In this document: positions 1-64,000 of the stretch, in pieces
Layout: every line of letters begins with the position of its first letter
How positions within the stretch are numbered: the stretch's first letter is position 1
From: Methylotenera sp.
GTDB lineage: Bacteria > Pseudomonadota > Gammaproteobacteria > Burkholderiales > Methylophilaceae
Direction of reading: 5' to 3'
Length of the DNA stretch: 64,000 bases
Assembly (NCBI RefSeq): GCF_030653755.1
Contig: NZ_JAURYU010000008.1
Location: forward strand, 1-64,000
The notes under the pieces: generated by a model
Databases searched by the model: none
What the model was told of the DNA's origin: nothing
The model's input: only the letters and a program-made list of their open reading frames with translations
Program-made: the position numbers and the translations under genes

Positions 1-1728
1 TGATAGCACGCCAACGTGTTGTTTACCTTTGTGACCGTATGTGAATGCATTACCAATCACGCCAGAACCAACTTGGAATTTCCAAAGTTCTTTACCTGAT
101 TTAGCATCAACAGCTTTGAACCAACGATCTAAAGTACCGTAGAACACTAAGTCAGTAGCAGTAGTTAAAGCACCGCCCCAAGCTGAGAATTTCTCTTTGT
201 TGTACCATACTTTTTTGTTAGTCATTGGATCATAAGCAGCGAAACCACCCATAACACCGTCAGGACCTGGGAACATTGTTAATGTTGCACCAACCCATGG
301 TTGACCAGCAACGTATTTAGACTCAACTGGCTCGTATGTCATACATACGTGATTCAGTGGAGAGTACATCAAACCAGTTTTTGGTGAGTATGCAGCTGGT
401 TGTTGGTCTTTTGTACCCAATGCAGCTGGGCAGATGCCTTTAGCATTGTAATCTTGGTGAGTAGAAGCTGATGCCAATTTGTTTGGTACACCAGTTTTCA
501 TGTCAACATCAGTTGCCCAGTTTACGAAAGGGTGAACTTTCTCTGCTGCTTGCAATTTACCTGTACCAGCATGCCATGTGTAAGCAAAGCCGTTACGGTC
601 ATGATGCCATGCGTAAGTTTTACCACCTTTGTCAAATAAAATTACTTCGTTAATACCATCGTAATCCCACTCATCATGCGGTGTTTTTTGCATCGCCCAT
701 TTTGCCATACCAGTATCTAAATCACGAGCAAAAATAGTCATTGACCATTTGTTGTCACCTGGACGTACATCTGGGTTCCAAACTGATGGGTTACCTGTTC
801 CGTAGTAAACTAAGTTTGTACGTGCATCATACGGCCACCAGCCCCATACAGAGCCACCACCATGTTGCCAACCATCTTTAACTGCTTGTGGTTTCAACCA
901 TGTGCGTGTACCAAGTTCTTTTTCGCCAATTTTCAATTGGTCGTTAGGTAGTTTTTTGAAAGAACCGCCTTCTTTGTTGCCGCCGTTTACGTCTTGGTAA
1001 ACTGACAATGCACTGTACTCAGGTGTATCTTTGTTGAAGTCTGCACCGATTAACATTTCAGCATCAGGACCTGTTGAGTATGCTTTCCAAGCCAAAGAAC
1101 CGTCTTTGATGTTGTATGCAGCGATAAAGCAACGTACGCCGAACTCAGCACCTGAACAACCTGTTAATACTTTGTCTTTAATTACGTGTGGAGCGTTAGT
1201 GTTTGTAGCGCCAACTTTTGGATCGTTGATCAATGTTGACCAAACTTTAGCACCAGTTTTAGCGTCTAAAGCTACTAAGTTGCCATCGTTTTGTTGTAAG
1301 TAGATTTTACCATCACCGAAACCAAGACCACGTGAAACGTTGTCACAGCACAATACAGCTTGTACTGATGGATCTTGTTTAGGGAAATATGACCAAACGA
1401 TTTTTTGGTTGTTGTCTAAATCTAAAGCATATACGTTGTTTGGGAATGCTGTATGTACATACATCATGTTACCAACTACAACTGGTGAACCTTCGTGACC
1501 ACGGTTTACACCAGTAGCGAATGTCCAAGCTGCTTTAAGGTTTTTAACATTGCCTTTGTTCACTTGTGACAAAGCGCTGTAACCTTGATTGTTGTGCTGA
1601 CCACGTGGGTGAGCCCAGTTGTTCGAATCTTTCATTGCTGCTTCTTGATCTGCAGCTGCTGATGCCACTAAAGGCATAGCCATACCTGCTACCAAGCCAA
1701 GTGCTAACTTGATTTTATTGATTTGCAT
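1..1728 (-). CDS. xoxF: Lanthanide-type PQQ methanol dehydrogenase XoxF, 3' end cut by window edge
   Basis: Periplasmic PQQ-dependent oxidation of methanol to formaldehyde or formate, passing electrons to a c-type cytochrome. The N-terminus is a Sec signal peptide (hydrophobic stretch, VASAA cleavage region near residue 25), and GGAG lies upstream of the ATG. The vicinal Cys127-Cys128 pair that sits over PQQ is present, as are the metal ligands Glu195 and Asn313 (TGNP). The catalytic region reads HDEWDYDG, so the catalytic Asp355 is followed two residues later by Asp357. That extra Asp is the known mark of lanthanide-dependent XoxF; calcium MxaF has Ala there. About 576 codons are in the window and the stop codon lies outside it. 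A longer-than-usual loop (about residues 230-260) may indicate a XoxF4-like branch, which is inference. Confidence 0.95.
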   Translation of the reverse strand, partial: MQINKIKLALGLVAGMAMPLVASAAADQEAAMKDSNNWAHPRGQHNNQGYSALSQVNKGNVKNLKAAWTFATGVNRGHEGSPVVVGNMMYVHTAFPNNVYALDLDNNQKIVWSYFPKQDPSVQAVLCCDNVSRGLGFGDGKIYLQQNDGNLVALDAKTGAKVWSTLINDPKVGATNTNAPHVIKDKVLTGCSGAEFGVRCFIAAYNIKDGSLAWKAYSTGPDAEMLIGADFNKDTPEYSALSVYQDVNGGNKEGGSFKKLPNDQLKIGEKELGTRTWLKPQAVKDGWQHGGGSVWGWWPYDARTNLVYYGTGNPSVWNPDVRPGDNKWSMTIFARDLDTGMAKWAMQKTPHDEWDYDGINEVILFDKGGKTYAWHHDRNGFAYTWHAGTGKLQAAEKVHPFVNWATDVDMKTGVPNKLASASTHQDYNAKGICPAALGTKDQQPAAYSPKTGLMYSPLNHVCMTYEPVESKYVAGQPWVGATLTMFPGPDGVMGGFAAYDPMTNKKVWYNKEKFSAWGGALTTATDLVFYGTLDRWFKAVDAKSGKELWKFQVGSGVIGNAFTYGHKGKQHVGVLS

Positions 1729-2026
1729 ATTAATCTCCAAAGTTAAACTACTAAGGTTATATAAATAGATTCATAATATAACTAATGAATTTTTGATGTT
1801 CCTCAAAATTTTCACTCGTTTTTTGAATCTATTTGCAGCACACTTTCTGTGCATGGACAGAACTATAAACCAGTAAATCATGAATTGCAATACATTATTT
1901 ACAATTTATTTACAATTAACTTAACATAGTCACACTTAATACATAAAACCATTGCGTAGCGCCGTACCAACCAATACAAGAAAATTATAATATCCTTTAA
2001 AATCAAATAGAAAGAAACTTACCTCC

Positions 2027-2983
2027 ATGCAAACCAATCTCTACAATTTGTATCCTGAAATTGATACATTTAAAGAAAGTATGATTAAAGTTGATGATTT
2101 GCATGACATTTACTACGAGGTTTGTGGAAATCCTGATGGTATGCCTGTTGTTTTTTTACATGGCGGCCCTGGCAGCGGATGCAATCCTACACAAAGGCGT
2201 TTTTTCGATCCTAATTACTATAAAATCATCCTCATCGACCAGAGAGGCTGCGGCCGCAGCAAACCGCTAGGATCCACTGTTAACAATACAACAGATGATT
2301 TAGTTAATGATATTGATTTAATTCGGACATACCTTGGGATTGATCAATGGTTAGTGTTTGGTGGGTCATGGGGCAGTACATTAGGTATTGCTTATGCGTT
2401 AAAACACTCACAACATGTATCAGGATTAATTTTGCGCGGTATCTTTTTAAGTCGCAACTCTGAACTCAATTGGTTTTTAAATGATGTAAAAGCTTTTTAC
2501 CCAGAACCATGGGAAGCGCTGTGTGAGTTCTTACCTACTGGATCAAGAGATAATCCTATCAAGGCTTACGAAAAACTCATTTTCTCTGACGACACTGCAA
2601 TTAGTATTCCTGCTGCAATTCAATGGAATCAGTTTGAAAGTAGTATTATGACTTTGCTACCTAGACCAGCGAGTGAGCAAACAATTAACGGCTCGGTTGA
2701 GCTAGCGCGAGCTAGAGTGCAGATTCATTATATACAGCACCAATGCTTTGTAGGTGGACGCGATTTACTTGCTGAGGCAAATGCTCAACTATCGCATATT
2801 CCAATTGTCATTGTGCAAGGTCGCTACGATATGGTGTGCCCCCCAATCACCGCCTGGGAACTTAAACGTGCAATGCCTCATGCAGATTTTTACTTAGTTG
2901 ATGATGCGGGACATTCAGCAATGGAGTCAGGCACAACCTCAGCATTAGTCGCAGCGACGGAAAAGTTTAAAAATTTAGGCTAG
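2027..2983 (+). CDS. pip: Proline iminopeptidase
   Basis: Cytosolic alpha/beta-hydrolase (peptidase family S33) that removes N-terminal proline from peptides. The oxyanion-hole motif HGGPG is at residues 45-49. The nucleophile elbow GGSWGS has Ser114 as nucleophile. The acid is in QGRYD near residue 270 and the catalytic His in DAGHSAME near residue 296. At 318 residues it matches the family length (about 315). It is a single gene facing away from xoxF, with about 300 bp of AT-rich DNA holding both promoters. The gene ends in GGCTAG, just before a weak dyad. Confidence 0.93.
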   Translation: MQTNLYNLYPEIDTFKESMIKVDDLHDIYYEVCGNPDGMPVVFLHGGPGSGCNPTQRRFFDPNYYKIILIDQRGCGRSKPLGSTVNNTTDDLVNDIDLIRTYLGIDQWLVFGGSWGSTLGIAYALKHSQHVSGLILRGIFLSRNSELNWFLNDVKAFYPEPWEALCEFLPTGSRDNPIKAYEKLIFSDDTAISIPAAIQWNQFESSIMTLLPRPASEQTINGSVELARARVQIHYIQHQCFVGGRDLLAEANAQLSHIPIVIVQGRYDMVCPPITAWELKRAMPHADFYLVDDAGHSAMESGTTSALVAATEKFKNLG

Positions 2984-3231
2984 CGCTAGCATCATCATGA
3001 GAAAGGTTAATGCTAAGATTATTAATAGTCATTGTTACTTATCCTTTATGGTAGTAGCGCACACAGAGGTTGCCATAACACAATGCCAACAAACAACTAT
3101 TTGTACATGATGTCTGTTCATAAGGGTGTAATTTTAAATTTCGTAGTATCCAGCACCTCAGTATGAAGAAAATAACTTTCAGCCCGAAATCTAACTTAGC
3201 CTTGCGCGACAATATGCGCAAGGCTATTAAC

Positions 3232-4470
3232 ATGCCAAAAGAGGTTTATGCCAACCAAAGATACAACACGCCATTATTTGTATTTCATGAAATGTTTAAA
3301 GCTTTCCAGCGGCACAATGCACTAAGCTTATCTGCCTCATTATCCTTTTATGCAATGTTTGCATTAATTCCTTTAGTTTTGCTGATGTTTTTTCTGTTTA
3401 GCCAGCTTATTTTCAGCTCGGACTATGCAATTGTTAAGCTTGCTATTATTACCAGTAATTTGATTCCTGAGTTAAGCAACTCCATCATGACTGAAGTGTA
3501 CAGCACAGCAAGGCACCAAGCGGCATGGGGTGCGTTAGGCCTTTTTGTGCTAATTTGGACAGTAACCCCTTTGGCTGGGGCAATGCGCGCAGCTTTTTAT
3601 AGCATTGCTAGCTTAGTTGAAGCGCCATCGTTTATCAAAAGAAAAGTGAAAGACATTTTTGCCATTATTGGCATGCTATTACTGTTTTTTGTATTCACAT
3701 TCGCAGGGCTAATGCTAGAGAAAGTGATTATTTTTCTGGGTGCAAGTAGCCAATATTTAGAATATGAAATACTAGCGACTTTAATGTCTTTATGCCTTAC
3801 CACCTTACTAATCAGTATCTTTTACTTTGTATTCTTTCCTGCACGCCTATATATTAAGCATATTTTAATTGGCGCTTTGTTTACAGCATTACTTTGGCTA
3901 CTGATGCGGCCAGCTTTTACCTTGTTTTTATCCATGAATGAGTCTTATGGGTCAGTGTTCGGGAGTATGAAAAATCTTTTCATTTCTATTACTTGGCTAT
4001 ATGTAAACTTTGCAGTGTTTTTACTCGGCACAGAGCTTATTGCAACATTAAGAAAAAAAGATGTCCTTTTACTGAAAGGGCTTTTTAGTGAGTCACCAGA
4101 GCGTAGTGTGACTACAGAATCTCACTACGTGAAGAAACTCATGCAACGCTATGGAAAGATATATGAGAAAAATGACATTATCTTTAAACATGGCGAAGCC
4201 ACAAGCCACCTGTACTACTTAGTCTCAGGTGAGGTGAAAATAATTAAGCAAAATAAAGTATTACGTACCGTTCATGCTGGCGAATATTTTGGCGAAATGG
4301 CAATGCTATCAAATACGCCAACAATCGCTGAAGCCAGAGTGGGCTCAATTAATGCAGAAGTCATTACAATGGATACTGATAATATTGAAACACTTTTATT
4401 AGATGAACCTAAAGTAGCAATGAAGTTTTTAAGAAAAATGGCAGCGCGCCTACAACAGCAAGATGAATAA
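3232..4470 (+). CDS. YihY/BrkB-family membrane protein fused to a C-terminal cyclic-nucleotide-binding domain
   Basis: The N-terminal about 280 residues form a BrkB/YihY-type inner-membrane domain with about six hydrophobic segments. It opens with the family pattern around LSASLSFYAMFALIPL. The last about 110 residues read as a cNMP-binding (Crp-like) beta-roll: GEVKIIKQNKVLRTVHAGEYFGEMAML followed by a phosphate-cassette-like TIAEARV. No DNA-binding domain follows. I chose the ATG at 3232 because AAGG lies eight bases upstream and its N-terminus fits the family; in-frame ATGs also exist at 3163 and 3214. The fusion suggests nucleotide-gated or allosterically controlled activity in the membrane. 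The transported or processed substrate is unknown, and the older name ribonuclease BN does not apply to this family. Confidence 0.85.
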   Translation: MPKEVYANQRYNTPLFVFHEMFKAFQRHNALSLSASLSFYAMFALIPLVLLMFFLFSQLIFSSDYAIVKLAIITSNLIPELSNSIMTEVYSTARHQAAWGALGLFVLIWTVTPLAGAMRAAFYSIASLVEAPSFIKRKVKDIFAIIGMLLLFFVFTFAGLMLEKVIIFLGASSQYLEYEILATLMSLCLTTLLISIFYFVFFPARLYIKHILIGALFTALLWLLMRPAFTLFLSMNESYGSVFGSMKNLFISITWLYVNFAVFLLGTELIATLRKKDVLLLKGLFSESPERSVTTESHYVKKLMQRYGKIYEKNDIIFKHGEATSHLYYLVSGEVKIIKQNKVLRTVHAGEYFGEMAMLSNTPTIAEARVGSINAEVITMDTDNIETLLLDEPKVAMKFLRKMAARLQQQDE

Positions 4471-4518
4471 TTATTAGATTAACAACATACGAGTTTTGAT
4501 ACACTTTTAGGACTAACC

Positions 4519-6048
4519 ATGGCAAAGCAAGCACCATACTCTCCACAACCCAGCCAATTGGAAATGCAACCTGTCCTGCAATTATTTAACTCAGGGATGC
4601 TAGCAGAAGCCGAACAAGCAGCAAAGAAACTTGTGGCACGCTACCCTAACACCTTTATCTTGTATCAAATTTTAGGTATTTCTCAAGATAGTTTATCTAA
4701 ACCTGAAGCGGCCATTGAAAGTTATAAAAAAGCGTTATCCATTCAACCCAATACGCCCGACCTGCATTTCAATTTAGGTATTGCGCTTTCTAAGCTTGGG
4801 AACCTAAAAGAAGCTAGTCATCACTATCAGCAGGCTATTTCACTGCAACCAAATTTTTTTGAAGCGTACGGTAACTTAGGGACGCTACTGCAAAAGCAAG
4901 GGTTATTGGAAGATGCTATCAAGAACTACCAGACTGCACTCAATATTCACGAAGATGCACGTGGTCACTTCAATATAGGAACAGCATTACGTGATCAAGG
5001 CAAACTAGATGACGCAATTCAACATTTCAAACATGCGATTCGCATGTTCCCCAACTATGCTGACGCACACAATTACTTAGGCGAGTGCTTGCGCGACCAA
5101 GGCAATATGGAAGACGCGGTTAAAAGTTATCTAGACACGCTAAAACTCAATCCAGACCATGCTGGCGCTAATTACAATATGGGCGAGTTTCTATACCTTG
5201 CTAACCGTTTTGATGAAGCCGTTGATTATTTTGAGCGGTCGCATTTAGATGATTGGCAAGAACGCGCTTTATACTGCACCTACAAAGCAGAGCACTTTGA
5301 TACTTTTAAAACAAAGTTAGATGAAATTGTACGCACGCATAAAAAACATGACGCACCATTTTTAGCCACATTATCCTCGCACTATGCACGCAACTTTGGC
5401 GTAGAAGATCACTATAACTTTTGTAAAAATGGCTTTGATTTTGTTTACCAAAATAGCATCACAGAACTTGCCGAACCTAACAGCCAGTTTCTGAAAGACC
5501 TACTCAATGATATAGACAATACGGCGATTGAAGTACGCGCACAGGGTATGATTATTAACGGCAAACAATCTGCTGGTAATTTATTTAAACGCCCAGAAGC
5601 TTCATTTAGAAAATTAGGTGAGCTAGTTAAACAAGAGTTTATTCATTATAAAAATCGTTTCGCAGGCGCTGATTGCGAGCTGATTAAGTCATTTCCTGAC
5701 GAGCTTGAATTCACCAGCTCGTGGTATGTGCGATTACGTCGTGCTGGTTATGTAGATCGGCATATTCATGAAGTTGGCTGGATTAGTGGCGCTGTTTATT
5801 TGGTATTGCCCAAAGACAAAAAAGACCCATTAGAAGGCTGTTTTGAATATGGCTTGCACGGTGACAATTATCCACAAAAACATGATGACTTTCCTGTAGG
5901 GGTTGCATCACCGAATGTGGGCGATATTGTGCTGTTCCCATCATCACTATTTCATCGCACTATCCCATTTAACTCAAATGAAGAGCGCATATGTATTGCC
6001 TTTGATTTAAAACCACAAGGTGAGATTTTTAGACGATCAAACTACTAG
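4519..6048 (+). CDS. TPR-repeat protein with C-terminal 2OG-Fe(II) oxygenase domain
   Basis: Residues about 15-245 hold at least six tetratricopeptide repeats with regular A, G, Y and P positions (for example PNTPDLHFNLGIALSKLG). After a linker, the last about 110 residues match the putative 2OG-Fe(II) oxygenase family: HIHEVGWISG supplies the first metal ligands, SSLFHRTIPF the distal His, and ERICIAFDL the arginine expected to bind 2-oxoglutarate. No signal peptide is seen, so it is probably cytosolic. The TPRs probably dock a protein partner that is hydroxylated, but the target is unknown. It follows the BrkB-cNMP gene by 48 bp on the same strand and may be cotranscribed. Confidence 0.85.
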   Translation: MAKQAPYSPQPSQLEMQPVLQLFNSGMLAEAEQAAKKLVARYPNTFILYQILGISQDSLSKPEAAIESYKKALSIQPNTPDLHFNLGIALSKLGNLKEASHHYQQAISLQPNFFEAYGNLGTLLQKQGLLEDAIKNYQTALNIHEDARGHFNIGTALRDQGKLDDAIQHFKHAIRMFPNYADAHNYLGECLRDQGNMEDAVKSYLDTLKLNPDHAGANYNMGEFLYLANRFDEAVDYFERSHLDDWQERALYCTYKAEHFDTFKTKLDEIVRTHKKHDAPFLATLSSHYARNFGVEDHYNFCKNGFDFVYQNSITELAEPNSQFLKDLLNDIDNTAIEVRAQGMIINGKQSAGNLFKRPEASFRKLGELVKQEFIHYKNRFAGADCELIKSFPDELEFTSSWYVRLRRAGYVDRHIHEVGWISGAVYLVLPKDKKDPLEGCFEYGLHGDNYPQKHDDFPVGVASPNVGDIVLFPSSLFHRTIPFNSNEERICIAFDLKPQGEIFRRSNY

Positions 6049-6068
6049 GATTTTTAAATAAGAACCGT

Positions 6069-6124
6069 ATACTTTCGCCGACTGAGCACTATTAGTCTAA
6101 TAGGCCATAAGTCGATGAAAGTAT
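6069..6124. terminator. Nested dyad between convergent genes
   Basis: Between two convergent stop codons lie three concentric inverted repeats: ATACTTTC/GAAAGTAT (6069-6076 and 6117-6124), CGACT/AGTCG (6079-6083 and 6110-6114) and CTATTAG/CTAATAG (6089-6095 and 6097-6103). The position suits a bidirectional terminator, but no long T-tract follows on either strand. Confidence 0.5.
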
Positions 6125-6143
6125 GCGCCACCAGCCGCTTAAG

Positions 6144-7268
6144 CTAGCTTTCTTCAGACTCAACAAGCTTACGGGCGTCTTCAATCATAAACTCTAAACG
6201 TGCCTCAGCAATATCTACCTGTGTATCCATGATCGGGTCAATACACTTGCTACCAAAAATAATCTTACCTTCTAAATTGGCCTGACTTGTCAATCGTGTG
6301 TAATCTTCCACGATACAGTTCTTAATCACAGCGCCAGCCTCGACCACACAGCTCGCACCTAATACTGCGGGGCCCACAATTGTGGCACCAGCTTCAATTT
6401 TAGTGCTGCCGCCGATATAAACTGGGGGGGTAATGTTCACCTGATCAAAATCAACACTTAAGTTAATACCCACGTGCACACCTGGTCTAACCTCTCGACC
6501 AGGCATCTTAAAGCCTTTCACTTCACCATTTAATATCTGACTAGTGACTGTCCAAACATCTTGCACGTTACCAATATCTAGCCATTGAAAAGGTAAATTT
6601 ATACCGATAAAGGGTAGGTTTTCTTGTGCAAGCTTGGGGAATAATTCCCCACCAATATCATAAGCAACACCTGATGGAATATAGTTAAAAATCTCTGGCT
6701 CAAAGATATAAATACCTGTGTTGGCTAGATTTGAAATTGCATCCTTTGGATCTGGCTTTTCTTGGAACTGCAAGATGCGATCATCTTCATCTAGGGCAAC
6801 GATGCCGTATTTAAACACCTCTTCGTTCGGCACCTCTCGAATAATCACACTGGCAATTGCATTTTTCTTACGGTGTATCTCTAACGCCTTACTAATATCT
6901 AAATCAATCCAAGCATCACCGCAGAGCACAATAAATGTCTCATCAAAAAATCCTGAGAAATCCTGAATTTTTTTCATACCCCCTGCAGAGCCCACTGGCG
7001 AACTGATGGCAACACCAGACTCGACATAACCTTCGTAAGAATAGGCCATGCTCACGCCGAATTGCTCGCCATCTCTAAAATAATTCTCGATAATTGGCGC
7101 TAAGTGGCTAGTATTCACCATAATCTGATCAACACCATGCTTTTTAAGCAATTCAATCAGATACTCCATGACAGGTTTCCTCACCAAAGGAATCATTGGC
7201 TTAGGAATTTCATGCGTTATCGGCTGGACTCTTGTACCCTTACCAGCACCTAGTATCATTGCTTTCAT
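6144..7268 (-). CDS. NDP-sugar nucleotidyltransferase (mannose-1-P guanylyltransferase / glucose-1-P thymidylyltransferase type)
   Basis: Cytosolic transfer of a nucleotidyl group to a sugar-1-phosphate for polysaccharide or glycoconjugate synthesis. The N-terminal Rossmann-like domain starts with the signature AMILGAGKGTRVQPIT, followed by PKPMIPL and the metal-binding GDAWIDLD near residue 117. EKPD and the active-site region NTGIYIFEP follow. From about residue 255 the chain becomes a left-handed beta-helix with hexapeptide-like repeats (TPPVYIGGSTKIEAGATIVGP is part of it), as in GDP-mannose pyrophosphorylase-like enzymes. The sugar and nucleotide cannot be fixed from sequence. It stands alone, with no glycan cluster next to it. 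Confidence 0.88.
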   Translation of the reverse strand: MKAMILGAGKGTRVQPITHEIPKPMIPLVRKPVMEYLIELLKKHGVDQIMVNTSHLAPIIENYFRDGEQFGVSMAYSYEGYVESGVAISSPVGSAGGMKKIQDFSGFFDETFIVLCGDAWIDLDISKALEIHRKKNAIASVIIREVPNEEVFKYGIVALDEDDRILQFQEKPDPKDAISNLANTGIYIFEPEIFNYIPSGVAYDIGGELFPKLAQENLPFIGINLPFQWLDIGNVQDVWTVTSQILNGEVKGFKMPGREVRPGVHVGINLSVDFDQVNITPPVYIGGSTKIEAGATIVGPAVLGASCVVEAGAVIKNCIVEDYTRLTSQANLEGKIIFGSKCIDPIMDTQVDIAEARLEFMIEDARKLVESEES

Positions 7269-7488
7269 ATTATTCTTAATTTATCTTTAGATTATTTAAC
7301 AAGTGTAATTATGCCTAAAATACCACAATGTGACATGTTTTGTCTGTCGGCAACCAACACATGTAAATCAATAGCTCATCACTCGGCGGTTATGTTCGTC
7401 GGCATAGCGAAATCAATAAAAATGGAAGGGGGAAATGGACTGTTTTTGCTGATTTGAATCAGGAGTTACTTAACTCAATGGACTTAAA

Positions 7489-9021
7489 TCAATGGTGATG
7501 CATTGCCTTTTGCTTGTACATAGCTGCATCGGCCGATTTTAGCAGTTGATTAATGGTTTTTTCATTCCCTTTAAACAACGTAATACCGATGCTCACCGTT
7601 GTTTGATAATCAAACAATTGAAGCTTACAAGGTTGTTCTACTATCGTGCGAATCTTATCAGCAACCTGCGTGGCGGTAGCATTTGACTCTTCGAGCTCAG
7701 TACCTAGCTCACTTAAAATAACGATAAACTCATCACCGCCTAGACGCGCCACCGTATCAACATCACGAAGACAGAGCTTAATCCTCTTGGCGACTTCTAT
7801 TAAAAGTAAATCTCCCGCATCATGCCCCTTAGTATCATTAAGCGCTTTGAAGTTGTCGATATCTAAAAATATCACGGCCCCATAATGACCGCTTCGATCA
7901 CTGATTGCTAGCGCTTGCTCGAGCCGATCTAACATTAGCATACGATTAGGAATTCCAGTTAATGTATCTTGGTTAGCAAGTTTCCATAAAAGATTTTGAT
8001 GGTTGATATGTTCAAGTCGTCCGCGTTGAATTGAGCGTAAATAAATATACAAAATCGCCGAGGATACAAACGACAATGATGCTATTAATGCTATCAGCTT
8101 TAAACTCAGGTCAGTCCAACCAGCTTGTCTCGTCATTAAGACAGAAAAGGGCTCTCCCATAGTTGCCAACGATTTTTGTAGACTAAACACTGGAAAAATT
8201 GCTTCTTCAATGGCACTCCTGCCACGTGCAGAGACTGCAAATAGCTGACCTTTATGATCTTGCGGCGTAAAGTCTTTATGATAAACAACTGCACTAAAGC
8301 CATCTCGCAACAAATTGGCACTAGGCCTCTGTAGCTTGTCTACATCAATAATCATATCAACGATCATAGTGTCTTCAGACTTTATCGGGCAGACCACTAC
8401 ATAGGCAAGATTTCCTTGAATTAATCGGAACGGATGGCTCGCCACAGGACTTTTAAGACTAATTGCTTGCAATATTGCTGTTTCCAAAAATGGAACACTG
8501 GAAACATCCAATCCTAAAATTTCTTCTGAATTTGCAGAGGGATATTCCATATAAATAACAGGATAATATATCGGCTTATCTTGCAGAGCCTTCCATCCAC
8601 GCCGGTGATCAAAAGAGTAAGATTTAACCGTGAAGTGCGGATTTCCACTAAGCCGTTTGCTTAGAATAAAATCTTCAAGCTGTTGTCTGGGTACCTTCTG
8701 TATGACTTCTAGCGCAAAAATCTGATCATTAGTGTCGATTACACTTTTGACATACACCGATAGTTTTTCAGGATCAGTATTACCAATAGCCGCGAAGAGA
8801 GCAGAAAAGCCTTTCAGAACAGTTTCGCTACTCACCATACCTCTATTGAGCTTATCTACATAGTCCTCACCATGTTCAGTGAAGTTTCTTTCAGCATCGC
8901 GAAGATTGAGATTGACGACCGCCCACAGCGCCATCAAGCAAAGTGACATCCACACCACTAGTGCTATGAAGATAGCCAGGGTTGAAATTGGTTTAATGGA
9001 ATTTAACTTAGCGTTCATCAT
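7489..9021 (-). CDS. Membrane CHASE-domain diguanylate cyclase
   Basis: Makes cyclic-di-GMP from GTP in response to an extracytoplasmic signal. A transmembrane helix is near residues 15-37. A periplasmic CHASE-like sensor spans about 75-270, a second transmembrane helix lies near 310-335, and a cytosolic GGDEF domain follows. The active-site motif GGDEF is intact at 428-432. RDVD at 419-422, five residues upstream, fits the product-inhibition I-site. No EAL domain follows. The next gene on the strand encodes an HD-GYP protein, so synthesis and degradation are adjacent, although 262 bp separate them and each probably has its own promoter. The CHASE ligand is unknown. Confidence 0.9.
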   Translation of the reverse strand: MMNAKLNSIKPISTLAIFIALVVWMSLCLMALWAVVNLNLRDAERNFTEHGEDYVDKLNRGMVSSETVLKGFSALFAAIGNTDPEKLSVYVKSVIDTNDQIFALEVIQKVPRQQLEDFILSKRLSGNPHFTVKSYSFDHRRGWKALQDKPIYYPVIYMEYPSANSEEILGLDVSSVPFLETAILQAISLKSPVASHPFRLIQGNLAYVVVCPIKSEDTMIVDMIIDVDKLQRPSANLLRDGFSAVVYHKDFTPQDHKGQLFAVSARGRSAIEEAIFPVFSLQKSLATMGEPFSVLMTRQAGWTDLSLKLIALIASLSFVSSAILYIYLRSIQRGRLEHINHQNLLWKLANQDTLTGIPNRMLMLDRLEQALAISDRSGHYGAVIFLDIDNFKALNDTKGHDAGDLLLIEVAKRIKLCLRDVDTVARLGGDEFIVILSELGTELEESNATATQVADKIRTIVEQPCKLQLFDYQTTVSIGITLFKGNEKTINQLLKSADAAMYKQKAMHHH

Positions 9022-9283
9022 ATCCCGCTAACAAATCAACATTTAAGACAATGTTTGTGAAAAGTTGCAAACACGATGTATGCACCTCTTTGAAAAATAA
9101 AAGATGCACATACAATACTACGTTAGTCTTACAGCACCTGAAAACTAGTATCCGCGTGGCAAGATAGTTTTGCAATCACCCTAACGTGTGCATCAACTCA
9201 CTTATCACAAGCATCAACAAAAGCAACTAATGACTTATTACAACGCAAATATATCCAACATCCTGGGCATCAGCAAACATCTT

Positions 9284-10408
9284 CTAATGATGTATATCCT
9301 GATAATTATTCACAATCTCCTGTATTTCTGAACGTTGCTCTAATACGACACCAACACAATCTGCATCTAACTTGCCAATGTCTACCATACGCGTTAATTC
9401 GGCAAATGCATCATCTAGTGACCAGCCCACTTTATATGGCCGACTACTCACCAATGCATCTAACACATCTGCCGTCGTAACAATTCTACCCTCAATGGGG
9501 ATAGCATCACCTGTGATTCCTTTAGGATAGCCTGAGCCATCCATCAACTCGTGATGAAACGCCACAATATTACGCATTACCTTAGATTCAGCAAGTTGCT
9601 GTAAATTAAAGTCCCCTAGGATTTTTTCAATAATCTCAATGCCTTTTTCCACATGCGTTTGCATGATTTTTTTCTCATCAGGATCTAGTCTTCCCTCTTT
9701 TAATAGTATTTTGTCAGGAATGCCTATCTTGCCAATATCATGCAGTGGCGCAAAGAGATAAACATGTTCAACAAACTCATCGGTCAAGCCAATCTTACTT
9801 GCCATTCCCTTTGCAATGACTCTCGAGTAACGTGCCATTCTTTCGATATGCGCACCAGTCTCGAAATCTCTCAGGTTTGTCAACTCTTTCGCCATTTCAA
9901 CAGAAGCAACTACTGTACGTAATGCCGTCATCTCAGTGGATAACGTCATATTAATCAAACTAGAAAACAATAATAAATCGCGCTGCGTTTGAGGGGTAAA
10001 CGCTGCATATGCTAGCGAGTCAAAAAATAAGAACCCTAAAAGCACACCTTGGTCATACATTGGAATGGTAAACGATGATTGATAACCCTGTTCTAGTAGC
10101 CAAGTTGAATGCTGATTACTTGGTTTGATTGATTCTTGAATAGAATCAATGACGCGAGGACTTCCGCTCAGCGCTATATCTGATAGGGACAAGCTATCAG
10201 ATAACTTAATTTCATAGCCTGAAATCGGCACGCCTTGCCTAGTACTATTCACAAAAGTTTTCAACATATCTTCTTTTGCATCATAAATTGCACAGCCAAT
10301 ACGATCTACCACAGGCACAGACTCCAGCATTCTTTCATGCAGATGTCTCAAACGTTTATTTAAAGTGTCGCCATGTCTTGTTACATCAAGTATTTGATTT
10401 TTCTTCAT
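9284..10408 (-). CDS. GAF-like / HD-GYP domain protein, probable c-di-GMP phosphodiesterase
   Basis: The N-terminal half (about residues 15-160) resembles a GAF sensor domain (IGCAIYDAKED, then SSFTIPMYDQGVLLGFLFFDS). The C-terminal half is HD-GYP: LHDIGKIGIP with the HD dyad at 223-224, HHELMDGSGYP at 285-295, and ADVLDAL after it. All main metal ligands of HD-GYP phosphodiesterases are visible, so catalytic activity is likely. No membrane segment is present, so it is cytosolic. A small CxxC protein gene lies 29 bp upstream and probably forms an operon with it. It probably opposes the neighbouring GGDEF protein. Confidence 0.88.
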   Translation of the reverse strand: MKKNQILDVTRHGDTLNKRLRHLHERMLESVPVVDRIGCAIYDAKEDMLKTFVNSTRQGVPISGYEIKLSDSLSLSDIALSGSPRVIDSIQESIKPSNQHSTWLLEQGYQSSFTIPMYDQGVLLGFLFFDSLAYAAFTPQTQRDLLLFSSLINMTLSTEMTALRTVVASVEMAKELTNLRDFETGAHIERMARYSRVIAKGMASKIGLTDEFVEHVYLFAPLHDIGKIGIPDKILLKEGRLDPDEKKIMQTHVEKGIEIIEKILGDFNLQQLAESKVMRNIVAFHHELMDGSGYPKGITGDAIPIEGRIVTTADVLDALVSSRPYKVGWSLDDAFAELTRMVDIGKLDADCVGVVLEQRSEIQEIVNNYQDIHH

Positions 10409-10437
10409 ATCTTCTTGGTATTATTGATCTGTAAAAA

Positions 10438-10647
10438 CTAGGGTGCAATTGGTTTGCTTAAAAACATCAGGCAGTTTGTACCAGACGCCTCAAAAACGTC
10501 ATTACACGGAAGTCGCCTACTTCTAAAATTCAACCCTCGGCACCCATAAGGGAAGCGCGGCTCATAGGTAATAAAATAATGTGCACATTTAAGGCACTGC
10601 TTAGTGTCTAGGTGATTGATATCGGGCTGATTGGATTGTTTAACCAT
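10438..10647 (-). CDS. Small conserved four-cysteine protein, function unknown
   Basis: 69 residues. A CLKCAHYF motif, then TYEPRFPYGCRGLNFRS and a last Cys in GTNCLMF make a four-Cys pattern that could bind zinc. I recognise this as a small family common in betaproteobacteria (C-x2-C, then P-x-x-P-Y-G-C-x-x-x-x-F). It is sometimes labelled a uracil-DNA-glycosylase fragment without good reason. It is followed after 29 bp by the HD-GYP gene on the same strand and preceded by a terminator, so the two genes form a transcription unit. No function is assigned. Confidence 0.75.
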   Translation of the reverse strand: MVKQSNQPDINHLDTKQCLKCAHYFITYEPRFPYGCRGLNFRSRRLPCNDVFEASGTNCLMFLSKPIAP

Positions 10648-10660
10648 AGGTTTTATACAT

Positions 10661-10685
10661 AAAAAAATAGCTACTTTGCAGTAGC
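10661..10685 (-). terminator. Rho-independent terminator after the fae-like gene
   Basis: On the minus strand, GCTACT/AGTAGC arms (10670-10675 and 10680-10685) with a four-base loop are followed by a run of T (10661-10667). It separates the fae-like gene from the downstream CxxC/HD-GYP unit. Confidence 0.75.
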
Positions 10686-10862
10686 CAAGACCTCAAACAG
10701 ATCAACATCGTCATTAACAATACTGTACCTAGTAAGTTACACTAAGACCGCTATCATTTTGTAGGCACTCTACTCACCATCCACGCAATATAACACAAGC
10801 TCGAAACTTGCTCACTGATGCTGTGGAAAATTACCCAATCACGTTTTACAAAACATCTACAT

Positions 10863-11417
10863 TTAGGCACGTCGCCTTAGCTCATAAGCCGCCTGTTGAT
10901 AATCATGAGCAGCCAATGGATGATGCAGCATTCCATTTTGCATAAGGACCTCTTCTGGCAAAGGTAGCTCGTTTATTGCACGCTTCAATGCAAGTTTAGT
11001 TGCCTCGTAATTCCAATCCTGGATCTTATTATCATCAGCAGCATCCCAATGAATAAACACTCCTACACAAATGAACAAATCATTTGCCTCATCAATTGGA
11101 ATCAAACCTTCCTTCACGCTATCAGCCACCGCCTGTGCAACGCCACACTGAGCAGGGCCAAACATCTGCACAGCCTGCTTAGCATTTTTGATATCCACTT
11201 TATTAAACATTACTGTGGCTGGTTTAGCCATCATATTAGGCGCAAGTACTGCCAATAGACCATTAACGCCACGTTTTTGATTAGTGAGTGTATTACAGAA
11301 AGCCACTTCAGCAGGACTACCGCGCGGACCAATAATTAAGTCGACATGGGCAACTTCATTGCCTTCACCATACAAGGCCTCGCCGACAAATACCTTGTTG
11401 ATTTTCATCGTGTTCAT
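10863..11417 (-). CDS. fae: Formaldehyde-activating enzyme (Fae) homologue
   Basis: Fae condenses formaldehyde with tetrahydromethanopterin in the C1 oxidation pathway of methylotrophs. The protein shows the family blocks [20 protein letters not shown] (with the expected catalytic His24), [33 protein letters not shown] and [16 protein letters not shown]-like ribosome-binding sequence precedes the first ATG. Compared with canonical Fae, the C-terminus is longer and reads [21 protein letters not shown]. Several family members (Fae2, Fae3) are divergent paralogues, so this may be a secondary copy rather than the main enzyme. No other pterin-pathway gene is nearby. Confidence 0.88.
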
Positions 11418-11733
11418 GATAAACCTCTCTCATATCTGCTGTCAGTAAGCATATTGAAAGATTCATCATCAATTATCGTTAGCTACAATCAGTATTGCAG
11501 TCAGGAGCATTCAGGTAGCTATCGACCAAATTCAATCACTCACCTCAAGCTATCTCCTTACCCATTAGGACTATTCTAAAATCAGATAGTTCTACCCTCT
11601 ATATCGTTACAACATCCTTATGATTGAAGCACAGAAGAAATTAGACAAAATACTAAAGTTATTAAAAACTGATGATAAATCAGCCCAGTTTTTCAGTATT
11701 GTAAATTGCAGCTTTGATGTTCCATAGTTAGAT
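11418..11733. other. Intergenic stretch upstream of the fae homologue
   Basis: AT-rich, with no convincing ORF. The promoter of the fae homologue and the 3' end of the Crp-like transcript must lie here. I saw no clear dyad or known operator. Confidence 0.5.
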
Positions 11734-12477
11734 TTACTCGAGCCCAAATTTATGAGTTGTTTTTTTAATGTTAGGTAATAAGCGTTCATACTCTTTAACG
11801 ACTGCTACATAACATTCGCATACGCGCTTTTCTAGCCCAGCGCGATTGAGCACAACAATCTGTCCACGTGTATAACTAATCAAACCATCTTTTTGCAAAT
11901 TACTTGCACAAATATTCACACTCTCGCGAGTCACACCCAATAGTTTTGCAATCATTCCTTGTGTGATGACCAACTTATCATCATGTAGCCGATCGATGCT
12001 CATCAGTAACCAACGACAAAGTTGTTGATCTAGTGCATGGTGCTGATTACAAACGGCTGTTTGAGATGTTTGAGCAATGAGCGCTTGTGTATATAGCAAA
12101 GAAATGAGTTGTAACTTACCACCTAAAGCAAATTCACGCTTCATCACTTTACGGCTAAGTCGATAAGCTTGAGCCTCTGATTGTACTTCGGTACTACTTG
12201 GCATACTTTCACCGCCCATGTAGATAGAAATGCCGATCATGCCCTCATTGCCGACAATTGCAATCTCGCTAGAGGAGCCGTTCTCTAAGCTATACATCAG
12301 AGAAACAATACCACTAGTTGGAAAGTATAAATATTTCACATGGTCACCAGCTTCTGAAATAACAGCACCAACTGGCATCTCAATACGCTCTAAATCAGGC
12401 AGTATGCGTTCGTAGTCATCCGTAGGTAAGGATGCGAGTATTAGATTCTGGCGCGGGTCTTGTAATTGCTTAGTCAT
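11734..12477 (-). CDS. Crp/Fnr-family transcriptional regulator
   Basis: 247 residues. An N-terminal cyclic-nucleotide-type beta-roll (about 20-130: ISEAGDHVKYLYFPTSGIVSL and EIAIVGNEGMIGI) is followed by a dimerisation helix. A winged helix-turn-helix follows at about 180-225 (ITQGMIAKLLGVTRESVNICASNLQ). It lacks the cysteine cluster that holds the iron-sulphur centre of Fnr, and the phosphate cassette is not the canonical cAMP type, so the ligand is unknown. It belongs to the Crp/Fnr subgroup with GMIG in the roll. It is the only transcription factor near the fae homologue, but regulation of that gene is not shown. Confidence 0.88.
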   Translation of the reverse strand: MTKQLQDPRQNLILASLPTDDYERILPDLERIEMPVGAVISEAGDHVKYLYFPTSGIVSLMYSLENGSSSEIAIVGNEGMIGISIYMGGESMPSSTEVQSEAQAYRLSRKVMKREFALGGKLQLISLLYTQALIAQTSQTAVCNQHHALDQQLCRWLLMSIDRLHDDKLVITQGMIAKLLGVTRESVNICASNLQKDGLISYTRGQIVVLNRAGLEKRVCECYVAVVKEYERLLPNIKKTTHKFGLE

Positions 12478-12557
12478 ACGGAATATCTCTATTAATTGCT
12501 AATGTGAATAAGGCTAGGACAACACCTTACGGTACCACCTACTGGCGCCACATACGC

Positions 12558-12590
12558 ACAACCCCCCCATTTAAAAAATGGAGGGGTTGT
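12558..12590. terminator. GC-rich hairpin downstream of the autotransporter remnant
   Basis: Arms ACAACCCC...ATTT (12558-12572) and AAAT...GGGGTTGT (12576-12590) form a long stem with one mismatched region and a very short loop. It lies just 3' of the decayed minus-strand autotransporter gene and is probably its original terminator. Confidence 0.55.
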
Positions 12591-12618
12591 CAAATATCTA
12601 AACCAGTGTGCTATGTGT

Positions 12619-13310
12619 TTAGAATTTTAAATTTGCGATCAAAGATACTTGATGTGATGAGTAATCACTATTGTTCTATCGGTAATCGTATAGGCCTTTA
12701 ACTGACCAAGCATTATCTTCGCAATTACAATATGACATAGTAAATCCTGCACCAACATTATATAAATCTCGGTTTTGCTTAATCCCTTGCATATTAAAGG
12801 CAGATCCACCACCTGCAAACGCAACGCTCTGATGCATAGTGGTTGAGTTGAAATCATGTAACTATCTTGCATGCCCCTCTGGGGATAGTATACCAGTAGT
12901 TGTTTGTATCATACGCTCGGCTTTTACACTCAAGCTAGATTGTACAAAGTCATAGTCTTGGCTACCTACACGCAGATTTGCATCGCCACCACCTTTTTCA
13001 TTCTAACGATCTACATTAATACGCGACGCCTGTAACGAAGCTAGCGGCGTAATAACCGTTTCATTAACATAAAAATGCTTACCCACTGCAACCAGCCCAT
13101 TATATTGGCTACCAATATAATCAGCACTCAGTTGCGGTGAATGCCTGGAAAGATAATTGAGCGGCTACCATCATATTTGTAGACACCAGCAGTGATAGCG
13201 TCCCGTACAAACCATGGCTGGGGTGCATACTCAAAATAGCCAAACACTTGATATGAGTCTATTGGACTACCCACGGTTTGGTAGACACCTAACCTTGTTT
13301 GTTAGACTAC
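12619..13310 (-). pseudogene. Decayed autotransporter beta-barrel gene, C-terminal remnant
   Basis: Read on the minus strand, pieces in different frames give a recognisable autotransporter barrel. First comes SYQVFGYFEYAPQPWFV then AITAGVYKYDGSRSIIFPG. Next are SADYIGSQYNGLVAVG, VITPLASLQASRINVDR, a stop, and then YDFVQSSLSVKAERM. After a shift come FNMQGIKQNRDLYNVGAGF and WSVKGLYDY. The chain ends HQVSLIANLKF-stop at 12619, with the terminal Phe typical of outer-membrane barrels. There is an in-frame stop at 13003-13005 and several frameshifts. No passenger domain or signal peptide remains upstream. It cannot make a functional protein. Confidence 0.75.
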
Positions 13311-13757
13311 CCCAGTGGTTTTATTTAATTCAACTTAGTGAATTTAACCAAGTATTAAACTTGGATTAGATATGCGCTGATTGTATTAAGGTTAGTCAAA
13401 AATCTATGTGGGCTAACTCACACAAAAGATCATTTATTTTTATTGATTAAAAACAAGCAGTTCAAGATCACCAGACGATGTAAATGACAGTAGATTGAGT
13501 ACTTAATTGAAGTAATTCAATATTTTCTAAACTAAGAGGGGCAGATATTTATTGAAGTAAACGGCTATTTCTAGGATAAATTCAATATTTTCAGCTAATT
13601 CATAAACGCATATGTGATGTAAGTAACATTAAAATCTCGCTCAGAAGTGCAATATATTATTTTTGATAATCGTTAATAGATTTGGGCGTTACGTGTATTG
13701 CAAACTCAATTGCTTAATGCATGTCGCATGCATCTATTTTTAACATTTGGAGGAATA
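13311..13757. other. AT-rich stretch without a gene
   Basis: No ORF with coding character, no tRNA and no strong dyad was found. It may hold further decayed autotransporter or insertion remnants beyond recognition. The last bases carry the ribosome-binding site of the following small gene. Confidence 0.5.
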
Positions 13758-13949
13758 ATGAACTTAATCATCAATCTCATCGTCTATTTAGTCGTTTTTG
13801 GACTCATATGGTGGCTAATTAGCATGCTACCTTTACCAGCCCCTGTTGCACAAATCGTACGTGTACTATTTATCGTCTTATTGATTCTTATTGTGCTATC
13901 AGTATTTGGCATTATTCCTGGTAATTACCTACCGCCTATTCGCCTCTAG
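13758..13949 (+). CDS. Small inner-membrane protein, Thivi_2564-like family
   Basis: 63 residues with two hydrophobic segments (about 3-22 and 30-50) joined by MLPLPAPVAQIVR, ending GIIPGNYLPPIRL. A strong ribosome-binding site GGAGG at 13749-13753 sits correctly before the ATG at 13758, so I prefer this start to an in-frame ATG 60 bases upstream. The pattern of two helices with a short Pro-rich turn matches a family of tiny membrane proteins found in many proteobacteria, with no known function. It has its own long upstream region and a non-coding downstream region, so it is transcribed alone. Confidence 0.75.
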   Translation: MNLIINLIVYLVVFGLIWWLISMLPLPAPVAQIVRVLFIVLLILIVLSVFGIIPGNYLPPIRL

Positions 13950-14205
13950 CATTGATATTCATGGCTTTGAGGTATTAATAACAGGTATTTATTACACATT
14001 CGGCTTAAACGGTAAGTTTAAAGAGTTAATGCGCACTTAATCGTTTAAGCCTTTGTAGGAATTTATCGTCATCTCTATACAAATGCACGCTACCGTACAG
14101 ACTGATTGATTTAACTGACTAAAAATACTAGCAACTAGGAAAATTACCTATCAACTGATTTGGGTACATTAATCCTGACTTGATATCCCTTTAATAGGAG
14201 TTGCC

Positions 14206-14847
14206 ATGTTGAGTCGATACATCAGGTTTATCTGTTGCGTGCTATTTGCTCTCCCATTATCATTCACAGTTAATGCGGCTATTATCCATTGGGAGTTGGA
14301 TAGTTCGTCTTATATCTATACCGACGGCTACGTAAAAGGTGGCTTTGATTTCAACACAGACACCTATGAGATTAACAACATCACTGCTGAGATATTCAGC
14401 AACTATGGCGCAAGCTGCCTCCAATGCACGCTTTATGATGATGCAACAACCTTTTACCATTTTGCGCCTGGCACTCAAACGTATGTAGAATTCAGCAAGA
14501 TGCTCTACACAGACAATGTACTAGATCGGGAGTTTTACTTTTCTGTTAGCGCGAATAATATTGACGGCATTATCTCGCCATTTGATTTAAGTACACCTGG
14601 AACTTACTCTGGCCTTTCGTTCAAGGAAAGAGGCTATTTAAGGTTGAATGACCCGCTGGACCCCAGCATTTTTTCGCAGGATGATTGCCCACAATGCGCA
14701 GTGGCAATAGGCACGATGGTTGCCGTACCTGAGCCAGAAACCTATTTATTGTTGCTTACAGGCCTAGGTATGATTGGCTGGCGTGTAAAAGGGAGGTCTA
14801 AAACCACAATAAAGCGCATTTCAGTTAAAATTTCCTTATTAAACTAG
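14206..14847 (+). CDS. Exported PEP-CTERM sorting-domain protein
   Basis: 213 residues. A signal peptide (about 1-25, ending VNAA) is followed by a beta-rich body with two CxxC-like cysteine pairs (CLQC and CPQC). A C-terminal PEP-CTERM anchor follows: VPEPETYLLLLTGLGMIGW and then a basic tail. PEP-CTERM proteins are processed by exosortase EpsH/XrtA and are linked to exopolysaccharide production. TAGGAG precedes the ATG. The basic tail after the hydrophobic helix is longer than usual (about 20 residues). No exosortase gene is in this window. Confidence 0.85.
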   Translation: MLSRYIRFICCVLFALPLSFTVNAAIIHWELDSSSYIYTDGYVKGGFDFNTDTYEINNITAEIFSNYGASCLQCTLYDDATTFYHFAPGTQTYVEFSKMLYTDNVLDREFYFSVSANNIDGIISPFDLSTPGTYSGLSFKERGYLRLNDPLDPSIFSQDDCPQCAVAIGTMVAVPEPETYLLLLTGLGMIGWRVKGRSKTTIKRISVKISLLN

Positions 14848-15183
14848 TCGCGATTCAATCGGTTAAGTATCGAAATCTGCCACACCTGCTAAAACTAATC
14901 TACTTCAGCCCCTTAATCATTCTTAATATCTGGCTTATAAACGTTTTTTATATTCGGTACATTTTTTAACATGCGTAAAGTAACTTTACTAGCACGTTAG
15001 CGCGAATCTCACTTAATTACACTGCAACAAGGGCTGCTTTGAGATAACAATGACAGGCAATATAAAAGTAAACAAGAATATGCCATGAAAAAGCTAGCGA
15101 TATCGAAATAAATACCTGAATAATTCTTAAATAAAATTGAAGGTAAAAGTTATAGTGATTCGTCATTAAGCTCGCTGCATAAG
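14848..15183. other. Non-coding stretch before the tRNA-remnant island
   Basis: No ORF, tRNA or clear operator is visible. It links the PEP-CTERM gene with the terminator and tRNA-like fragment at 15184-15296. Confidence 0.5.
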
Positions 15184-15206
15184 AAAAAACCCGCTTTTAA
15201 GCGAGT
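15184..15206 (-). terminator. Terminator behind the first tRNA-like remnant
   Basis: On the minus strand, arms at 15199-15206 and 15189-15196 (ACTCGCTT with AAGCGGGT) form an eight-base stem followed by a T run. It stands in the same relation to the tRNA fragment at 15242-15296 as the terminators behind the other two tRNA(-like) units. Confidence 0.7.
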
Positions 15207-15241
15207 CTTGAGGTGATTTGAAACATACTGCTTTTTATTAT

Positions 15242-15296
15242 TGGTGCCCCCTTTGAGTCGAACACAGCTCCAACGGATTAAAAGTCGGTTGCTAAC
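15242..15296 (-). pseudogene. tRNA 3'-half remnant (Ile-like 3' end, Lys-like anticodon loop)
   Basis: The plus-strand sequence from TGGTG onward aligns base for base, with few changes, to the 3' half of the intact tRNA-Ile at 18310-18388: a CCA end, a T-arm with GTGTTCGACTC, and CCAACGGATTA. The anticodon loop here reads CTTTTAA (as for Lys) instead of CTCATAA. The 5' half is missing. It probably marks one end of an inserted element. Confidence 0.65.
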
Positions 15297-15437
15297 GCAC
15301 TAAACTATTGATCAATATAGAAAATCCACATTGACTACGCGTAACCAATATTAATTTTAATATCACTAACTTAGCATAATTTGTATTTACCTAAAAAACT
15401 GAGCACTGCACCAAATTTGTACCTAAATTACCGAGTG

Positions 15438-16709
15438 TTAGTCGTGCGTTAGCTGCCGTATCACTGCACTCATACGCAATCGCAATAGTTGAGCTTGCTC
15501 GCTAGGTAATCCATCAGATTCTAAGTCATCAGTAGCTAATTCAATCTGTTGCATCATTTGATTTTTATAGCGCTCGGCTTGCGCTAATGAATCAAAGCCA
15601 AAATAACGCCAATCTGCCAATAAGGCATCTTGTTGTATATCCCAACGATTTGCAGAAAGCTGCATGGCTAGTTGCCGTGGTAATTCATTCATGTTTGGTA
15701 CAACATCAAACGCTGGTGATAAACGCCATTTACTTTCTTGTTGCTTCCAAATCACAGCATGATTTCTTGGGTGGTCATCATCGTTACCGCACAAGGCATT
15801 GAATATCATGCGGCCAAACAACTCATTTAAATCCACTTGAGGCACACCGATTCTACGTAATGCTTGAGCAAGTAGCGGATAGCTCCAACGCGCCTGATTT
15901 TGTCCTCTAGCATCTCTACCTGTTGGGTATTCCGTTTCAAGTAGTGAAGCGCCACTTATTACCATATGACGCTGCGATCCAATTCTATCAAAGCGTTTGA
16001 TCAATACAGCACAACGTGTGTGGTCTTGGTATAAATTACATTCAGCCATGTTGAGCTGCGCACGTGCTCCCCACCTCATCACCGCATACTCTAATAAAGC
16101 AGTATTTGTCACATCAGTGGCAATTGTTGGTTTAACTAGCCAGTAATCACTTTTATCCTGCACCGTTGCTTTAGGTCGTGCACCTCCCAGACTGGGTGTC
16201 TTCATTAAGCGTTTTCTTAACTCTGGGTATTTCGAGGTTTTTTGCTCTGCCATGAGCTGCAACTCTTCAAGCAACTCATCTAATCTAGCTAGCTTTGGGC
16301 TGGATGCCAAAGCTGGATTGGGATTTTTAGTCTTACTTACAGTTAAAGCTCCCCACCTATCCGCATTACTGGCATGTACTAAATAATCAAACTCATGTGC
16401 AGTATTCGTTAAATTGTATTCACGCTGAATGAGCAACTTACCCCAAGCATCAGGACTAATGTCTCTCAGTACATCAGTCAAACCTTCATACCGTGGCGCC
16501 GCGTAAATAACATGATCCAGCCTAGGCAAGTTAATAGGATCAATCACCCACGGATAAGCAGCGTCGAGATAGGATGGTGCATAGATAAACTGACCGATTG
16601 ATCGCTCACCAACTGCCTCAGCACGGTTTAGAGCATATCGACCAACGGTCACCCATTCACCATTATCTGGTCGCTGCAAGTGCACATAGACACTAGAAGT
16701 AATCATCAT
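15438..16709 (-). CDS. hipA: HipA-family type II toxin kinase
   Basis: Ser/Thr kinase toxin of HipBA-type systems, whose known member inactivates glutamyl-tRNA synthetase and causes persistence. The Gly-rich loop with phospho-acceptor serine is SLGGARPKA at residues 173-181. The catalytic block NALCGNDDDHPRNH (304-317) and the metal-binding SPAFDVVP (331-338) are intact. At 423 residues it is of usual length. Its start overlaps the antitoxin gene by 17 bases, the usual coupled order of antitoxin then toxin. The target may differ from that of E. coli HipA. It lies inside the segment bounded by tRNA remnants. Confidence 0.9.
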   Translation of the reverse strand: MMITSSVYVHLQRPDNGEWVTVGRYALNRAEAVGERSIGQFIYAPSYLDAAYPWVIDPINLPRLDHVIYAAPRYEGLTDVLRDISPDAWGKLLIQREYNLTNTAHEFDYLVHASNADRWGALTVSKTKNPNPALASSPKLARLDELLEELQLMAEQKTSKYPELRKRLMKTPSLGGARPKATVQDKSDYWLVKPTIATDVTNTALLEYAVMRWGARAQLNMAECNLYQDHTRCAVLIKRFDRIGSQRHMVISGASLLETEYPTGRDARGQNQARWSYPLLAQALRRIGVPQVDLNELFGRMIFNALCGNDDDHPRNHAVIWKQQESKWRLSPAFDVVPNMNELPRQLAMQLSANRWDIQQDALLADWRYFGFDSLAQAERYKNQMMQQIELATDDLESDGLPSEQAQLLRLRMSAVIRQLTHD

Positions 16710-17016
16710 CTACACTCTTTTGCTTCGCGCGAACTCTGACACGTGTTGTAGTTACCATTTCTTTACCTGGCGTCATGCATAACTCATCCAGAATACCCAG
16801 CACTAACATCGCATTTAAATAAGTGCTAGCCTGCACAGAGGGTTCGCCGCGTTCTAAACGCTGCAAAGTATCAAGACTGACATTAATTCGATAAGCAAAA
16901 TCACGCATAGGTAATTGTGCCAATTGACGCTGCGCGCGCACCGCTTTTCCCCATTGCTCAAGCAAATGCTCAACGGGTAAGGGTACTGGTACGCTATCTG
17001 ATTTTCTCTTAGGCAT
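16693..17016 (-). CDS. hipB: HipB-like XRE-family antitoxin
   Basis: DNA-binding antitoxin that should neutralise HipA and repress its own promoter. A helix-turn-helix of the Cro/C1 type is at about residues 25-75 (MRDFAYRINVSLDTLQRLERGEPSVQASTY). I chose the ATG at 17016 (MPKRKSD) rather than 17073, because a perfect palindrome that looks like the operator lies between the two positions and would otherwise be inside the coding sequence. The acidic C-terminal tail ends SVDDDYF. It overlaps hipA by 17 bases. Confidence 0.85.
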   Translation of the reverse strand: MPKRKSDSVPVPLPVEHLLEQWGKAVRAQRQLAQLPMRDFAYRINVSLDTLQRLERGEPSVQASTYLNAMLVLGILDELCMTPGKEMVTTTRVRVRAKQKSVDDDYF

Positions 17017-17020
17017 ATAA

Positions 17021-17078
17021 ATACCGATAAAAAAGTATTTATCTATTATATTCACTGTTTTATCGGTATGCAATACCG
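17021..17078. promoter_or_regulatory. Palindromic operator upstream of hipBA
   Basis: ATACCGATAAAA (17021-17032) and TTTTATCGGTAT (17058-17069) are a perfect 12-base inverted repeat. A third half-site makes a second palindrome, CGGTAT-3 bases-ATACCG (17064-17069 and 17073-17078). Position directly upstream of the antitoxin start suggests autorepression by HipB, alone or with HipA. The half-site differs from the E. coli HipB site. Confidence 0.7.
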
Positions 17079-17413
17079 TAATAATAATTGAGTATTACAC
17101 CCAATTATTTTTGAAAGGTTACAAAACAGAGACTAAAAACGTCTACGATACTCTGGGAACTTCATTTGATTATTTTTTAAAAAAATTCAGAGATTTTTCT
17201 CTTAAGCAGTTGTGATTTGTTTTGTGCAGCTTGGTAACATATACCCACCTAATTTTATTAAAGTAGCTAATGTGCCAGCCATCAGATAGCATATGGTCAA
17301 CTCTAATTTATTTTATTTTTTCATTGTCGCTTTACTGTCGTGTAGGTGTCGTGTTGTGAAAATGCTCCCTATAGAAAAATGGCGTCACCTTAACTAGATA
17401 AGGGAGACATTAA
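17079..17413. other. Divergent intergenic region between hipBA and an XRE regulator gene
   Basis: AT-rich and without a coding ORF. It must hold the plus-strand promoter of the gene at 17414. I saw no obvious dyad beyond the hipB operator next to it. Confidence 0.5.
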
Positions 17414-18094
17414 ATGGAAACTACTACTGGTGCACGCCTACTTACAAACGAAGAACTTGGCGCGGTCATTTTACTAACGCGAAAGATTCATCAATGGTCA
17501 CAAGAGACGCTAACCGAACTGACTGACCTCACCACACGAACCATTCAACGTATTGAAGGTGGTAAAGGAGCTAGTGCGGATTCACGACGAGCATTGGGTA
17601 AAGCGTTTAACCTTGAAGATATAGATACCTACAATAAGCCGTTCTTAATTCCAACTGCGGAGGAAATTGAAAAGCAAAAAAAAGATTTCGAACAAGAGCG
17701 TATCACGCTAGCAACTGTTGCTTTAACGACTGGAAAACAGTTAGTTCAGTTAGCTGAAACAACACAAGCTCATCTTTTTACGTCTATGGACGGCATACCA
17801 AATGAAGCCGACAGGTTGCTTGCTGAGATTGAGGATAGATTTACTGATTTCCGCGATGTGCATGAACATTATTCAGCCAATGACAAGGTCGATATGTATG
17901 TCGATTTTCAGGGTAATATTGATGCGCTGAAGGCATTAGGGGTCGAACTATGCCATGCAACGCGGCGCGTATCTATCAGTAGCGCCTCGGCAGACAAGAA
18001 ACCTATTCCATTTATGATAATTTATATGCTCGCATGCCCAATCGGAAAGGTGCCTGAAAGTATGGCAGTCAGCAGAGAAATATCGTTTGGCTGA
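17414..18094 (+). CDS. XRE-family protein with helical C-terminal region, function unknown
   Basis: 226 residues. An N-terminal helix-turn-helix (about 12-65: GAVILLTRKIHQWSQETLTELTDLTTRTIQRIEGG) resembles Cro/C1 regulators. Residues 80-170 are charged and helical, and the last about 50 form an uncertain tail with a hydrophobic patch (PIPFMIIYMLACPIG). GGGAGAC before the ATG is a good ribosome-binding site. It sits beside hipBA between tRNA remnants. It may be a second antitoxin-like regulator or cargo of the same island. No partner toxin gene is visible next to it. Confidence 0.75.
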   Translation: METTTGARLLTNEELGAVILLTRKIHQWSQETLTELTDLTTRTIQRIEGGKGASADSRRALGKAFNLEDIDTYNKPFLIPTAEEIEKQKKDFEQERITLATVALTTGKQLVQLAETTQAHLFTSMDGIPNEADRLLAEIEDRFTDFRDVHEHYSANDKVDMYVDFQGNIDALKALGVELCHATRRVSISSASADKKPIPFMIIYMLACPIGKVPESMAVSREISFG

Positions 18095-18152
18095 TCTTAG
18101 ACTAATCTGGAAGCTTAATAAGATTAGGGTTACTACGCAACCACCCCAAAAG

Positions 18153-18180
18153 AAAAAAGCTTAGCCATTTCTGACTAAGC
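18153..18180 (-). terminator. Terminator behind the tRNA-Lys-like remnant
   Basis: On the minus strand, GCTTAG/CTAAGC arms (18175-18180 and 18159-18164) are followed by a T run (18153-18158). Confidence 0.65.
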
Positions 18181-18191
18181 CTTATATATCT

Positions 18192-18242
18192 TGGTAGGTG
18201 TGCGGGGATCGAACCCACGACAAACGGATTAAAAGTCCACCA
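18192..18242 (-). pseudogene. tRNA-Lys-like 3'-half remnant
   Basis: On the minus strand the sequence gives an anticodon arm with loop CTTTTAA (anticodon TTT, Lys), a T-arm GTGGG-TTCGATC-CCCGC and an ACCA end. No D-arm or matching 5' acceptor strand precedes it, so it cannot fold as a whole tRNA. It lies between the intact tRNA-Ile and the XRE/hipBA segment. Confidence 0.65.
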
Positions 18243-18271
18243 ATCTTAAAGTAATTTACCTCACTCAAAAC

Positions 18272-18301
18272 AAAAAAGACCCAAGGCGTTAACCTTGAGT
18301 C
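18272..18301 (-). terminator. Terminator of the tRNA-Ile / rpoD transcript
   Basis: On the minus strand, GACTCAAGG (18293-18301) and CCTTGGGTC (18278-18286) form a nine-base stem followed by six T (18272-18277), just after the tRNA-Ile 3' end. Confidence 0.8.
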
Positions 18302-18309
18302 TCTCTATA

Positions 18310-18388
<79 letters not shown>

Positions 18389-18414
18389 TAAACTTTTGAA
18401 GTCGTTATTTTAAA

Positions 18415-20352
18415 CTAATCTTGCCCAGTTTCTAAGAAGCTTCTTAATCTTTCTGAACGAGTTGGATGACGCAACTTACGTAGCGCCTTCGCTTCAATTT
18501 GTCTAATACGCTCACGCGTTACATCAAATTGCTTACCTACTTCTTCTAACGTATGGTCTGTGTTCATTTCAATACCAAAGCGCATACGTAATACTTTTGC
18601 TTCACGTGGTGTTAGTGACTCTAGCACTTCACTTGTTGCATCGCGTAAGCTTGCATAAACAGCGGCATCTACTGGTGCCAATGTCGTACTGTCTTCAATA
18701 AAGTCACCTAAGTGAGAGTCTTCATCATCGCCAATTGGCGTTTCCATTGAAATTGGTTCTTTACTGATTTTCAAGATTTTACGAATCTTGTCTTCAGGCA
18801 TTTCCATTTTTTCAGCAAGTAATGCTGGATCTGGCTCAACACCAGTTTCTTGCAGAATTTGGCGGCTGATACGATTCATTTTATTAATCGTTTCAATCAT
18901 GTGCACAGGGATACGGATAGTACGTGCTTGGTCGGCAATACTACGAGTAATGGCCTGACGGATCCACCACGTTGCATAAGTTGAGAATTTAAAACCGCGA
19001 CGGTATTCAAATTTATCAACCGCTTTCATCAAGCCTATATTACCCTCTTGAATCAAGTCCAAGAACTGCAAACCACGGTTTGTATATTTCTTAGCGATAG
19101 AAATCACCAAACGTAAGTTTGCTTCAATCATTTCACGTTTAGCACGGCGCGCGCGCGCCTCGCCTGTGGTCATTTGTTTGTTGATTTCTTTCAGCTCCTT
19201 CGCTGAAATACCCACTTTGGTTTCTAAATCAATAATACGTTGCTGTTGGTCTAAAATTGAGTGGTTAAAGCGCGCCAATTTTTCATTGTATGGCTTGTCA
19301 GCTTTAAGCTCTTCTTCTAGCCAGCTTAAGTTACTTTCATTACCTGGGAATGATTTAATAAAGTATGGACGTGGCATACCTGCTTTTTCAACGCAGAAGT
19401 CCAGCACTTTACGCTCATGTCCACGTACAGCTTCAACTAAAGCACGCACTTGATCACATAAGCTTTCAACTTGTTTTGGTGAAAAACGGAATGCTGTTAA
19501 TTCAACAAGAATTTCAGACAACAATGCTTGATATTCAGGGTCTTGAGAACCTTTAACTGGCAAAATCACTGTCATTTTCTGGTGCGCTGCACGCACTACT
19601 TCAAATCGTTTGAGTAGCTCTTCTTTAAGTTTAGCTAATGCTTCTGCAGAAATAGCGGCAGCTTTTGCACCATCTTCATCGCCGTCGTCTTCCTCATCAT
19701 CACTCTCAGGCTCTTCCTCTTCTGGAGTTTCTTCTGTCATGGCATCATCTAAACCAATGTCCGCGTCGATTAAGCCATCCACTAAATCATCTACGCTTAA
19801 TTCATCTCGCTCAACTTTATCTACCATCTCTAGCAAAGCGGCAATTGTAGTAGGACAAGCGGCAATCGCTTGCACCATATGTTTTAAACCATCTTCAATA
19901 CGGCGTGCAATCTCAATTTCGCTTTCGCGTGTGAGCAAATCAACCGTACCCATTTCGCGCATATACATACGCACAGGGTCAGTTGTACGGCCAAACTCTG
20001 AATCTACCGTTGCAAGTGCTTGCTCAGCTTCTTCAACAGCGTCATCATCAGTGACTGCTGGAGGCGCATCAGACATTAACAACGCTTCTGCATCTGGCGT
20101 TTCTTCGTACACCTGAATACCCATGTCATTAATCATGCCGATGATGCCGTCAATCTGCTCTGAGCCTTGAACGTCATCAGGCAAGTGATCGTTAATCTCA
20201 GCATAAGTTAGGTAGCCACGCTCCTTACCTAATACGATTAAGCTTTTTAGACGAATGCGACGCTCTTCAGCGCTGACCTCTTGCAGCTCTGGGCGAGCCT
20301 CATATTCTGCATTTTTTTCAGCTTGTTGATCACTTTTCTTTGGTCTTGCCAT
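18415..20352 (-). CDS. rpoD: RNA polymerase primary sigma factor (sigma-70)
   Basis: Directs RNA polymerase to housekeeping promoters. 645 residues. Region 1.1 is at the N-terminus, and region 1.2 ([17 protein letters not shown]) is followed by the acidic non-conserved insert, rich in Glu and Asp, around residues 205-225. Regions 2.1-2.4 include the [38 protein letters not shown] block. Region 3 follows, then region 4.2 with the helix-turn-helix [29 protein letters not shown]. It ends the macromolecular-synthesis block rpsU-yqeY-dnaG-rpoD, all on the minus strand. Confidence 0.98.
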
Positions 20353-20445
20353 GTCTTACCTCTAAAATTTTAGCTCTGCCATGATGCATACTTCACATAT
20401 GGCGAATAAGATTACCGTAACCGTGCATTATAACAGAATATAGCC

Positions 20446-22185
20446 TTATTTTGGCTGGGGTTTACTACCAACAGATTTCAATAGTGCGATTTCATCGGCA
20501 GTCAAGGCACTCAAAGGCTTTTCACTAATTCGTGCCAGTAATGATGTGCCTTCTCGCTGTGTACGTACTGCCTGTAACTGTTGACGAGCGCCTGCTACCT
20601 CTTGCGCCTGATCGAGCGTATCGTCTAGCAGCGTTAACTCTCGCTGCAACTCTTGCAAAGCGTTAGTATCAATATTTCTTTCCAACTCACGTAACAATAC
20701 CGCAGGCTTAGAATGGGGATGCATCAGGCAAATTTCAATCACTTGCCGTAACAAAACATCCGCATCGTCTCGTTCATCCAATAAATTCAAATCATCTTTT
20801 TGCGCCAGCGCAGGATGCATCAACAACATTAACCCAAAGCGCTTTTGTAGCGATACCGTTGTGCGTGTGAGTTTGGGCTTAGCTCGCACGGGCGCCTTGT
20901 TTAAATTGGGTAGCTTTAACAAGGCTTGCATTTCATCTGGTGATAACTGCGCTAACTCAGCTACTTTTTTGCGCAAATACATTGCACTGCGCGGTGCAGT
21001 AATCTGCTGCATAATAGGCTCAGCTTCATTCAGGAAACGTACACGATCCTCCTGACTTTGCAGTGCATTGCTCTCACTTAAATGCTGCAGAATATACTGA
21101 GACAACGGCATTGCCGATTTAATTTCAATCTCAAACTTTTCTTTTCCAAACTCACGCACGTAAGAGTCTGGATCATGCTCTTTAGGCAGAAATAAAAATG
21201 ATAACTTCAAGCCATCAGTCAATGCTGGCAAAGCATTCATGGCCGCACGCCACGCGGCGGTACGGCCTGCATTGTCGCCATCGAAACAAAATACAATTTC
21301 ATCTGCCTGGCGCATCAACTTTGTAATATGGTAAGGCGTTGTTGCCGTACCAAGCGCGGCCACGGCATACTCAATACCATATTGCGCCAGCGCCACCACA
21401 TCCATATACCCTTCCACCACTAAAGCACGACCCGCATCGCGAATCGCTCGCCGTGCCAAAAACAGACCGTATAGTTCGTGCCCTTTTTGAAACAACGGCG
21501 TTTCAGGTGAATTGTAATATTTAGGCGTATCCTCTGGGTTAATCACACGACCACCAAAGCCTATGACCTGCCCTTTTTGATCATGAATAGGAAACATGAT
21601 GCGATCACGAAAGCGGTCATATCGGCGACCTTGCTCATTCTCCACAACCAAGCCCGCCACTGTTAATGCCTCATTCTCATAATGCGGAAAGACGTTTTGT
21701 AAATTCTGCCATCCTGCGGGCGCATAGCCAACCTGAAACTTGGCAGCCACCTGACCACTTAATCCACGCGCCTTCAAGTACTCAATGGCACGCGGAGATT
21801 TCTTTAGCTCAGCTTTATAAAAATTAGCGGCCTGCTGCAACGCATCCTGCAAACCAACCACAACCTTAGGGGCGGGTTTATCAGTGTCACGCACTTCTTG
21901 CGGCACAGTCATACCCACCATTTTCGCTAGATCATGGATAGCATCAACAAAACTAAGCCCTTGATACTCCATAATAAAACCGATGGAAGTACCATGCGCA
22001 CCACAACCAAAGCAATGATAAAACTGCTTAGTAGGGCTTACTGTAAAACTAGGGGATTTTTCATTATGAAACGGACAGCAGGCAGAGTAATTGGCGCCAG
22101 CTTTTTTGAGCGGCACGCTTTTATCAATCACATCGACAATATCAACGCGATTAAGTAGTTCTTGAATAAAGCTTTCAGGGATCAA
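20446..22185 (-). CDS. dnaG: DNA primase
   Basis: Makes RNA primers at the replication fork. 579 residues. The N-terminal CHC2-type zinc ribbon has ligands Cys37, His40, Cys58 and Cys61. The central TOPRIM catalytic domain shows VVEGYMDVVAL and FDGDNAGRTAAWRA, the latter carrying the metal-binding acidic residues. The C-terminal about 130 residues are the helicase-binding domain. It is followed after 93 bp by rpoD, the usual proteobacterial order, and preceded by yqeY with a hairpin in between. Confidence 0.97.
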   Translation of the reverse strand: MIPESFIQELLNRVDIVDVIDKSVPLKKAGANYSACCPFHNEKSPSFTVSPTKQFYHCFGCGAHGTSIGFIMEYQGLSFVDAIHDLAKMVGMTVPQEVRDTDKPAPKVVVGLQDALQQAANFYKAELKKSPRAIEYLKARGLSGQVAAKFQVGYAPAGWQNLQNVFPHYENEALTVAGLVVENEQGRRYDRFRDRIMFPIHDQKGQVIGFGGRVINPEDTPKYYNSPETPLFQKGHELYGLFLARRAIRDAGRALVVEGYMDVVALAQYGIEYAVAALGTATTPYHITKLMRQADEIVFCFDGDNAGRTAAWRAAMNALPALTDGLKLSFLFLPKEHDPDSYVREFGKEKFEIEIKSAMPLSQYILQHLSESNALQSQEDRVRFLNEAEPIMQQITAPRSAMYLRKKVAELAQLSPDEMQALLKLPNLNKAPVRAKPKLTRTTVSLQKRFGLMLLMHPALAQKDDLNLLDERDDADVLLRQVIEICLMHPHSKPAVLLRELERNIDTNALQELQRELTLLDDTLDQAQEVAGARQQLQAVRTQREGTSLLARISEKPLSALTADEIALLKSVGSKPQPK

Positions 22186-22255
22186 AGTGTCTGTTTTAGC
22201 TAAAAATAACTACGTTAATAGAATTTGCTAGCCATTCTAGCGCAATCTTTTAAAA

Positions 22256-22280
22256 ACAAAAAAGGAGCTTATCGCTCCTT
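22256..22280 (-). terminator. Hairpin between yqeY and dnaG
   Basis: On the minus strand, AAGGAGC (22274-22280) and GCTCCTT (22262-22268) form a seven-base stem followed by T-rich DNA. In E. coli a partial terminator sits in the same place in the rpsU-dnaG-rpoD operon and lowers dnaG expression. Confidence 0.7.
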
Positions 22281-22310
22281 GTAATGTCTACTTGCATATA
22301 TCGTTACAGG

Positions 22311-22754
22311 TTAACCTAGACGAGTTTTAATCAATCCAGATATTTTGCCCATATCAGCACGACCAGCAACTAATGGCTTAATTTCAGCCATTACTTTGCC
22401 CATGTCTTTAATACCAGCTGCGCCTGACTCAACTACAACCTTCTCTAAGATGGCTTTAATCTCATCTTCAGTCAGTTGCTGTGGTAAATAAGTTTGCAGT
22501 ACAGTGACTTCAAACTTTTCTACATCCGCTAAATCATGACGATTAGCAGACTCATACGCAGCAATAGAATCCCGACGTTGTTTGAGCATTTTTTCAATCA
22601 CAGCAATCACATTGCCGTCATCTAATTCAATACGTTCATCCACTTCACGCTGCTTAATAGCCGCTTGTAATAAACGTATTGCACCCAAACGCACGCTATC
22701 TTTAGCGCGCATTGCGGTTTTCATGTCCTCAGAAATCTGAGCTTTTAATGACAT
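22311..22754 (-). CDS. yqeY: GatB/YqeY-domain protein
   Basis: 147 residues, all of the YqeY family: MKTAMRAKDSVRLGAIRLLQAAIKQREVD at the N-terminus and the C-terminal GKVMAEIKPLVAGRADMGKISGLIK. The domain is related to the tRNA-binding tail of GatB amidotransferase, but this protein lacks the catalytic part. Its role is not settled. It sits 28 bp after rpsU and before dnaG, the conserved betaproteobacterial order. Confidence 0.95.
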   Translation of the reverse strand: MSLKAQISEDMKTAMRAKDSVRLGAIRLLQAAIKQREVDERIELDDGNVIAVIEKMLKQRRDSIAAYESANRHDLADVEKFEVTVLQTYLPQQLTEDEIKAILEKVVVESGAAGIKDMGKVMAEIKPLVAGRADMGKISGLIKTRLG

Positions 22755-22782
22755 GCTAATAACCCTATATACCTAGAGCTTC

Positions 22783-22995
22783 TTAGTACAATTTTGCTGG
22801 TAAAGTTTGCTTCATCAAGCGACGATATTGACGCTTAACAGCAGCAGCAGCTTTACGTTTACGTTCCCAAGTTGGTTTTTCGTAAAATTCGCGAGCGCGA
22901 AGATCATTCAACAAACCTGTTTTTTCAATTAGGCGCTTAAAGCGACGAAGAGCAACGTCAAACGGCTCATTTTCTTTTACGCGTACACTAGACAT
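22783..22995 (-). CDS. rpsU: 30S ribosomal protein S21
   Basis: 70 residues, strongly basic, matching S21 throughout: [24 protein letters not shown] and [22 protein letters not shown]. It is the first gene of the rpsU-yqeY-dnaG-rpoD block. The divergent tsaD starts 171 bp upstream, so the promoters of both transcripts lie between 22996 and 23166. Confidence 0.97.
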
Positions 22996-23166
22996 TCATT
23001 CTCTCTTATCTGCAACAATTTAATTAGGTGATGCTCAAGTTCGCTAAACAAAGGCTTATAAACTTGAGAAAAGTCCACCATTTTAATCGTATAATTACTT
23101 TTATTCAATTACTTTTATAGCTTTGTGTTATAAAAATGCACTTTTAGACAAAATGGACCAAAATAA

Positions 23167-24201
23167 ATGTTAGTTTTAGGCATTGAATCATCGTGTGACG
23201 AAACTGGTATCGCCTTATATGACACGAACAATGGCTTATTATCGCACGCACTACACTCCCAAGTTGAGATGCATGCAGAATATGGTGGCGTAGTGCCTGA
23301 GCTTGCATCGCGCGATCATATTCGCCGCGTACTGCCACTCACAGAACTCGCACTTAAAGATGCCAATAAAACATTGCAAGACATTGATGCCATTGCCTAT
23401 ACACAAGGCCCTGGACTATCTGGCGCATTATTGGTAGGCACTAGCTTTGCTGAATCTCTTGCGTTTAGCCTGCAAATTCCTACCATTAACGTCCACCATC
23501 TTGAAGGTCACCTATTAGCGCCTTTATTAGAAGACAACCCACCTGCGTTTCCATTTGTCGCTTTATTAGTTTCTGGCGGGCATAGCCAACTGATGCGAGT
23601 TAATGGCATAGGCGAGTATGAGTTGCTTGGCGATACGCTGGATGATGCCGCGGGCGAAGCCTTTGATAAAACAGCAAAATTATTAGGGCTGGGCTACCCA
23701 GGTGGCCCAGCACTATCCAACTTAGCAAAAACTGGCAAACCTCGTTTTAAATTACCTCGTCCACTGTTAAACAGCGGTGATTTAAACTTTAGCTTTAGTG
23801 GATTAAAAACTTCCGTGCTAACCTTAGTTAACCAACATCAACCATTAGATGCTGAAACTAAAGCCGATATCGCTTACGAGTTTCAAGAAGCAGTGACTGA
23901 AGTGTTATCAATCAAATGCATGAGTGCGCTACGAGAAACAGGATTAGATAATTTGATTGTTTCTGGTGGCGTTGGTGCAAACGCAAAGTTAAGAGAAAAA
24001 CTAAACGCTGCCACCAAGCGAAAATTATGCAAGGTAAGCTACCCACGTTTGGAGTTTTGTACTGACAACGGTGCGATGATTGCATTTGCTGGCGCAATGC
24101 GCCTGAAAGCAATGCAAGGTACCATGCAAAACAATGTGGATAAAGATTACAGCTTTAGTGTAAAACCACGCTGGAACTTAAGTGAGTTACTAGCACCTTA
24201 G
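23167..24201 (+). CDS. tsaD: tRNA N6-threonylcarbamoyladenosine transferase TsaD
   Basis: Catalytic subunit of the complex that makes t6A37 in ANN-decoding tRNAs. 344 residues of the ASKHA fold: [16 protein letters not shown] at the start, the metal-binding HHLEGH near residue 112, then GGHSQLM and [34 protein letters not shown] and [12 protein letters not shown] lie near the end. All metal and nucleotide ligands are visible. Its divergence from rpsU is the common proteobacterial arrangement. Confidence 0.97.
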
Positions 24202-24226
24202 TCAGCATTCTTAAATGATCACGCCC

Positions 24227-24263
24227 AAATCACCTCACTTGAAGCAAGGGAATGGTGATTTTT
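24227..24263 (+). terminator. Terminator of tsaD
   Basis: AAATCACC (24227-24234) and GGTGATTT (24254-24261) make a stem with an inner CTTG/CAAG pairing, followed by T-rich bases. Confidence 0.7.
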
Positions 24264-24295
24264 CTACCTTTACTTTATCTAACATTATTTTTACC

Positions 24296-24937
24296 TTATT
24301 TCTTTTTACCAAACCCTGACTCAGTACCATCCAACAACTTTTTGATATTGCTTCTATGGCGCCATATCAAGAAAATAGACATCACTAATACCATCAGCAC
24401 ATAGTCGGAGATACCAATCGCATTATCTGCGTTTGCCAGTAAAAACCACGCATACATAGGCGCCAATGCCGCCGCCGCCAACGCAGCCAGCGATGAATAA
24501 CGCGACACCGCAAACACAACCACCCAAGTCAGCAACGCCGCCAACGCAAGCATAGGCGCAAAACCCAACATTACACCTAATGCAGTCGCAACACCTTTGC
24601 CACCTTTAAACCCGTGATAAATTGGGTATAAATGGCCAAAAAACACAGCCAACCCTACCGCACTCACCACCCACATCGTCATGCCTGACTGCAAAGCCAA
24701 CCAGACAGGAAACCAACCCTTAAATACATCACCCAATAAAGTTAAAATCGCCGCTGATTTCTTACCGCTACGCGCCACATTTGTCGCACCAATATTACCG
24801 CTACCCACCGTACGCGGGTCGGGCAAACCAAATAGCTTGCTCACTAAAATACCAAATGCAATTGACCCCAGCAAATAAGCCGCAACAATCCAAACAACGG
24901 GCACTAAGGTGACAGGAATAAACCCTAATTCATTCAT
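24296..24937 (-). CDS. plsY: Acyl-phosphate:glycerol-3-phosphate acyltransferase PlsY
   Basis: Inner-membrane enzyme that puts the first acyl chain on glycerol-3-phosphate, using acyl-phosphate from PlsX. 213 residues with about five hydrophobic helices. The three family motifs are present: GSGNIGATNVAR near residue 42, the glycerol-phosphate-binding HLYPIYHGFKGGKGVAT near 106, and the later SSLAAL region. The C-terminus is short and basic. It converges with tsaD and diverges from folB; the intergenic DNA toward folB carries palindromic repeats. Confidence 0.95.
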   Translation of the reverse strand: MNELGFIPVTLVPVVWIVAAYLLGSIAFGILVSKLFGLPDPRTVGSGNIGATNVARSGKKSAAILTLLGDVFKGWFPVWLALQSGMTMWVVSAVGLAVFFGHLYPIYHGFKGGKGVATALGVMLGFAPMLALAALLTWVVVFAVSRYSSLAALAAAALAPMYAWFLLANADNAIGISDYVLMVLVMSIFLIWRHRSNIKKLLDGTESGFGKKK

Positions 24938-24987
24938 TTAAACTCTCTTTATTGTCATTCTCGCATAGGCGTGAATCTAACTGTGAT

Positions 24988-25060
24988 AACCACAATTTCT
25001 AATAAATTGTGGTTTAATATTCAAGATATTACTGGATTCCCGCCTTCGCGGGAATGACGA
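24988..25060. repeat. Palindromic repeats upstream of folB, including an ATTCCC-N8-GGGAAT element
   Basis: AACCACAATTT/AAATTGTGGTT (24988-24998 and 25004-25014) is a perfect hairpin. Next to it, ATTCCCGC-4 bases-GCGGGAAT (25036-25055), followed by GACGA, is a compact palindrome. A second copy of the same element, split by a longer insert, lies at 26471-26552. The ATTCCC-N8-GGGAAT layout is that of the dRS3 repeats of Neisseria; I note the likeness only. Confidence 0.7.
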
Positions 25061-25077
25061 CAAGAAAATAAGGCGCT

Positions 25078-25434
25078 ATGGACACCATTTTTTTAAGCGA
25101 AGTTAAAGTACAAACCAAACTAGGCGTACCAGAATGGGAACGCATGACCCCGCAAACCATCATCCTAGACATAGAAATCGGCTACGACCTCAGCAAGGCC
25201 TGCCAAAGCGACGATGTAAACGACACTATCGATTACGGCGCCGTGGTTAACCGTGTACGTGAGACCCTACAAGAAAACAGCTTTCAACTAGTAGAAAAAC
25301 TTGCAGAACACCTATGCCAATTGATTCTGAAAGAGTTTAACGCGCTAAGTGTGAAGATTAAAGTGGCTAAGCCTACTGTGTTGCCAGGATTGAAGGCGTT
25401 GGGAGTGGTGATTGAAAGAGAAAATAAAACTTGA
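25078..25434 (+). CDS. folB: Dihydroneopterin aldolase
   Basis: Folate synthesis: cleaves 7,8-dihydroneopterin to 6-hydroxymethyl-dihydropterin and glycolaldehyde. 118 residues, the usual length. The blocks TKLGVPEWER, DDVNDTIDYGAVV (with the conserved Tyr) and FQLVEKLAEHLCQLIL (with the conserved Glu) are all there. The last residues of VKIKVAKPTVLPGLKALGV include the catalytic-site Lys. The stop codon overlaps the start of the next, unrelated-looking gene. Confidence 0.95.
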   Translation: MDTIFLSEVKVQTKLGVPEWERMTPQTIILDIEIGYDLSKACQSDDVNDTIDYGAVVNRVRETLQENSFQLVEKLAEHLCQLILKEFNALSVKIKVAKPTVLPGLKALGVVIERENKT

Positions 25435-26240
25435 GGGAAGCTGTCAAAATATTGATTGAGCCGATTAAGGCTACATGGGCAGAACTGGCCAAACAAGCCA
25501 ATACAACCCACTTAATTATAAAGCTTCTAAATTACTCAATCAGAACTCCTTATTATTTAAATAAGCTATCTGAATCATCAATTATTGACAATGGAGCTCA
25601 AGCACTAGAGCTCACGCAACTAGCTGATGAATCACTCATTCTGGGAAAAGCTAGTAGTTTAATTCTAAAGGGAAATTCAGAGTCTGTTTTATATCCGTTC
25701 TTAGTAAGTTACTGGTCTGTTGTTGAATGTTCATTTGACGATTTAATGATAAGACTAATAATGAATGATGAAAATCTCAATCAAAAGCTTAATAATGCTG
25801 GGATAGCAATAAAATCAGATTTACAAGTTGGAACAGAATTATGGGCTAGTGAGATATACGGGAAACTAGGAAGAAAAACCCGTAGCAAATTAGAAAAAGA
25901 AGAAGGTAATGTAAGTGAATTTAAAAAACACCGCGCTCTTTTGAAAATCTTTGAAATAAATCTAGAGTTTGATAAAAACAAAGTTGTTCATATTGAAGAG
26001 TTTAATCAAATAAGAAATTGCATTCTTCACAATCAAGGAGTTATTGACAATAAAGCTGCCAATACTTGCCCTAACCTAAAATCAATGGTTGGGCAAAAAA
26101 TTAGAATTGATGATGAAATTTTTGTTAATTGCGTCGACTCTGTGCGTGATTACACACTATCTTGGATGTTTGCATTAATTTACAGCCCCTACTTAGTCGA
26201 CGCTATGAAAAAAGATAGCAAGAACCCTTACTCTGCTTAA
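25431..26240 (+). CDS. HEPN-like protein, AT-rich, function unknown
   Basis: 269 residues, helical, no signal peptide or membrane segment. The open frame begins at a TTG overlapping the folB stop; no ATG occurs in frame before about residue 105, so the true start is uncertain. The motif RNCILH (R-x4-H) near residue 200, within NQIRNCILHNQG, fits the active site of HEPN-domain ribonucleases seen in toxin-antitoxin and phage-defence systems. The upstream LVSYWSVVECSFDDLMIRL is a plausible first helix of such a domain. The codon use is distinctly more AT-rich than that of folB and xerD, and copies of one palindromic repeat flank the folB-HEPN segment. Transfer is likely. No partner nucleotidyltransferase gene is next to it. 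Confidence 0.6.
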   Translation: MREAVKILIEPIKATWAELAKQANTTHLIIKLLNYSIRTPYYLNKLSESSIIDNGAQALELTQLADESLILGKASSLILKGNSESVLYPFLVSYWSVVECSFDDLMIRLIMNDENLNQKLNNAGIAIKSDLQVGTELWASEIYGKLGRKTRSKLEKEEGNVSEFKKHRALLKIFEINLEFDKNKVVHIEEFNQIRNCILHNQGVIDNKAANTCPNLKSMVGQKIRIDDEIFVNCVDSVRDYTLSWMFALIYSPYLVDAMKKDSKNPYSA

Positions 26241-26268
26241 TACTTCCTCATACCCCCTTTACACCAGG

Positions 26269-26456
26269 CCGAGCAACACAGACATAAAGGGAGCTTTCAG
26301 TAATCGGTTGTTTGAGCGAAGCGAGTTTCCGATTGCTGCCTTTATGTTGAGTAGCGCAAGGAAGGCGTAGCCCGTGGTGTGGGGTGCCGTTTTCTTTGGT
26401 TACTTTCTTTTCAGGCAGTTAAAAGAAAGTAACTAGCTGTCGGGCTACCCCCGACA
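26269..26456. repeat. Composite intergenic repeat with nested hairpins
   Basis: Three adjacent structures: ACATAAAGG/CCTTTATGT (26282-26290 and 26339-26347) enclosing AATCGG/CCGATT (26302-26307 and 26329-26334); a perfect 13-base repeat GTTACTTTCTTTT/AAAAGAAAGTAAC (26399-26411 and 26421-26433); and TGTCGGG/CCCGACA (26438-26444 and 26450-26456). No ORF is present. Blocks of this kind (GAGCGAAGCGAG, TTTCTTTGGTTAC) occur as dispersed repeats in betaproteobacteria; that is recall, not a search. Confidence 0.65.
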
Positions 26457-26470
26457 CACTACTTAAAGCC

Positions 26471-26552
26471 ACTGGATTCCCGCTTTCGCACCACAGGCAC
26501 TCCGATTCACTAGGCACTTAAGCACCTGTGAAATCGTATGCGGGAATGACGG
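26471..26552. repeat. Second copy of the ATTCCCGC/GCGGGAAT palindrome, long loop
   Basis: ACTGGATTCCCGC at 26471 repeats the sequence at 25031, and GCGGGAATGAC (26540-26550) closes the palindrome. The loop is about 56 bases and holds CACAGG/CCTGTG arms and two copies of AGGCACT. Together with 25036-25055 it brackets folB and the HEPN-like gene. Confidence 0.7.
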
Positions 26553-26560
26553 AGAAGCAA

Positions 26561-27469
26561 TCAGCCCCGCGGATGATGCACACTATGCAGCCGCTTCAAC
26601 CGCTCCCGCGCCACATGCGTATAGATTTGGGTAGTAGAAATATCTGAATGACCTAACAGCATCTGCACCACCCTTAAATCAGCCCCATGGTTGAGCAAAT
26701 GCGTTGCAAACGCATGGCGTAGCACATGAGGCGACATATGCTTGGTGATTCCCGCTAACAATGCATAACGCTTAATCATGTACCAAAAAGCTTGGCGTGT
26801 CATTGCATCCCCGCGATTTGTAACAAACAACGCATCACATAATCGGTTTTGCAATATTTGCCGCCTCTCCTCCTTTAAATAACGCGATATCCACTCAACG
26901 GCATCTTCACCCATCGGCACTAAGCGCGTTTTACTACCTTTACCTGTCACACGCACGACACTATCACTGAGACTTACTTCCGTTGTTTTAATTGAAACCA
27001 GCTCAGATACACGTAGTCCACATGCATAAAGCAACTCCAACATTGCCTTATCTCGCACTCCCGCAGCCTCATTTAAATTGGGGGCATTGAGTAAAGCTTC
27101 CACCTCTTCTTCATTCAAGCTTTTGGGCAAACTACGCGGTAACTTAGGGGATTCTATTTGGACGGTAGGATCAACGTTTATCGTATTTTCACGTAAGCAA
27201 TGGCGATAAAAACGGCGCAAGCTGGCAATTAGGCGGCCAATACTACGCGGTTTACTTTGTGGAAACCTAACTGCCAGATATTGCTGAACATCCGCTTTAT
27301 CAATAGTTAATAACTGCTTACCTTGAGTCAACACCCAAACCGCAAACGAAGTGAGGTCTAGCCGATAACTTTCTAATGTATTTTTAGATAAGCCATCCTC
27401 TAACCATAGATGATCAATAAAAACATCAATCTGCGCTACATCATCTGGTGAAATTAGGCGTTTATTCAC
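26561..27469 (-). CDS. xerD: Site-specific tyrosine recombinase XerD
   Basis: With XerC, resolves chromosome dimers at dif. 302 residues. The N-terminal SAM-like core-binding domain (about 10-100) contains LSKNTLESYRLDLTSF. The catalytic domain has the full R-K-H-R-H-Y set: GLRVSEL, the Lys in TGKGSKTRLVP, SPHVLRHAFATH, LGHSDISTTQIYTHV with the nucleophilic Tyr. Length, the HSVHHPRG tail and the absence of phage neighbours favour the housekeeping enzyme. The start overlaps the end of ogt by eight bases. Confidence 0.93.
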   Translation of the reverse strand: MNKRLISPDDVAQIDVFIDHLWLEDGLSKNTLESYRLDLTSFAVWVLTQGKQLLTIDKADVQQYLAVRFPQSKPRSIGRLIASLRRFYRHCLRENTINVDPTVQIESPKLPRSLPKSLNEEEVEALLNAPNLNEAAGVRDKAMLELLYACGLRVSELVSIKTTEVSLSDSVVRVTGKGSKTRLVPMGEDAVEWISRYLKEERRQILQNRLCDALFVTNRGDAMTRQAFWYMIKRYALLAGITKHMSPHVLRHAFATHLLNHGADLRVVQMLLGHSDISTTQIYTHVARERLKRLHSVHHPRG

Positions 27470-28001
27470 TTACCACCTCACCACATTGCACGCCTTCATG
27501 CTGTAACAACCATTGCTTAATAAGCAAGCCATTATGTTTACCTTGCATGAACCCACCTAAGCCATTTTTAGCGACCACTCTGTGGCACGGAATAAGCAAC
27601 GGCAACTGATTGGCCCCACAAGCATTTGCTACCGCCCGCGGCCCTGAGCCAATTTGTTTTGCTAACTCTGTATACGTGCTGGTCTGTCCACATGGAATGG
27701 CTGCAATTGCCTGCCAAACCCGCTGTTGAAAGACTGTGCCCTTCTGGTGAACAGGTAAGTTAAATGTTGAACTAGCTTGTTGCAGATACTGCATGAGTTG
27801 TTGGCAAGCCGCGCTCACTAGTGGATGTGCTGATGGTTTCTCAAGTGACACCTTGCCATGGCCAGGGAACTCCTGCGTATTGGTTGCTGGCGGAAGCAAC
27901 TCGATGACTAACTGACCATGATGAACACCAATAGACACCTGACCAAACGGTGCATTAATTAAAGCATGATCATTGATGGCAAGAGAGTTAGATTTCATCA
28001 C
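27462..28001 (-). CDS. ogt: Methylated-DNA-protein-cysteine S-methyltransferase
   Basis: Suicide repair of O6-methylguanine in DNA. 179 residues. The C-terminal domain shows VWQAIAAIPCGQTSTYTELAKQIGSGPRAVANACGANQ with the arginine finger. The active-site PCHRVV follows, its Cys being the methyl acceptor near residue 143. The N-terminal ribonuclease-H-like domain is present but short on conserved residues. It overlaps xerD by eight bases on the same strand, so the pair is cotranscribed. Confidence 0.93.
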   Translation of the reverse strand: MMKSNSLAINDHALINAPFGQVSIGVHHGQLVIELLPPATNTQEFPGHGKVSLEKPSAHPLVSAACQQLMQYLQQASSTFNLPVHQKGTVFQQRVWQAIAAIPCGQTSTYTELAKQIGSGPRAVANACGANQLPLLIPCHRVVAKNGLGGFMQGKHNGLLIKQWLLQHEGVQCGEVVSE

Positions 28002-28101
28002 GTTATGTTAAGCGCAAAGTGCGTCATGAGCAAACAACACATCTTGTTTATTAATCACTTTCATTGCCAAGTGATTAGCGTATTGCCATTAAATGTACAA
28101 T

Positions 28102-28134
28102 AAAAAACCCCAATGATTTTCATCAATTGGGGTT
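28102..28134 (-). terminator. Terminator of the rpsP-rimM-trmD-rplS operon
   Basis: On the minus strand, AACCCCAAT (28126-28134) and ATTGGGGTT (28106-28114) form a nine-base stem followed by T residues, 31 bp after the rplS stop. Confidence 0.85.
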
Positions 28135-28164
28135 TAGTGTGCTTTACAACACAAATACTAGGTT

Positions 28165-28560
28165 TTACGCTTTTTCTACTGGCGCTAAAACTTCTCTGTC
28201 ACGTGCTACTAATTTCTCTTTAATACGTGCAGATTTACCTGAACGCTCACGTAGGTAGTACAGTTTCGCACGACGTACGTCACCGCGACGTTTCACTTCA
28301 ATTGAAGCGATTAGTGGTGAGTAAGTTTGGAATGTACGCTCTACACCTTCACCAGATGAGATTTTACGTACGATGAATGATGAGTTCAAACCACGGTTAC
28401 GTTTTGCAATCACAACGCCTTCGTATGACTGTACACGTTTACGTGTACCTTCAACTACGTTTACGCCAACCACTACAGTGTCACCTGGAGCAAAAACAGG
28501 AATCGTTTTGCCTAAACGGGCAATTTCTTCCTCTTCCAACATTTTAATAATATCTGCCAT
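28165..28560 (-). CDS. rplS: 50S ribosomal protein L19
   Basis: 131 residues, slightly longer than the E. coli protein (115) because of a short tail. Family blocks are clear: [52 protein letters not shown] and [19 protein letters not shown]19 sits at the 30S-50S interface. It is the last gene of the rpsP-rimM-trmD-rplS operon, followed by a clear terminator. Confidence 0.97.
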
Positions 28561-28635
28561 CTTTATTTATCTCTTCCAGTTACCCGTCGGAGTTCCTTTT
28601 AATTGTGAAGAAACTTGTTCCTACTGATCAAAACC

Positions 28636-29376
28636 CTATTCAAGTTCTTTTAGTAGCCGTGCTTCTTCTTTCGTCAACGGCCTTGCGGCCAATAAATCGG
28701 GACGTTGATCCCGAGTTCTTTGCAGTGACATTTTCAAACGCCACTGTTTAATCTTGGCATGATTACCTGACATTAATACTTCAGGCACTCGACTACCGTT
28801 ATATTCTTCTGGCCTAGTGTAGTGCGGACAATCTAACAAGCCATCTACAAATGAATCTTCAATTGCAGAATCACTATCACCTAACGCACCTGGCAACTGG
28901 CGGATAATTGCATCCATCAACGCCATGGCGGGCAATTCACCACCACTTAATACATAATCCCCAATCGATATTTCTTCATCCACTTCAGCATCAATTAAAC
29001 GCTGATCGACGCCTTCATATCGACTGGCAAGCAACACCAAGCCTTGCTTTTTGCTTAACTCCATCACTTTCTGATGCGTCAGCGGCTTTCCTGCTGGCGA
29101 TAGATGCACAACCCAATGATCAATTTTCTCAGCCGTCTGTGTTGCCTTTGCTGCGTTAATTGCTTTTTCAAGCGGTTGCACCAGCATCACCATGCCAGGA
29201 CCACCACCATAAGGTCTATCATCTACGGTTTTATGATTGTCGCTAGTGAAATCACGCGGATTCCAAAAGCCAACCTCATAAATGCCTTGCTGTAATGCCC
29301 TGCTTGTAATGCCATACTTAGTGATGGCATCAAACATTTCAGGAAACAAGGTCACAATATCAAATTTAAACGCCAT
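28636..29376 (-). CDS. trmD: tRNA (guanine-N1-)-methyltransferase TrmD
   Basis: Methylates G37 of tRNAs with G36, preventing frameshifting. 246 residues of the SPOUT class: [22 protein letters not shown], then the knotted AdoMet site [34 protein letters not shown]. The catalytic Asp lies in the C-terminal domain. It lies 30 bp after rimM in the S16 operon. Confidence 0.97.
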
Positions 29377-29406
29377 GATTTAAATGGTTTAATTTTAACG
29401 AAACGA

Positions 29407-29958
29407 CTAAAAGTCTTCGTCCCAATCAACCAGCATCGTCTTGGCTTTTAAATCAACCTCTAATACGACTGTTGCTACAAAGGGCAATAGTCGCTCTTGC
29501 GGTTTTTCTTTATCAGCATCAGCACTCAATACTTCTGGTTTTACTACATCTGATTTTACGACGAGCACATCATTTGCACCAGTTTCAAACACTTCAGTAA
29601 TTAAACCAAAATCAACGCCCTGACTGTTTTTAACACGTAACCCGATTAAGTCTGACCAGTAATATTCATTCTCGTCAGGCTCTGGCAATTGCGCTCTTGG
29701 CACGGCAATTTGCTTACCTTTGCACGCCAACGCAGCGTCACGATCATCGACACCTGCCAACTTCACAACAATAACATCGTTATGAAGTTTAGCAGTTTCA
29801 ACCACCATTTCGCGCCAGTCGTCGCCTTTACCTAGCCACCAAGTGTCATAATCAAACAGGCCGTCAATGACTTCTGTATCAGGCAACACTTTAAGCCAAC
29901 CATAAACGCCGTAGGGCGCAACAATGCGCCCCATTACTACCATGTTATTCACAGCCAT
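29407..29958 (-). CDS. rimM: 16S rRNA processing protein RimM
   Basis: Assembly factor for the 30S head; binds S19. 183 residues with an N-terminal RimM beta-barrel (VVMGRIVAPYGVYGWLKVLP) and a C-terminal PRC barrel (YYWSDLIGLRVKNSQGVDFG...). It is the second gene of the rpsP operon. The segment SADADKEKPQERLLPFV contains a charged insertion that varies in the family. Confidence 0.96.
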   Translation of the reverse strand: MAVNNMVVMGRIVAPYGVYGWLKVLPDTEVIDGLFDYDTWWLGKGDDWREMVVETAKLHNDVIVVKLAGVDDRDAALACKGKQIAVPRAQLPEPDENEYYWSDLIGLRVKNSQGVDFGLITEVFETGANDVLVVKSDVVKPEVLSADADKEKPQERLLPFVATVVLEVDLKAKTMLVDWDEDF

Positions 29959-29994
29959 TTTAATTGCTTAGGTAAATTACCTAAGCTTTTTAAA

Positions 29995-30441
29995 TTAAGC
30001 GTCAGCAGCTGGTGTTTCAGCAGCGGCAGCCTCAGCAGCTTTAGCTGCGGCAGCAGCCTCTGCGGCTTGAGCGTCAGCTTCTGCCTTAGCAGCGTCAGCG
30101 GCTGCTTTTAATTTTGCAGCTTCTTCAGCAGCAGCTTTTGCTTTAGCAGCTTCAGCCTTAGCAGCGTCTTTTGCTTTAGCAGCAATAGCAGCTTCTGGAC
30201 CTTTAGCGTGGAATTTAACTAAACGAGCAACTGTATCAGACAGTTGTGCGCCGTTATTTTGCCAATGCGCAACACGAGCTAAATCGATACGTAAACCTTC
30301 AGCGTTTGCACTAGCTGATGGATTGTAAAAACCAACACGCTCAATAAAGCGACCATCACGACGATTGCGTGAATCAGCTACAACCAAGTTGTAGAAAGGA
30401 GTTTTTTTCGCGCCACCACGAGCTAAACGAATAATAACCAT
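29995..30441 (-). CDS. rpsP: 30S ribosomal protein S16 with a long Ala/Lys-rich extension
   Basis: The first about 80 residues are normal S16 ([41 protein letters not shown]). The remaining about 65 are a low-complexity Ala, Lys and Glu repeat ending AAETPAADA, probably one long helix. E. coli S16 is 82 residues. Ala-rich S16 tails are seen in some betaproteobacteria but this one is long. First gene of the rpsP-rimM-trmD-rplS operon. Confidence 0.95.
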
Positions 30442-30576
30442 AATCTTTGTTCTCTTTTGAAAAATTTAAAGCAGAAAGGCGCGGATTTTACGTTACTTAT
30501 ACACCTTTTGGCAAGCTATTTATCTACATTTATTAATCAAGTAATGATTTATATAAAAATAGTTTGCCAGTTAGGA

Positions 30577-31257
30577 TTATAAATGTAGTTTGTAACGTGT
30601 AGGGTCCGCCAACCCTGCTGCTAAGAAGCCCTCGCGACGTAAGCGGCATGAGTCGCACAAACCACAAGCTTCACCTTCGCTATCAGCCTGATAGCACGAA
30701 ACCGTCATGGCGTAATCTACACCTAATGTTGTGCCTAGTTTGACTATCTCAGCCTTAGTCATATCGATTAAAGGTGCATGTATGGTAATAGTTTTACCTT
30801 CCACTGCACTTTTAGTGGCTAAATTAGCCATATTTTGAAACGCTTTAACGTATTCTCCACGACAGTCTGGATAACCAGAATAGTCTAAAGCATTCACGCC
30901 AATAAAAATATCTTGTGCTTGCAACACTTCGGCCCAAGCCAATGCCAGCGATAGCATAATGGTGTTACGTGCTGGCACATAAGTAATGGGAATGCCTTCT
31001 GTTGCGCTTTCAGGCACAGCAATAGCATCATCAGTCAGTGCCGACCCACCAAATAAAGATAAATCCAACTGTGCAGTTTTGTGTGCAGCTGCACCCATCA
31101 CTTTGGCAACATTTTTTGCTGCGAACAACTCTGCAATATGACGCTGATGGTAGTCCAAACTTAAACAGTAGCAATCGAAATCTTGGTTACGTGCATAGGC
31201 TAACACTGTGGCTGAGTCTAACCCACCTGACAGAAGTACAACGGCTTTTTTTGTCAT
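30577..31257 (-). CDS. queC: 7-cyano-7-deazaguanine synthase QueC
   Basis: Converts 7-carboxy-7-deazaguanine to preQ0, using ATP and ammonia, on the way to queuosine. The PP-loop is [13 protein letters not shown] near the N-terminus and the zinc-binding cysteines lie in [18 protein letters not shown] use the ATG at 31257 because it overlaps the queE stop as ATGA and matches the family start; a frame seven codons longer is open. It is translationally coupled to queE. Confidence 0.95.
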
Positions 31258-31892
31258 TTTCCAGGCACCTCGCCCCATAATATCTTGTGTAACTGCAATT
31301 GCATACGCACAGGAAGCTTATCTTCCAAGACCCAATCGGCTAAGTCTGATGGCACTACTTGGCTATAAACTGGTGAAAATAGTACTGGGCATTTATCAGT
31401 TAAACGCTCTTTTACCAAAAGGTCTTTTGCCCATTCATAATCAGCGCGACTGCATAGCACAAACTTTACCTCATCTGTTTTTTTAAGATGCGCTAAATTG
31501 GTCCATAAGTTGTTTTTGAGTTCACCTGAATCTGGTGTTTTAATATCCAAGATGACTGATACACGAGCATCCACTGGCCCAATATCAATAGCGCCACCAG
31601 TTTCTAGAGAAACGCTATAGCCTTGATCACACAGCGCTTTAAGTAATACGTGGCAGTCTTTTTGCGCCAGCGGCTCACCGCCAGTCACTGTCACGTATGG
31701 CGTGCCAAACTCTGCGACTTTAGTGAGAATGTCATCGATTTCCATATTGCTACCGCCACTAAAAGCATAGGCAGTATCACAATATACGCAACGCATTGGG
31801 CAACCTGTAAGGCGCACAAATACGGTAGGCAAGCCCACACGCGAGGACTCGCCTTGTAGCGAATAAAAAATTTCATGGATTTTAAGTTTCAT
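31254..31892 (-). CDS. queE: 7-carboxy-7-deazaguanine synthase QueE
   Basis: Radical-SAM enzyme that contracts 6-carboxytetrahydropterin to the deazaguanine ring. 212 residues. The cluster-binding CPMRCVYC (CxxxCxxC) lies in [16 protein letters not shown], followed by the AdoMet-binding TGGEPLAQ. The stop overlaps the queC start by four bases. QueD and QueF are not in the window. Confidence 0.95.
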
Positions 31893-31924
31893 CTAATACT
31901 TTGCACACCAACAATTAATCACGC

Positions 31925-31961
31925 AAAAAAATAGCGCCAACACAGAGATTGGCGCTATTTT
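31925..31961. terminator. Terminator at the end of the tol-pal operon
   Basis: AAAATAGCGCCA (31928-31939) and TGGCGCTATTTT (31950-31961) form a perfect 12-base stem, with T or A runs on both sides, between cpoB and queE. Confidence 0.85.
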
Positions 31962-32044
31962 AACTTAAAAGCTTTATTTGCCTAAATGTAGGCGAATAAA
32001 CAAATTTTAGGTGCTTACCTATTTTAATCACTATTTTTAAATAT

Positions 32045-32842
32045 CTATCGAATAGCCTCTAATGCTTTTAAACGTTTATGCGCGGTTGGCGTCAGCTCAC
32101 TATTTGGAAACTTAGCGATTAAATCACGTAATGTTTTTTTAGCACCTAGTACTAAACCAAGCTGAATTTGGCTATTCGCCATATTGAACATTGCATCTGG
32201 TAGCTTCGGGCTATCAGCATAGGTATCAATTAACTTTTGCTGAGTGGCGATAGATGACTTGTAATTTTTTAATGCAAATTGTGAGTAGCCCAGACCATAC
32301 ATTGCTTCATGCGCATAGCTGCTAGTTGGATAATCTTTCAGGAACTTATCGTATGCATTGAATGCATCCTTATGCTTTGATTCTTTTGAGAGGCCGTTTG
32401 CTAACTCTAACAACTGGTATTCCTGCGTGTCTTTTTCAGCAACTGCGGGCGTGGCAGCCACTTCAGCTGTTGGCGCGGACTCTATCTTACGCAAACGCTC
32501 ATCAATATCTGTATATAAATCTTTTTGACGCTGAAGTGCGGTTTCAACTTTATGATTGGCGACTTCAAGCTCACCTTTAAGCCTTGCATTCTCTTGCTTT
32601 AACGCATCAAGCTGTGACTGCATGTCGGCTAAAGCGTTTCTTGCAATAGCATCCCGCTGCTCTTGCGATTGTTTTAAATCATTAATTGCAGACTGCGTAG
32701 CCTGATTCTGGCTTTGCATACTTTTCTCAACTTCTAGTATTTTCTTTCGCGCCTCTGCATCATCAAACAATGCAGAGTGACTGCTCATGGAAAATAATTG
32801 CGTTGCTAACAATACGCTAGACAGAATCAGGTTTTTCATCAT
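32045..32842 (-). CDS. cpoB: Cell-division coordinator CpoB (YbgF)
   Basis: Periplasmic partner of the Tol-Pal complex that links envelope constriction with peptidoglycan synthesis. 265 residues: a signal peptide (about 1-24, ending SHSA), an N-terminal coiled coil (about 30-120, heptads rich in Gln, Leu and Lys), then TPR repeats to the end (QLLELANGLSKESKHKDAFNAYDKFLKDYP and DAMFNMANSQIQLG). Last gene of the tolQRAB-pal-cpoB block, followed by a strong terminator. Confidence 0.93.
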   Translation of the reverse strand: MMKNLILSSVLLATQLFSMSSHSALFDDAEARKKILEVEKSMQSQNQATQSAINDLKQSQEQRDAIARNALADMQSQLDALKQENARLKGELEVANHKVETALQRQKDLYTDIDERLRKIESAPTAEVAATPAVAEKDTQEYQLLELANGLSKESKHKDAFNAYDKFLKDYPTSSYAHEAMYGLGYSQFALKNYKSSIATQQKLIDTYADSPKLPDAMFNMANSQIQLGLVLGAKKTLRDLIAKFPNSELTPTAHKRLKALEAIR

Positions 32843-32865
32843 TTTTAAACTTAATTATCTAAAAA

Positions 32866-33435
32866 TTAGTCGTTTTCGTAAACAACATCAACGCGACGGT
32901 TCAATTGATGGCAAGCTTCGTCAGCGCAATTTCCTGATGCTTTTTCTTCACCAAAACTCACTGTTTCGATTTGCTTGTCTTGAACACCTAACAAGTTAAA
33001 TGATTTTTTAACTGACACTGCACGACGTTGACCTAATGAAACGTTGTACTCACGTGTACCGCGCTCATCAGCGTTACCTTGCAATACTAATTTAGCATCA
33101 GTATTAGCAAGCAAGTATTTTGCATGCGCTTCGATTAATGGGCGGAACTCTGCACGTACTGTGTCGCTATCAAAGTCAAAGTAGATGTTTCTTTTTGACA
33201 AAATGTTGTTTGGATCTTTCAGTGGGTTATTACCGTTGTTAGCATTGCTATCAATAGTAACTTCTTTAACACCTGAAGTATCTGCTGAGCCGTCACTAGA
33301 CTGTGATGAACCAGCTGGGCTTTTATCTTCAACGCCTGCAGGCTTGTCTGTCATCGGTGTACTTTTACAAGCAGATAACATTGCTGCTAGCACTAAAGCA
33401 CCTAATACTTTTTTATTAAAAATTCCCTTAATCAT
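32866..33435 (-). CDS. pal: Peptidoglycan-associated lipoprotein Pal
   Basis: Outer-membrane lipoprotein anchoring the membrane to peptidoglycan. I use the ATG at 33435, which has AAGGAG upstream, rather than a longer open frame. The lipobox LSAC gives lipidated Cys23. A Ser/Asp-rich linker is followed by an OmpA-like domain with IYFDFDSDTV and the diaminopimelate-binding block GNADERGTREYNVSLGQRRA. Two Cys near the C-terminus (CADEAC) could form a disulphide. Fifth of the six genes tolQ to cpoB. Confidence 0.96.
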   Translation of the reverse strand: MIKGIFNKKVLGALVLAAMLSACKSTPMTDKPAGVEDKSPAGSSQSSDGSADTSGVKEVTIDSNANNGNNPLKDPNNILSKRNIYFDFDSDTVRAEFRPLIEAHAKYLLANTDAKLVLQGNADERGTREYNVSLGQRRAVSVKKSFNLLGVQDKQIETVSFGEEKASGNCADEACHQLNRRVDVVYEND

Positions 33436-33479
33436 TACTTTCTCCTTTAGTAAAAACAAACCATCCATATTACATCGCA

Positions 33480-34784
33480 TTAATTCAGTAGAGGACCCCA
33501 TGCTGGCTCGCGAATATCGCCGCCTGACTCGCTTAGACGCTGCCTTACGCGACCATCTGCAGAAACTGCTGCAAGCGAGCCACGGCCAGCTGCTCTAGTA
33601 GCATATAGTATCACACGACCATTGGGTGCAAAACTAGGTGACTCATCCTGCGAGCCTTCGCTAAGTATCTGTACCTGCCCTGTCGTTAGGTTCTGCAAGG
33701 CAACGCGGAATTTTCCACCATCGTTACGAATCATCGCTAGCGATTTGCCATCTGGAGAGAAACGCGGGCTTAAATTGTAAGGACCATCAAATGTGACTCG
33801 CTGCGCATCACCACCAATGGATGATACTTTGTAAATTTGCGGACTACCGCCTCGATCAGAGCTAAAGTATATCCACTTAGCATCTGGCGACCAGATAGGC
33901 TCTGTATCAATTGCGCTACTCTTAGTCAGTTGCTTTAAGCCACTGCCATCAGCATTAATAAGATAAAGCTGTGAGTTGGCAGCATGGGTTAACACTATCG
34001 CAAGTTTACTGCCATCTGGCGACCATGCAGGTGCACTATTGTTGCCTTTGAAGCTTGCCAATGTGATGCGTTGACCTGTCATCAGTGATTGCACAAAAAT
34101 AATCGGCTTTTTCTTTTCAAAAGACACGTAGGCAATTTTGCTACCATCAGGCGACCATGCAGGCGAAATAATCGGCTCATTGGAAGAAACGACGGTTTGT
34201 GGATTAACACCATCCGCATCCGCCACTTGCAATGCATAGCGACCTTTGGATTTATTGATATAGGCAATACGACTTGCGAAAATTGCAGATTCACCAGTGA
34301 GCTTCTGGTAAATAACATCCGCTATCTTATGTGCTGTCATACGCAGTTGATTTGGCGCGATGTTGTAATCCATGCCAGCTAACTGAGTTTGCTTGAGCAC
34401 ATCACCCAATTGAAAACTTACCTTCAGACGATTGCCTGGCAAGGTTTCTATTTTTCCGACAGCAATGGCCTGTGCCTGCAATGCAGCCCAATCACTATAT
34501 TTAACTTGGGAAATGTTACTAGGCTGACTCACTACACCCGCTGTTTCTAACACCCTAAACATACCGCTGCGGCGTAAATCTGCGCTAATAATGTTAGCGA
34601 TATTTTCTTGATTTTTAACGTTATCTTGATTAAAAGGCACTATTGCGATGGGCAGTTGCTGCGCATTGCCGCCACTAATTTCTATTTCCAATGCTGCGTG
34701 ACTAACTGGTGTCACGATTGCAGATGCCATGAATGCGGTTGCAGACAATAAGGCCACCTGAAATAAATTAAGCAATTTTTTCAT
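33480..34784 (-). CDS. tolB: Tol-Pal system beta-propeller protein TolB
   Basis: Periplasmic propeller that binds Pal. The N-terminal signal peptide ends VSHAA. I prefer the ATG at 34784 (MKKLLNLF) because it gives a normal signal peptide; an open frame runs 13 codons further up. The N-terminal domain (about 25-155) is followed by repeats of the form SPAWSPDGSKIAYVS, SPRFSPDGKSLAMI and SPSFAPNGRVILYAT that build the six-bladed propeller. Confidence 0.95.
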   Translation of the reverse strand: MKKLLNLFQVALLSATAFMASAIVTPVSHAALEIEISGGNAQQLPIAIVPFNQDNVKNQENIANIISADLRRSGMFRVLETAGVVSQPSNISQVKYSDWAALQAQAIAVGKIETLPGNRLKVSFQLGDVLKQTQLAGMDYNIAPNQLRMTAHKIADVIYQKLTGESAIFASRIAYINKSKGRYALQVADADGVNPQTVVSSNEPIISPAWSPDGSKIAYVSFEKKKPIIFVQSLMTGQRITLASFKGNNSAPAWSPDGSKLAIVLTHAANSQLYLINADGSGLKQLTKSSAIDTEPIWSPDAKWIYFSSDRGGSPQIYKVSSIGGDAQRVTFDGPYNLSPRFSPDGKSLAMIRNDGGKFRVALQNLTTGQVQILSEGSQDESPSFAPNGRVILYATRAAGRGSLAAVSADGRVRQRLSESGGDIREPAWGPLLN

Positions 34785-34887
34785 ATATCGTATGGTCAGT
34801 GTAGTCTTAAAAAAGTTCATCAAATTTTACTGTAATCTGCAATAGATGCTAGTGCATTTACACTTACTTACATTTCAACCTTTAAAC

Positions 34888-35706
34888 CTAGTGGTCATTA
34901 GGTTTAAAGGTTAGCTTCAATGTCCTGAATTGTGAAAATAATGTTTTATCTTCAGGTAAAGGTAGAGGCTCTGAAGCGCGAATAGCGCGCTCAACCGCTT
35001 CATCACATGTGGCGTTGCCGCTAGACTTAGTAAGTTTAGGTGATGAGCCTAATTCACCTGTGGGCAACAGCGCGATATCAAATTTCAATTCGGGATTGCC
35101 ATCACCGCATAGAGACTTATTCACGTTATTACGAATTTTTGCTTGAATTTTTGCTTTAAATTCGTCAACTACACCAGCCTTTGCCGCATTACTCTTTTGC
35201 TCGCCCAATGCTTTTTCATCACTTAGGCTTTCTTGTTGTAGCTTCTTTAGCGCATCATCTATAGGTGGCTTGTTAGGTTTTTCTAAGGCATCTTGCTCCA
35301 CTAGTTTTTGCAATTTAGCCAACTGGTCTTCTTGTTGTATTTTTTTAGGGGGCTCTTTAGGCGGATCTTTTTTAATCGGCTTTTTTGGCGCCTCTTGTTT
35401 AATTGCGATTTCTGGCTCTGGTTTTGGTGGTAGCTTCAGTTCAGGCTTAGGCTCAATCACACGCTCTGCCTTGGGTTCTGGTTTTGGAATTTCTTTTACA
35501 ACAGGTTTTGGTATCACCATTGGCGATGGCTGTTTAGGCACGTTGGCGACAGGCAGACTATCCCACAGCTCAACCTCCGCAATACTAACTGGATGGGTTG
35601 TTTTCCAATTAAACGAAATCAACAAGGCACCCAACAATATGACGTGCACAGTGATGGATAAAACACCGGCTTTAAATGAATCTGTATTTTCGCGCTGACG
35701 TAACAT
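34888..35706 (-). CDS. tolA: TolA, inner-membrane bridge of Tol-Pal
   Basis: Spans the periplasm to contact TolB and Pal. 272 residues: one membrane helix near 17-34, then a Pro/Lys/Glu-rich segment (about 60-150, KPEPKAERVIEPKPELKLPP). A charged helix follows, then a C-terminal domain (about 180-272) with LCGDGNPELKFDIALLPTGEL and a conserved Cys pair. The linker is more Pro-rich and the helix shorter than in E. coli TolA (421 residues). Confidence 0.93.
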   Translation of the reverse strand: MLRQRENTDSFKAGVLSITVHVILLGALLISFNWKTTHPVSIAEVELWDSLPVANVPKQPSPMVIPKPVVKEIPKPEPKAERVIEPKPELKLPPKPEPEIAIKQEAPKKPIKKDPPKEPPKKIQQEDQLAKLQKLVEQDALEKPNKPPIDDALKKLQQESLSDEKALGEQKSNAAKAGVVDEFKAKIQAKIRNNVNKSLCGDGNPELKFDIALLPTGELGSSPKLTKSSGNATCDEAVERAIRASEPLPLPEDKTLFSQFRTLKLTFKPNDH

Positions 35707-35728
35707 AAGGTTAAATTAACTAAACACT

Positions 35729-36124
35729 TTAGGCGGGCTTAAGCAACAAGCCAACTTTGTCTACCCTATTAGTTTTAAGCAAATCCATCACACTGATCAC
35801 ATCTTCGTATTTAACGTTTTTATCAGCGGCAATCACCACACTACGTTCTGGTGAGTTTGTTAATGTGGTTTGCACCGCAACCAACATCTCATCACGTTGC
35901 ATCGTTTTACTATCTAGCTCTATGCTGCCATCTTTCTTAACCGTGACAACAACTGGTGGCAGTTTTGGCTGACTGAGCGCTTGACCTGCGCCTGGCAGTT
36001 CCACCACGCCAGGGTTAGTCATAGGGGCTGTGACCATAAAAATGACCAACAAAACCAACGTGACGTCGATATACGGCACCACATTGATTTGATTCATCAT
36101 GCGGCGTTTACGTGTTCTGCTCAT
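35729..36124 (-). CDS. tolR: TolR, proton-channel subunit of Tol-Pal
   Basis: 131 residues. The membrane helix carries the channel aspartate in NVVPYIDVTLVLLVIFMVTAP (near residue 20). The periplasmic part is an ExbD/TolR fold ending VDKVGLLLKP. It follows tolQ by 54 bp. The sequence differs clearly from the ExbD at 58653, so this window encodes two separate proton-driven motor sets. Confidence 0.95.
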   Translation of the reverse strand: MSRTRKRRMMNQINVVPYIDVTLVLLVIFMVTAPMTNPGVVELPGAGQALSQPKLPPVVVTVKKDGSIELDSKTMQRDEMLVAVQTTLTNSPERSVVIAADKNVKYEDVISVMDLLKTNRVDKVGLLLKPA

Positions 36125-36178
36125 CGTGCAACCTCTGCTGAAAACAATTTTAAAGCAATATCCAATTGAATCATCATG

Positions 36179-36853
36179 TTAAGACTTACGTTGCAGGATG
36201 TTGGTAAACTCTTCCATGAAGCTTTCATAACGCACTGAGAGCCTATCTACTGAGCTTGCAAATCGGTTATAAGCAATCACTGCGGGAATCGCTGCAAATA
36301 AGCCAATGGCGGTTGCCACCAAGGCTTCGGCAATCCCTGGCGCGACTTGTGTAAGCGTTGCTTGGGCGACATTAGATAAACCTCTAAATGCGTTCATAAT
36401 GCCCCACACTGTGCCGAACAAGCCAATATATGGACTGACTGAGCCCACAGAGGCTAGAAACGGTAAATGTGCATCCAACTCATCCATCTCTCGATTAAAA
36501 GCTGCGCGCATCGCACGGCGTGAGCCTTCCATCACATCAGATACGTCCATACGGGTTTGCTGCTTATGTCGTGCATATTCTTTAAAACCAGCTTCAAAGA
36601 TACTCGCCATGCCTTGTGGCTTACGACGATTGGCAGTAATCACGTCATACAGCTTGTTAAGATCACCACCACTCCAAAAAGTATCTTCGAAATCATCTGC
36701 ATCACGCTCGGCGCGCTTAATCGTGGCAACTTTAATAAAAATATACCACCATGAGAACAACGAAGTGATGACTAGAATAAGCATCACCAGCTGTACCGGC
36801 AAGCTTGCGCCTGCGATCAGACTAAAAAAGGACATATCACTACTTGCATTCAT
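36179..36853 (-). CDS. tolQ: TolQ, proton-channel subunit of Tol-Pal
   Basis: Three-helix inner-membrane protein, 224 residues. Helix 1 is near 17-37. Helices 2 and 3 lie in VSPYIGLFGTVWGIMNAFRGL and EALVATAIGLFAAIPAVIAYNRF, the usual conserved blocks. GTGGAGAAGTT precedes the ATG. It opens the tolQRAB-pal-cpoB set, 129 bp after ybgC. Confidence 0.96.
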   Translation of the reverse strand: MNASSDMSFFSLIAGASLPVQLVMLILVITSLFSWWYIFIKVATIKRAERDADDFEDTFWSGGDLNKLYDVITANRRKPQGMASIFEAGFKEYARHKQQTRMDVSDVMEGSRRAMRAAFNREMDELDAHLPFLASVGSVSPYIGLFGTVWGIMNAFRGLSNVAQATLTQVAPGIAEALVATAIGLFAAIPAVIAYNRFASSVDRLSVRYESFMEEFTNILQRKS

Positions 36854-36982
36854 AACTTCTCCACTTTTTATCTATTGCTTTTTTATGACGTACTGCAATG
36901 ATTAACTGCATTAGTCATGACTTTAAATAGTCCAAATAATTTCAAACTGAATATGGCTAAACTTTTTCAAGCCTAAGTTTTT

Positions 36983-37399
36983 TCAAATCTCATCTTTTTC
37001 AAGCATGGTTTGTTTTATGTGTGCTGGAATTCCTACAGGCTTAAAAGTTGCGGCATTTACAAAAGCCGCTTTAACATGTGCGCTAATCAAGAACACACCT
37101 TCACGCGTGATGGTTTGTGCCAACTCAATACTGCCGTGGCCGATTTTAACGATATCGCAATGAATTTCAAGCATGTCATTAAAATAAGCTGGCTTCTTAA
37201 AAGTGATAGCCAGACTGTGCACAACAATAATGATGCCAAGGCTATTTTTTAATTCAGTTTGCTCAAACCCTAATGCACGTAACCACTCGGTTCGGGCGCG
37301 TTCCATAAAGTTTAAATAATTAGAATGATAAACGACACCGCCAGCATCTGTGTCTTCATAATATACACGCACAGGCCAACTAAACTTACTTAAAGACAT
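36983..37399 (-). CDS. ybgC: Acyl-CoA thioesterase YbgC
   Basis: Hot-dog thioesterase for short-chain or hydroxy-acyl-CoA, encoded at the head of tol-pal operons. The catalytic block is RVYYEDTDAGGVVYHSNYLNFMERARTEWL. I use the ATG at 37399 (MSLSKF), which has AGGAG six bases upstream and just clears ruvB. The longer frame would overlap ruvB by 13 bases. Confidence 0.93.
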   Translation of the reverse strand: MSLSKFSWPVRVYYEDTDAGGVVYHSNYLNFMERARTEWLRALGFEQTELKNSLGIIIVVHSLAITFKKPAYFNDMLEIHCDIVKIGHGSIELAQTITREGVFLISAHVKAAFVNAATFKPVGIPAHIKQTMLEKDEI

Positions 37400-37401
37400 T
37401 G

Positions 37402-38439
37402 CTACTCCTGCCACGATTCAGCACTAGCGATAGCACCTGGCACTGGTAAACCAAAATGCTGATACGACTGGATGGTTGCCACCCGACCCCGCGGTGTACG
37501 CATTAAGAAGCCTTGCTGAATCAAATAAGGCTCCAGCACGTCTTCAATGGTATCGCGTTCTTCACCAATAGCTGCGGCTAAGTTATCTAGCCCGACAGGC
37601 CCACCTCCAAATTTTTCCAGCACGGCCAGCAGTAACTTTCTATCCATGACATCAAAGCCAAGTTTATCAACATCCAACATTTTAAGTGCCGCATCTGCAA
37701 TACTGGCACTGACTTTACCATCCGCTTTTACTTGGGCGTAGTCGCGCACACGGCGCAATAAGCGGTTAGCGATACGTGGTGTGCCTCTTGAGCGTTTAGC
37801 AATTTCAAACGCCCCAGTGTCTACCATTTCGACATCAAGCAAGCCTGCGGAGCGCTGCACGATACGGCCTAGTTCTTCAGAAGTATAAAACTCCAATCTT
37901 GAGACGATACCAAAACGGTCACGCAAAGGATTGGTGAGCATGCCAGCGCGTGTGGTTGCGCCCACCAAGGTAAATGGAGGTAAATCTAATCTGACGCTAC
38001 GTGCAGCAGGGCCTTCGCCTATCATGATATCAAGGCGGTAGTCTTCCATTGCTGGATATAAAATTTCTTCCACTACTGGTGAAAGCCTGTGGATTTCATC
38101 AATAAATAAGACGTCATTTGGCTCTAAGTTTGTGAGTAGCGCAGCTAAGTCACCCGCACGTTCAAGCACAGGCCCTGAGGTTTGACGCATATTAACGCCC
38201 ATTTCTTTGGCAATAATATGGGCAAGTGTTGTTTTGCCTAATCCTGGGGGGCCAAACAGCAATACATGATCCAGCGCCTCACTGCGTCCTCGTGCTGCGT
38301 TAATAAATATTTCTAGTTGCGCACGCGCTTTTTCTTGCCCGATGTATTCATCCAGCACTTTGGGGCGGAGTGCACGCTCTAGCGCCTCCTCTTGCGGACT
38401 GACAACATCTGGTGCGATTAAACGATCAGTTTCTATCAT
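37402..38439 (-). CDS. ruvB: Holliday-junction branch-migration helicase RuvB
   Basis: AAA+ motor of RuvAB. 345 residues. Walker [10 protein letters not shown] and Walker B FIDEIHR are intact. Sensor 1 is GATTRAGML, and the arginine finger lies in TNPLRDRFG. The C-terminal winged helix is [35 protein letters not shown]. Its start overlaps the end of an AI-2E-type transporter gene by four bases; the stop is three bases before ybgC. Confidence 0.97.
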
Positions 38440-39491
38440 ACAACTTCATCAGCTCTCTTATATTGCAAAACTACCCAATGCGAAACGAGTGTTAGGCCAA
38501 CGGCTAACAATGTTGGTCCTAAAAAAATACCAATAAACCCAAACATCAACACCCCGCCTAGTACACCTAATACAACAAGCAATAGCGGCAAACGTGATGT
38601 ATGGCTAATTAAGATTGGCTTAATAATATTATCTACCGTACTAATCACAAGCAAACCGTAAATAAATAAAAATATTGCCCAGCCTTGCTCTCCATGATTA
38701 AACAGCCATAATGAAGCACCACCCCATACTAATGGCGGTCCGACTGGAATCATCGATAAGAAAAAAGTAGCTAACGCCAACAATAATGGCATAGGTGCAC
38801 CCGCTAACCAGAACCCGAACAATGCAACACTCGCTTGCGCTAACGCAGTACCAAACACCCCTAACATGACGCCTTTTACTGTACTACATGACAAGGTTAG
38901 CATTTCCTGCCCCAGTTCACCGCCCAATCTACGCACAATCGCAGTAATAACGTCTGCTAGACGCGTGCCATCTCTATAAAAAAAGAAGGCAACAAAGACA
39001 ACTAGTACCAATTGCAAGAATCCACCCATCACTAATTGCACGGTCTGCAACAGAAATGCCCGAATTGGTTCTGAGTACTGGTTTAGCAAGCGCATGAGTT
39101 CCTCATGGCTGACTAGCGCACGTTGCCAAGAATCCGCCAACTGCTCACCTATAATGGGTAGACTTGTTAGCCAAGTTGGTGCCGTAGGCTGCAAACTTTG
39201 TAAAGCAGACTGTGCTTCATCAAGCAGCACAGTGGCAGAGTCAGCCAAATTCACTGCCAAGTAAGCCATTGGTAAAATCAGCGCAAACAGTAGCAACAGT
39301 GTCATTGTGACAGCAGCAAGCATATCTCGCTTACCTAATAAACGCCATATACGTTGATATAACGGCCAAGTGAACACACAAATCACAGCAGCAAATAACA
39401 TTGCTGGCATAAACGGATAAAGCACGAAGACGCAACCTACAATTAGTAGCGATATCAAGGTGATGCGTGCGATTTGGTTGGTGTTAATCAT
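38436..39491 (-). CDS. AI-2E/PerM-family membrane transporter
   Basis: About 351 residues with eight predicted hydrophobic helices. The family is named for autoinducer-2 export (TqsA), but most members have unknown substrates. Helix-rich blocks: [19 protein letters not shown] near the start and [20 protein letters not shown] and [20 protein letters not shown] near the end. I use the ATG at 39491; the open frame extends 11 codons to a TTG. It lies between ruvA and ruvB, and its stop overlaps the ruvB start. Confidence 0.88.
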
Positions 39492-39609
39492 ATTAGTACT
39501 CAAAAATATCGGGCATATTAGCAATATGCTCGCTCAAACAATACACCCATTTAAAAAGCACGTCTGGGCTTCAGCACTTACTTAGCACTTTGCTTACCAC
39601 TTTAAATAA

Positions 39610-40188
39610 CTACTTTGAAAGTGATTTTAACGCTTGTTTAATCCCATCGGTCACACTTATCTCTTTATCTAACAGCTTCACTGCGGCAACGGCTTCACGC
39701 TCATTATAACCAAGCGCTAGCAATGCATTAAGCACATCGCTAGTAGCAGATTTTGGTTGATGCTCGTTCATCGCAGCTACACCATCAATCGTAAATTTAT
39801 CTTTTAATTCTAACAATAAACGTTCAGCCGTTTTTTTACCAACCCCAGGTACGCGTGTCAGCATGCTTGGCTCTTGTAATGCAACAGCCTGCACTAAATC
39901 ATCAATCGATAACCCACTTAATATAGATAAAGCAGATTTAGCACCGATTCCATTCACTTTGAGTAATTGTCTAAAGGTTGCACGTTCTTGACTTGTACCG
40001 AAACCATAGAGCAACTGGGCATCTTCGCGCACTACTAAGTGCGTGAGCATGACCACTTTTTCACCTAAAGCAGGCAAATTGTAAAAAGTGCTCATTGGCA
40101 CTTCACACTCGTAACCCACGCCATTACAGTCAATTAAAACCAACGGAGGTGTTTTTTCTAATAAGGTACCGCTTAATCGACCAATCAT
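39610..40188 (-). CDS. ruvA: Holliday-junction DNA-binding protein RuvA
   Basis: 192 residues: an N-terminal OB fold ([31 protein letters not shown]), two helix-hairpin-helix motifs in the middle ([18 protein letters not shown] and [20 protein letters not shown]) and a C-terminal RuvB-binding domain ([16 protein letters not shown]). I use the ATG at 40188, which overlaps the upstream UbiA-family stop as ATGA. Confidence 0.96.
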
Positions 40189-41132
40189 GACGCATTCCAT
40201 AACAAAATAATGGTTAACAGTAACGCATGACTGAGCATAGAAGCAAGTGTAGATTTAATTGCTGGCAGCAACTGCGCTGGTTTTTGTGATATCTGGTACA
40301 GCACATAAAATGCGTACAGTGAAAAGAGCAAAGGCATCGCCGATAGCATGACTGAAATTGGAAATATACCCATATAGACTGAGCCGAATAACCATAACAA
40401 TGCCATCAGCATTAGTACTAAATAAACCCATACGGCATGTTCGGGTTTTAATCGAACGACCAATGTGCGCTTACCCGAAACCATATCCGCATGACGATCA
40501 GGAAACTGATTAATATATAACAAACTGGTGACCAGCAAAGCGTAGGCAACACCTGCCGATATTGGCACAAGAGAAAAGGTTTGGCGCTGTACATAATCAG
40601 CACCAACAACAAGCCCTAAAAAACCTAAAAAAACGCACAACTCACCTAAACCGCGACTATTTAAGCGAAATGGTGTGGCGGAATATGCCCAACCAATCAA
40701 CACGCCCATCATGCCCAGCATTAACAATCCCAAGTTCACATAATAAGTTAATATCAAACCACCTAATACAGAAATAAACAGCAATGCGTACGCTAAATAG
40801 GCTGTTCCTTTTAGCGTCATTACACCATTTTGGATGAAGCGGCTACCGCCAGTGAAGGGATATAACCTGTTGTGATTGATGGCATCGGTGCCGTTTAATG
40901 CATCAAAATAATCGTTTATTACATTTATCGCAGCATGCATCATAAGCGCAAGCACTAAAGTTGCGATTGCAAGCACTGGCTTAAACGCAACGCCTGAATT
41001 AATGGCCGCGGCTACACCAATCAAACAAGCCATGAGCGTAGCCACCAAAAACATAGGTCGCGTGGCAAAAAAATAACAAGATAAGGAATTAGGGAAGCTA
41101 GTAGGGCTAGGCTCTGAAATGGAGTTTTTCAT
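40185..41132 (-). CDS. UbiA-family prenyltransferase
   Basis: About 315 residues with eight or nine membrane helices. The first aspartate-rich motif is [12 protein letters not shown]; the second lies in [17 protein letters not shown]. Both fit UbiA/MenA prenyltransferases, and the second motif recalls MenA-type enzymes. The acceptor cannot be fixed. I use the ATG at 41132, overlapping the ruvC stop as ATGA; a frame 29 codons longer is open but lies within ruvC. It is embedded in the ruvC-ruvA-ruvB series. Confidence 0.87.
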
Positions 41133-41707
41133 CCGACCAATCGCCCACCGCGTACACGGAAACCTGCGGTAGCCATTAAGCCGAGTCCCTGCCCACCGTG
41201 TGCATGACAAATTGCGCAAGCAAGCGCATCAGCAGAATCAGGTTTTGGTGCAGCAGGCAACTTAAGTAAACGTTTTACCATTTCTTGCACTTGCTCTTTT
41301 TGTGCATGTCCGTTACCGACTACCGCTTGTTTAACTTGGAGTGCCGTATATTCTGCCACGGTTAAATTGCGGATAACTGCGGCACTAATTGCGGCTCCAC
41401 GCGCTTGACCCAGCAACAATGTTGATTGCGGGTTAACGTTCACGAACACTTTCTCAATCGCCACCTGATTGGGCTGGTAAGTATCGATTACTTCAAACAA
41501 GCCATCTAAGATGATTTTAAGACGCGCAGGTAACTCTTCACGCTCAGGCTCACCCTCAACTTTGCTTTTTTTCCCGCTGGCAGTTTTAATGGTGCCGCTG
41601 GCGATGTAAGTGATTTTTTCGCCAATTTTCTCTATCACACCAAAGCCTGTCAGGCGGAGGCCTGGGTCAATACCGAGAATTCTGATTGTGCCTGATTGCA
41701 TCACCAT
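41129..41707 (-). CDS. ruvC: Crossover-junction endodeoxyribonuclease RuvC
   Basis: Resolves Holliday junctions. 192 residues; the RNase-H-fold acidic residues appear in [28 protein letters not shown] and [12 protein letters not shown]. An insert of Lys, Glu and Ser residues (about 45-60, [17 protein letters not shown]) is somewhat longer than usual. Start may be at 41707 or the second ATG two codons later. It follows yebC by 125 bp. Confidence 0.95.
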
Positions 41708-41832
41708 TTAAGCGCGATCAATCACATGTCTTGTGTGAAGCTAGACATACAGCGCTCAATTAAAGCACGGCAAGAGTGTGAGCGCTGTAGAGTGATACAA
41801 CTCACACGAGACATAGACTTGTATTTCAATGC

Positions 41833-42558
41833 TTACTCTTCAATAACCGCAGAGGTGTAAACATCCTGCACGTCGTCTAAGTCCTCCAATGCGTCCAGAA
41901 TTTTTTGCATTTTCACCGCATCATCTCCAGTGAATATGACTTCAGCATCAGGTTTCATTGTGACTTCACCCATCACTGCCTTCAGGCCTGCTGTCTCTAG
42001 CGCTTCTTTAACGGCCACAAAATCAGATGGTGGCGTAATCACTTCGATACTGCCATCATCATTGGTGACCACATCTTCAGCGCCAGCTTCTAACGCAACT
42101 TCCATGACTTTGTCTTCAGAAGTGCCTGGCTCATATACCAAGCTACCACAATGCTTAAACATAAAAGCAACGGAGCCATCGGTACCCAGATTGCCGCCGT
42201 GCTTACTTAAGGCATGGCGCACCTCCATTACCGCGCGTTGCTTATTGTCAGTTAAGCAATCAATAATAATAGCCGCGCCGTTAATGCCATAGCCTTCATA
42301 GCGGATTTCTTCGTAGTTCACACCCTCTAACTCACCAGTGCCTTTTTTGATGGCACGCGTGATGTTATCTGACGGCATGTTTTCTTCCTTCGCCAATGCA
42401 ACTGCCGCACGTAAGCGTGGATTCATACTGACATCACCACCACTCAAGCGTGCTGAAACCGTAATTTCTTTAATGATTTTAGTGAAAACCTTACCGCGTT
42501 TAGCATCTTGGCGACCTTTACGATGCTGAATATTTGCCCATTTACTATGACCTGCCAT
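41833..42558 (-). CDS. yebC: YebC/PmpR-family regulator
   Basis: 241 residues, [32 protein letters not shown] at the start and [28 protein letters not shown] at the end, both signatures of the family. Members bind DNA or assist translation of proline stretches. The yebC-ruvC order is widely conserved. Confidence 0.96.
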
Positions 42559-42711
42559 GTTTAGATCCTAAAATTCCAACTAAATAAGGTGGATTTTATC
42601 ACATGCGTTTACTCAAATTACAGGCTTTTAAATGAGAGTTAAACTGGTTAGTAGTTTATAAAGGGCCTATAGCTTATAAGGGCTAAATGCTTAGATCCTA
42701 ATGACTTATGT

Positions 42712-43629
42712 TTACTCTTGCCCAATTGCAGGATCAACGGGCGTATGTTTCTTTATACTGATGATTGAAATAATCACTAATGATAGCGCGATTAACACCA
42801 TGCCAATCAACTCCATACGATTAGGTACCTCACTTAACTGCACCCACGCGGCCAACACACCAATTACTGGTGCCAGCATAGACGCCATGCTGGCCATTCC
42901 AGCAGGTAAAATTTGTAAGGCATACAGCCACAGTAGCCAAGCCAGCGCACCGCTCAGAAACACATTAAACAATACAGCACCGATAAAATAGCCTGTCCAT
43001 TGAATCGGGTCGGCTGGCACGATAAACGCAATGACTACTATAGGTATGGAACCTAGCAACATAGGCCATGCCGTTAGATTTAACAAATCTAAATGCGGGC
43101 TACGTCGATGAAGTTTCTTAGAAATGATGGCTGAAAGCGCCCAAGACACACCTGAGACAATGGCTAAGAACATACTGAATCCATCTGCTTTGATATGCAA
43201 GGGATCAAAGATTAGCACCATGCCGAATACAGCAGAAATTACCGCTAACCACTGCCAACCTTGCACCTTTTCACCCAGCATAGGCCACGCAAACAGCATC
43301 ACCCAAAATGGCATGGTGTAAGTGAGTACGGCAGTTTTACCTGCACCTCCCTCAACCAAAGCCCAAATTAATAACCCAGTAAAGCCCACCGTCTGCAACA
43401 AGCCCAACACTAGCATAGTGGGAAACTCTTTAAGACCTAAGGGCCGCTTTGTGGCATAGATTACAACAAATAGCACAATCGCACCAAAGAAGACGCGCAA
43501 GGCAGCAAATTGAAATGGGCCAGCATATTGCAGCGCACTTTTCATCACCACCCAGTTGTAGCCCCAAATAATCGTGAGTACGATTAGCGCAACAAATGCA
43601 CTAATGATGCTTTTTGTACTATTTTCCAT
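42712..43629 (-). CDS. EamA/DMT-family exporter
   Basis: 305 residues with ten hydrophobic helices arranged as two EamA repeats. The first repeat has TIIWGYNWVVMKSALQYAGP and WALVEGGAGKTAVLTYTMPFWVMLFAWPMLGE; the second has SGVSWALSAIISKKL and ASMASMLAPVIGVLAAWVQLSE. The substrate is unknown (amino acids or metabolites in other members). It is the last gene of a marR / SnoaL-like / EamA operon, with gaps of 21 and 39 bp. Confidence 0.88.
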   Translation of the reverse strand: MENSTKSIISAFVALIVLTIIWGYNWVVMKSALQYAGPFQFAALRVFFGAIVLFVVIYATKRPLGLKEFPTMLVLGLLQTVGFTGLLIWALVEGGAGKTAVLTYTMPFWVMLFAWPMLGEKVQGWQWLAVISAVFGMVLIFDPLHIKADGFSMFLAIVSGVSWALSAIISKKLHRRSPHLDLLNLTAWPMLLGSIPIVVIAFIVPADPIQWTGYFIGAVLFNVFLSGALAWLLWLYALQILPAGMASMASMLAPVIGVLAAWVQLSEVPNRMELIGMVLIALSLVIISIISIKKHTPVDPAIGQE

Positions 43630-43668
43630 GTGTTTCTATGTCTTAATGATTGGCTTTTGCAAACTGCT

Positions 43669-44049
43669 TTAGTTCCAAATATGCGTAACGGCTTTCCAGC
43701 TACCATCTGTCTGTTTGCGGTATACCAGATGCACGTTACCGCCAAATGTTTGCTTTTCACCTTGCTCATTTAACATCGCACCTGCCCATTTACCGCGTTG
43801 GTAAGCAAGATTGCCATCTTCAACCGCGTCAAGCAAAGTTAACTGGTGCTCGATTACGCCAGCATCAATAAGCCCTTGGAAAAATGATTGGATTGCACTA
43901 ACGCTTATCACAGGCTCACCTGCTGGAGCTGGCATTACCACTGCGGTTGTATCGTATAAGGCACCAATTGCTACTGAATCTTTGGTATTAAATGCGTGGT
44001 CAAATTTTTGATTGATTTCGCTGACTTGCTGTTTGATATTACTCATCAT
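43669..44049 (-). CDS. SnoaL/DUF4440-like small protein
   Basis: 126 residues of the NTF2-like alpha-plus-beta fold: VSEINQKFDHAFNTKDSVAIGALYDTTAVVMPAPAGEP, then GKWAGAMLNEQGE and VHLVYRKQTDGSWKAVTHIWN. No signal peptide. These proteins range from enzymes to binding proteins; no role can be fixed. It lies between marR and the EamA exporter and may handle the exported compound. Confidence 0.8.
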   Translation of the reverse strand: MMSNIKQQVSEINQKFDHAFNTKDSVAIGALYDTTAVVMPAPAGEPVISVSAIQSFFQGLIDAGVIEHQLTLLDAVEDGNLAYQRGKWAGAMLNEQGEKQTFGGNVHLVYRKQTDGSWKAVTHIWN

Positions 44050-44070
44050 GACTCCTGATTGTGAAATGAA

Positions 44071-44583
44071 TTACTTTTGTTTGGTTAATTCTGGGATGCC
44101 TGCATTAATTAAATCTAACATCTGCTCTAATTGGATACGCTGCGCCTCATTAAGACCCTTCATACACAGCCTTAATCTTTGGTAATAATCTGGCATTACC
44201 GCATCAAGTTTTACTTGCCCTGCAACAGTGAGATGAATCAACACGCTGCGTCTGTCACTCTTGGTAAACACACGCTCAACTAGGCCACCTTGCTCTAAAC
44301 CATCGATTAGTCCTGTCATCGTGGCTCGCGTAACACCTGCTTTACTGGCAAGCATAGAGGGGGTTGAAGTTTGCGACTCTTCTCGCATGAGTAAAATAAG
44401 CACCCACCAACGCCCTTGCAACAACCCATGCTTGCTCAAGCACGCATCCAGTGCGATAGACAAATCAGTTGCAACGCGTAGTAAATGCAAAAAGCTCGAC
44501 ACTGCGGTGATATCCGCATCAGGATATCGCTCAGCAAATTTATGGAGCACCCCAGTAGTAGGTAAGTCTTTTAGTTCTAACAT
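44071..44583 (-). CDS. MarR-family transcriptional regulator
   Basis: About 170 residues. The winged helix-turn-helix is at about 60-130 (STPSMLASKAGVTRATMTGLIDGLEQGGLVERVFTKSDRRSVLIHLT), with the wing arginines DRR. A perfect inverted repeat at 44597-44616 lies immediately upstream and should be its own operator. The frame is open from an ATG at 44595, but the ATG at 44583 leaves room for the operator. It heads an operon with a SnoaL-like gene and an EamA exporter. Confidence 0.9.
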   Translation of the reverse strand: MLELKDLPTTGVLHKFAERYPDADITAVSSFLHLLRVATDLSIALDACLSKHGLLQGRWWVLILLMREESQTSTPSMLASKAGVTRATMTGLIDGLEQGGLVERVFTKSDRRSVLIHLTVAGQVKLDAVMPDYYQRLRLCMKGLNEAQRIQLEQMLDLINAGIPELTKQK

Positions 44584-44596
44584 AATTAGGAACATT

Positions 44597-44616
44597 ATAG
44601 TTAGGAAGCTAACTAT
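44597..44616. promoter_or_regulatory. MarR-type operator
   Basis: ATAGTTAG-GAAG-CTAACTAT is a perfect palindrome with eight-base arms, directly before the marR start. AGTTAG-type arms are common in operators of this family, so autorepression is likely. Confidence 0.75.
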
Positions 44617-44917
44617 GTCAAGTATTTAATACTCCAATCCTCGTGAGTGACAGACAAGACTGATTAGGTGTTGCGCTCAAACGCATCTATTGAAATATAG
44701 ATCGCATGCAATATTCCATGGGTAAATTGGCAAAAAATCGTATATAACTGCATTGAACAGCACTAAATGATCGCCATAAAACCATGCCATCGGTTTATTC
44801 TTAGGATTATTACTGGGTGTATTCGCTGCTTTATTCCTGAGCATATGGTTGACCTCAATGAACTTAGTAACAATTATTGTTTCAGATGGTTATCTAGTTA
44901 CTTATATAGGATACTTA
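44617..44917. other. Divergent intergenic region
   Basis: Between the marR operon and the DUF3617 gene. Apart from the MarR operator and the AGGA ribosome-binding sequence before 44918, I see no feature. Confidence 0.5.
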
Positions 44918-45445
44918 ATGAACCGTTATTTATTTGCTATCAATTTAGCCTTAGTATCATTTACAGCTCCTGTTAACGCTGCCGACGTTTCGATTAAACC
45001 AGGGTTATGGGAAGTCACCACAACTTCAGATTTGCTAAACTTTGCATCGCAAATTTCTACAGACCAAATGGACGGCTTAAATGCACTAGCTAAGGAATAT
45101 GGGTTCGATGTACCAGAAATTAAAAATGGTGCGGCAAAATCCTCGACTTGCATTACCCCAGAAATGGCAAAGCAAAAGATATTGCCTGGCGCTGTTCAAA
45201 ATCAAGCTGGATGCACAGTTAAGAAAGTCACGCAAAATGGTAATTACTATCACATGGCCTTTACATGTGTGAACCCTGAGCTAAACGGCAATGGTACAGC
45301 GGAAGGAAGTTTTACCAATGCAGAAACTTTTACAGGGGTGACAAATTTTAGTGGGGCAATTCAAAATGTCACAGTGAATGAACAAGCGAATGTAAATGGC
45401 AAATGGCTTGCGAGCAGCTGTGCTAATGCAGAACCCGCAAAGTAA
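44918..45445 (+). CDS. Exported DUF3617-type protein
   Basis: 175 residues from the ATG at 44918, which has AGGA upstream and starts a normal signal peptide (MNRYLFAINLALVSFTAPVNAA). The mature part begins DVSIKPGLWEVTT, the typical opening of DUF3617. Four cysteines (CITPEM, GCTVKK, FTCVNP, SSCANA) suggest two disulphides in the periplasm. A longer frame from 44849 is less likely. Confidence 0.82.
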   Translation: MNRYLFAINLALVSFTAPVNAADVSIKPGLWEVTTTSDLLNFASQISTDQMDGLNALAKEYGFDVPEIKNGAAKSSTCITPEMAKQKILPGAVQNQAGCTVKKVTQNGNYYHMAFTCVNPELNGNGTAEGSFTNAETFTGVTNFSGAIQNVTVNEQANVNGKWLASSCANAEPAK

Positions 45446-45448
45446 GTG

Positions 45449-45544
45449 TTAAGCGAATATACCAGTGATATAAAACCCGATTAATATCGCCACTAAACCC
45501 CAGTTTAAGCACTCAATTAGCATATTCCATAATACTCTACTCAT
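45449..45544 (-). CDS. Possible 31-residue single-pass membrane peptide
   Basis: An ATG-to-TAA frame with GTGAGG about seven bases upstream of the start encodes a 31-residue peptide. It has an N-terminal MSRVLWNM, one hydrophobic segment (about 13-30, with LVAILIGFYITGIF) and no charge at the end. Too short for usual annotation. I recognise no family. Small membrane peptides of this kind often attach to larger complexes, but nothing here shows the partner. Confidence 0.4.
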   Translation of the reverse strand: MSRVLWNMLIECLNWGLVAILIGFYITGIFA

Positions 45545-45840
45545 TTCAAACCTCACTTTACTAAATACGTTATAACTTTTGATTAATTTAACTTGTGGTG
45601 AGTTTAGTTTCTAAATATTAAAATGATATGTAAGAAATATGAAAGAAATGTGTCATGCGCAAAAATTAGATGCTTGTTCTGAATAACGGCACTAAGTCTG
45701 CCTTAGGTAAGTCTTGCTTACTTAAGTATAAGTCGCTAGCATTGTGTTTATTTGTGTAGATTTTGACACCAACGGAATAACCACGCCATGCCAGCATATT
45801 GTGGTTATTTATACAACATTTAGTACGCCAAGCGTACTTA
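45545..45840. repeat. Non-coding stretch with several inverted repeats after chrA
   Basis: AATAACCAC/GTGGTTATT (45776-45784 and 45801-45809) and AGTACGC/GCGTACT (45822-45828 and 45832-45838) are perfect. The second immediately follows the chrA stop and may be its terminator, though it lacks a T run. Confidence 0.55.
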
Positions 45841-47199
45841 TTAAGCCAAAAGTTTAAATAACATCCCCAAAACACCACAGGCCAATATCACGGAAATAAC
45901 ATTCAGTTTGAAGCGGAATACGGCAAGCATCGCTAAGCCTGTCAGCGCGATAGAAAACCAATCGATTACGCCAGCTAAACCAGTGGGCCAAAATACATGA
46001 TAAGCAAAGAACAAAGCTAGATTTAGAATCACGCCTACGACGGCTGCGGTAATCGCGCTCAATGGCGCAGTAAATTTTAAATTGCCATGCGTGGTTTCAA
46101 TAAATGGCGCGCCCATGAAAATAAAGATAAAACTTGGCAGAAATGTAAAAAACGTCACGACTGATGCCGCCACAACAGCAGACGCAAAAACTGCATCCGC
46201 ACCAAACATCTGAGAAACCCAGCCGCCAACAAAACCGACGAAAGTCACCACCATAATGAGTGGGCCTGGCGTTGTTTCACCCAGTGCAAGGCCATCTATC
46301 ATTTGCACTGGTGTAAGCCAATGATAGTGCTCTACCGCGCCCTGATACACGTATGGCAACACCGCATAAGCACCGCCAAATGTCAGCAATGCAGCTTTAG
46401 TAAAAAACCAAGCCATTTGGGTAAATGCAGCATCCCACCCATAAAGCGCAATCAACACCGACATTGCAACTAGCCAAATGCCGATGCCAACCGCGGCTAT
46501 ACGTACCATTTTTGCTAAGCTGAACTTTGCATGCGCTGGCATTGGTGTATCGTCATCGATAAATGCGGCGCCATAATCTTTTTTAGAGGCGCCATGCCCA
46601 CCGCCGACTTTGAAATACTGCGGCATCAAACGACCACCAAAATGACCAATTAAAGCAGCGACAGCCACAATGAGAGGGAATGGCAGGTTTAATACAAAAA
46701 TAGCAATAAAGGCTAACGCAGCAATCGCCCACAGCACTTGGTTCTTTAAAGCGCGCGACCCGATACGATAAGCGGCAAGTAGGACAATGGCAACCACGGC
46801 AGGTTTAATGCCATATAGTGCCCCAGCGACCGCGGGGACTGATCCGTAAGCCATGTATACCCATGCGAGACCAGTCAGAATAAAGAATGAGGGTAGTACA
46901 AACAATACACCAGCAACTATGCCGCCCCACGTACGATGCATGAGCCAGCCAATATAGGTCGCTAGCTGCTGCGCCTCTGGCCCTGGCAACACCATGCAAT
47001 AGTTTAGTGCATGTAAGAAACGTTTTTCGGATATCCACCGATTCTTCTCTACTAAGTCATGATGCATGATAGAGATTTGCCCTGCTGGGCCACCAAAGCT
47101 AATAAAACCTAGCTTCAGCCAGTAGATAAATGCTTGACCAAAAGAAACCGACACAGGCGTTGTGGATGTTGATGATGTATTTTTATTAGTAACGTCCAT
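45841..47199 (-). CDS. chrA: Chromate transporter ChrA, two-domain form
   Basis: Inner-membrane chromate/sulphate antiporter-like protein, 452 residues. Two homologous CHR halves: the first has SFGGPAGQISIMHHDLV and VLPGPEAQQLATYIGWL; the second has LLTFGGAYAVLPYVYQGAVEHYHWLT and LGETTPGPLIMVVTFVGF. About ten helices in all. The N-terminus is a 20-residue Ser/Thr-rich stretch. No chrB regulator is next to it, and the gene stands alone. Confidence 0.93.
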   Translation of the reverse strand: MDVTNKNTSSTSTTPVSVSFGQAFIYWLKLGFISFGGPAGQISIMHHDLVEKNRWISEKRFLHALNYCMVLPGPEAQQLATYIGWLMHRTWGGIVAGVLFVLPSFFILTGLAWVYMAYGSVPAVAGALYGIKPAVVAIVLLAAYRIGSRALKNQVLWAIAALAFIAIFVLNLPFPLIVAVAALIGHFGGRLMPQYFKVGGGHGASKKDYGAAFIDDDTPMPAHAKFSLAKMVRIAAVGIGIWLVAMSVLIALYGWDAAFTQMAWFFTKAALLTFGGAYAVLPYVYQGAVEHYHWLTPVQMIDGLALGETTPGPLIMVVTFVGFVGGWVSQMFGADAVFASAVVAASVVTFFTFLPSFIFIFMGAPFIETTHGNLKFTAPLSAITAAVVGVILNLALFFAYHVFWPTGLAGVIDWFSIALTGLAMLAVFRFKLNVISVILACGVLGMLFKLLA

Positions 47200-47489
47200 A
47201 AGCTCTCTTGTGGTTAGCGCTGATATTTAATTTACGGATATTTTACCTTGATTATAGCTAACATCTTTTGGGAAAAATGTTCATATAGAGCAACTATTAT
47301 TCGAAAATTAACTTTACACAGTGAAGAATACTAATTAATGGTCTTACCTAAAAAATTACAACCTATGCCAATAGTAAAACGACGCTTATTGGTAAAAAAA
47401 AATATTGGTGTATATTTACTCCTTCAGGGTAGTTTTTTGCATAACACTTTTTGACCGTAACTTTTTGCGCATCACAAGAGGAGATCAGC

Positions 47490-47921
47490 ATGAAAACGCT
47501 ACAACAATTACTAGATGGTAAAAAATATAAAGAAGTAATTTCAATCGCCCCTCACCGCCCTGTATTTGATGCGTTAGTGATATTAGCTGAATACAAAATT
47601 GGCGCTTTAGTCGTACTAGATGGAGAAAACTTAGTGGGCATTTTCTCTGAACGGGACTATGCACGTGAAGTGATTCTTAAGGGTAAATCATCTAAAACCA
47701 CCGCGATTAGCGAGGTGATGTCCAGCAAAGTGTGGTCTGCCAAACCTGATGACACAGTAGAATATGCAATGTCCCTGATGACAGAGCATCGCATTAGGCA
47801 TTTACCAGTCCTTGAGAATGACAAAGTGATAGGTGTGCTCTCTATTGGTGATTTAGTAAAAGAAACCATCATCTATCAACAAACACTCATACAACAACTG
47901 GAAAGCTATATTAAAAGTTAA
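47490..47921 (+). CDS. Two-CBS-domain protein
   Basis: 143 residues from the ATG at 47490, which has AGAGGAGA upstream. Two CBS domains follow each other: VFDALVILAEYKIGALVVLDGENLVGIFSERDYAREV, then EYAMSLMTEHRIRHLPVLENDKVIGVLSIGDLV. Stand-alone CBS pairs usually bind adenine nucleotides and regulate an unknown partner. It is a single gene between chrA and the cytochrome b operon, convergent with the latter. Confidence 0.88.
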   Translation: MKTLQQLLDGKKYKEVISIAPHRPVFDALVILAEYKIGALVVLDGENLVGIFSERDYAREVILKGKSSKTTAISEVMSSKVWSAKPDDTVEYAMSLMTEHRIRHLPVLENDKVIGVLSIGDLVKETIIYQQTLIQQLESYIKS

Positions 47922-47946
47922 TATCCACCACAGCGATATAGCGAAA

Positions 47947-48459
47947 CTACTTACCGCGAATCATCGCCCTGACTAAGTTTTTACCTAATTTTTTTGATAA
48001 CAACATGACTGCCATCAAGTGTAGCACTACCATGCCTTGCAATACGTTCGATAACGTTTGGTGTAAATCAACAGGCCAGTCTTCGCCCCAAAATTGATCT
48101 GTACGGCTAAGCCACCCAGTAAAGCCCAGTAACAGAATAAGCGTCCACATGATATAAACAGCATATTGCCCTAACGGGTTATGACCAACATACAGAGGTT
48201 TATCATGGTGGTTATGCTGATTAAAGAAAACAGATTGGATGTGTAACTTAACCGCATTAAGTCTAGGCAAATGTAATTTAGAAGCTTCTACACTCGTTAG
48301 CCAAAGCCCATCGATTAGACGCAATAACACCAATAAAACACAAGCATAGCCAATAAAACGATGTATCGACCCGCTTTCATTAATCAGATTTGTAATAACA
48401 CCTACAGCCAATAACCAATGGGTGATACGAACAGTGAGTGTCCACTTCATGATGATCAT
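47947..48459 (-). CDS. Cytochrome b561-type membrane protein
   Basis: 170 residues, four hydrophobic helices. The heme-ligand histidines are probably in VRITHWLLA, GSIHRFIGY, and later VDLHQTL and VLHLMAV. Family: prokaryotic cytochrome b561 / Ni-Fe hydrogenase cytochrome-b-like. It is the last of five minus-strand genes with gaps of 7 to 42 bp, starting with a TonB-dependent receptor. I infer a role in electron transfer to ferric complexes. Start at 48459 or 48450. Confidence 0.85.
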   Translation of the reverse strand: MIIMKWTLTVRITHWLLAVGVITNLINESGSIHRFIGYACVLLVLLRLIDGLWLTSVEASKLHLPRLNAVKLHIQSVFFNQHNHHDKPLYVGHNPLGQYAVYIMWTLILLLGFTGWLSRTDQFWGEDWPVDLHQTLSNVLQGMVVLHLMAVMLLSKKLGKNLVRAMIRGK

Positions 48460-48501
48460 TTAGGTGACTATCTTGATTTTAACTTAGCCATTCATACGCC
48501 A

Positions 48502-48762
48502 TCAACGCTCTACTTCCGCTTTAACAATCGCAAGGGTCTTTGTATCAAAATAAATCTCTACCTTTTTACCCTCTTTATTCCGTCCGTAGATTTCGTAGCA
48601 ATTACCATCCACTTTGAATTTTTTAATGGTGTACCCTTCTTCTACTAAAGTTTGTTTTAGCTTGTTTTCTGGCACCCATTCAGATTTAGGGTGTGCGTCA
48701 CATGCTGCCCCTGCAAATGCAGACAATGGTAGTAGACCTAATAACACGAACAATATTTTCAT
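48502..48762 (-). CDS. Exported PepSY-domain protein
   Basis: 86 residues: a signal peptide (about 1-18, ending SAFAG) and one PepSY domain (WVPENKLKQTLVEEGYTIKKFKVDGNCYEIYGRNKEGKKVEIYFDTKTLAIVK is its extent). Two Cys could form a disulphide. PepSY proteins next to b-type cytochromes are common and are thought to assist transmembrane electron transfer. It lies 13 bp after the FMN oxidase gene and 42 bp before cytochrome b561. Confidence 0.87.
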   Translation of the reverse strand: MKILFVLLGLLPLSAFAGAACDAHPKSEWVPENKLKQTLVEEGYTIKKFKVDGNCYEIYGRNKEGKKVEIYFDTKTLAIVKAEVER

Positions 48763-48775
48763 TGATATTCTTTCA

Positions 48776-49846
48776 TTAATTAAAAATTATAGTATTTGAT
48801 GCTTTTATATCCGCTAAAGTAGGCACACCAGACAATGCCATCGTCATCTCAAGCTCATCGCGCATGAGCTTTAATACATGCGCCACCCCCATCGCACCAG
48901 CACTGGTAAGCCCCCAGATATAAGGACGTCCTATCATCAAAGCATCTGCGCCAAGTGCTAATGCTTTATAAGCATCTTGTCCTGTTCGAATACCACTATC
49001 AAACAACAGACAAGCTTTGCCAGACACTAGTTTTGCAATTGCAGGCAGCACCGAAAGACTGGTAGGTACTGAATCAAGCACTCTGCCGCCATGATTGGAA
49101 ACGACCAAGCCATCACAACCAAGTGCTAACGTTTTTTCAACATCTGCAAGATGAAGCAAGCCTTTAATTAAAAAAGGGACTTTTATTTGATCTCGTAACC
49201 ATGCAACATCATCCCAAGTGGGCGCTTGTGCCATCCAGCCGTCAAACACCATACTTTGGTGAGCCTGCAACGCTGATATAGCAAGCGGTGACGCTAAATT
49301 AACGGCTTGTATATTGTCAGGCAAAGCAATCACAGCCTGCTTTACAGGCGCATCTACCGTAAACATCACCGCGTTATACCCACACGATAAAGCACGTTTT
49401 AACAGTCGCAATGTGCCTAACCTATCGCCTTGCCAATACAACTGAAACCATAATGGTTGTTGCGCAGCTTCTATTATTTCCTCAACTGTTTGGCTAGCAA
49501 GACTACTCACCACCATTTGACCTGCCTGCGCGTTGGCGGCCATCGCTGACATTTTTTCACCGTTTTTATGAAACAAACGCTGATATGCAATTGGCGCTAG
49601 CAAGAAAGGGTGCTCAAACTGTTGCCCAAACAATGCTAGACGAGTATGCCCTGACTTTACATTAGATAGTGGTCTGGACATTAAACCGACCTGATCAAAC
49701 ACCTCCACATTAGCCTTTAAAGTCAGCCCCTTACCAGCACCACCTTCCAAGTACTGCCATATGGTTGAACTCAAGCGCGCTTGCGCATGCGATTGGTAGT
49801 CCATAGCGGTAAGGATGTTATTTGGTATCGCTGTATGCTCACTCAT
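48776..49846 (-). CDS. FMN-dependent alpha-hydroxyacid oxidase/dehydrogenase
   Basis: 356 residues of the lactate/glycolate oxidase TIM-barrel family. Substrate and FMN residues: WFQLYW near 132, and LIKG with the FMN-binding Lys. The catalytic His is in VVSNHGGRVLD near 250, and DSGIRTGQDAYKALALGADALMIGRP binds the phosphate. The usual SNHGGRQLD reads RVLD here. The substrate is not known. Its place inside an iron-uptake operon suggests it supplies electrons or processes a hydroxyacid siderophore moiety, which is inference. Confidence 0.87.
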   Translation of the reverse strand: MSEHTAIPNNILTAMDYQSHAQARLSSTIWQYLEGGAGKGLTLKANVEVFDQVGLMSRPLSNVKSGHTRLALFGQQFEHPFLLAPIAYQRLFHKNGEKMSAMAANAQAGQMVVSSLASQTVEEIIEAAQQPLWFQLYWQGDRLGTLRLLKRALSCGYNAVMFTVDAPVKQAVIALPDNIQAVNLASPLAISALQAHQSMVFDGWMAQAPTWDDVAWLRDQIKVPFLIKGLLHLADVEKTLALGCDGLVVSNHGGRVLDSVPTSLSVLPAIAKLVSGKACLLFDSGIRTGQDAYKALALGADALMIGRPYIWGLTSAGAMGVAHVLKLMRDELEMTMALSGVPTLADIKASNTIIFN

Positions 49847-49853
49847 AAATCAC

Positions 49854-50534
49854 TCACTCCGCCCAGCGCCGTAATAAATTGTGATAAACCCCTGTGAGAT
49901 GGACCACAGCTTCAGTTTCACCTACCGTTTGCCGTAGTTGCATAAGTGATATGTCGATATCATATAAAATGCGACGCTTTTCAGCATCTCGCACCATACT
50001 TTGAATAAACATAAAACAAGCCACCCGCGCACCCTCAAGTACAGGTGTTACTTGATGTACAGATGAAGAGGGGTAAACTACCATACTGCCTGCCTTTAAT
50101 TTAAAAGCATGTCGGCCAAACGTATCTTCAATCATTAATTCGCCTCCTTCATACTCATCTGGCTCAGACAAAAATAAAGTAGCAGAGACATCGGCACGCA
50201 CATAAGCACTGCCATCTGGTGTTCTGCGCATTGCATTATCGACATGAAAACCATAATGATTGGTTTTCCCACTGTATCGATTAAAAAATGGTGGCAGAAT
50301 TTTTGATGGCAGCGCCGCTGAAAAAAATAAGGCATTACGATTAAGTGCACCATGTACCAATTGCCTGAGTGCTAATATTTCTGGGGCACTCTCAGGTAAT
50401 TGCTGGTTATTTTTAACAACTGCTGCTTGTGTACCTGCGGTCACTTTACCATCAACCCATTGCGCGTTTGCAAGCAAGCGCCTTGCCTCAATAAGCTCAT
50501 CTGGTGTTAACACATCAGGTACATGTTGCAACAT
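49854..50534 (-). CDS. piuC: Fe(II)/2OG dioxygenase, PiuC/YbiX family
   Basis: 226 residues. The metal-binding HxD is in YGFHVDNAMRR and the distal His in YPSSSVHQVTPVLEGARVACFMFIQS, with a 2-oxoglutarate arginine nearby. PiuC and YbiX genes are linked to siderophore receptors in other bacteria, as here: it starts 10 bp after the receptor gene. Its substrate is not established. It is probably Fur-regulated with the operon. Confidence 0.93.
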   Translation of the reverse strand: MLQHVPDVLTPDELIEARRLLANAQWVDGKVTAGTQAAVVKNNQQLPESAPEILALRQLVHGALNRNALFFSAALPSKILPPFFNRYSGKTNHYGFHVDNAMRRTPDGSAYVRADVSATLFLSEPDEYEGGELMIEDTFGRHAFKLKAGSMVVYPSSSVHQVTPVLEGARVACFMFIQSMVRDAEKRRILYDIDISLMQLRQTVGETEAVVHLTGVYHNLLRRWAE

Positions 50535-50544
50535 GATTGTTTCC

Positions 50545-52781
50545 TTAAAATTTATATTCCGTTGTCAAAATTGCCTGCCTGCGGTTACCTGGTGAAACTA
50601 ATCCACCATTGTCGTAAACAGCATCGTAATACTCCTTATCCAACAGGTTTTTAACGTTTAATCGTAACGCCCATTTGGGTTGCTCGTATGCGACCATTGC
50701 ATCTAATCTAGCGTAGCCAGGTGCTTTATTTGGATTAAACCGACCAGTAGCAAACAAGTTGGTAGCTGTTGGTGAATAGGCGGTACGCTCACCTTTAGCC
50801 TCTACGCCTCCTCCAATTTTCCATGCGCTGTTTAAGGCATAGGTAGTCCACACATTCAATGTGGCTGATGGTGTATTACGAGGGCGCTCTCCTTCAAGTC
50901 GCTGATCAGCGAATGTAATATTGCCTGTTGTTGCGTTAACATTTTCAGCCACTTTAAGAATTTCCGCATCCATCAATGCGACACCAGCAAACACTTCCCA
51001 ATCCTCTGTTAACTTGCCTGCCACCTCTACCTCCACACCATCAGTACGACGTTTTTTCGTCAAGATTGCGGCAGTAGATTCTAGATCTGTGTTTCTCTCC
51101 CAGTCTTTAATTGCCCGATACATTGCGGTTCTTAATGTAAAGTCACCATCCAAGAATAGCCATTTAGCCCCCACTTCCAACGTCTTACTACGCTCCGCAG
51201 GTTGTGGCTTCACTGTCAGCTGATATAAATCAGCTGTTGGGCTAAACGAATCACTCCAACTGGCATAATAATGTGACTCAGTAGTGGGGTGATAAGAAAG
51301 ACCTGTTCGATAGCTATTTTCACCATAGCTTAGTTTTGGCGATGTTTCACTACTATAATCGGCGCGCATTTCATCTCTACGCATACCTAATAGCAAGTTC
51401 CAGTTAGGTATAAATTCAATCGTATCTTGCACGTAGGCCGCATAGTTATCCGCTTCAAAAGAAACGGCATTGCCCAATATTGCAGCATCATGACGGTTAT
51501 AAGTGACACCATTAGCGGCTATCGCTGCGTTGAGTGCACCACCTGTAGCAAGTATGGCTGTCCTGTTGTAGGATTATAGGGTTGCAGTGCTTTACGATAG
51601 GAGTCTTCTTTCAAATACTCAACCCCTGCTAGCACATCATGCTTCATACCCGCCAAATTGAGCTTAGTGCTAAAGTCTGACTGTAAATTTAATGTTTCAT
51701 AATGCATTTTGCGCGTAACATTGCCACCTACACTGTTATTTTCAGTAGGCAATGTTGTAGCTGGCGTTTTAGCCCAATAACCACGCTTATATTCTGCGTG
51801 ACGAAGTTGTGTTCTTAGCTGTGTGTCCTCAGTAAATTTATGCGTAAAAATACCAGTGGTAATTCTTGTATCACTGTCGTCAAAGTTATCACTACTCCCC
51901 CAAAAGGTTTTGTCTGTTCGACCGTTAGTACCATTATTAAGGGGGCGTGTATTTTCAAATCGCACACCAAAATCTGGCACATCACGCGTTTGCGTATAGA
52001 TATGATTCAAAAACAACTCATTGTCTGTGCCAATGCCTGCACCAAAACTAACCGCAATGCCTTTTCTATCAGTTTCAGGTCGGTCACCAGTCGTTGGATT
52101 TTTACGATAAGTCTCTTCATGCCTATCCATCACATTAAGACGAATCGCCGCAGTTTCAGTCAACTGTTTGTTAAAATCACCAGTAAACTGATGGTAATCG
52201 TAAGTACCCAAACTTCCTGTGACGGTGTTTTTATCATTCAGCTCAGCCAATTTGCTGACCTGATTAATCACACCACCTGCTTGCCCTCTACCAAACAACA
52301 TGGCAGCGGAGCCACGCAACACATCCACTTGTTCTAAATTGAATGTTTCACGATTGTATTGAGCAGTATCACGCATGTTATCTAAATAAATATCACCAAA
52401 CGTGTAAAAGCCACGCAACATCATATTGTCGCCAGCTCGCCCACCTTCAGCTGCATTAAATGTTAAACCAGCGACATTACGCAACGCTTCGCGCAGGGAA
52501 CCAACCTGCTGATCATGCATTAGCTCACGTGTCACTGTTGTTACTGCCTGAGGAACATCGTGTGGATCTTGCAATACCTTACCTACACGCGTTTTCTTTG
52601 CTTGGTAGCCACTCTCGGCTTTAAGCTCTGAAGCTTCCACCATAACCTCTTCCAGTGTCTGCTGGGGTGTTATAGTAACAGGAGCAGGTTCTTCTGCATT
52701 GGCGTATGCTGTTTGCATTGCTAGTGCAACTGCTAAGTAGATTGATTTTTGTGTTAATGAACGATGCTGCGTTAGCCTCAT
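50545..52781 (-). pseudogene. TonB-dependent siderophore receptor (Fiu-like), interrupted by one frameshift
   Basis: Two open frames (52781 to 51519, then a second ending at 50545) together give a complete receptor. The first has a signal peptide, the plug domain (VGKVLQDPHDVPQAVTTVTRELMHDQ) and the start of the barrel. The second continues the barrel to the C-terminal LTTEYKF with terminal Phe. The frame changes near 51550, within TACTTGCTACAGG on the minus strand, as if one base were missing; adding one base gives 745 residues without a stop. It may be a real mutation or a sequencing error. A Fur-like box lies upstream at 52923-52941. First gene of a five-gene operon. Confidence 0.85.
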
Positions 52782-52922
52782 GTCTTAGTTTCCTAATGAT
52801 AAATGTCATTGGCTGGCTAACTAAGTTGATTGCTTAAGCAACACTTACTGGCTGGCTAGAGTAAATATAAATACATAAATGTAAATTTAAGTTAATTTTT
52901 TAAAATTACTGTAAATTTCAAC

Positions 52923-52941
52923 GATAATGATAACCGTTCTC
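52923..52941. promoter_or_regulatory. Fur box between the receptor operon and the tolC-macAB genes
   Basis: GATAATGATAACCGTTCTC matches the classic 19-base Fur site GATAATGATAATCATTATC at 16 positions. It lies 142 bp before the receptor and 94 bp before the plus-strand tolC start, so one site could control both. Confidence 0.75.
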
Positions 52942-53034
52942 ATTTAAGATCGCAAGCATCATATACTATATTGTCGTAATCTAAATACAGAAAATAGATT
53001 ATTTTTTAATCAATCAATTTTAAATATCGCCCCT

Positions 53035-54513
53035 ATGACGAAATATGGAATCAATCGCTATTGTTTACTCCTTAGCCTATTATTATTACCATCGGCAACT
53101 TACGCCGAGGGCGGTGTTTGGTATACCGATAAAAACTCTTCACGCAACGACCCTTTGCAAACCAATTTATTCTCGCTACCGCAACTGGCGGATGAATACC
53201 AAGGGTCACCTTGTGATGGCTTAATGAGTGCAGAGCACCTTGGTAAACCACTGACATTGGCAGAGGTTGCAGATACTAGCCTATGTAACAACCCACAAAC
53301 ACGTGAAGTGTGGGCAAATGCTCGCTTACAGGCAGCCCAGCTTGGTATTGCAAAGTCGGCGTATCTGCCATCGCTGACCGATAACATTTCAGTTAACTCA
53401 AATGTGCTTAACCCAGCGTCAAGTACACGTAGCAATCCAAACTTAAACTTGAGCAATAGCCTAGTGGCAAGTTACCTGTTGTATGATTTTGGTAACCGTA
53501 ATGCCAATTTAGAAAACGCAAGGCAGCTATTATTATCAGCAAGTGCCAGCCAAAATAGCACGGTACAAAGTGTATTACTCTCTGCCACGGTAGCGTTCTA
53601 TCAAGTACAAGCAAACTTAGCCGCAGTGGATGCAGCATTAGAAGCGGAGCGTGCGAGTAGTGAGAGCTTTAAAGCAGCAGAAGCGCGTTATAAATCAGGG
53701 GTATCAACCCCAGCAGATAAACTGCAAGCGCAAACCGCTTATGCACAACTTACCCTGACGCGCATTACTAGTGAAGGCAACTTACAAACTGCTTATGGTA
53801 ATTTAGCCAATGTGATGGGCTTACCAGCTAATCAAAAAATATTACTAGTCAGTAACACTACAAAGCCATCCCTTAATATACTTAATGATGTCAATACACT
53901 GATTGAACAAGCCAGCTCACGTCGCCCAGATCTTATTTCTAGTGAAGCACAGCTTAAGGCCGCGCAAGCAAGTATTGATGCCAGCAAAGCCGCGGCGAAA
54001 CCAACCATTTCAATCTCCATGTCTAACAGCCTGCAAGATGGCTCACAGTTAGCGACTAGCAACAACTCAACCTTAGGCTTCACTGTTGCGATTCCACTGT
54101 TTAATGGTTATGCGCCTACCTATAGAATACGGGCTGCTGAAGCTACTGCAGATTTACGCGCAGCACAGCGTGACCGTTTACGTTTGCAAATTTCACTGGA
54201 TGTGTGGAGTGCTTATCAGAACTTACGCACAGCGCTTGAGTCCGTCACTGCAACCGAAATTCTCGTTGCCAGTGCAGAAGAATCATACAGAGTTGCTCTC
54301 GGGCGTTATAAAGCAGGTGTCGGCAACATTATCGACACGCTGAATGCGCAAAGCGCACTCGCCAGTGCTAAGCAACAGCAAATCCAAGCGGCGCTAAATG
54401 CCAATATTACCCGCGCAACACTGGCGCAAGCGATGGGCTCTCTAGACCATGCCATGATTCAGTCATTACCCAGCGCGACAATCAGTTCAGCGTCTACTAC
54501 CAACACCAACTAA
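53035..54513 (+). CDS. TolC-family outer-membrane efflux protein
   Basis: 492 residues. Signal peptide ending TYAEGG near residue 26. Two OEP repeats of about 200 residues follow, with LQAAQLGIAKSAYLPSLTDNIS and GLPANQKILL in the first and RRPDLISSEAQLKAAQASIDASKAAAKPTISIS in the second. It is the outer channel for the MacAB-type pump encoded next. Gap to macA is 11 bp. No lipobox is seen. Confidence 0.92.
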   Translation: MTKYGINRYCLLLSLLLLPSATYAEGGVWYTDKNSSRNDPLQTNLFSLPQLADEYQGSPCDGLMSAEHLGKPLTLAEVADTSLCNNPQTREVWANARLQAAQLGIAKSAYLPSLTDNISVNSNVLNPASSTRSNPNLNLSNSLVASYLLYDFGNRNANLENARQLLLSASASQNSTVQSVLLSATVAFYQVQANLAAVDAALEAERASSESFKAAEARYKSGVSTPADKLQAQTAYAQLTLTRITSEGNLQTAYGNLANVMGLPANQKILLVSNTTKPSLNILNDVNTLIEQASSRRPDLISSEAQLKAAQASIDASKAAAKPTISISMSNSLQDGSQLATSNNSTLGFTVAIPLFNGYAPTYRIRAAEATADLRAAQRDRLRLQISLDVWSAYQNLRTALESVTATEILVASAEESYRVALGRYKAGVGNIIDTLNAQSALASAKQQQIQAALNANITRATLAQAMGSLDHAMIQSLPSATISSASTTNTN

Positions 54514-54524
54514 CGATATTAGCC

Positions 54525-55742
54525 ATGAAATCACTCAAAAAAATAATCTTCATCATCGTGTTAATCGCACTCTCTGCGGGCGCCTATTATTACTATCAAA
54601 GCACCCGCAAAATAAATCCTGCTGATTTATACAGGTTAGCTGAAGTAACACAGGGCGATATCGAACAAACGGTATCGGCCAATGGCACATTGAACCCCGT
54701 GACGCTCGTCAGTGTCGGTACACAAATTTCAGGTATCGTTAAAAAGCTATACGTAGACTTTAATGATGAAGTGAAAAAAGATCAGGTATTACTAGAGCTG
54801 GACAACGCATTGTTCATGGCACAAATTACGCAGTCTCAAGCCAGCGTGCGCAACAATCAAGCATCTGTTGAGTTAGCGCAAGCGAATGAAAAACGCATCC
54901 GTGAGTTATACACGCAAGAGTTCGTCTCCAAGCAAGAACTCGATACTGCCGTACAAGTCTTGAAGTCTGCAAAGGCGCAATTAGATAGCGCGCGCGGCGT
55001 ATTAGCACGCGACCAAACTAATTTAAACTTCACCATTATTCGTTCACCTGTTTCTGGCGTAGTGGTAGATCGTGTAGTGGATGTGGGCCAAACCGTTGCC
55101 GCAAGCTTTCAAACACCGACCCTGATTAAAATCGCACAAGATTTATCAAAAATGCAGATTAACTCTAGCTTTGCTGAGGCTGATATTGGCAATATTAAAG
55201 TTGGGCAAATAACCAAGTTCAATGTTGACGCTTTTCCAAATAGAAATTTTGAAGGTGTGGTTAAACAAGTACGCTTAAACCCTGTTAACACTTCCAATGT
55301 CGTCACTTATGACGTAGTGGTTTCAGTAGATAATCAAGACCAACTATTACTTCCAGGTATGACAGCGTATGTCAATATTGGCGTCGCCAATCGTGAGCAA
55401 GCCTTGCTCGTGCCAAACGCAGCGCTACGCTATAAACCTAAACTAGATGAAAGTAACGCAGAGAGTCCAAAAGGCGAGATGGGTAAAAATGGAGCAGCTC
55501 GCAAGAAAAGCAATAAAGGCGATGATCTAAACACTGGCACCATTTATATCCTGAAAGATGAAAAACCATCTCCGATCAAGGTCCGTTTAGGCATCACAGA
55601 TGGCCGCTTTACAGAGATTACTGGTAGAGACTTACAAGCCAAAGGTGTGAATGTCGGCACCCAACTGATTGTCTCTGAATTACAAAGCAATAGTTTAGCA
55701 CAAACGGGCGGCAACAACGCGCGTGGCCCAAGAATGTTTTAG
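54525..55742 (+). CDS. macA: MacA-type periplasmic adaptor (RND/HlyD membrane-fusion protein)
   Basis: 405 residues. One N-terminal membrane helix (about 5-24). The biotinyl-lipoyl half motifs lie in NGTLNPVTLVSVGTQISGIVKKLYVDFNDEVKKDQVLLELD and FTIIRSPVSGVVVDRVVDVGQTVA. The coiled-coil hairpin (about 90-150) and beta-barrel (after about 180) follow. A charged insert (about 305-330, rich in Lys, Gly and Asn) is unusual. It links MacB with TolC. Confidence 0.9.
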   Translation: MKSLKKIIFIIVLIALSAGAYYYYQSTRKINPADLYRLAEVTQGDIEQTVSANGTLNPVTLVSVGTQISGIVKKLYVDFNDEVKKDQVLLELDNALFMAQITQSQASVRNNQASVELAQANEKRIRELYTQEFVSKQELDTAVQVLKSAKAQLDSARGVLARDQTNLNFTIIRSPVSGVVVDRVVDVGQTVAASFQTPTLIKIAQDLSKMQINSSFAEADIGNIKVGQITKFNVDAFPNRNFEGVVKQVRLNPVNTSNVVTYDVVVSVDNQDQLLLPGMTAYVNIGVANREQALLVPNAALRYKPKLDESNAESPKGEMGKNGAARKKSNKGDDLNTGTIYILKDEKPSPIKVRLGITDGRFTEITGRDLQAKGVNVGTQLIVSELQSNSLAQTGGNNARGPRMF

Positions 55743-55757
55743 GTGGGAGCTAAAACC

Positions 55758-56507
55758 ATGCAAAAAAGCGTTATCGAAGTCAGTAGTTTATATAAAGATT
55801 ACCAAACCGCCGCTGGGCCTTTTCCTGTGCTAAAAGATGTGAATCTACACATTGAAAATGGTGACTATGTCGCCATCATGGGTCCATCTGGCTCTGGCAA
55901 ATCTACCTTTATGAATATTCTAGGTTGCTTGGACAAACCAAGCAAAGGTCAGTACGTATTAGATGGCCACCCAGTGGCCAATATGGAGCAAAACGCCGTG
56001 GCTCAGGTACGCAACAAAACCATAGGCTTCGTGTTTCAAGGCTTTAATTTGTTAGCACGCTCAAGCTTGCTAGATAACGTTGCTTTACCGCTGGTATACG
56101 CTGGCGTAGATAAAGCTGAACGCCATGCTCGTGCCAAACTCCTGTTAGAAAAAGTAGGCTTAGCAAATTACCTGAATTCACGCCCGAATCAAATTTCTGG
56201 CGGTCAACAGCAACGTGTTGCTATTGCGCGCGCTTTGGTTAACAAACCAAGCCTCATATTAGCGGATGAGCCAACAGGCAACTTGGATAGCGTCACTAGT
56301 GAAGAAATCATGACGCTATTTTCTGAGCTCAACCAGGAAGGTATCACGATTGTATTAGTCACCCACGAAACTGACATTGCCGAACATGCCAGCCGCCAAG
56401 TGCGTTTTTTAGATGGGAGAATTGTGCAGGACACGCGAACTAGAGAAATTGGCACATCCAACACATCCAGCAAATCTATAGCAATACCAATAAGCGAGGC
56501 TATTTAA
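55758..56507 (+). CDS. MacB-type ABC transporter ATPase
   Basis: 249 residues from the ATG at 55758, which has GGGAG eight bases upstream. Walker A is GPSGSGKST, the Q-loop FVFQGFNLL, the ABC signature ISGGQQQR, Walker B LILADEPTGNLDS and the H-loop VTHE. Closest to the LolD/MacB class that powers mechanotransmission. The E. coli MacB has ATPase and permease in one chain; here they are two genes. The stop overlaps the permease start by one base. Confidence 0.92.
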   Translation: MQKSVIEVSSLYKDYQTAAGPFPVLKDVNLHIENGDYVAIMGPSGSGKSTFMNILGCLDKPSKGQYVLDGHPVANMEQNAVAQVRNKTIGFVFQGFNLLARSSLLDNVALPLVYAGVDKAERHARAKLLLEKVGLANYLNSRPNQISGGQQQRVAIARALVNKPSLILADEPTGNLDSVTSEEIMTLFSELNQEGITIVLVTHETDIAEHASRQVRFLDGRIVQDTRTREIGTSNTSSKSIAIPISEAI

Positions 56508-57730
56508 TGTTTACCGCAATGTTAGGCGAAGCATGGCACGCGATGGGTGCCAATCGTTTACGCACATTTTTGACCATGCTTGGCATGGTAATAGGCGTTA
56601 GTGCGGTTGTACTGATGATGGCCATTGGGCAAGGGGCTGAAGCCGCTGTTAAACGCTCAATCAGCGCAATGGGTAGCAATCTTTTCGTTATACTATCAGG
56701 ACCGCCAACCTCAGGCGGCGCAAGATCTGCCACTGGCAACGCGCCATCACTAAATGTCAAAGATGCTAACGCAATATCAGATCTGGACGGTGTGGTTGGT
56801 GTTGCACCTGTCACCATGGGGAAAGCGCAAATCGTATTTGGCAGTAATAACTGGAACACTGACATCATCGGCACTACGCCAAGTTACCTAGAAATACGCG
56901 GATGGAACTTGAGTGACGGCTATGCATTCTCTGAATCAGACATTCGCTCTGCCACCCGTGTTGCATTGGTTGGAAAAACTATTGTCCAGAACATATTTGG
57001 TGACAATATTGACCCTGTCGGAAAAACCATCCGCATTAAACAAAGTCCTTTTGTCATTTTAGGTGTGCTTGATAGCAAAGGTCAAACGCTTGATGGCCGC
57101 GATCAGGATGACACGATTATTGTGCCACTCACCACCGCACAACGTAAACTATTTGGTAACCAGCTCCCGGGCAGTGTGCGGCAAATTATCGTTCAAGCTG
57201 AGTCTGACAACACCATGCCAATGGTAGAAGAAGGCTTAAACAGCCTACTTAATCAACGCCATAACATAAGAGAAGGATCAGACAGCGACTTCTATGTCCG
57301 CAACCTTACGGCGATTGCTAACTCAGCAGCTGAAACGACGCGCACCATGTCTCTGCTGTTAGGTGCAATTGCCTCAGTATCTTTGCTGGTAGGCGGTATT
57401 GGTATCATGAACATCATGCTAGTGTCAGTCACCGAGCGTACGCGAGAAATCGGCATTCGCATGGCAATTGGCGCACGTCAGCGCGACATTTTATTGCAGT
57501 TCTTATTGGAAGCTATCGTCATTTCGATTGTAGGCTGCCTGATTGGCATTGCAATTGGTGTTGGTGGCGCCATCATGGTGAACATCATCACAAAGGCAGA
57601 AATCATTATTTCAGCAAACTCAGTTGCCATTGCCTTTGGCGTAGCAGCAAGTATTGGTGTGTTCTTTGGCTTTTACCCTGCCCGCAAAGCCGCAATGCTC
57701 AACCCTATTGAGGCATTGCGCTACCAATAG
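56507..57730 (+). CDS. MacB-type ABC permease (FtsX family)
   Basis: 407 residues with a helix near 20-45 (TFLTMLGMVIGVSAVVLMMAIG), a large periplasmic domain, and three C-terminal helices from about 285. The FtsX-like region contains VSVTERTREIGIRMAIGARQRDILLQFLLEA. It forms the pump with the neighbouring ATPase and adaptor. It overlaps the ATPase stop by one base. It is followed by a perfect palindrome at 57739-57768. Confidence 0.92.
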   Translation: MFTAMLGEAWHAMGANRLRTFLTMLGMVIGVSAVVLMMAIGQGAEAAVKRSISAMGSNLFVILSGPPTSGGARSATGNAPSLNVKDANAISDLDGVVGVAPVTMGKAQIVFGSNNWNTDIIGTTPSYLEIRGWNLSDGYAFSESDIRSATRVALVGKTIVQNIFGDNIDPVGKTIRIKQSPFVILGVLDSKGQTLDGRDQDDTIIVPLTTAQRKLFGNQLPGSVRQIIVQAESDNTMPMVEEGLNSLLNQRHNIREGSDSDFYVRNLTAIANSAAETTRTMSLLLGAIASVSLLVGGIGIMNIMLVSVTERTREIGIRMAIGARQRDILLQFLLEAIVISIVGCLIGIAIGVGGAIMVNIITKAEIIISANSVAIAFGVAASIGVFFGFYPARKAAMLNPIEALRYQ

Positions 57731-57738
57731 CCATACTT

Positions 57739-57768
57739 ATGCGATAGCTAGGTGATTAGCTATCGCAT
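57739..57768 (+). terminator. Hairpin after the macB genes
   Basis: ATGCGATAGCTA/TAGCTATCGCAT (57739-57750 and 57757-57768) is a perfect 12-base stem with a six-base loop, 8 bp after the stop. No T run follows, so it may stabilise the transcript end rather than terminate alone. Confidence 0.55.
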
Positions 57769-57847
57769 GCTTGCACTGAGCTTTCTATCGAATGGCTAAA
57801 ATGCTATTGTCACACAATGAAAATAAATCCCCAGAGAGCTACCACCT

Positions 57848-58468
57848 ATGGCCAAAGATTGTTGTAACAGCGAATGCAGCAACCAGAAGCTACTAACGCC
57901 TAAATATAAGAAAGTACTTTGGGTCGCATTAGTCATAAATGCGACGATGTTTTTCGTAGAAATTCTCAGTGGACTTAATGCCCAATCAGTCTCGTTAATG
58001 GCTGATGCCATCGACTTTTTTGGTGATGCCATGAACTATGGCATATCTTTAGCAGTGTTATCTATGAGCCTTGCATGGCGTGCGCGTGCCGCGCTGTTTA
58101 AAGGGATGACAATGGGCAGTTTTGGATTATTAGTACTAGCCTACACCGTATGGTCTACCATGCATGGTGAAGTACCAGAAGCGTACACTATGGGGTTTGT
58201 AGGTTTTATTGCGCTTCTCGCGAATGTAAGTGTTGCCATGATGCTCTATGCCTATCGCGATGGAGACGCCAATATGCAATCAGTATGGCTATGCAGCAGA
58301 AATGATGCTATCGGGAATTTTGCCGTCATGATGGCAGCGCTAGGCGTATTAGGAAGTAAAAGCGCATGGCCTGATTTGATTGTGGCAGTGGTCATGGCCA
58401 GCCTTGGTGTATCAGCGGCGATACAGATAATAAAGCAAGCGAGATCGGAGTTGAATCACCAACAATAA
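57848..58468 (+). CDS. Cation transporter, CDF family (short)
   Basis: 206 residues with six hydrophobic helices. The metal-site aspartates appear in MADAIDFFGDAMNYG and SRNDAIGNF, corresponding to the HxxxD/DxxxD sites of cation-diffusion facilitators. The N-terminus has CC and C residues (KDCCNSECSNQ) that could bind metal. The C-terminal cytosolic domain of usual CDF proteins is missing. The metal (zinc, cobalt or other) cannot be said. Confidence 0.82.
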   Translation: MAKDCCNSECSNQKLLTPKYKKVLWVALVINATMFFVEILSGLNAQSVSLMADAIDFFGDAMNYGISLAVLSMSLAWRARAALFKGMTMGSFGLLVLAYTVWSTMHGEVPEAYTMGFVGFIALLANVSVAMMLYAYRDGDANMQSVWLCSRNDAIGNFAVMMAALGVLGSKSAWPDLIVAVVMASLGVSAAIQIIKQARSELNHQQ

Positions 58469-58652
58469 AATATGTGCGACTTCAACTTGTGAAAATTCAC
58501 AGTTACCATAGCCTCCGCATTACGTACAATCAAAAAAATTTGCAAGATACCAAAAAAAACGCTAATTACGATGGCAGCCAACCCAAGTCACACAAGCATG
58601 ACAAAAAATGGCACAATATTCACTGCGCAACCTTTAACCAACCAATAAGTAA

Positions 58653-59072
58653 CTACTTACTTTCGCTCACAAAACCCATTTTACTAACACCTGAGTTTTG
58701 CGCATCAGCCATCACTTCAGCCAACACTTGATAGCGCGTTTCTTTATCAGCTCGAATATTTAACTCTGGCTGTGGTTTCTTCTGGGCAATTTCTTTTAAC
58801 TTCAATTTCAGTTCACCTTGCACCAGCGGCATATCATTCCAGTACATTTTTCCTGATGCATCAATAGATACAGAAATCACTTCTGGCTTTTCAGGGATAG
58901 GCTCGCTACTTGTTTGTGGTAAATCAATTTTTACAGCATGCGTCAGCAATGGTGCGGTAATAATAAAAATCACCAATAACACCAACATCACATCCACTAA
59001 CGGTGTAGTGTTAATCTCAGACATAGGTGCCGAATGCGGCGCACCGCCGACATTGCTTCCTGACCCTATCAT
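58653..59072 (-). CDS. exbD: ExbD, TonB motor subunit
   Basis: 139 residues. The membrane helix holds the essential Asp in INTTPLVDVMLVLLVIFIITAP, near residue 27. The periplasmic domain follows. The start overlaps the exbB stop by four bases (ATGA). With ExbB and TonB it energises outer-membrane receptors such as the one at 50545-52781. Confidence 0.93.
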   Translation of the reverse strand: MIGSGSNVGGAPHSAPMSEINTTPLVDVMLVLLVIFIITAPLLTHAVKIDLPQTSSEPIPEKPEVISVSIDASGKMYWNDMPLVQGELKLKLKEIAQKKPQPELNIRADKETRYQVLAEVMADAQNSGVSKMGFVSESK

Positions 59073-59818
59073 GCTACGACCCCTGCAACATGCACAGCTT
59101 GGTCAGTAACGCCCTGTTTATGCGCGCGTGTAGTGCCTATCACCGCACCTGTCGTAATCAAGGTATGCAACTCGTAGCCAAATTTCTCAAGCGTTACCGA
59201 TAAAGCACGGTTACTACGCACAATTGCGTTATAAGCTAACACAGCTGGAATAGCGACAGCCAAACCTAGTGCCGTCATAATCAAAGCCTCACCTACTGGT
59301 CCTGCAACTTTATCCAATGTCGCCTGACCACTTAAGCTAATACTAGCAAGCGCATGATAAATACCCCACACTGTACCAAATAAGCCAACAAATGGTGACA
59401 CACTACCTACAGAAGCCAGCACAGTAAGTCCGCCTTCCATATTTGCATTTTCTTCTGCAATGCTACGGTTCATGGCGCGCGCGACAAATTCATCTTGTGC
59501 CACCATTTCAGTGCCTTTTACTGTACACAGTTTGTGATGCTCAGCCGCTAAAATCGCTTTTTCTGCCAGCCTAGCTAGCCCTGTATTAGCATATGCCTGA
59601 CTTTGCTTCATTGCCACAGCCAAACTTGGTGCTTGCCAAAAAGCCTGTAAAAATGACTGATATGCGCTACGCATACGCCATGCACTAATGCTTCTAGTCA
59701 CGATTAAATACCAACTCGCCACAGACATTGTTAACAATATCATGGCAACCAATATAGAAACTGGCCCACCTGCCGTGATAAATTCCCAACTATTAAACTC
59801 ATAACCGTTTTGCATCAT
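59069..59818 (-). CDS. exbB: ExbB, TonB motor subunit
   Basis: 249 residues, three membrane helices: near 20-40, and in SVGSVSPFVGLFGTVWGIYHALASIS and EALIMTALGLAVAIPAVLAYNAIVRS. Sequence and context (next to tonB) mark it as ExbB and separate it from TolQ at 36179. It follows tonB after 114 bp on the same strand. Confidence 0.93.
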   Translation of the reverse strand: MMQNGYEFNSWEFITAGGPVSILVAMILLTMSVASWYLIVTRSISAWRMRSAYQSFLQAFWQAPSLAVAMKQSQAYANTGLARLAEKAILAAEHHKLCTVKGTEMVAQDEFVARAMNRSIAEENANMEGGLTVLASVGSVSPFVGLFGTVWGIYHALASISLSGQATLDKVAGPVGEALIMTALGLAVAIPAVLAYNAIVRSNRALSVTLEKFGYELHTLITTGAVIGTTRAHKQGVTDQAVHVAGVVA

Positions 59819-59932
59819 TACCCTCGCTTAATTCTTAATCTGTTAATTGATTCAGCCCCATGTCTTACTGTTCATCAATCTACTTTTCATCAGCCTATAC
59901 ACGCATTAATCTATGCGTATTGATTGAGTGAC

Positions 59933-60775
59933 TTAACTACTCAATGTGAAATTTACTGGCACCAGTACATAAGCGCTAATTGGCTGATTACTACGTTTTG
60001 CTGGTACAAAACTCCATTTTTTAACAGCCTCAATGGCTGCCTGATCTAATTTATGATGGCCACTACTGGTATCTACTTTAACAGTCTCAGCTTTGCCATT
60101 TTCTGACACTAAAACTTTAAGTAACACTTTGCCTTGCTCCCCCATTCTTCTTGCTACCATTGGATAAGCAGGTGCTGGGTTATTTAAATAGGCAGCCCCA
60201 AAACTAGGTGGCTCAATCACTGGCGCAGCCGCTACCTTTTCATTGACAACTTTATCAGTCACTTCTGTTGTCTTTGCTAATTGTTGCGATTCAGCGGGCT
60301 TACTCTCTGCAACAACGGCCTCTTCGACCTTCTGTTCTACTACTGGCTCTACTTGCTCAATTTTTCTAACAGCTTCTTCATTCACGACCAGCTTTTCTTC
60401 TGAGACTTTCTGCTTTTGCACCACTGTTTTTTTCACTGATGGTTTTTGAACAGGTTGCACTTGCTCTACAGGTGATTTAGCTTCTGGAACATCTGCAACT
60501 TGGCTCACCAAACTCACCATCATTGGTGTTGTTAGCTTATTAAGGTCAACAGTTTCTGGTTTAGCGTTCAACAAACCAGCAACAGCAACCATATGCATCA
60601 GGGTCACTACAGCAAGCATTTTGTAAGAGATTGTTTTTTTGTTTTTACGTGCTGGATTAATATAATTGTTAATCGGAAAATGTTTTACATTAGATTTACT
60701 TGTAGCATCTACCTTGCTTACAAAAGGCTCCAAAAAGAAGTGAGTATTCACTGCAAGCTCTGAATTTGTCATCAT
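59933..60775 (-). CDS. tonB: TonB energy-transducing protein
   Basis: 280 residues: a cytosolic N-terminal 50 residues, a membrane helix near 51-68 (MLAVVTLMHMVAVAGLL), and a long linker rich in Val, Glu, Pro and Lys (about 95-195). The C-terminal domain contains YPMVARRMGEQGKVLLKVLVSENGKAETV and AIEAVKKWSFVPAKR. AGGAGG lies before two adjacent ATGs; the second has the better spacing. It follows hemP by 49 bp. Confidence 0.94.
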   Translation of the reverse strand: MMTNSELAVNTHFFLEPFVSKVDATSKSNVKHFPINNYINPARKNKKTISYKMLAVVTLMHMVAVAGLLNAKPETVDLNKLTTPMMVSLVSQVADVPEAKSPVEQVQPVQKPSVKKTVVQKQKVSEEKLVVNEEAVRKIEQVEPVVEQKVEEAVVAESKPAESQQLAKTTEVTDKVVNEKVAAAPVIEPPSFGAAYLNNPAPAYPMVARRMGEQGKVLLKVLVSENGKAETVKVDTSSGHHKLDQAAIEAVKKWSFVPAKRSNQPISAYVLVPVNFTLSS

Positions 60776-60824
60776 ACTTCCTCCTAACCTATTCCGTAAA
60801 AACTGTAATACTGCTAATGCAGTA

Positions 60825-60995
60825 CTACTTTGTAAGAATCAACTTACCCTGATTGGTAAGTCTCAAACGGTAATCTTCACCAACGTGCTTAATCACCAAC
60901 TCTCGCGCACCTGAAAACAACAACTCACTTGTTGTCACCCTAGCAACAGAAGACTCCTTAACTTTGGGTTCATGTTTTTTTTCATCCAGCATCAT
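60825..60995 (-). CDS. hemP: Hemin uptake protein HemP
   Basis: 56 residues (55 from the second ATG). It matches the HemP family: SVARVTTSELLFSGARELVIKHVGEDYRLRLTNQGKLILTK in outline, with the invariant LRLT and GKLILTK ending. HemP was named for hemin uptake, and in betaproteobacteria it activates iron-uptake gene expression. A Fur box lies at 61051-61069, 56 bp upstream, so hemP heads a hemP-tonB-exbB-exbD unit. Confidence 0.88.
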   Translation of the reverse strand: MMLDEKKHEPKVKESSVARVTTSELLFSGARELVIKHVGEDYRLRLTNQGKLILTK

Positions 60996-61050
60996 TTATC
61001 AGGCCCATTATCAAGTTGGTTATTTCACCCAAATTACTTTAAGCAATAAA

Positions 61051-61069
61051 GCTAATGATAATTGTTATC
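61051..61069. promoter_or_regulatory. Fur box upstream of hemP-tonB-exbB-exbD
   Basis: GCTAATGATAATTGTTATC matches the classic Fur site at 16 of 19 positions and has strong inverted symmetry (TGATAA-TTGTTATCA). Confidence 0.78.
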
Positions 61070-61186
61070 ATTTAGATTTGTCAATAGCTTTATGTATTAG
61101 CTTTGCTCTATGTGATTGATTTACTTAACTGCATCTACTAAATTACTGTACTTATTAAAATATTGCGCATACTAAAATTACGCTCA

Positions 61187-61459
61187 CTAGTGAACACTGC
61201 AATTAACGGCGGACTGTTGTGTGACAATGGCTTTTTCCTGTTGATACAACGCCAGCCTTGTGACAGCATCTGCTAGTAAAGTTTTTAAGGTATGCAAAGT
61301 GCCAGCATCTATTCGCAAGCTAATTGCACCTAGTTCCAGCTCTGCTACATTACAATTTTCGCAAAATATAATCTGACCACTTTCATTTCTAGACAATAAA
61401 ACTCGTAGGCACGAGGCTTGATTATTTGTGACGTTATCTAGCGCTTTTTTATTTTTCAT
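61187..61459 (-). CDS. Small protein of unknown function, related to the one at 62837-63043
   Basis: 90 residues. The core reads IIFCENCNVAELELGAISLRID, then a helix ending LADAVTRLALYQQ. The same scheme (ELE-[IL]-G-x-x-SLR-[IL], about 15 residues, then A-V-x-R-L) is found in the 68-residue product at 62837-63043, so the two look like paralogues. This copy has a CENC pair that could bind metal. AGGTG precedes the ATG, and the HemP-like gene ends seven bases upstream. I recognise no known family. Confidence 0.72.
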   Translation of the reverse strand: MKNKKALDNVTNNQASCLRVLLSRNESGQIIFCENCNVAELELGAISLRIDAGTLHTLKTLLADAVTRLALYQQEKAIVTQQSAVNCSVH

Positions 61460-61466
61460 GTCACAC

Positions 61467-61688
61467 CTATTTAGTTAGTATCAATTTATTTTGTTTAGTA
61501 ATTCGTAAAAAATAAGTTTCATCTTCGTGATCAATCATCACTTCTTTCACATTTGTAAACAGCTTGTCGCTATTTAATCTTTTTATTCTAGAAATCTTAA
61601 TGTCTTCTTGCGTACGCGTACTGTCTGTCACAATTGCTATATCAAAACTCATATGCTCTTTAGAGGTTAAATTAGTAATAATTTTCAT
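61467..61688 (-). CDS. HemP-like protein
   Basis: 73 residues. The last about 40 (ISRIKRLNSDKLFTNVKEVMIDHEDETYFLRITKQNKLILTK in outline) match HemP, including the terminal LILTK. The first about 30 residues are an added N-terminus not seen in the HemP at 60825. A second HemP in the same iron region is unusual. It lies seven bases before the 90-residue gene and 167 bp after the S4 paralogue, so it may have its own promoter in that gap. Confidence 0.8.
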   Translation of the reverse strand: MKIITNLTSKEHMSFDIAIVTDSTRTQEDIKISRIKRLNSDKLFTNVKEVMIDHEDETYFLRITKQNKLILTK

Positions 61689-61855
61689 GATGGCAGCCCA
61701 GTTAAGTCACTAACATTAAAAAGATGGCCGACTTACATAAGGGTTATCCTTAATGCAACCATAAATGATCTGTTAAGATCAAGGAGACGCATGTTGCCAT
61801 GCATTTACTACATTTGAGCAGCTGTTAGGAGCCACTCAAATTCTGCTACCAACCA

Positions 61856-62473
61856 CTACACGCGGTTAGCGTAATATTCAACCACAAGCTGCACATCCAC
61901 AGGGAACGGCACATCACTTACCGCGGGTAAGTGCGCCACTGTCACCACTTGTGTTGCTGTATCCCAAGCCAACCACTCTGGGCGTTCTAAAGAGGGTTGC
62001 TTTACTGTTTCTACCACCATTGGGATATTTTTACTTTTAGGCTTAACAGTGATTTCATCACCTATATTTAATCTTATCGATGGAATATTAGCGGGCTTGC
62101 CGTTTAACATTAGGTGTCCATGGCTCACTAACTGCCTTGCAGCAATCACATTTGGCGCAAAGCCAGCACGGAAAACCACGTTATCCATTCGACGTTCGAG
62201 TAGCTGCAACAATCTTTCACCTGTTGGCTCCTTACCTTTACGCGCATCCAGTATTAATCTGCGCATTTGGGTTTCTGTAAGCCCGTAATTGAAACGAATC
62301 TTTTGTTTTTCCTGTAGCTTCACACCAAAATCAGAGCGGCGCTTACGCGATGCTTTATTACCATGCTGACCTGGCGGCGTTGGCCGTGCTTCAATTGTTT
62401 TACGTGACAACCCAGGTAAATCTACCCCTAATGCACGCATCACTTTTAATCGTGGGCCAATAAATCGAGACAT
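61856..62473 (-). CDS. Ribosomal protein S4 paralogue
   Basis: 205 residues, collinear with S4 over its length: MSRFIGPRLKVMRALG at the start, PPGQHG, EKQKIRFNYGLTE, LLQLLERRMDNVVFRAGF, and the S4 RNA-binding domain ARQLVSHGHLMLNGKPANIPSI. The end is VVEYYANR. It contains no cysteine. It is not in the alpha operon (no rpsM, rpsK, rpoA nearby), so it is very probably a second S4; the canonical copy should lie elsewhere. AAGGA precedes the ATG. It lies in an apparently Fur-controlled cluster. Replacement of the main S4 during iron shortage, or a regulatory RNA-binding role, are both possible. Confidence 0.9.
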   Translation of the reverse strand: MSRFIGPRLKVMRALGVDLPGLSRKTIEARPTPPGQHGNKASRKRRSDFGVKLQEKQKIRFNYGLTETQMRRLILDARKGKEPTGERLLQLLERRMDNVVFRAGFAPNVIAARQLVSHGHLMLNGKPANIPSIRLNIGDEITVKPKSKNIPMVVETVKQPSLERPEWLAWDTATQVVTVAHLPAVSDVPFPVDVQLVVEYYANRV

Positions 62474-62504
62474 CTTGTTTCCTTATCTATTTAATATTTA
62501 TCAC

Positions 62505-62804
62505 TTATTGCAATGTGTTATGTGTGGCCAACAACCAATTGTCTTCTGTGCCATACTCATTGACGATTGCTTTCCATTGCTTAACCAAGCGCTCTGCAAT
62601 ATCTTCAATCAGCTTTGTATCTGCATACTCAGGTGCGGTTAACTTATTAGCTAATTCACTCGCCAACACTGCCAGCTCATGTGATGGCTTAAGCGCATAT
62701 TGCGTAGCTACACAGCAAATTGCTGCCATTAACTCTCTTGAGGTTGGTAACTCAGGGTCAAATAATTCACTTGGTGCTTTTGATGCTGATACTTGTTTTT
62801 GCAT
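62505..62804 (-). CDS. Unknown helical protein in the Fur-linked cluster
   Basis: 99 residues from the ATG at 62804; a GTG frame begins four codons upstream. GTGAG lies seven bases before the ATG. The product is helical and soluble, with FDPELPTSRELMAAICCVATQYALKPSHELAVLASELANKL in the first two thirds and DIAERLVKQWKAIVNEYG after. It has adjacent Cys residues. I know no family for it. It lies between the 68-residue gene (gap 32 bp) and the S4 paralogue (gap 31 bp), so cotranscription is likely. Confidence 0.68.
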   Translation of the reverse strand: MQKQVSASKAPSELFDPELPTSRELMAAICCVATQYALKPSHELAVLASELANKLTAPEYADTKLIEDIAERLVKQWKAIVNEYGTEDNWLLATHNTLQ

Positions 62805-62836
62805 GTTTGTACTCACTTGGTTTATTCACAGTATTA

Positions 62837-63043
62837 CTACACTTGATGCAACTCAGTTTGCATCACCAACCTTGCCACTGCTTTACGCATCATTTCATTC
62901 ATCATAAAAAAGTTACGCACTTCTAGCCGCAATGAAGTGCCTCCAATCTCTAGCTCAACAATGTCTTTTGCTTTGTTATAAAGCACCTTGCAATCTTCAT
63001 TACCTGTCAGTTTCGCTTGGCTAATAATTAGTTGCTTACTCAT
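62837..63043 (-). CDS. Small protein of unknown function, first gene of the Fur-linked cluster
   Basis: 68 residues. CKVLYNKAKDIVELEIGGTSLRLEVRNFF is followed by an amphipathic helix MNEMMRKAVARLVMQTE. It shares its core with the 90-residue product at 61187-61459, which has the same ELE-[IL]-G, SLR-[IL] and AV-x-RL positions. GGAG lies six bases before the ATG. A Fur-like box at 63069-63087 is 26 bp upstream of the start, inside the presumed promoter. Confidence 0.72.
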   Translation of the reverse strand: MSKQLIISQAKLTGNEDCKVLYNKAKDIVELEIGGTSLRLEVRNFFMMNEMMRKAVARLVMQTELHQV

Positions 63044-63068
63044 GTCGTACTCCGATCTATGAATTTAA

Positions 63069-63087
63069 ATAAATGATAATCATTCTC
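63069..63087. promoter_or_regulatory. Fur box upstream of the S4-paralogue cluster
   Basis: ATAAATGATAATCATTCTC matches the classic Fur site at 15 of 19 positions, with the core AATGATAATCATT intact. It lies just upstream of the 68-residue gene and faces no other gene. Confidence 0.75.
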
Positions 63088-63389
63088 ATTTGATATGTCA
63101 ACAATTAATTTCATACTAAATTGGTAAGGTATTATTTTTAAACTAATCTAAATTGCATACGCATACAGATGGATATCCCACACGCGGGCATATACCGTTA
63201 TAGTTTAATGAGGGTAATCAGAAGAGTTAATGACAAGGAAATAACTTGTCGAGGTATTTAAATAAGAAGCAGTGAGACAGTAAATTAAGCGCGGTTATAC
63301 CGTTGCGAAGACGTTATAAGCATTATGGGTGCCTGAAAAAAAGACTTTTCAAAAGATAAAGCTGCGCTAGTTGAGGCAAAACGTGAGAG
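63088..63389. other. Non-coding stretch
   Basis: No ORF with coding character. It leads from the Fur box into the structured region at 63390-63550. Confidence 0.5.
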
Positions 63390-63550
63390 CCTGTGTGTGT
63401 AAGTATAACTAAGCACACACAGGAAGAGCGGCACCTCTTAAAAAAGCCAGCAGCATACTTTGCAAGGCAGTCCGAGTAAAGTATGCATTTATAGAGGCTT
63501 TGAAAATATACCTTGTGGTGCCGTGCTCTGTAGATTGTTCGCGCACAAGG
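63390..63550. ncRNA. Unexplained structured region, possible RNA
   Basis: A hairpin CCTGTGTGTG/CACACACAGG (63390-63399 and 63414-63423) is followed by a nested set. The outer stem is GAGC+GGCACC (63426-63435) with GGTGCC..GCTC (63517-63528). Inside are AAAGCC/GGCTTT (63443-63448 and 63496-63501) and GCATACTTT/AAAGTATGC (63453-63461 and 63478-63486). A competing stem CCTTGTG/CACAAGG (63511-63517 and 63544-63550) shares a base with the outer stem. No known RNA family was recognised. It could be a transcribed RNA or a mobile-element end; the strand is unknown. Confidence 0.45.
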
Positions 63551-63580
63551 CTTTTGGTTACTAAGTGTTTTGATTAAAAA

Positions 63581-63763
63581 TTATTGGCCTGTACCACCAG
63601 TGCCTGTGCCTGCCCCAGTACTAGCATCTCCTGTACCTGAGCTCTCCATCTCTGTAGCACCAGTTCCTGTGCCTGCGCCACTATGAGATTTTGGCTCCGC
63701 ACATCCTACGCAAAAAACGATAGAGATTAGCGCTAATATTTTCCAAACATTGAATGTTTTCAT
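63581..63763 (-). CDS. Small lipoprotein with Gly/Thr-rich repeats
   Basis: 60 residues. A signal peptide ends in the lipobox CVGC, giving lipidated Cys21. The rest is low-complexity, with repeats of GAGTGTG and related blocks and a few acidic residues. A ribosome-binding AAGGAG lies before the ATG. No enzyme function is expected; it may act in the envelope. The structured region at 63390-63550 lies just beyond its stop codon. Confidence 0.65.
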   Translation of the reverse strand: MKTFNVWKILALISIVFCVGCAEPKSHSGAGTGTGATEMESSGTGDASTGAGTGTGGTGQ

Positions 63764-64000
63764 AAGAGAACTCCTTTAGATTTAATGGGTATTGATTGAA
63801 AAATATTATGCGTTTAAAGTTAACTTTGTATGTGCGGTGACTAGCATAGTAAATTTATAACGTGAAATTAATAGTAAGAAGAATCCCCCGTGCTGCAAAA
63901 CGATTAACCCTTCACTCGACCGATTCAGTACAAACTTATGGTAATTTCTTAACTAAAATACACTCAATCAGACAACGGTAAATTTCATTAGCTCATATAC
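63764..64000. other. Terminal stretch without a recognised gene
   Basis: It holds the promoter side of the lipoprotein gene. The final about 200 bases show no ORF, tRNA or strong dyad. Confidence 0.5.

Follow-up and report, generated by a model that had tools for sequence, protein, structure and literature searches.

Why would ribosomal protein S4 (uS4), a primary rRNA binder, be encoded a second time behind a Fur box and among genes for iron uptake? The question is raised by a minus-strand gene cluster in a Methylotenera genome (G000, 2.49 Mb), found in a stretch of 64,000 nucleotides that was analyzed as a whole (hereafter the window) and is part of contig C9; the nearest relatives of the window by this S4 are also named Methylotenera. 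Along the minus strand, Fur box 1 is followed by p68, hel99, an S4 paralog without cysteines (Cys-less S4), a HemP-family protein and D90, and Fur box 2 by a second HemP-family protein, TonB, ExbB and ExbD:

63073 to 63101, minus strand: promoter-like site TTGACA-17-TATCAT (11/12), overlapping Fur box 1
63074 to 63088, no strand assigned: Fur box 1 of 7-1-7 form (13/14 positions, one mismatch)
62837 to 63043, minus strand: p68, ORF for a 68-aa protein of the same family as D90
62505 to 62804, minus strand: hel99, ORF for a 99-aa helical protein (three helices predicted, mean pLDDT 76.8)
61856 to 62473, minus strand: Cys-less, full-length S4 (uS4) paralog of 205 aa (ORF and profile matches)
61467 to 61688, minus strand: HemP-family protein, 73 aa (PF10636, 63 bits against a cut-off of 25)
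61187 to 61459, minus strand: D90, 90 aa with a CxxC motif, weakly DUF6686-like (four strands and one long helix predicted)
61055 to 61084, minus strand: promoter-like site TTGACA-18-TATCAT (11/12), overlapping Fur box 2
61056 to 61070, no strand assigned: Fur box 2 of 7-1-7 form (13/14 positions)
60825 to 60995, minus strand: second HemP-family protein, 56 aa (PF10636, 61.1 bits against a cut-off of 25)
59933 to 60775, minus strand: TonB (PF03544)
59069 to 59818, minus strand: ExbB/TolQ-type proton channel subunit (profile match)
58653 to 59072, minus strand: ExbD/TolR-type subunit (profile match)

All five ORFs from p68 to D90 that an earlier note on this DNA had listed are present on the minus strand, and the member that it called HemP-like is, like the second HemP-family protein, above the curated PF10636 cut-off. 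The cluster runs beyond the coordinates of that note into hemP-tonB-exbB-exbD (60995 to 58653), and the kinship of p68 and D90 was absent from it. As an iron operon, hemP-tonB-exbB-exbD behind a Fur box is common to the window and the congener G304, whose locus reads Fur-HemP-tonB-exbBD, and the window differs by having p68-hel99-S4-HemP-D90 placed ahead. No Rfam family reached its gathering threshold for an RNA element between 58000 and 64000.

The two S4 copies and their earlier description

The S4 paralog had been described in the earlier note as Cys-free and of full length, and this holds: its 205 residues include no cysteine, it passes TIGR01017 with 216.8 bits against an equivalog cut-off of 177.2 as well as PRK05327, it contains both the PF00163 and PF01479 domains at full length, and it retains the PGxHG motif as PPGQHG. 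Canonical rpsD, for which that note had proposed a check, is present in the alpha operon between rpsK and rpoA (G000:C42), so that the S4 of the window is a second copy. The canonical S4 has cysteines at positions 9, 12, 26 and 31 plus one at 99, and the first four are kept by the canonical S4 of all seven other two-copy genomes that were read (L161 to L167), whereas none of 10 aligned relatives of the window S4 has a cysteine in that region and one has a single cysteine at position 166. In our alignment with the canonical copy, the loop of the second cysteine pair is shortened by six residues in the window S4, compared to seven in the 2009 study discussed below (the accessible part of PMC3087516). 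With a median dN/dS of 0.033 (37 pairs among the window's closer relatives), the Cys-less S4 of these relatives is under strong purifying selection.

Forms of S4 with and without these cysteines (C+ and C-) were described in 2009 by Chen, Roberts and Luthey-Schulten, who took the cysteines as zinc ligands, named Nitrosomonas europaea and M. flagellatus among the species with Cys-less duplicates and inferred a horizontal transfer of the Cys-less form from Cyanobacteria (PMC3087516, accessible part). Zur sites near the S4 paralogs were sought in that study, but none were found and the regulation was left open. The window S4 fits its C-(IV) type in lacking the four cysteines, in having no loop indel and in being encoded outside of the alpha operon; the C-(IV) account is one of zinc economy, however, and the accessible part of the paper contains neither Fur control, an iron operon or a moved Fur box nor a clade-wide replacement or an Fe4S4 reading, and not even the word "iron". 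The earlier note's statement that such a paralog with an iron link had not been described thus stands for the iron link in the accessible part of that paper and falls for the Cys-less duplicates, which were published as zinc variants. Among the open-licence PMC papers that searches returned, an iron- or Fur-regulated S4 paralog is the subject of no title or beginning of an abstract, and the words ribosomal, rpsD and hemP do not occur in the accessible part of a paper on Fur in N. europaea (PMC3050691). The list given in a paper on DtxR of C. diphtheriae does include the canonical rpsD operon (PMC524172, accessible part). The link of the Cys-less S4 to Fur and iron appears to be new.

Fur boxes and neighboring iron genes

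Candidate Fur boxes were scored over 14 positions of a 15-base motif whose letters we take to be TGATAATNATTATCA. Fur boxes of this 7-1-7 form have been described (PMC3050691, accessible part). Allowing one mismatch at most, a scan of the whole genome (2.49 Mb) returned five places, two of which lie in the window's cluster (63074 and 61056); the other three are immediately before a receptor-like start on C58 (by eye), inside a receptor-like ORF on C23 (by eye) and inside an ORF on C48. Relaxing the limit to two mismatches gives 32 forward matches across the genome versus 17 for the reversed control pattern. A 19-bp Fur consensus at no more than three mismatches matches the window twice (52923 and 61051, the latter being box 2) and misses box 1 at 63074. 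The Fur box that the earlier note had placed in front of the cluster is nevertheless borne out by the 7-1-7 match, and the two strongest promoter-like sites between 60750 and 63400 (both minus strand, 11/12) overlap boxes 1 and 2. Membership of a Fur regulon was judged by a predicted Fur box that overlaps a promoter-like site, as the 7-1-7 motif gives here, and on the DNA level such an overlap is the arrangement typical of promoters that Fur represses. A Fur protein is encoded in the genome (192 bits against an equivalog cut-off of 146), together with a second, divergent protein of the Fur family. Control of the Cys-less S4 by Zur was considered as well and found no support, since the best Zur-like site between 61856 and 63400 scores 10/14 by a Zur consensus, versus 13/14 for Fur, and by the same consensus the best score in the whole window is 11, at two places.

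Within the family, 54 of 150 genomes have the S4 paralog (more than 280 bits, with the next match at 141), and within the order 11 of 300 genomes have a match above 240 bits and the remainder stay below 150. In the class (369 genomes), no genome other than that of the window scores above 200 bits; three genomes of one other family reach 192 to 197 bits, and in each of these the one match is a Cys-less S4 with neighbors that are not iron-related in appearance. A scan for the N-terminal signature across 84,980 species genomes resulted in 143 confirmed places, of which 80 were kept. Sixty-six of these are labeled as betaproteobacterial or close (including one labeled Gammaproteobacteria and one Proteobacteria), and the other 14 belong to Myxococcota, Deltaproteobacteria, Nitrospirota, Kouleothrix and Oligoflexales or are unlabeled. 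An iron-uptake gene, meaning a match to TonB, ExbB, ExbD, HemP, a receptor, PepSY or FecI, lies within 5 kb of the Cys-less S4 at 49 of the 66 betaproteobacterial-type loci but at only one of the 14 others, and 17 of the 66 have no such tagged gene within this distance, though the count rests on few reference proteins and may miss genes. The partners of the Cys-less S4 differ, from tonB-exbBD in Methylophilaceae over HemP and a receptor in Dechloromonas, FecI-FecR and a receptor near the N. europaea copy (L070) and a receptor with PepSY at L053 and L124 to ferritin-like and Bfd proteins at L085 and L095. The conserved linkage with iron genes on which the earlier note had made its case to depend is thus present, Fur boxes recur upstream in Methylophilaceae, and the iron link of the Cys-less S4 is real at the level of sequence.

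Outside of Methylophilaceae-type loci, the evidence for Fur is thin. At betaproteobacterial loci without hel99, the upstream Fur score has a shuffle p of at most 0.03 in nine of 25 cases, versus two of the 14 other loci (simple base shuffles), and the hel99-bearing locus of N. europaea scores 10/14 only (shuffle p 0.28). No Fur box was found upstream at L092, L103 and L106.

Genomes with the Cys-less S4 only

Nine of the 54 paralog-bearing genomes of the family yielded no canonical S4; when searched with PF00163, all nine returned the Cys-less form only (in two copies in G353). Because S4 searches can miss the gene, as for the complete genome G010 that gave no S4 whatever, the alpha operon was read directly. 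In eight of the genomes it runs rpsM-rpsK-rpoA and lacks S4, with rpsK separated from rpoA by 62 to 90 bp, compared to the control G116 with rpsD present between rpsK and rpoA; the ninth, G416, which has no rpsK match in its assembly and does carry hel99, was excluded. By position on the contig, six of the eight sole-copy genomes match Methylobacillus arboreus (G025), M. caricis (G072), M. rhizosphaerae (G335), M. gramineus (G344), M. glycogenes (G362) and Methylovorus sp. MM2 (G311); with the remaining two, G353 and G300, they make up a single clade within the two-copy lineages (SH-aLRT 97 by a quick method, with the too-long ORF of L086 retained in the S4 tree as a long branch and L088, which has an N in its sequence, dropped from the alignments along with near-duplicates). 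They were therefore counted as a single loss event. M. flagellatus KT was reported already in 2009 to have lost its C+ S4 gene (PMC3087516, accessible part). As the only S4, the Cys-less form has to be a complete, working ribosomal S4 in this clade, a status that applies to orthologs of 72% to 75% identity as opposed to the window's own copy.

The position of the Fur box differs between these genomes and the others. Among the 35 hel99-bearing loci, an upstream box of at least 12/14 is present at 26 and one of at least 11/14 at 31, in a scan that reached about 260 bp ahead of the first gene with a background expectation of about 1% per 270 bp; L072, L109 and L116 scored 8 owing to over-long ORF starts, and a wider scan gives 12/14. 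At the sole-copy loci, in contrast, none of six has an upstream box of at least 12/14 (two reach 11/14), and a box of at least 12/14 lies instead between the S4 and D90 genes at all six versus five of the 35 others, counts that are not independent given that the genomes of both groups are related. Both S4 copies of G353 match this pattern. In G300, S4 is located near htpG without a box of at least 11 beside it, and the hemP-tonB operon is found at a separate place with a 13/14 box at its start. Loss of the upstream box where S4 is the sole copy would make sense because an only S4 cannot be shut off by iron, and the box in the S4-D90 gap would leave D90-tonB-exbBD under Fur.

As a query, p68 matched five of the 300 genomes of the order, and in four relatives the match sits at the position of D90, which belongs to the same family. 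D90 itself reaches 21.2 bits against DUF6686 (curated cut-off 23.9), a weak match that nine of 29 relatives have at E 0.01, and its predicted fold has a pLDDT of 84. Neither D90 nor hel99 has a Pfam match above cut-off, their window copies have no NCBIfam match above cut-off, and their predicted folds found no match in the PDB at E 0.001. Within the family, hel99 occurs in 44 of 45 two-copy genomes (those with a second, canonical-type S4 match by score) and in none of eight sole-copy genomes, with G416 left out; L116 was dropped from the first hel99 alignment. A cassette of Fur box, p68, hel99 and D90 without S4 exists in four relatives, of which G411, G396 and G348 have an S4 paralog elsewhere in their genomes and G427 has none. 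At the locus of the congener G381, the order is Fur-p68-D90-Fur-HemP-tonB-exbBD, and hel99, S4 and the first HemP are absent. A role of hel99 as an S4-exchange factor was considered and is weakened by the single clade that the sole-copy genomes form and by the S4-free hel99 cassettes. From their arrangement, p68, hel99 and D90 look like iron-regulated small proteins in their own right, and hel99 together with S4 looks like a unit that is gained or lost inside the iron operon.

A proposed iron-sparing exchange of uS4 and its rivals

We propose, with a probability of about 0.65, that the Cys-less S4 is a Fur-repressed, iron-sparing stand-in for an iron-sulfur ribosomal protein, analogous to the zinc-free paralogs under control of Zur. 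In the latter (YkgM/bL31B, YtiA and the mycobacterial AltRPs), a metal-repressed gene provides a Cys-less copy that can replace a Cys-bearing protein, whereas the prediction for the window has Fur as the regulator, iron as the metal and uS4 as the protein. The iron-sulfur cluster is known from Thermus thermophilus, where long-wavelength data confirmed an Fe4S4 on the zinc finger of uS4 and the ribosome was found to have one Zn and one Fe4S4 instead of the three Zn assigned previously (Rozov 2019, PMC6555806, accessible part). A paralog or iron regulation do not feature in the accessible part of that paper, and the canonical S4 of our genome has cysteines 9, 12, 26 and 31. By analogy, we infer that the canonical S4 of Betaproteobacteria carries an Fe4S4 too, and a Cys-less S4 under Fur and not Zur is what such a protein would call for.

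When iron is plentiful, Fe-Fur would repress the p68-hel99-S4 transcript and the cell would use its housekeeping form, the uS4 encoded in the alpha operon, whose cysteine motif probably holds Fe4S4 as in Thermus. When iron is scarce, Fur would leave the promoter and the Cys-less S4, presumably a functional and cofactor-free uS4, would be made along with HemP and the proteins for uptake, TonB-ExbB-ExbD. Newly built 30S subunits could then incorporate this uS4, which would require no iron-sulfur cluster, and the swap would spare iron and let ribosome assembly continue. Fur binding, induction at low iron and the exchange in the ribosome are predictions. We counted against this proposal that crystals from Thermus, in which zinc had been assigned before, are the sole source of the Fe4S4 assignment (PMC6555806, accessible part), that the Fur score in N. 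europaea is weak and two of the five best Fur-motif places lie inside ORFs, which together lowered its odds very slightly, and furthermore that the paralog is absent from 96 of the 150 family genomes and that 17 of the 66 loci are without an iron gene. With slightly less confidence, yet still leaning toward it, we extend the proposal to an exchange by Fur of an iron-sulfur uS4 for a cofactor-free one that would be the first iron counterpart of the zinc/Zur paralogs, with one lineage having fixed an iron-free ribosome and taken its S4 off Fur.

The alternative that survives best, though it seems unlikely, is an iron-regulated remodeling of ribosomes in which the Cys-less S4 mainly alters fidelity or the choice of mRNAs or represses the alpha operon, and the sparing of a cofactor is incidental. 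E. coli S4 represses the alpha operon, and the presence of hel99 along with the paralog in nearly all two-copy genomes of the family counts in its favor. Mutations of uS4 reduce accuracy (PMC12186496, accessible part), and the zinc-free paralog of bL31 modulates rpmE, too (PMC10931766, accessible part). Still, the Cys-less S4 serves as the general S4 of the sole-copy clade and the change that defines it is the loss of the cysteine loop, and for the regulation of RNA as its main role, one of the functions suggested in the earlier note, we found no support.

Slightly less probable is a classical zinc-sparing paralog, with a canonical cysteine motif that holds zinc and a Cys-less copy that serves zinc economy. 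This would agree with the sorting of S4 forms as zinc and non-zinc in the accessible part of PMC3087516, and the divergent second Fur-family regulator adjoins a gene whose product resembles, on visual inspection, a CobW-type metallochaperone, but the sites at the locus resemble those of Fur rather than those of Zur, the neighbors are TonB, HemP and receptor genes, no Zur sites were found in the 2009 study either, and the metal center of Thermus uS4 is an Fe4S4 (PMC6555806, accessible part). Least probable of all, by a small step, is hitchhiking, in which a spare S4 entered a Fur operon by horizontal transfer and has no particular role in being expressed from it. The transfer from Cyanobacteria inferred in 2009 (PMC3087516, accessible part) and the S4-free loci of congeners G381 and G304 fit this reading, but a dN/dS of about 0.03 and an iron linkage that recurs with differing neighbors (tonB-exbBD, FecI/FecR-receptor, PepSY or ferritin/Bfd) do not.

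If the iron-sparing exchange is true, the Fe4S4 of bacterial uS4 would be physiological and costly enough to be worth sparing, and the ribosome would join the bacterial iron economy. It would also provide a physiological argument that the Fe4S4 of Thermus uS4 exists in cells, and control by Fur could explain the absence of Zur sites near the Cys-less S4 duplicates that were searched in 2009. The old structural ambiguity between zinc and Fe4S4 in uS4 would thus become testable in bacteria that can be cultured and are non-pathogenic, such as Methylotenera and Methylobacillus.

Iron-uptake and other genes around the window operon

Two HemP-family proteins are encoded less than 1 kb apart in the window, and each of the two Fur boxes precedes one of them. 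The ExbB/ExbD-type proteins of positions 58653-59818 reach 170 and 112 bits against the TolQ/TolR models and less against those for ExbB/ExbD, with all of these scores below cut-off. For the lipoprotein-like ORF listed here, an NCBIfam search gave no match and the Pfam New_glue match is weak and below cut-off.

57848-58468, plus strand: cation diffusion facilitator-like protein, 206 aa (70.6 bits, below the CDF cut-off of 82.35)
60825-60995: HemP-family protein
61467-61688: HemP-family protein
63581-63763, minus strand: lipoprotein-like ORF, 60 aa, Gly/Ser/Thr-rich

Cys-less S4 in other genomes

In G353, from the Methylobacillus-type clade that has the Cys-less form as its only S4, this gene lies at two loci 143 kb apart (L215 and L217) that have equal search scores and are both accompanied by D90-tonB-exbB-exbD, an arrangement in keeping with the 140-kb repeat that PMC3087516 describes in M. 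flagellatus. Three genomes of another family in the class (G589, G794, and G700) have one Cys-less S4 each (192-197 bits), which may reflect an independent replacement that is not linked to iron genes; at loci L196-L198, the gene adjoins, as read by eye, pseudouridine synthase-like and ScpB-like genes. Two further loci have a DUF2325 protein nearby:

L048 6920-8287: DUF2325 protein
L099 9589-10917: DUF2325 protein

Cassettes of p68, hel99, and D90

Four genomes, apparently of the genus Methylophilus, carry a separate Fur box-p68-hel99-D90 cassette from which S4 is absent:

L237 4887-5694: cassette without S4
L238 5004-5835: cassette without S4
L239 4558-5616: cassette without S4
L240 4039-5150: cassette without S4

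The three proteins, apparently undescribed as a trio, thus appear to be iron-regulated small proteins.
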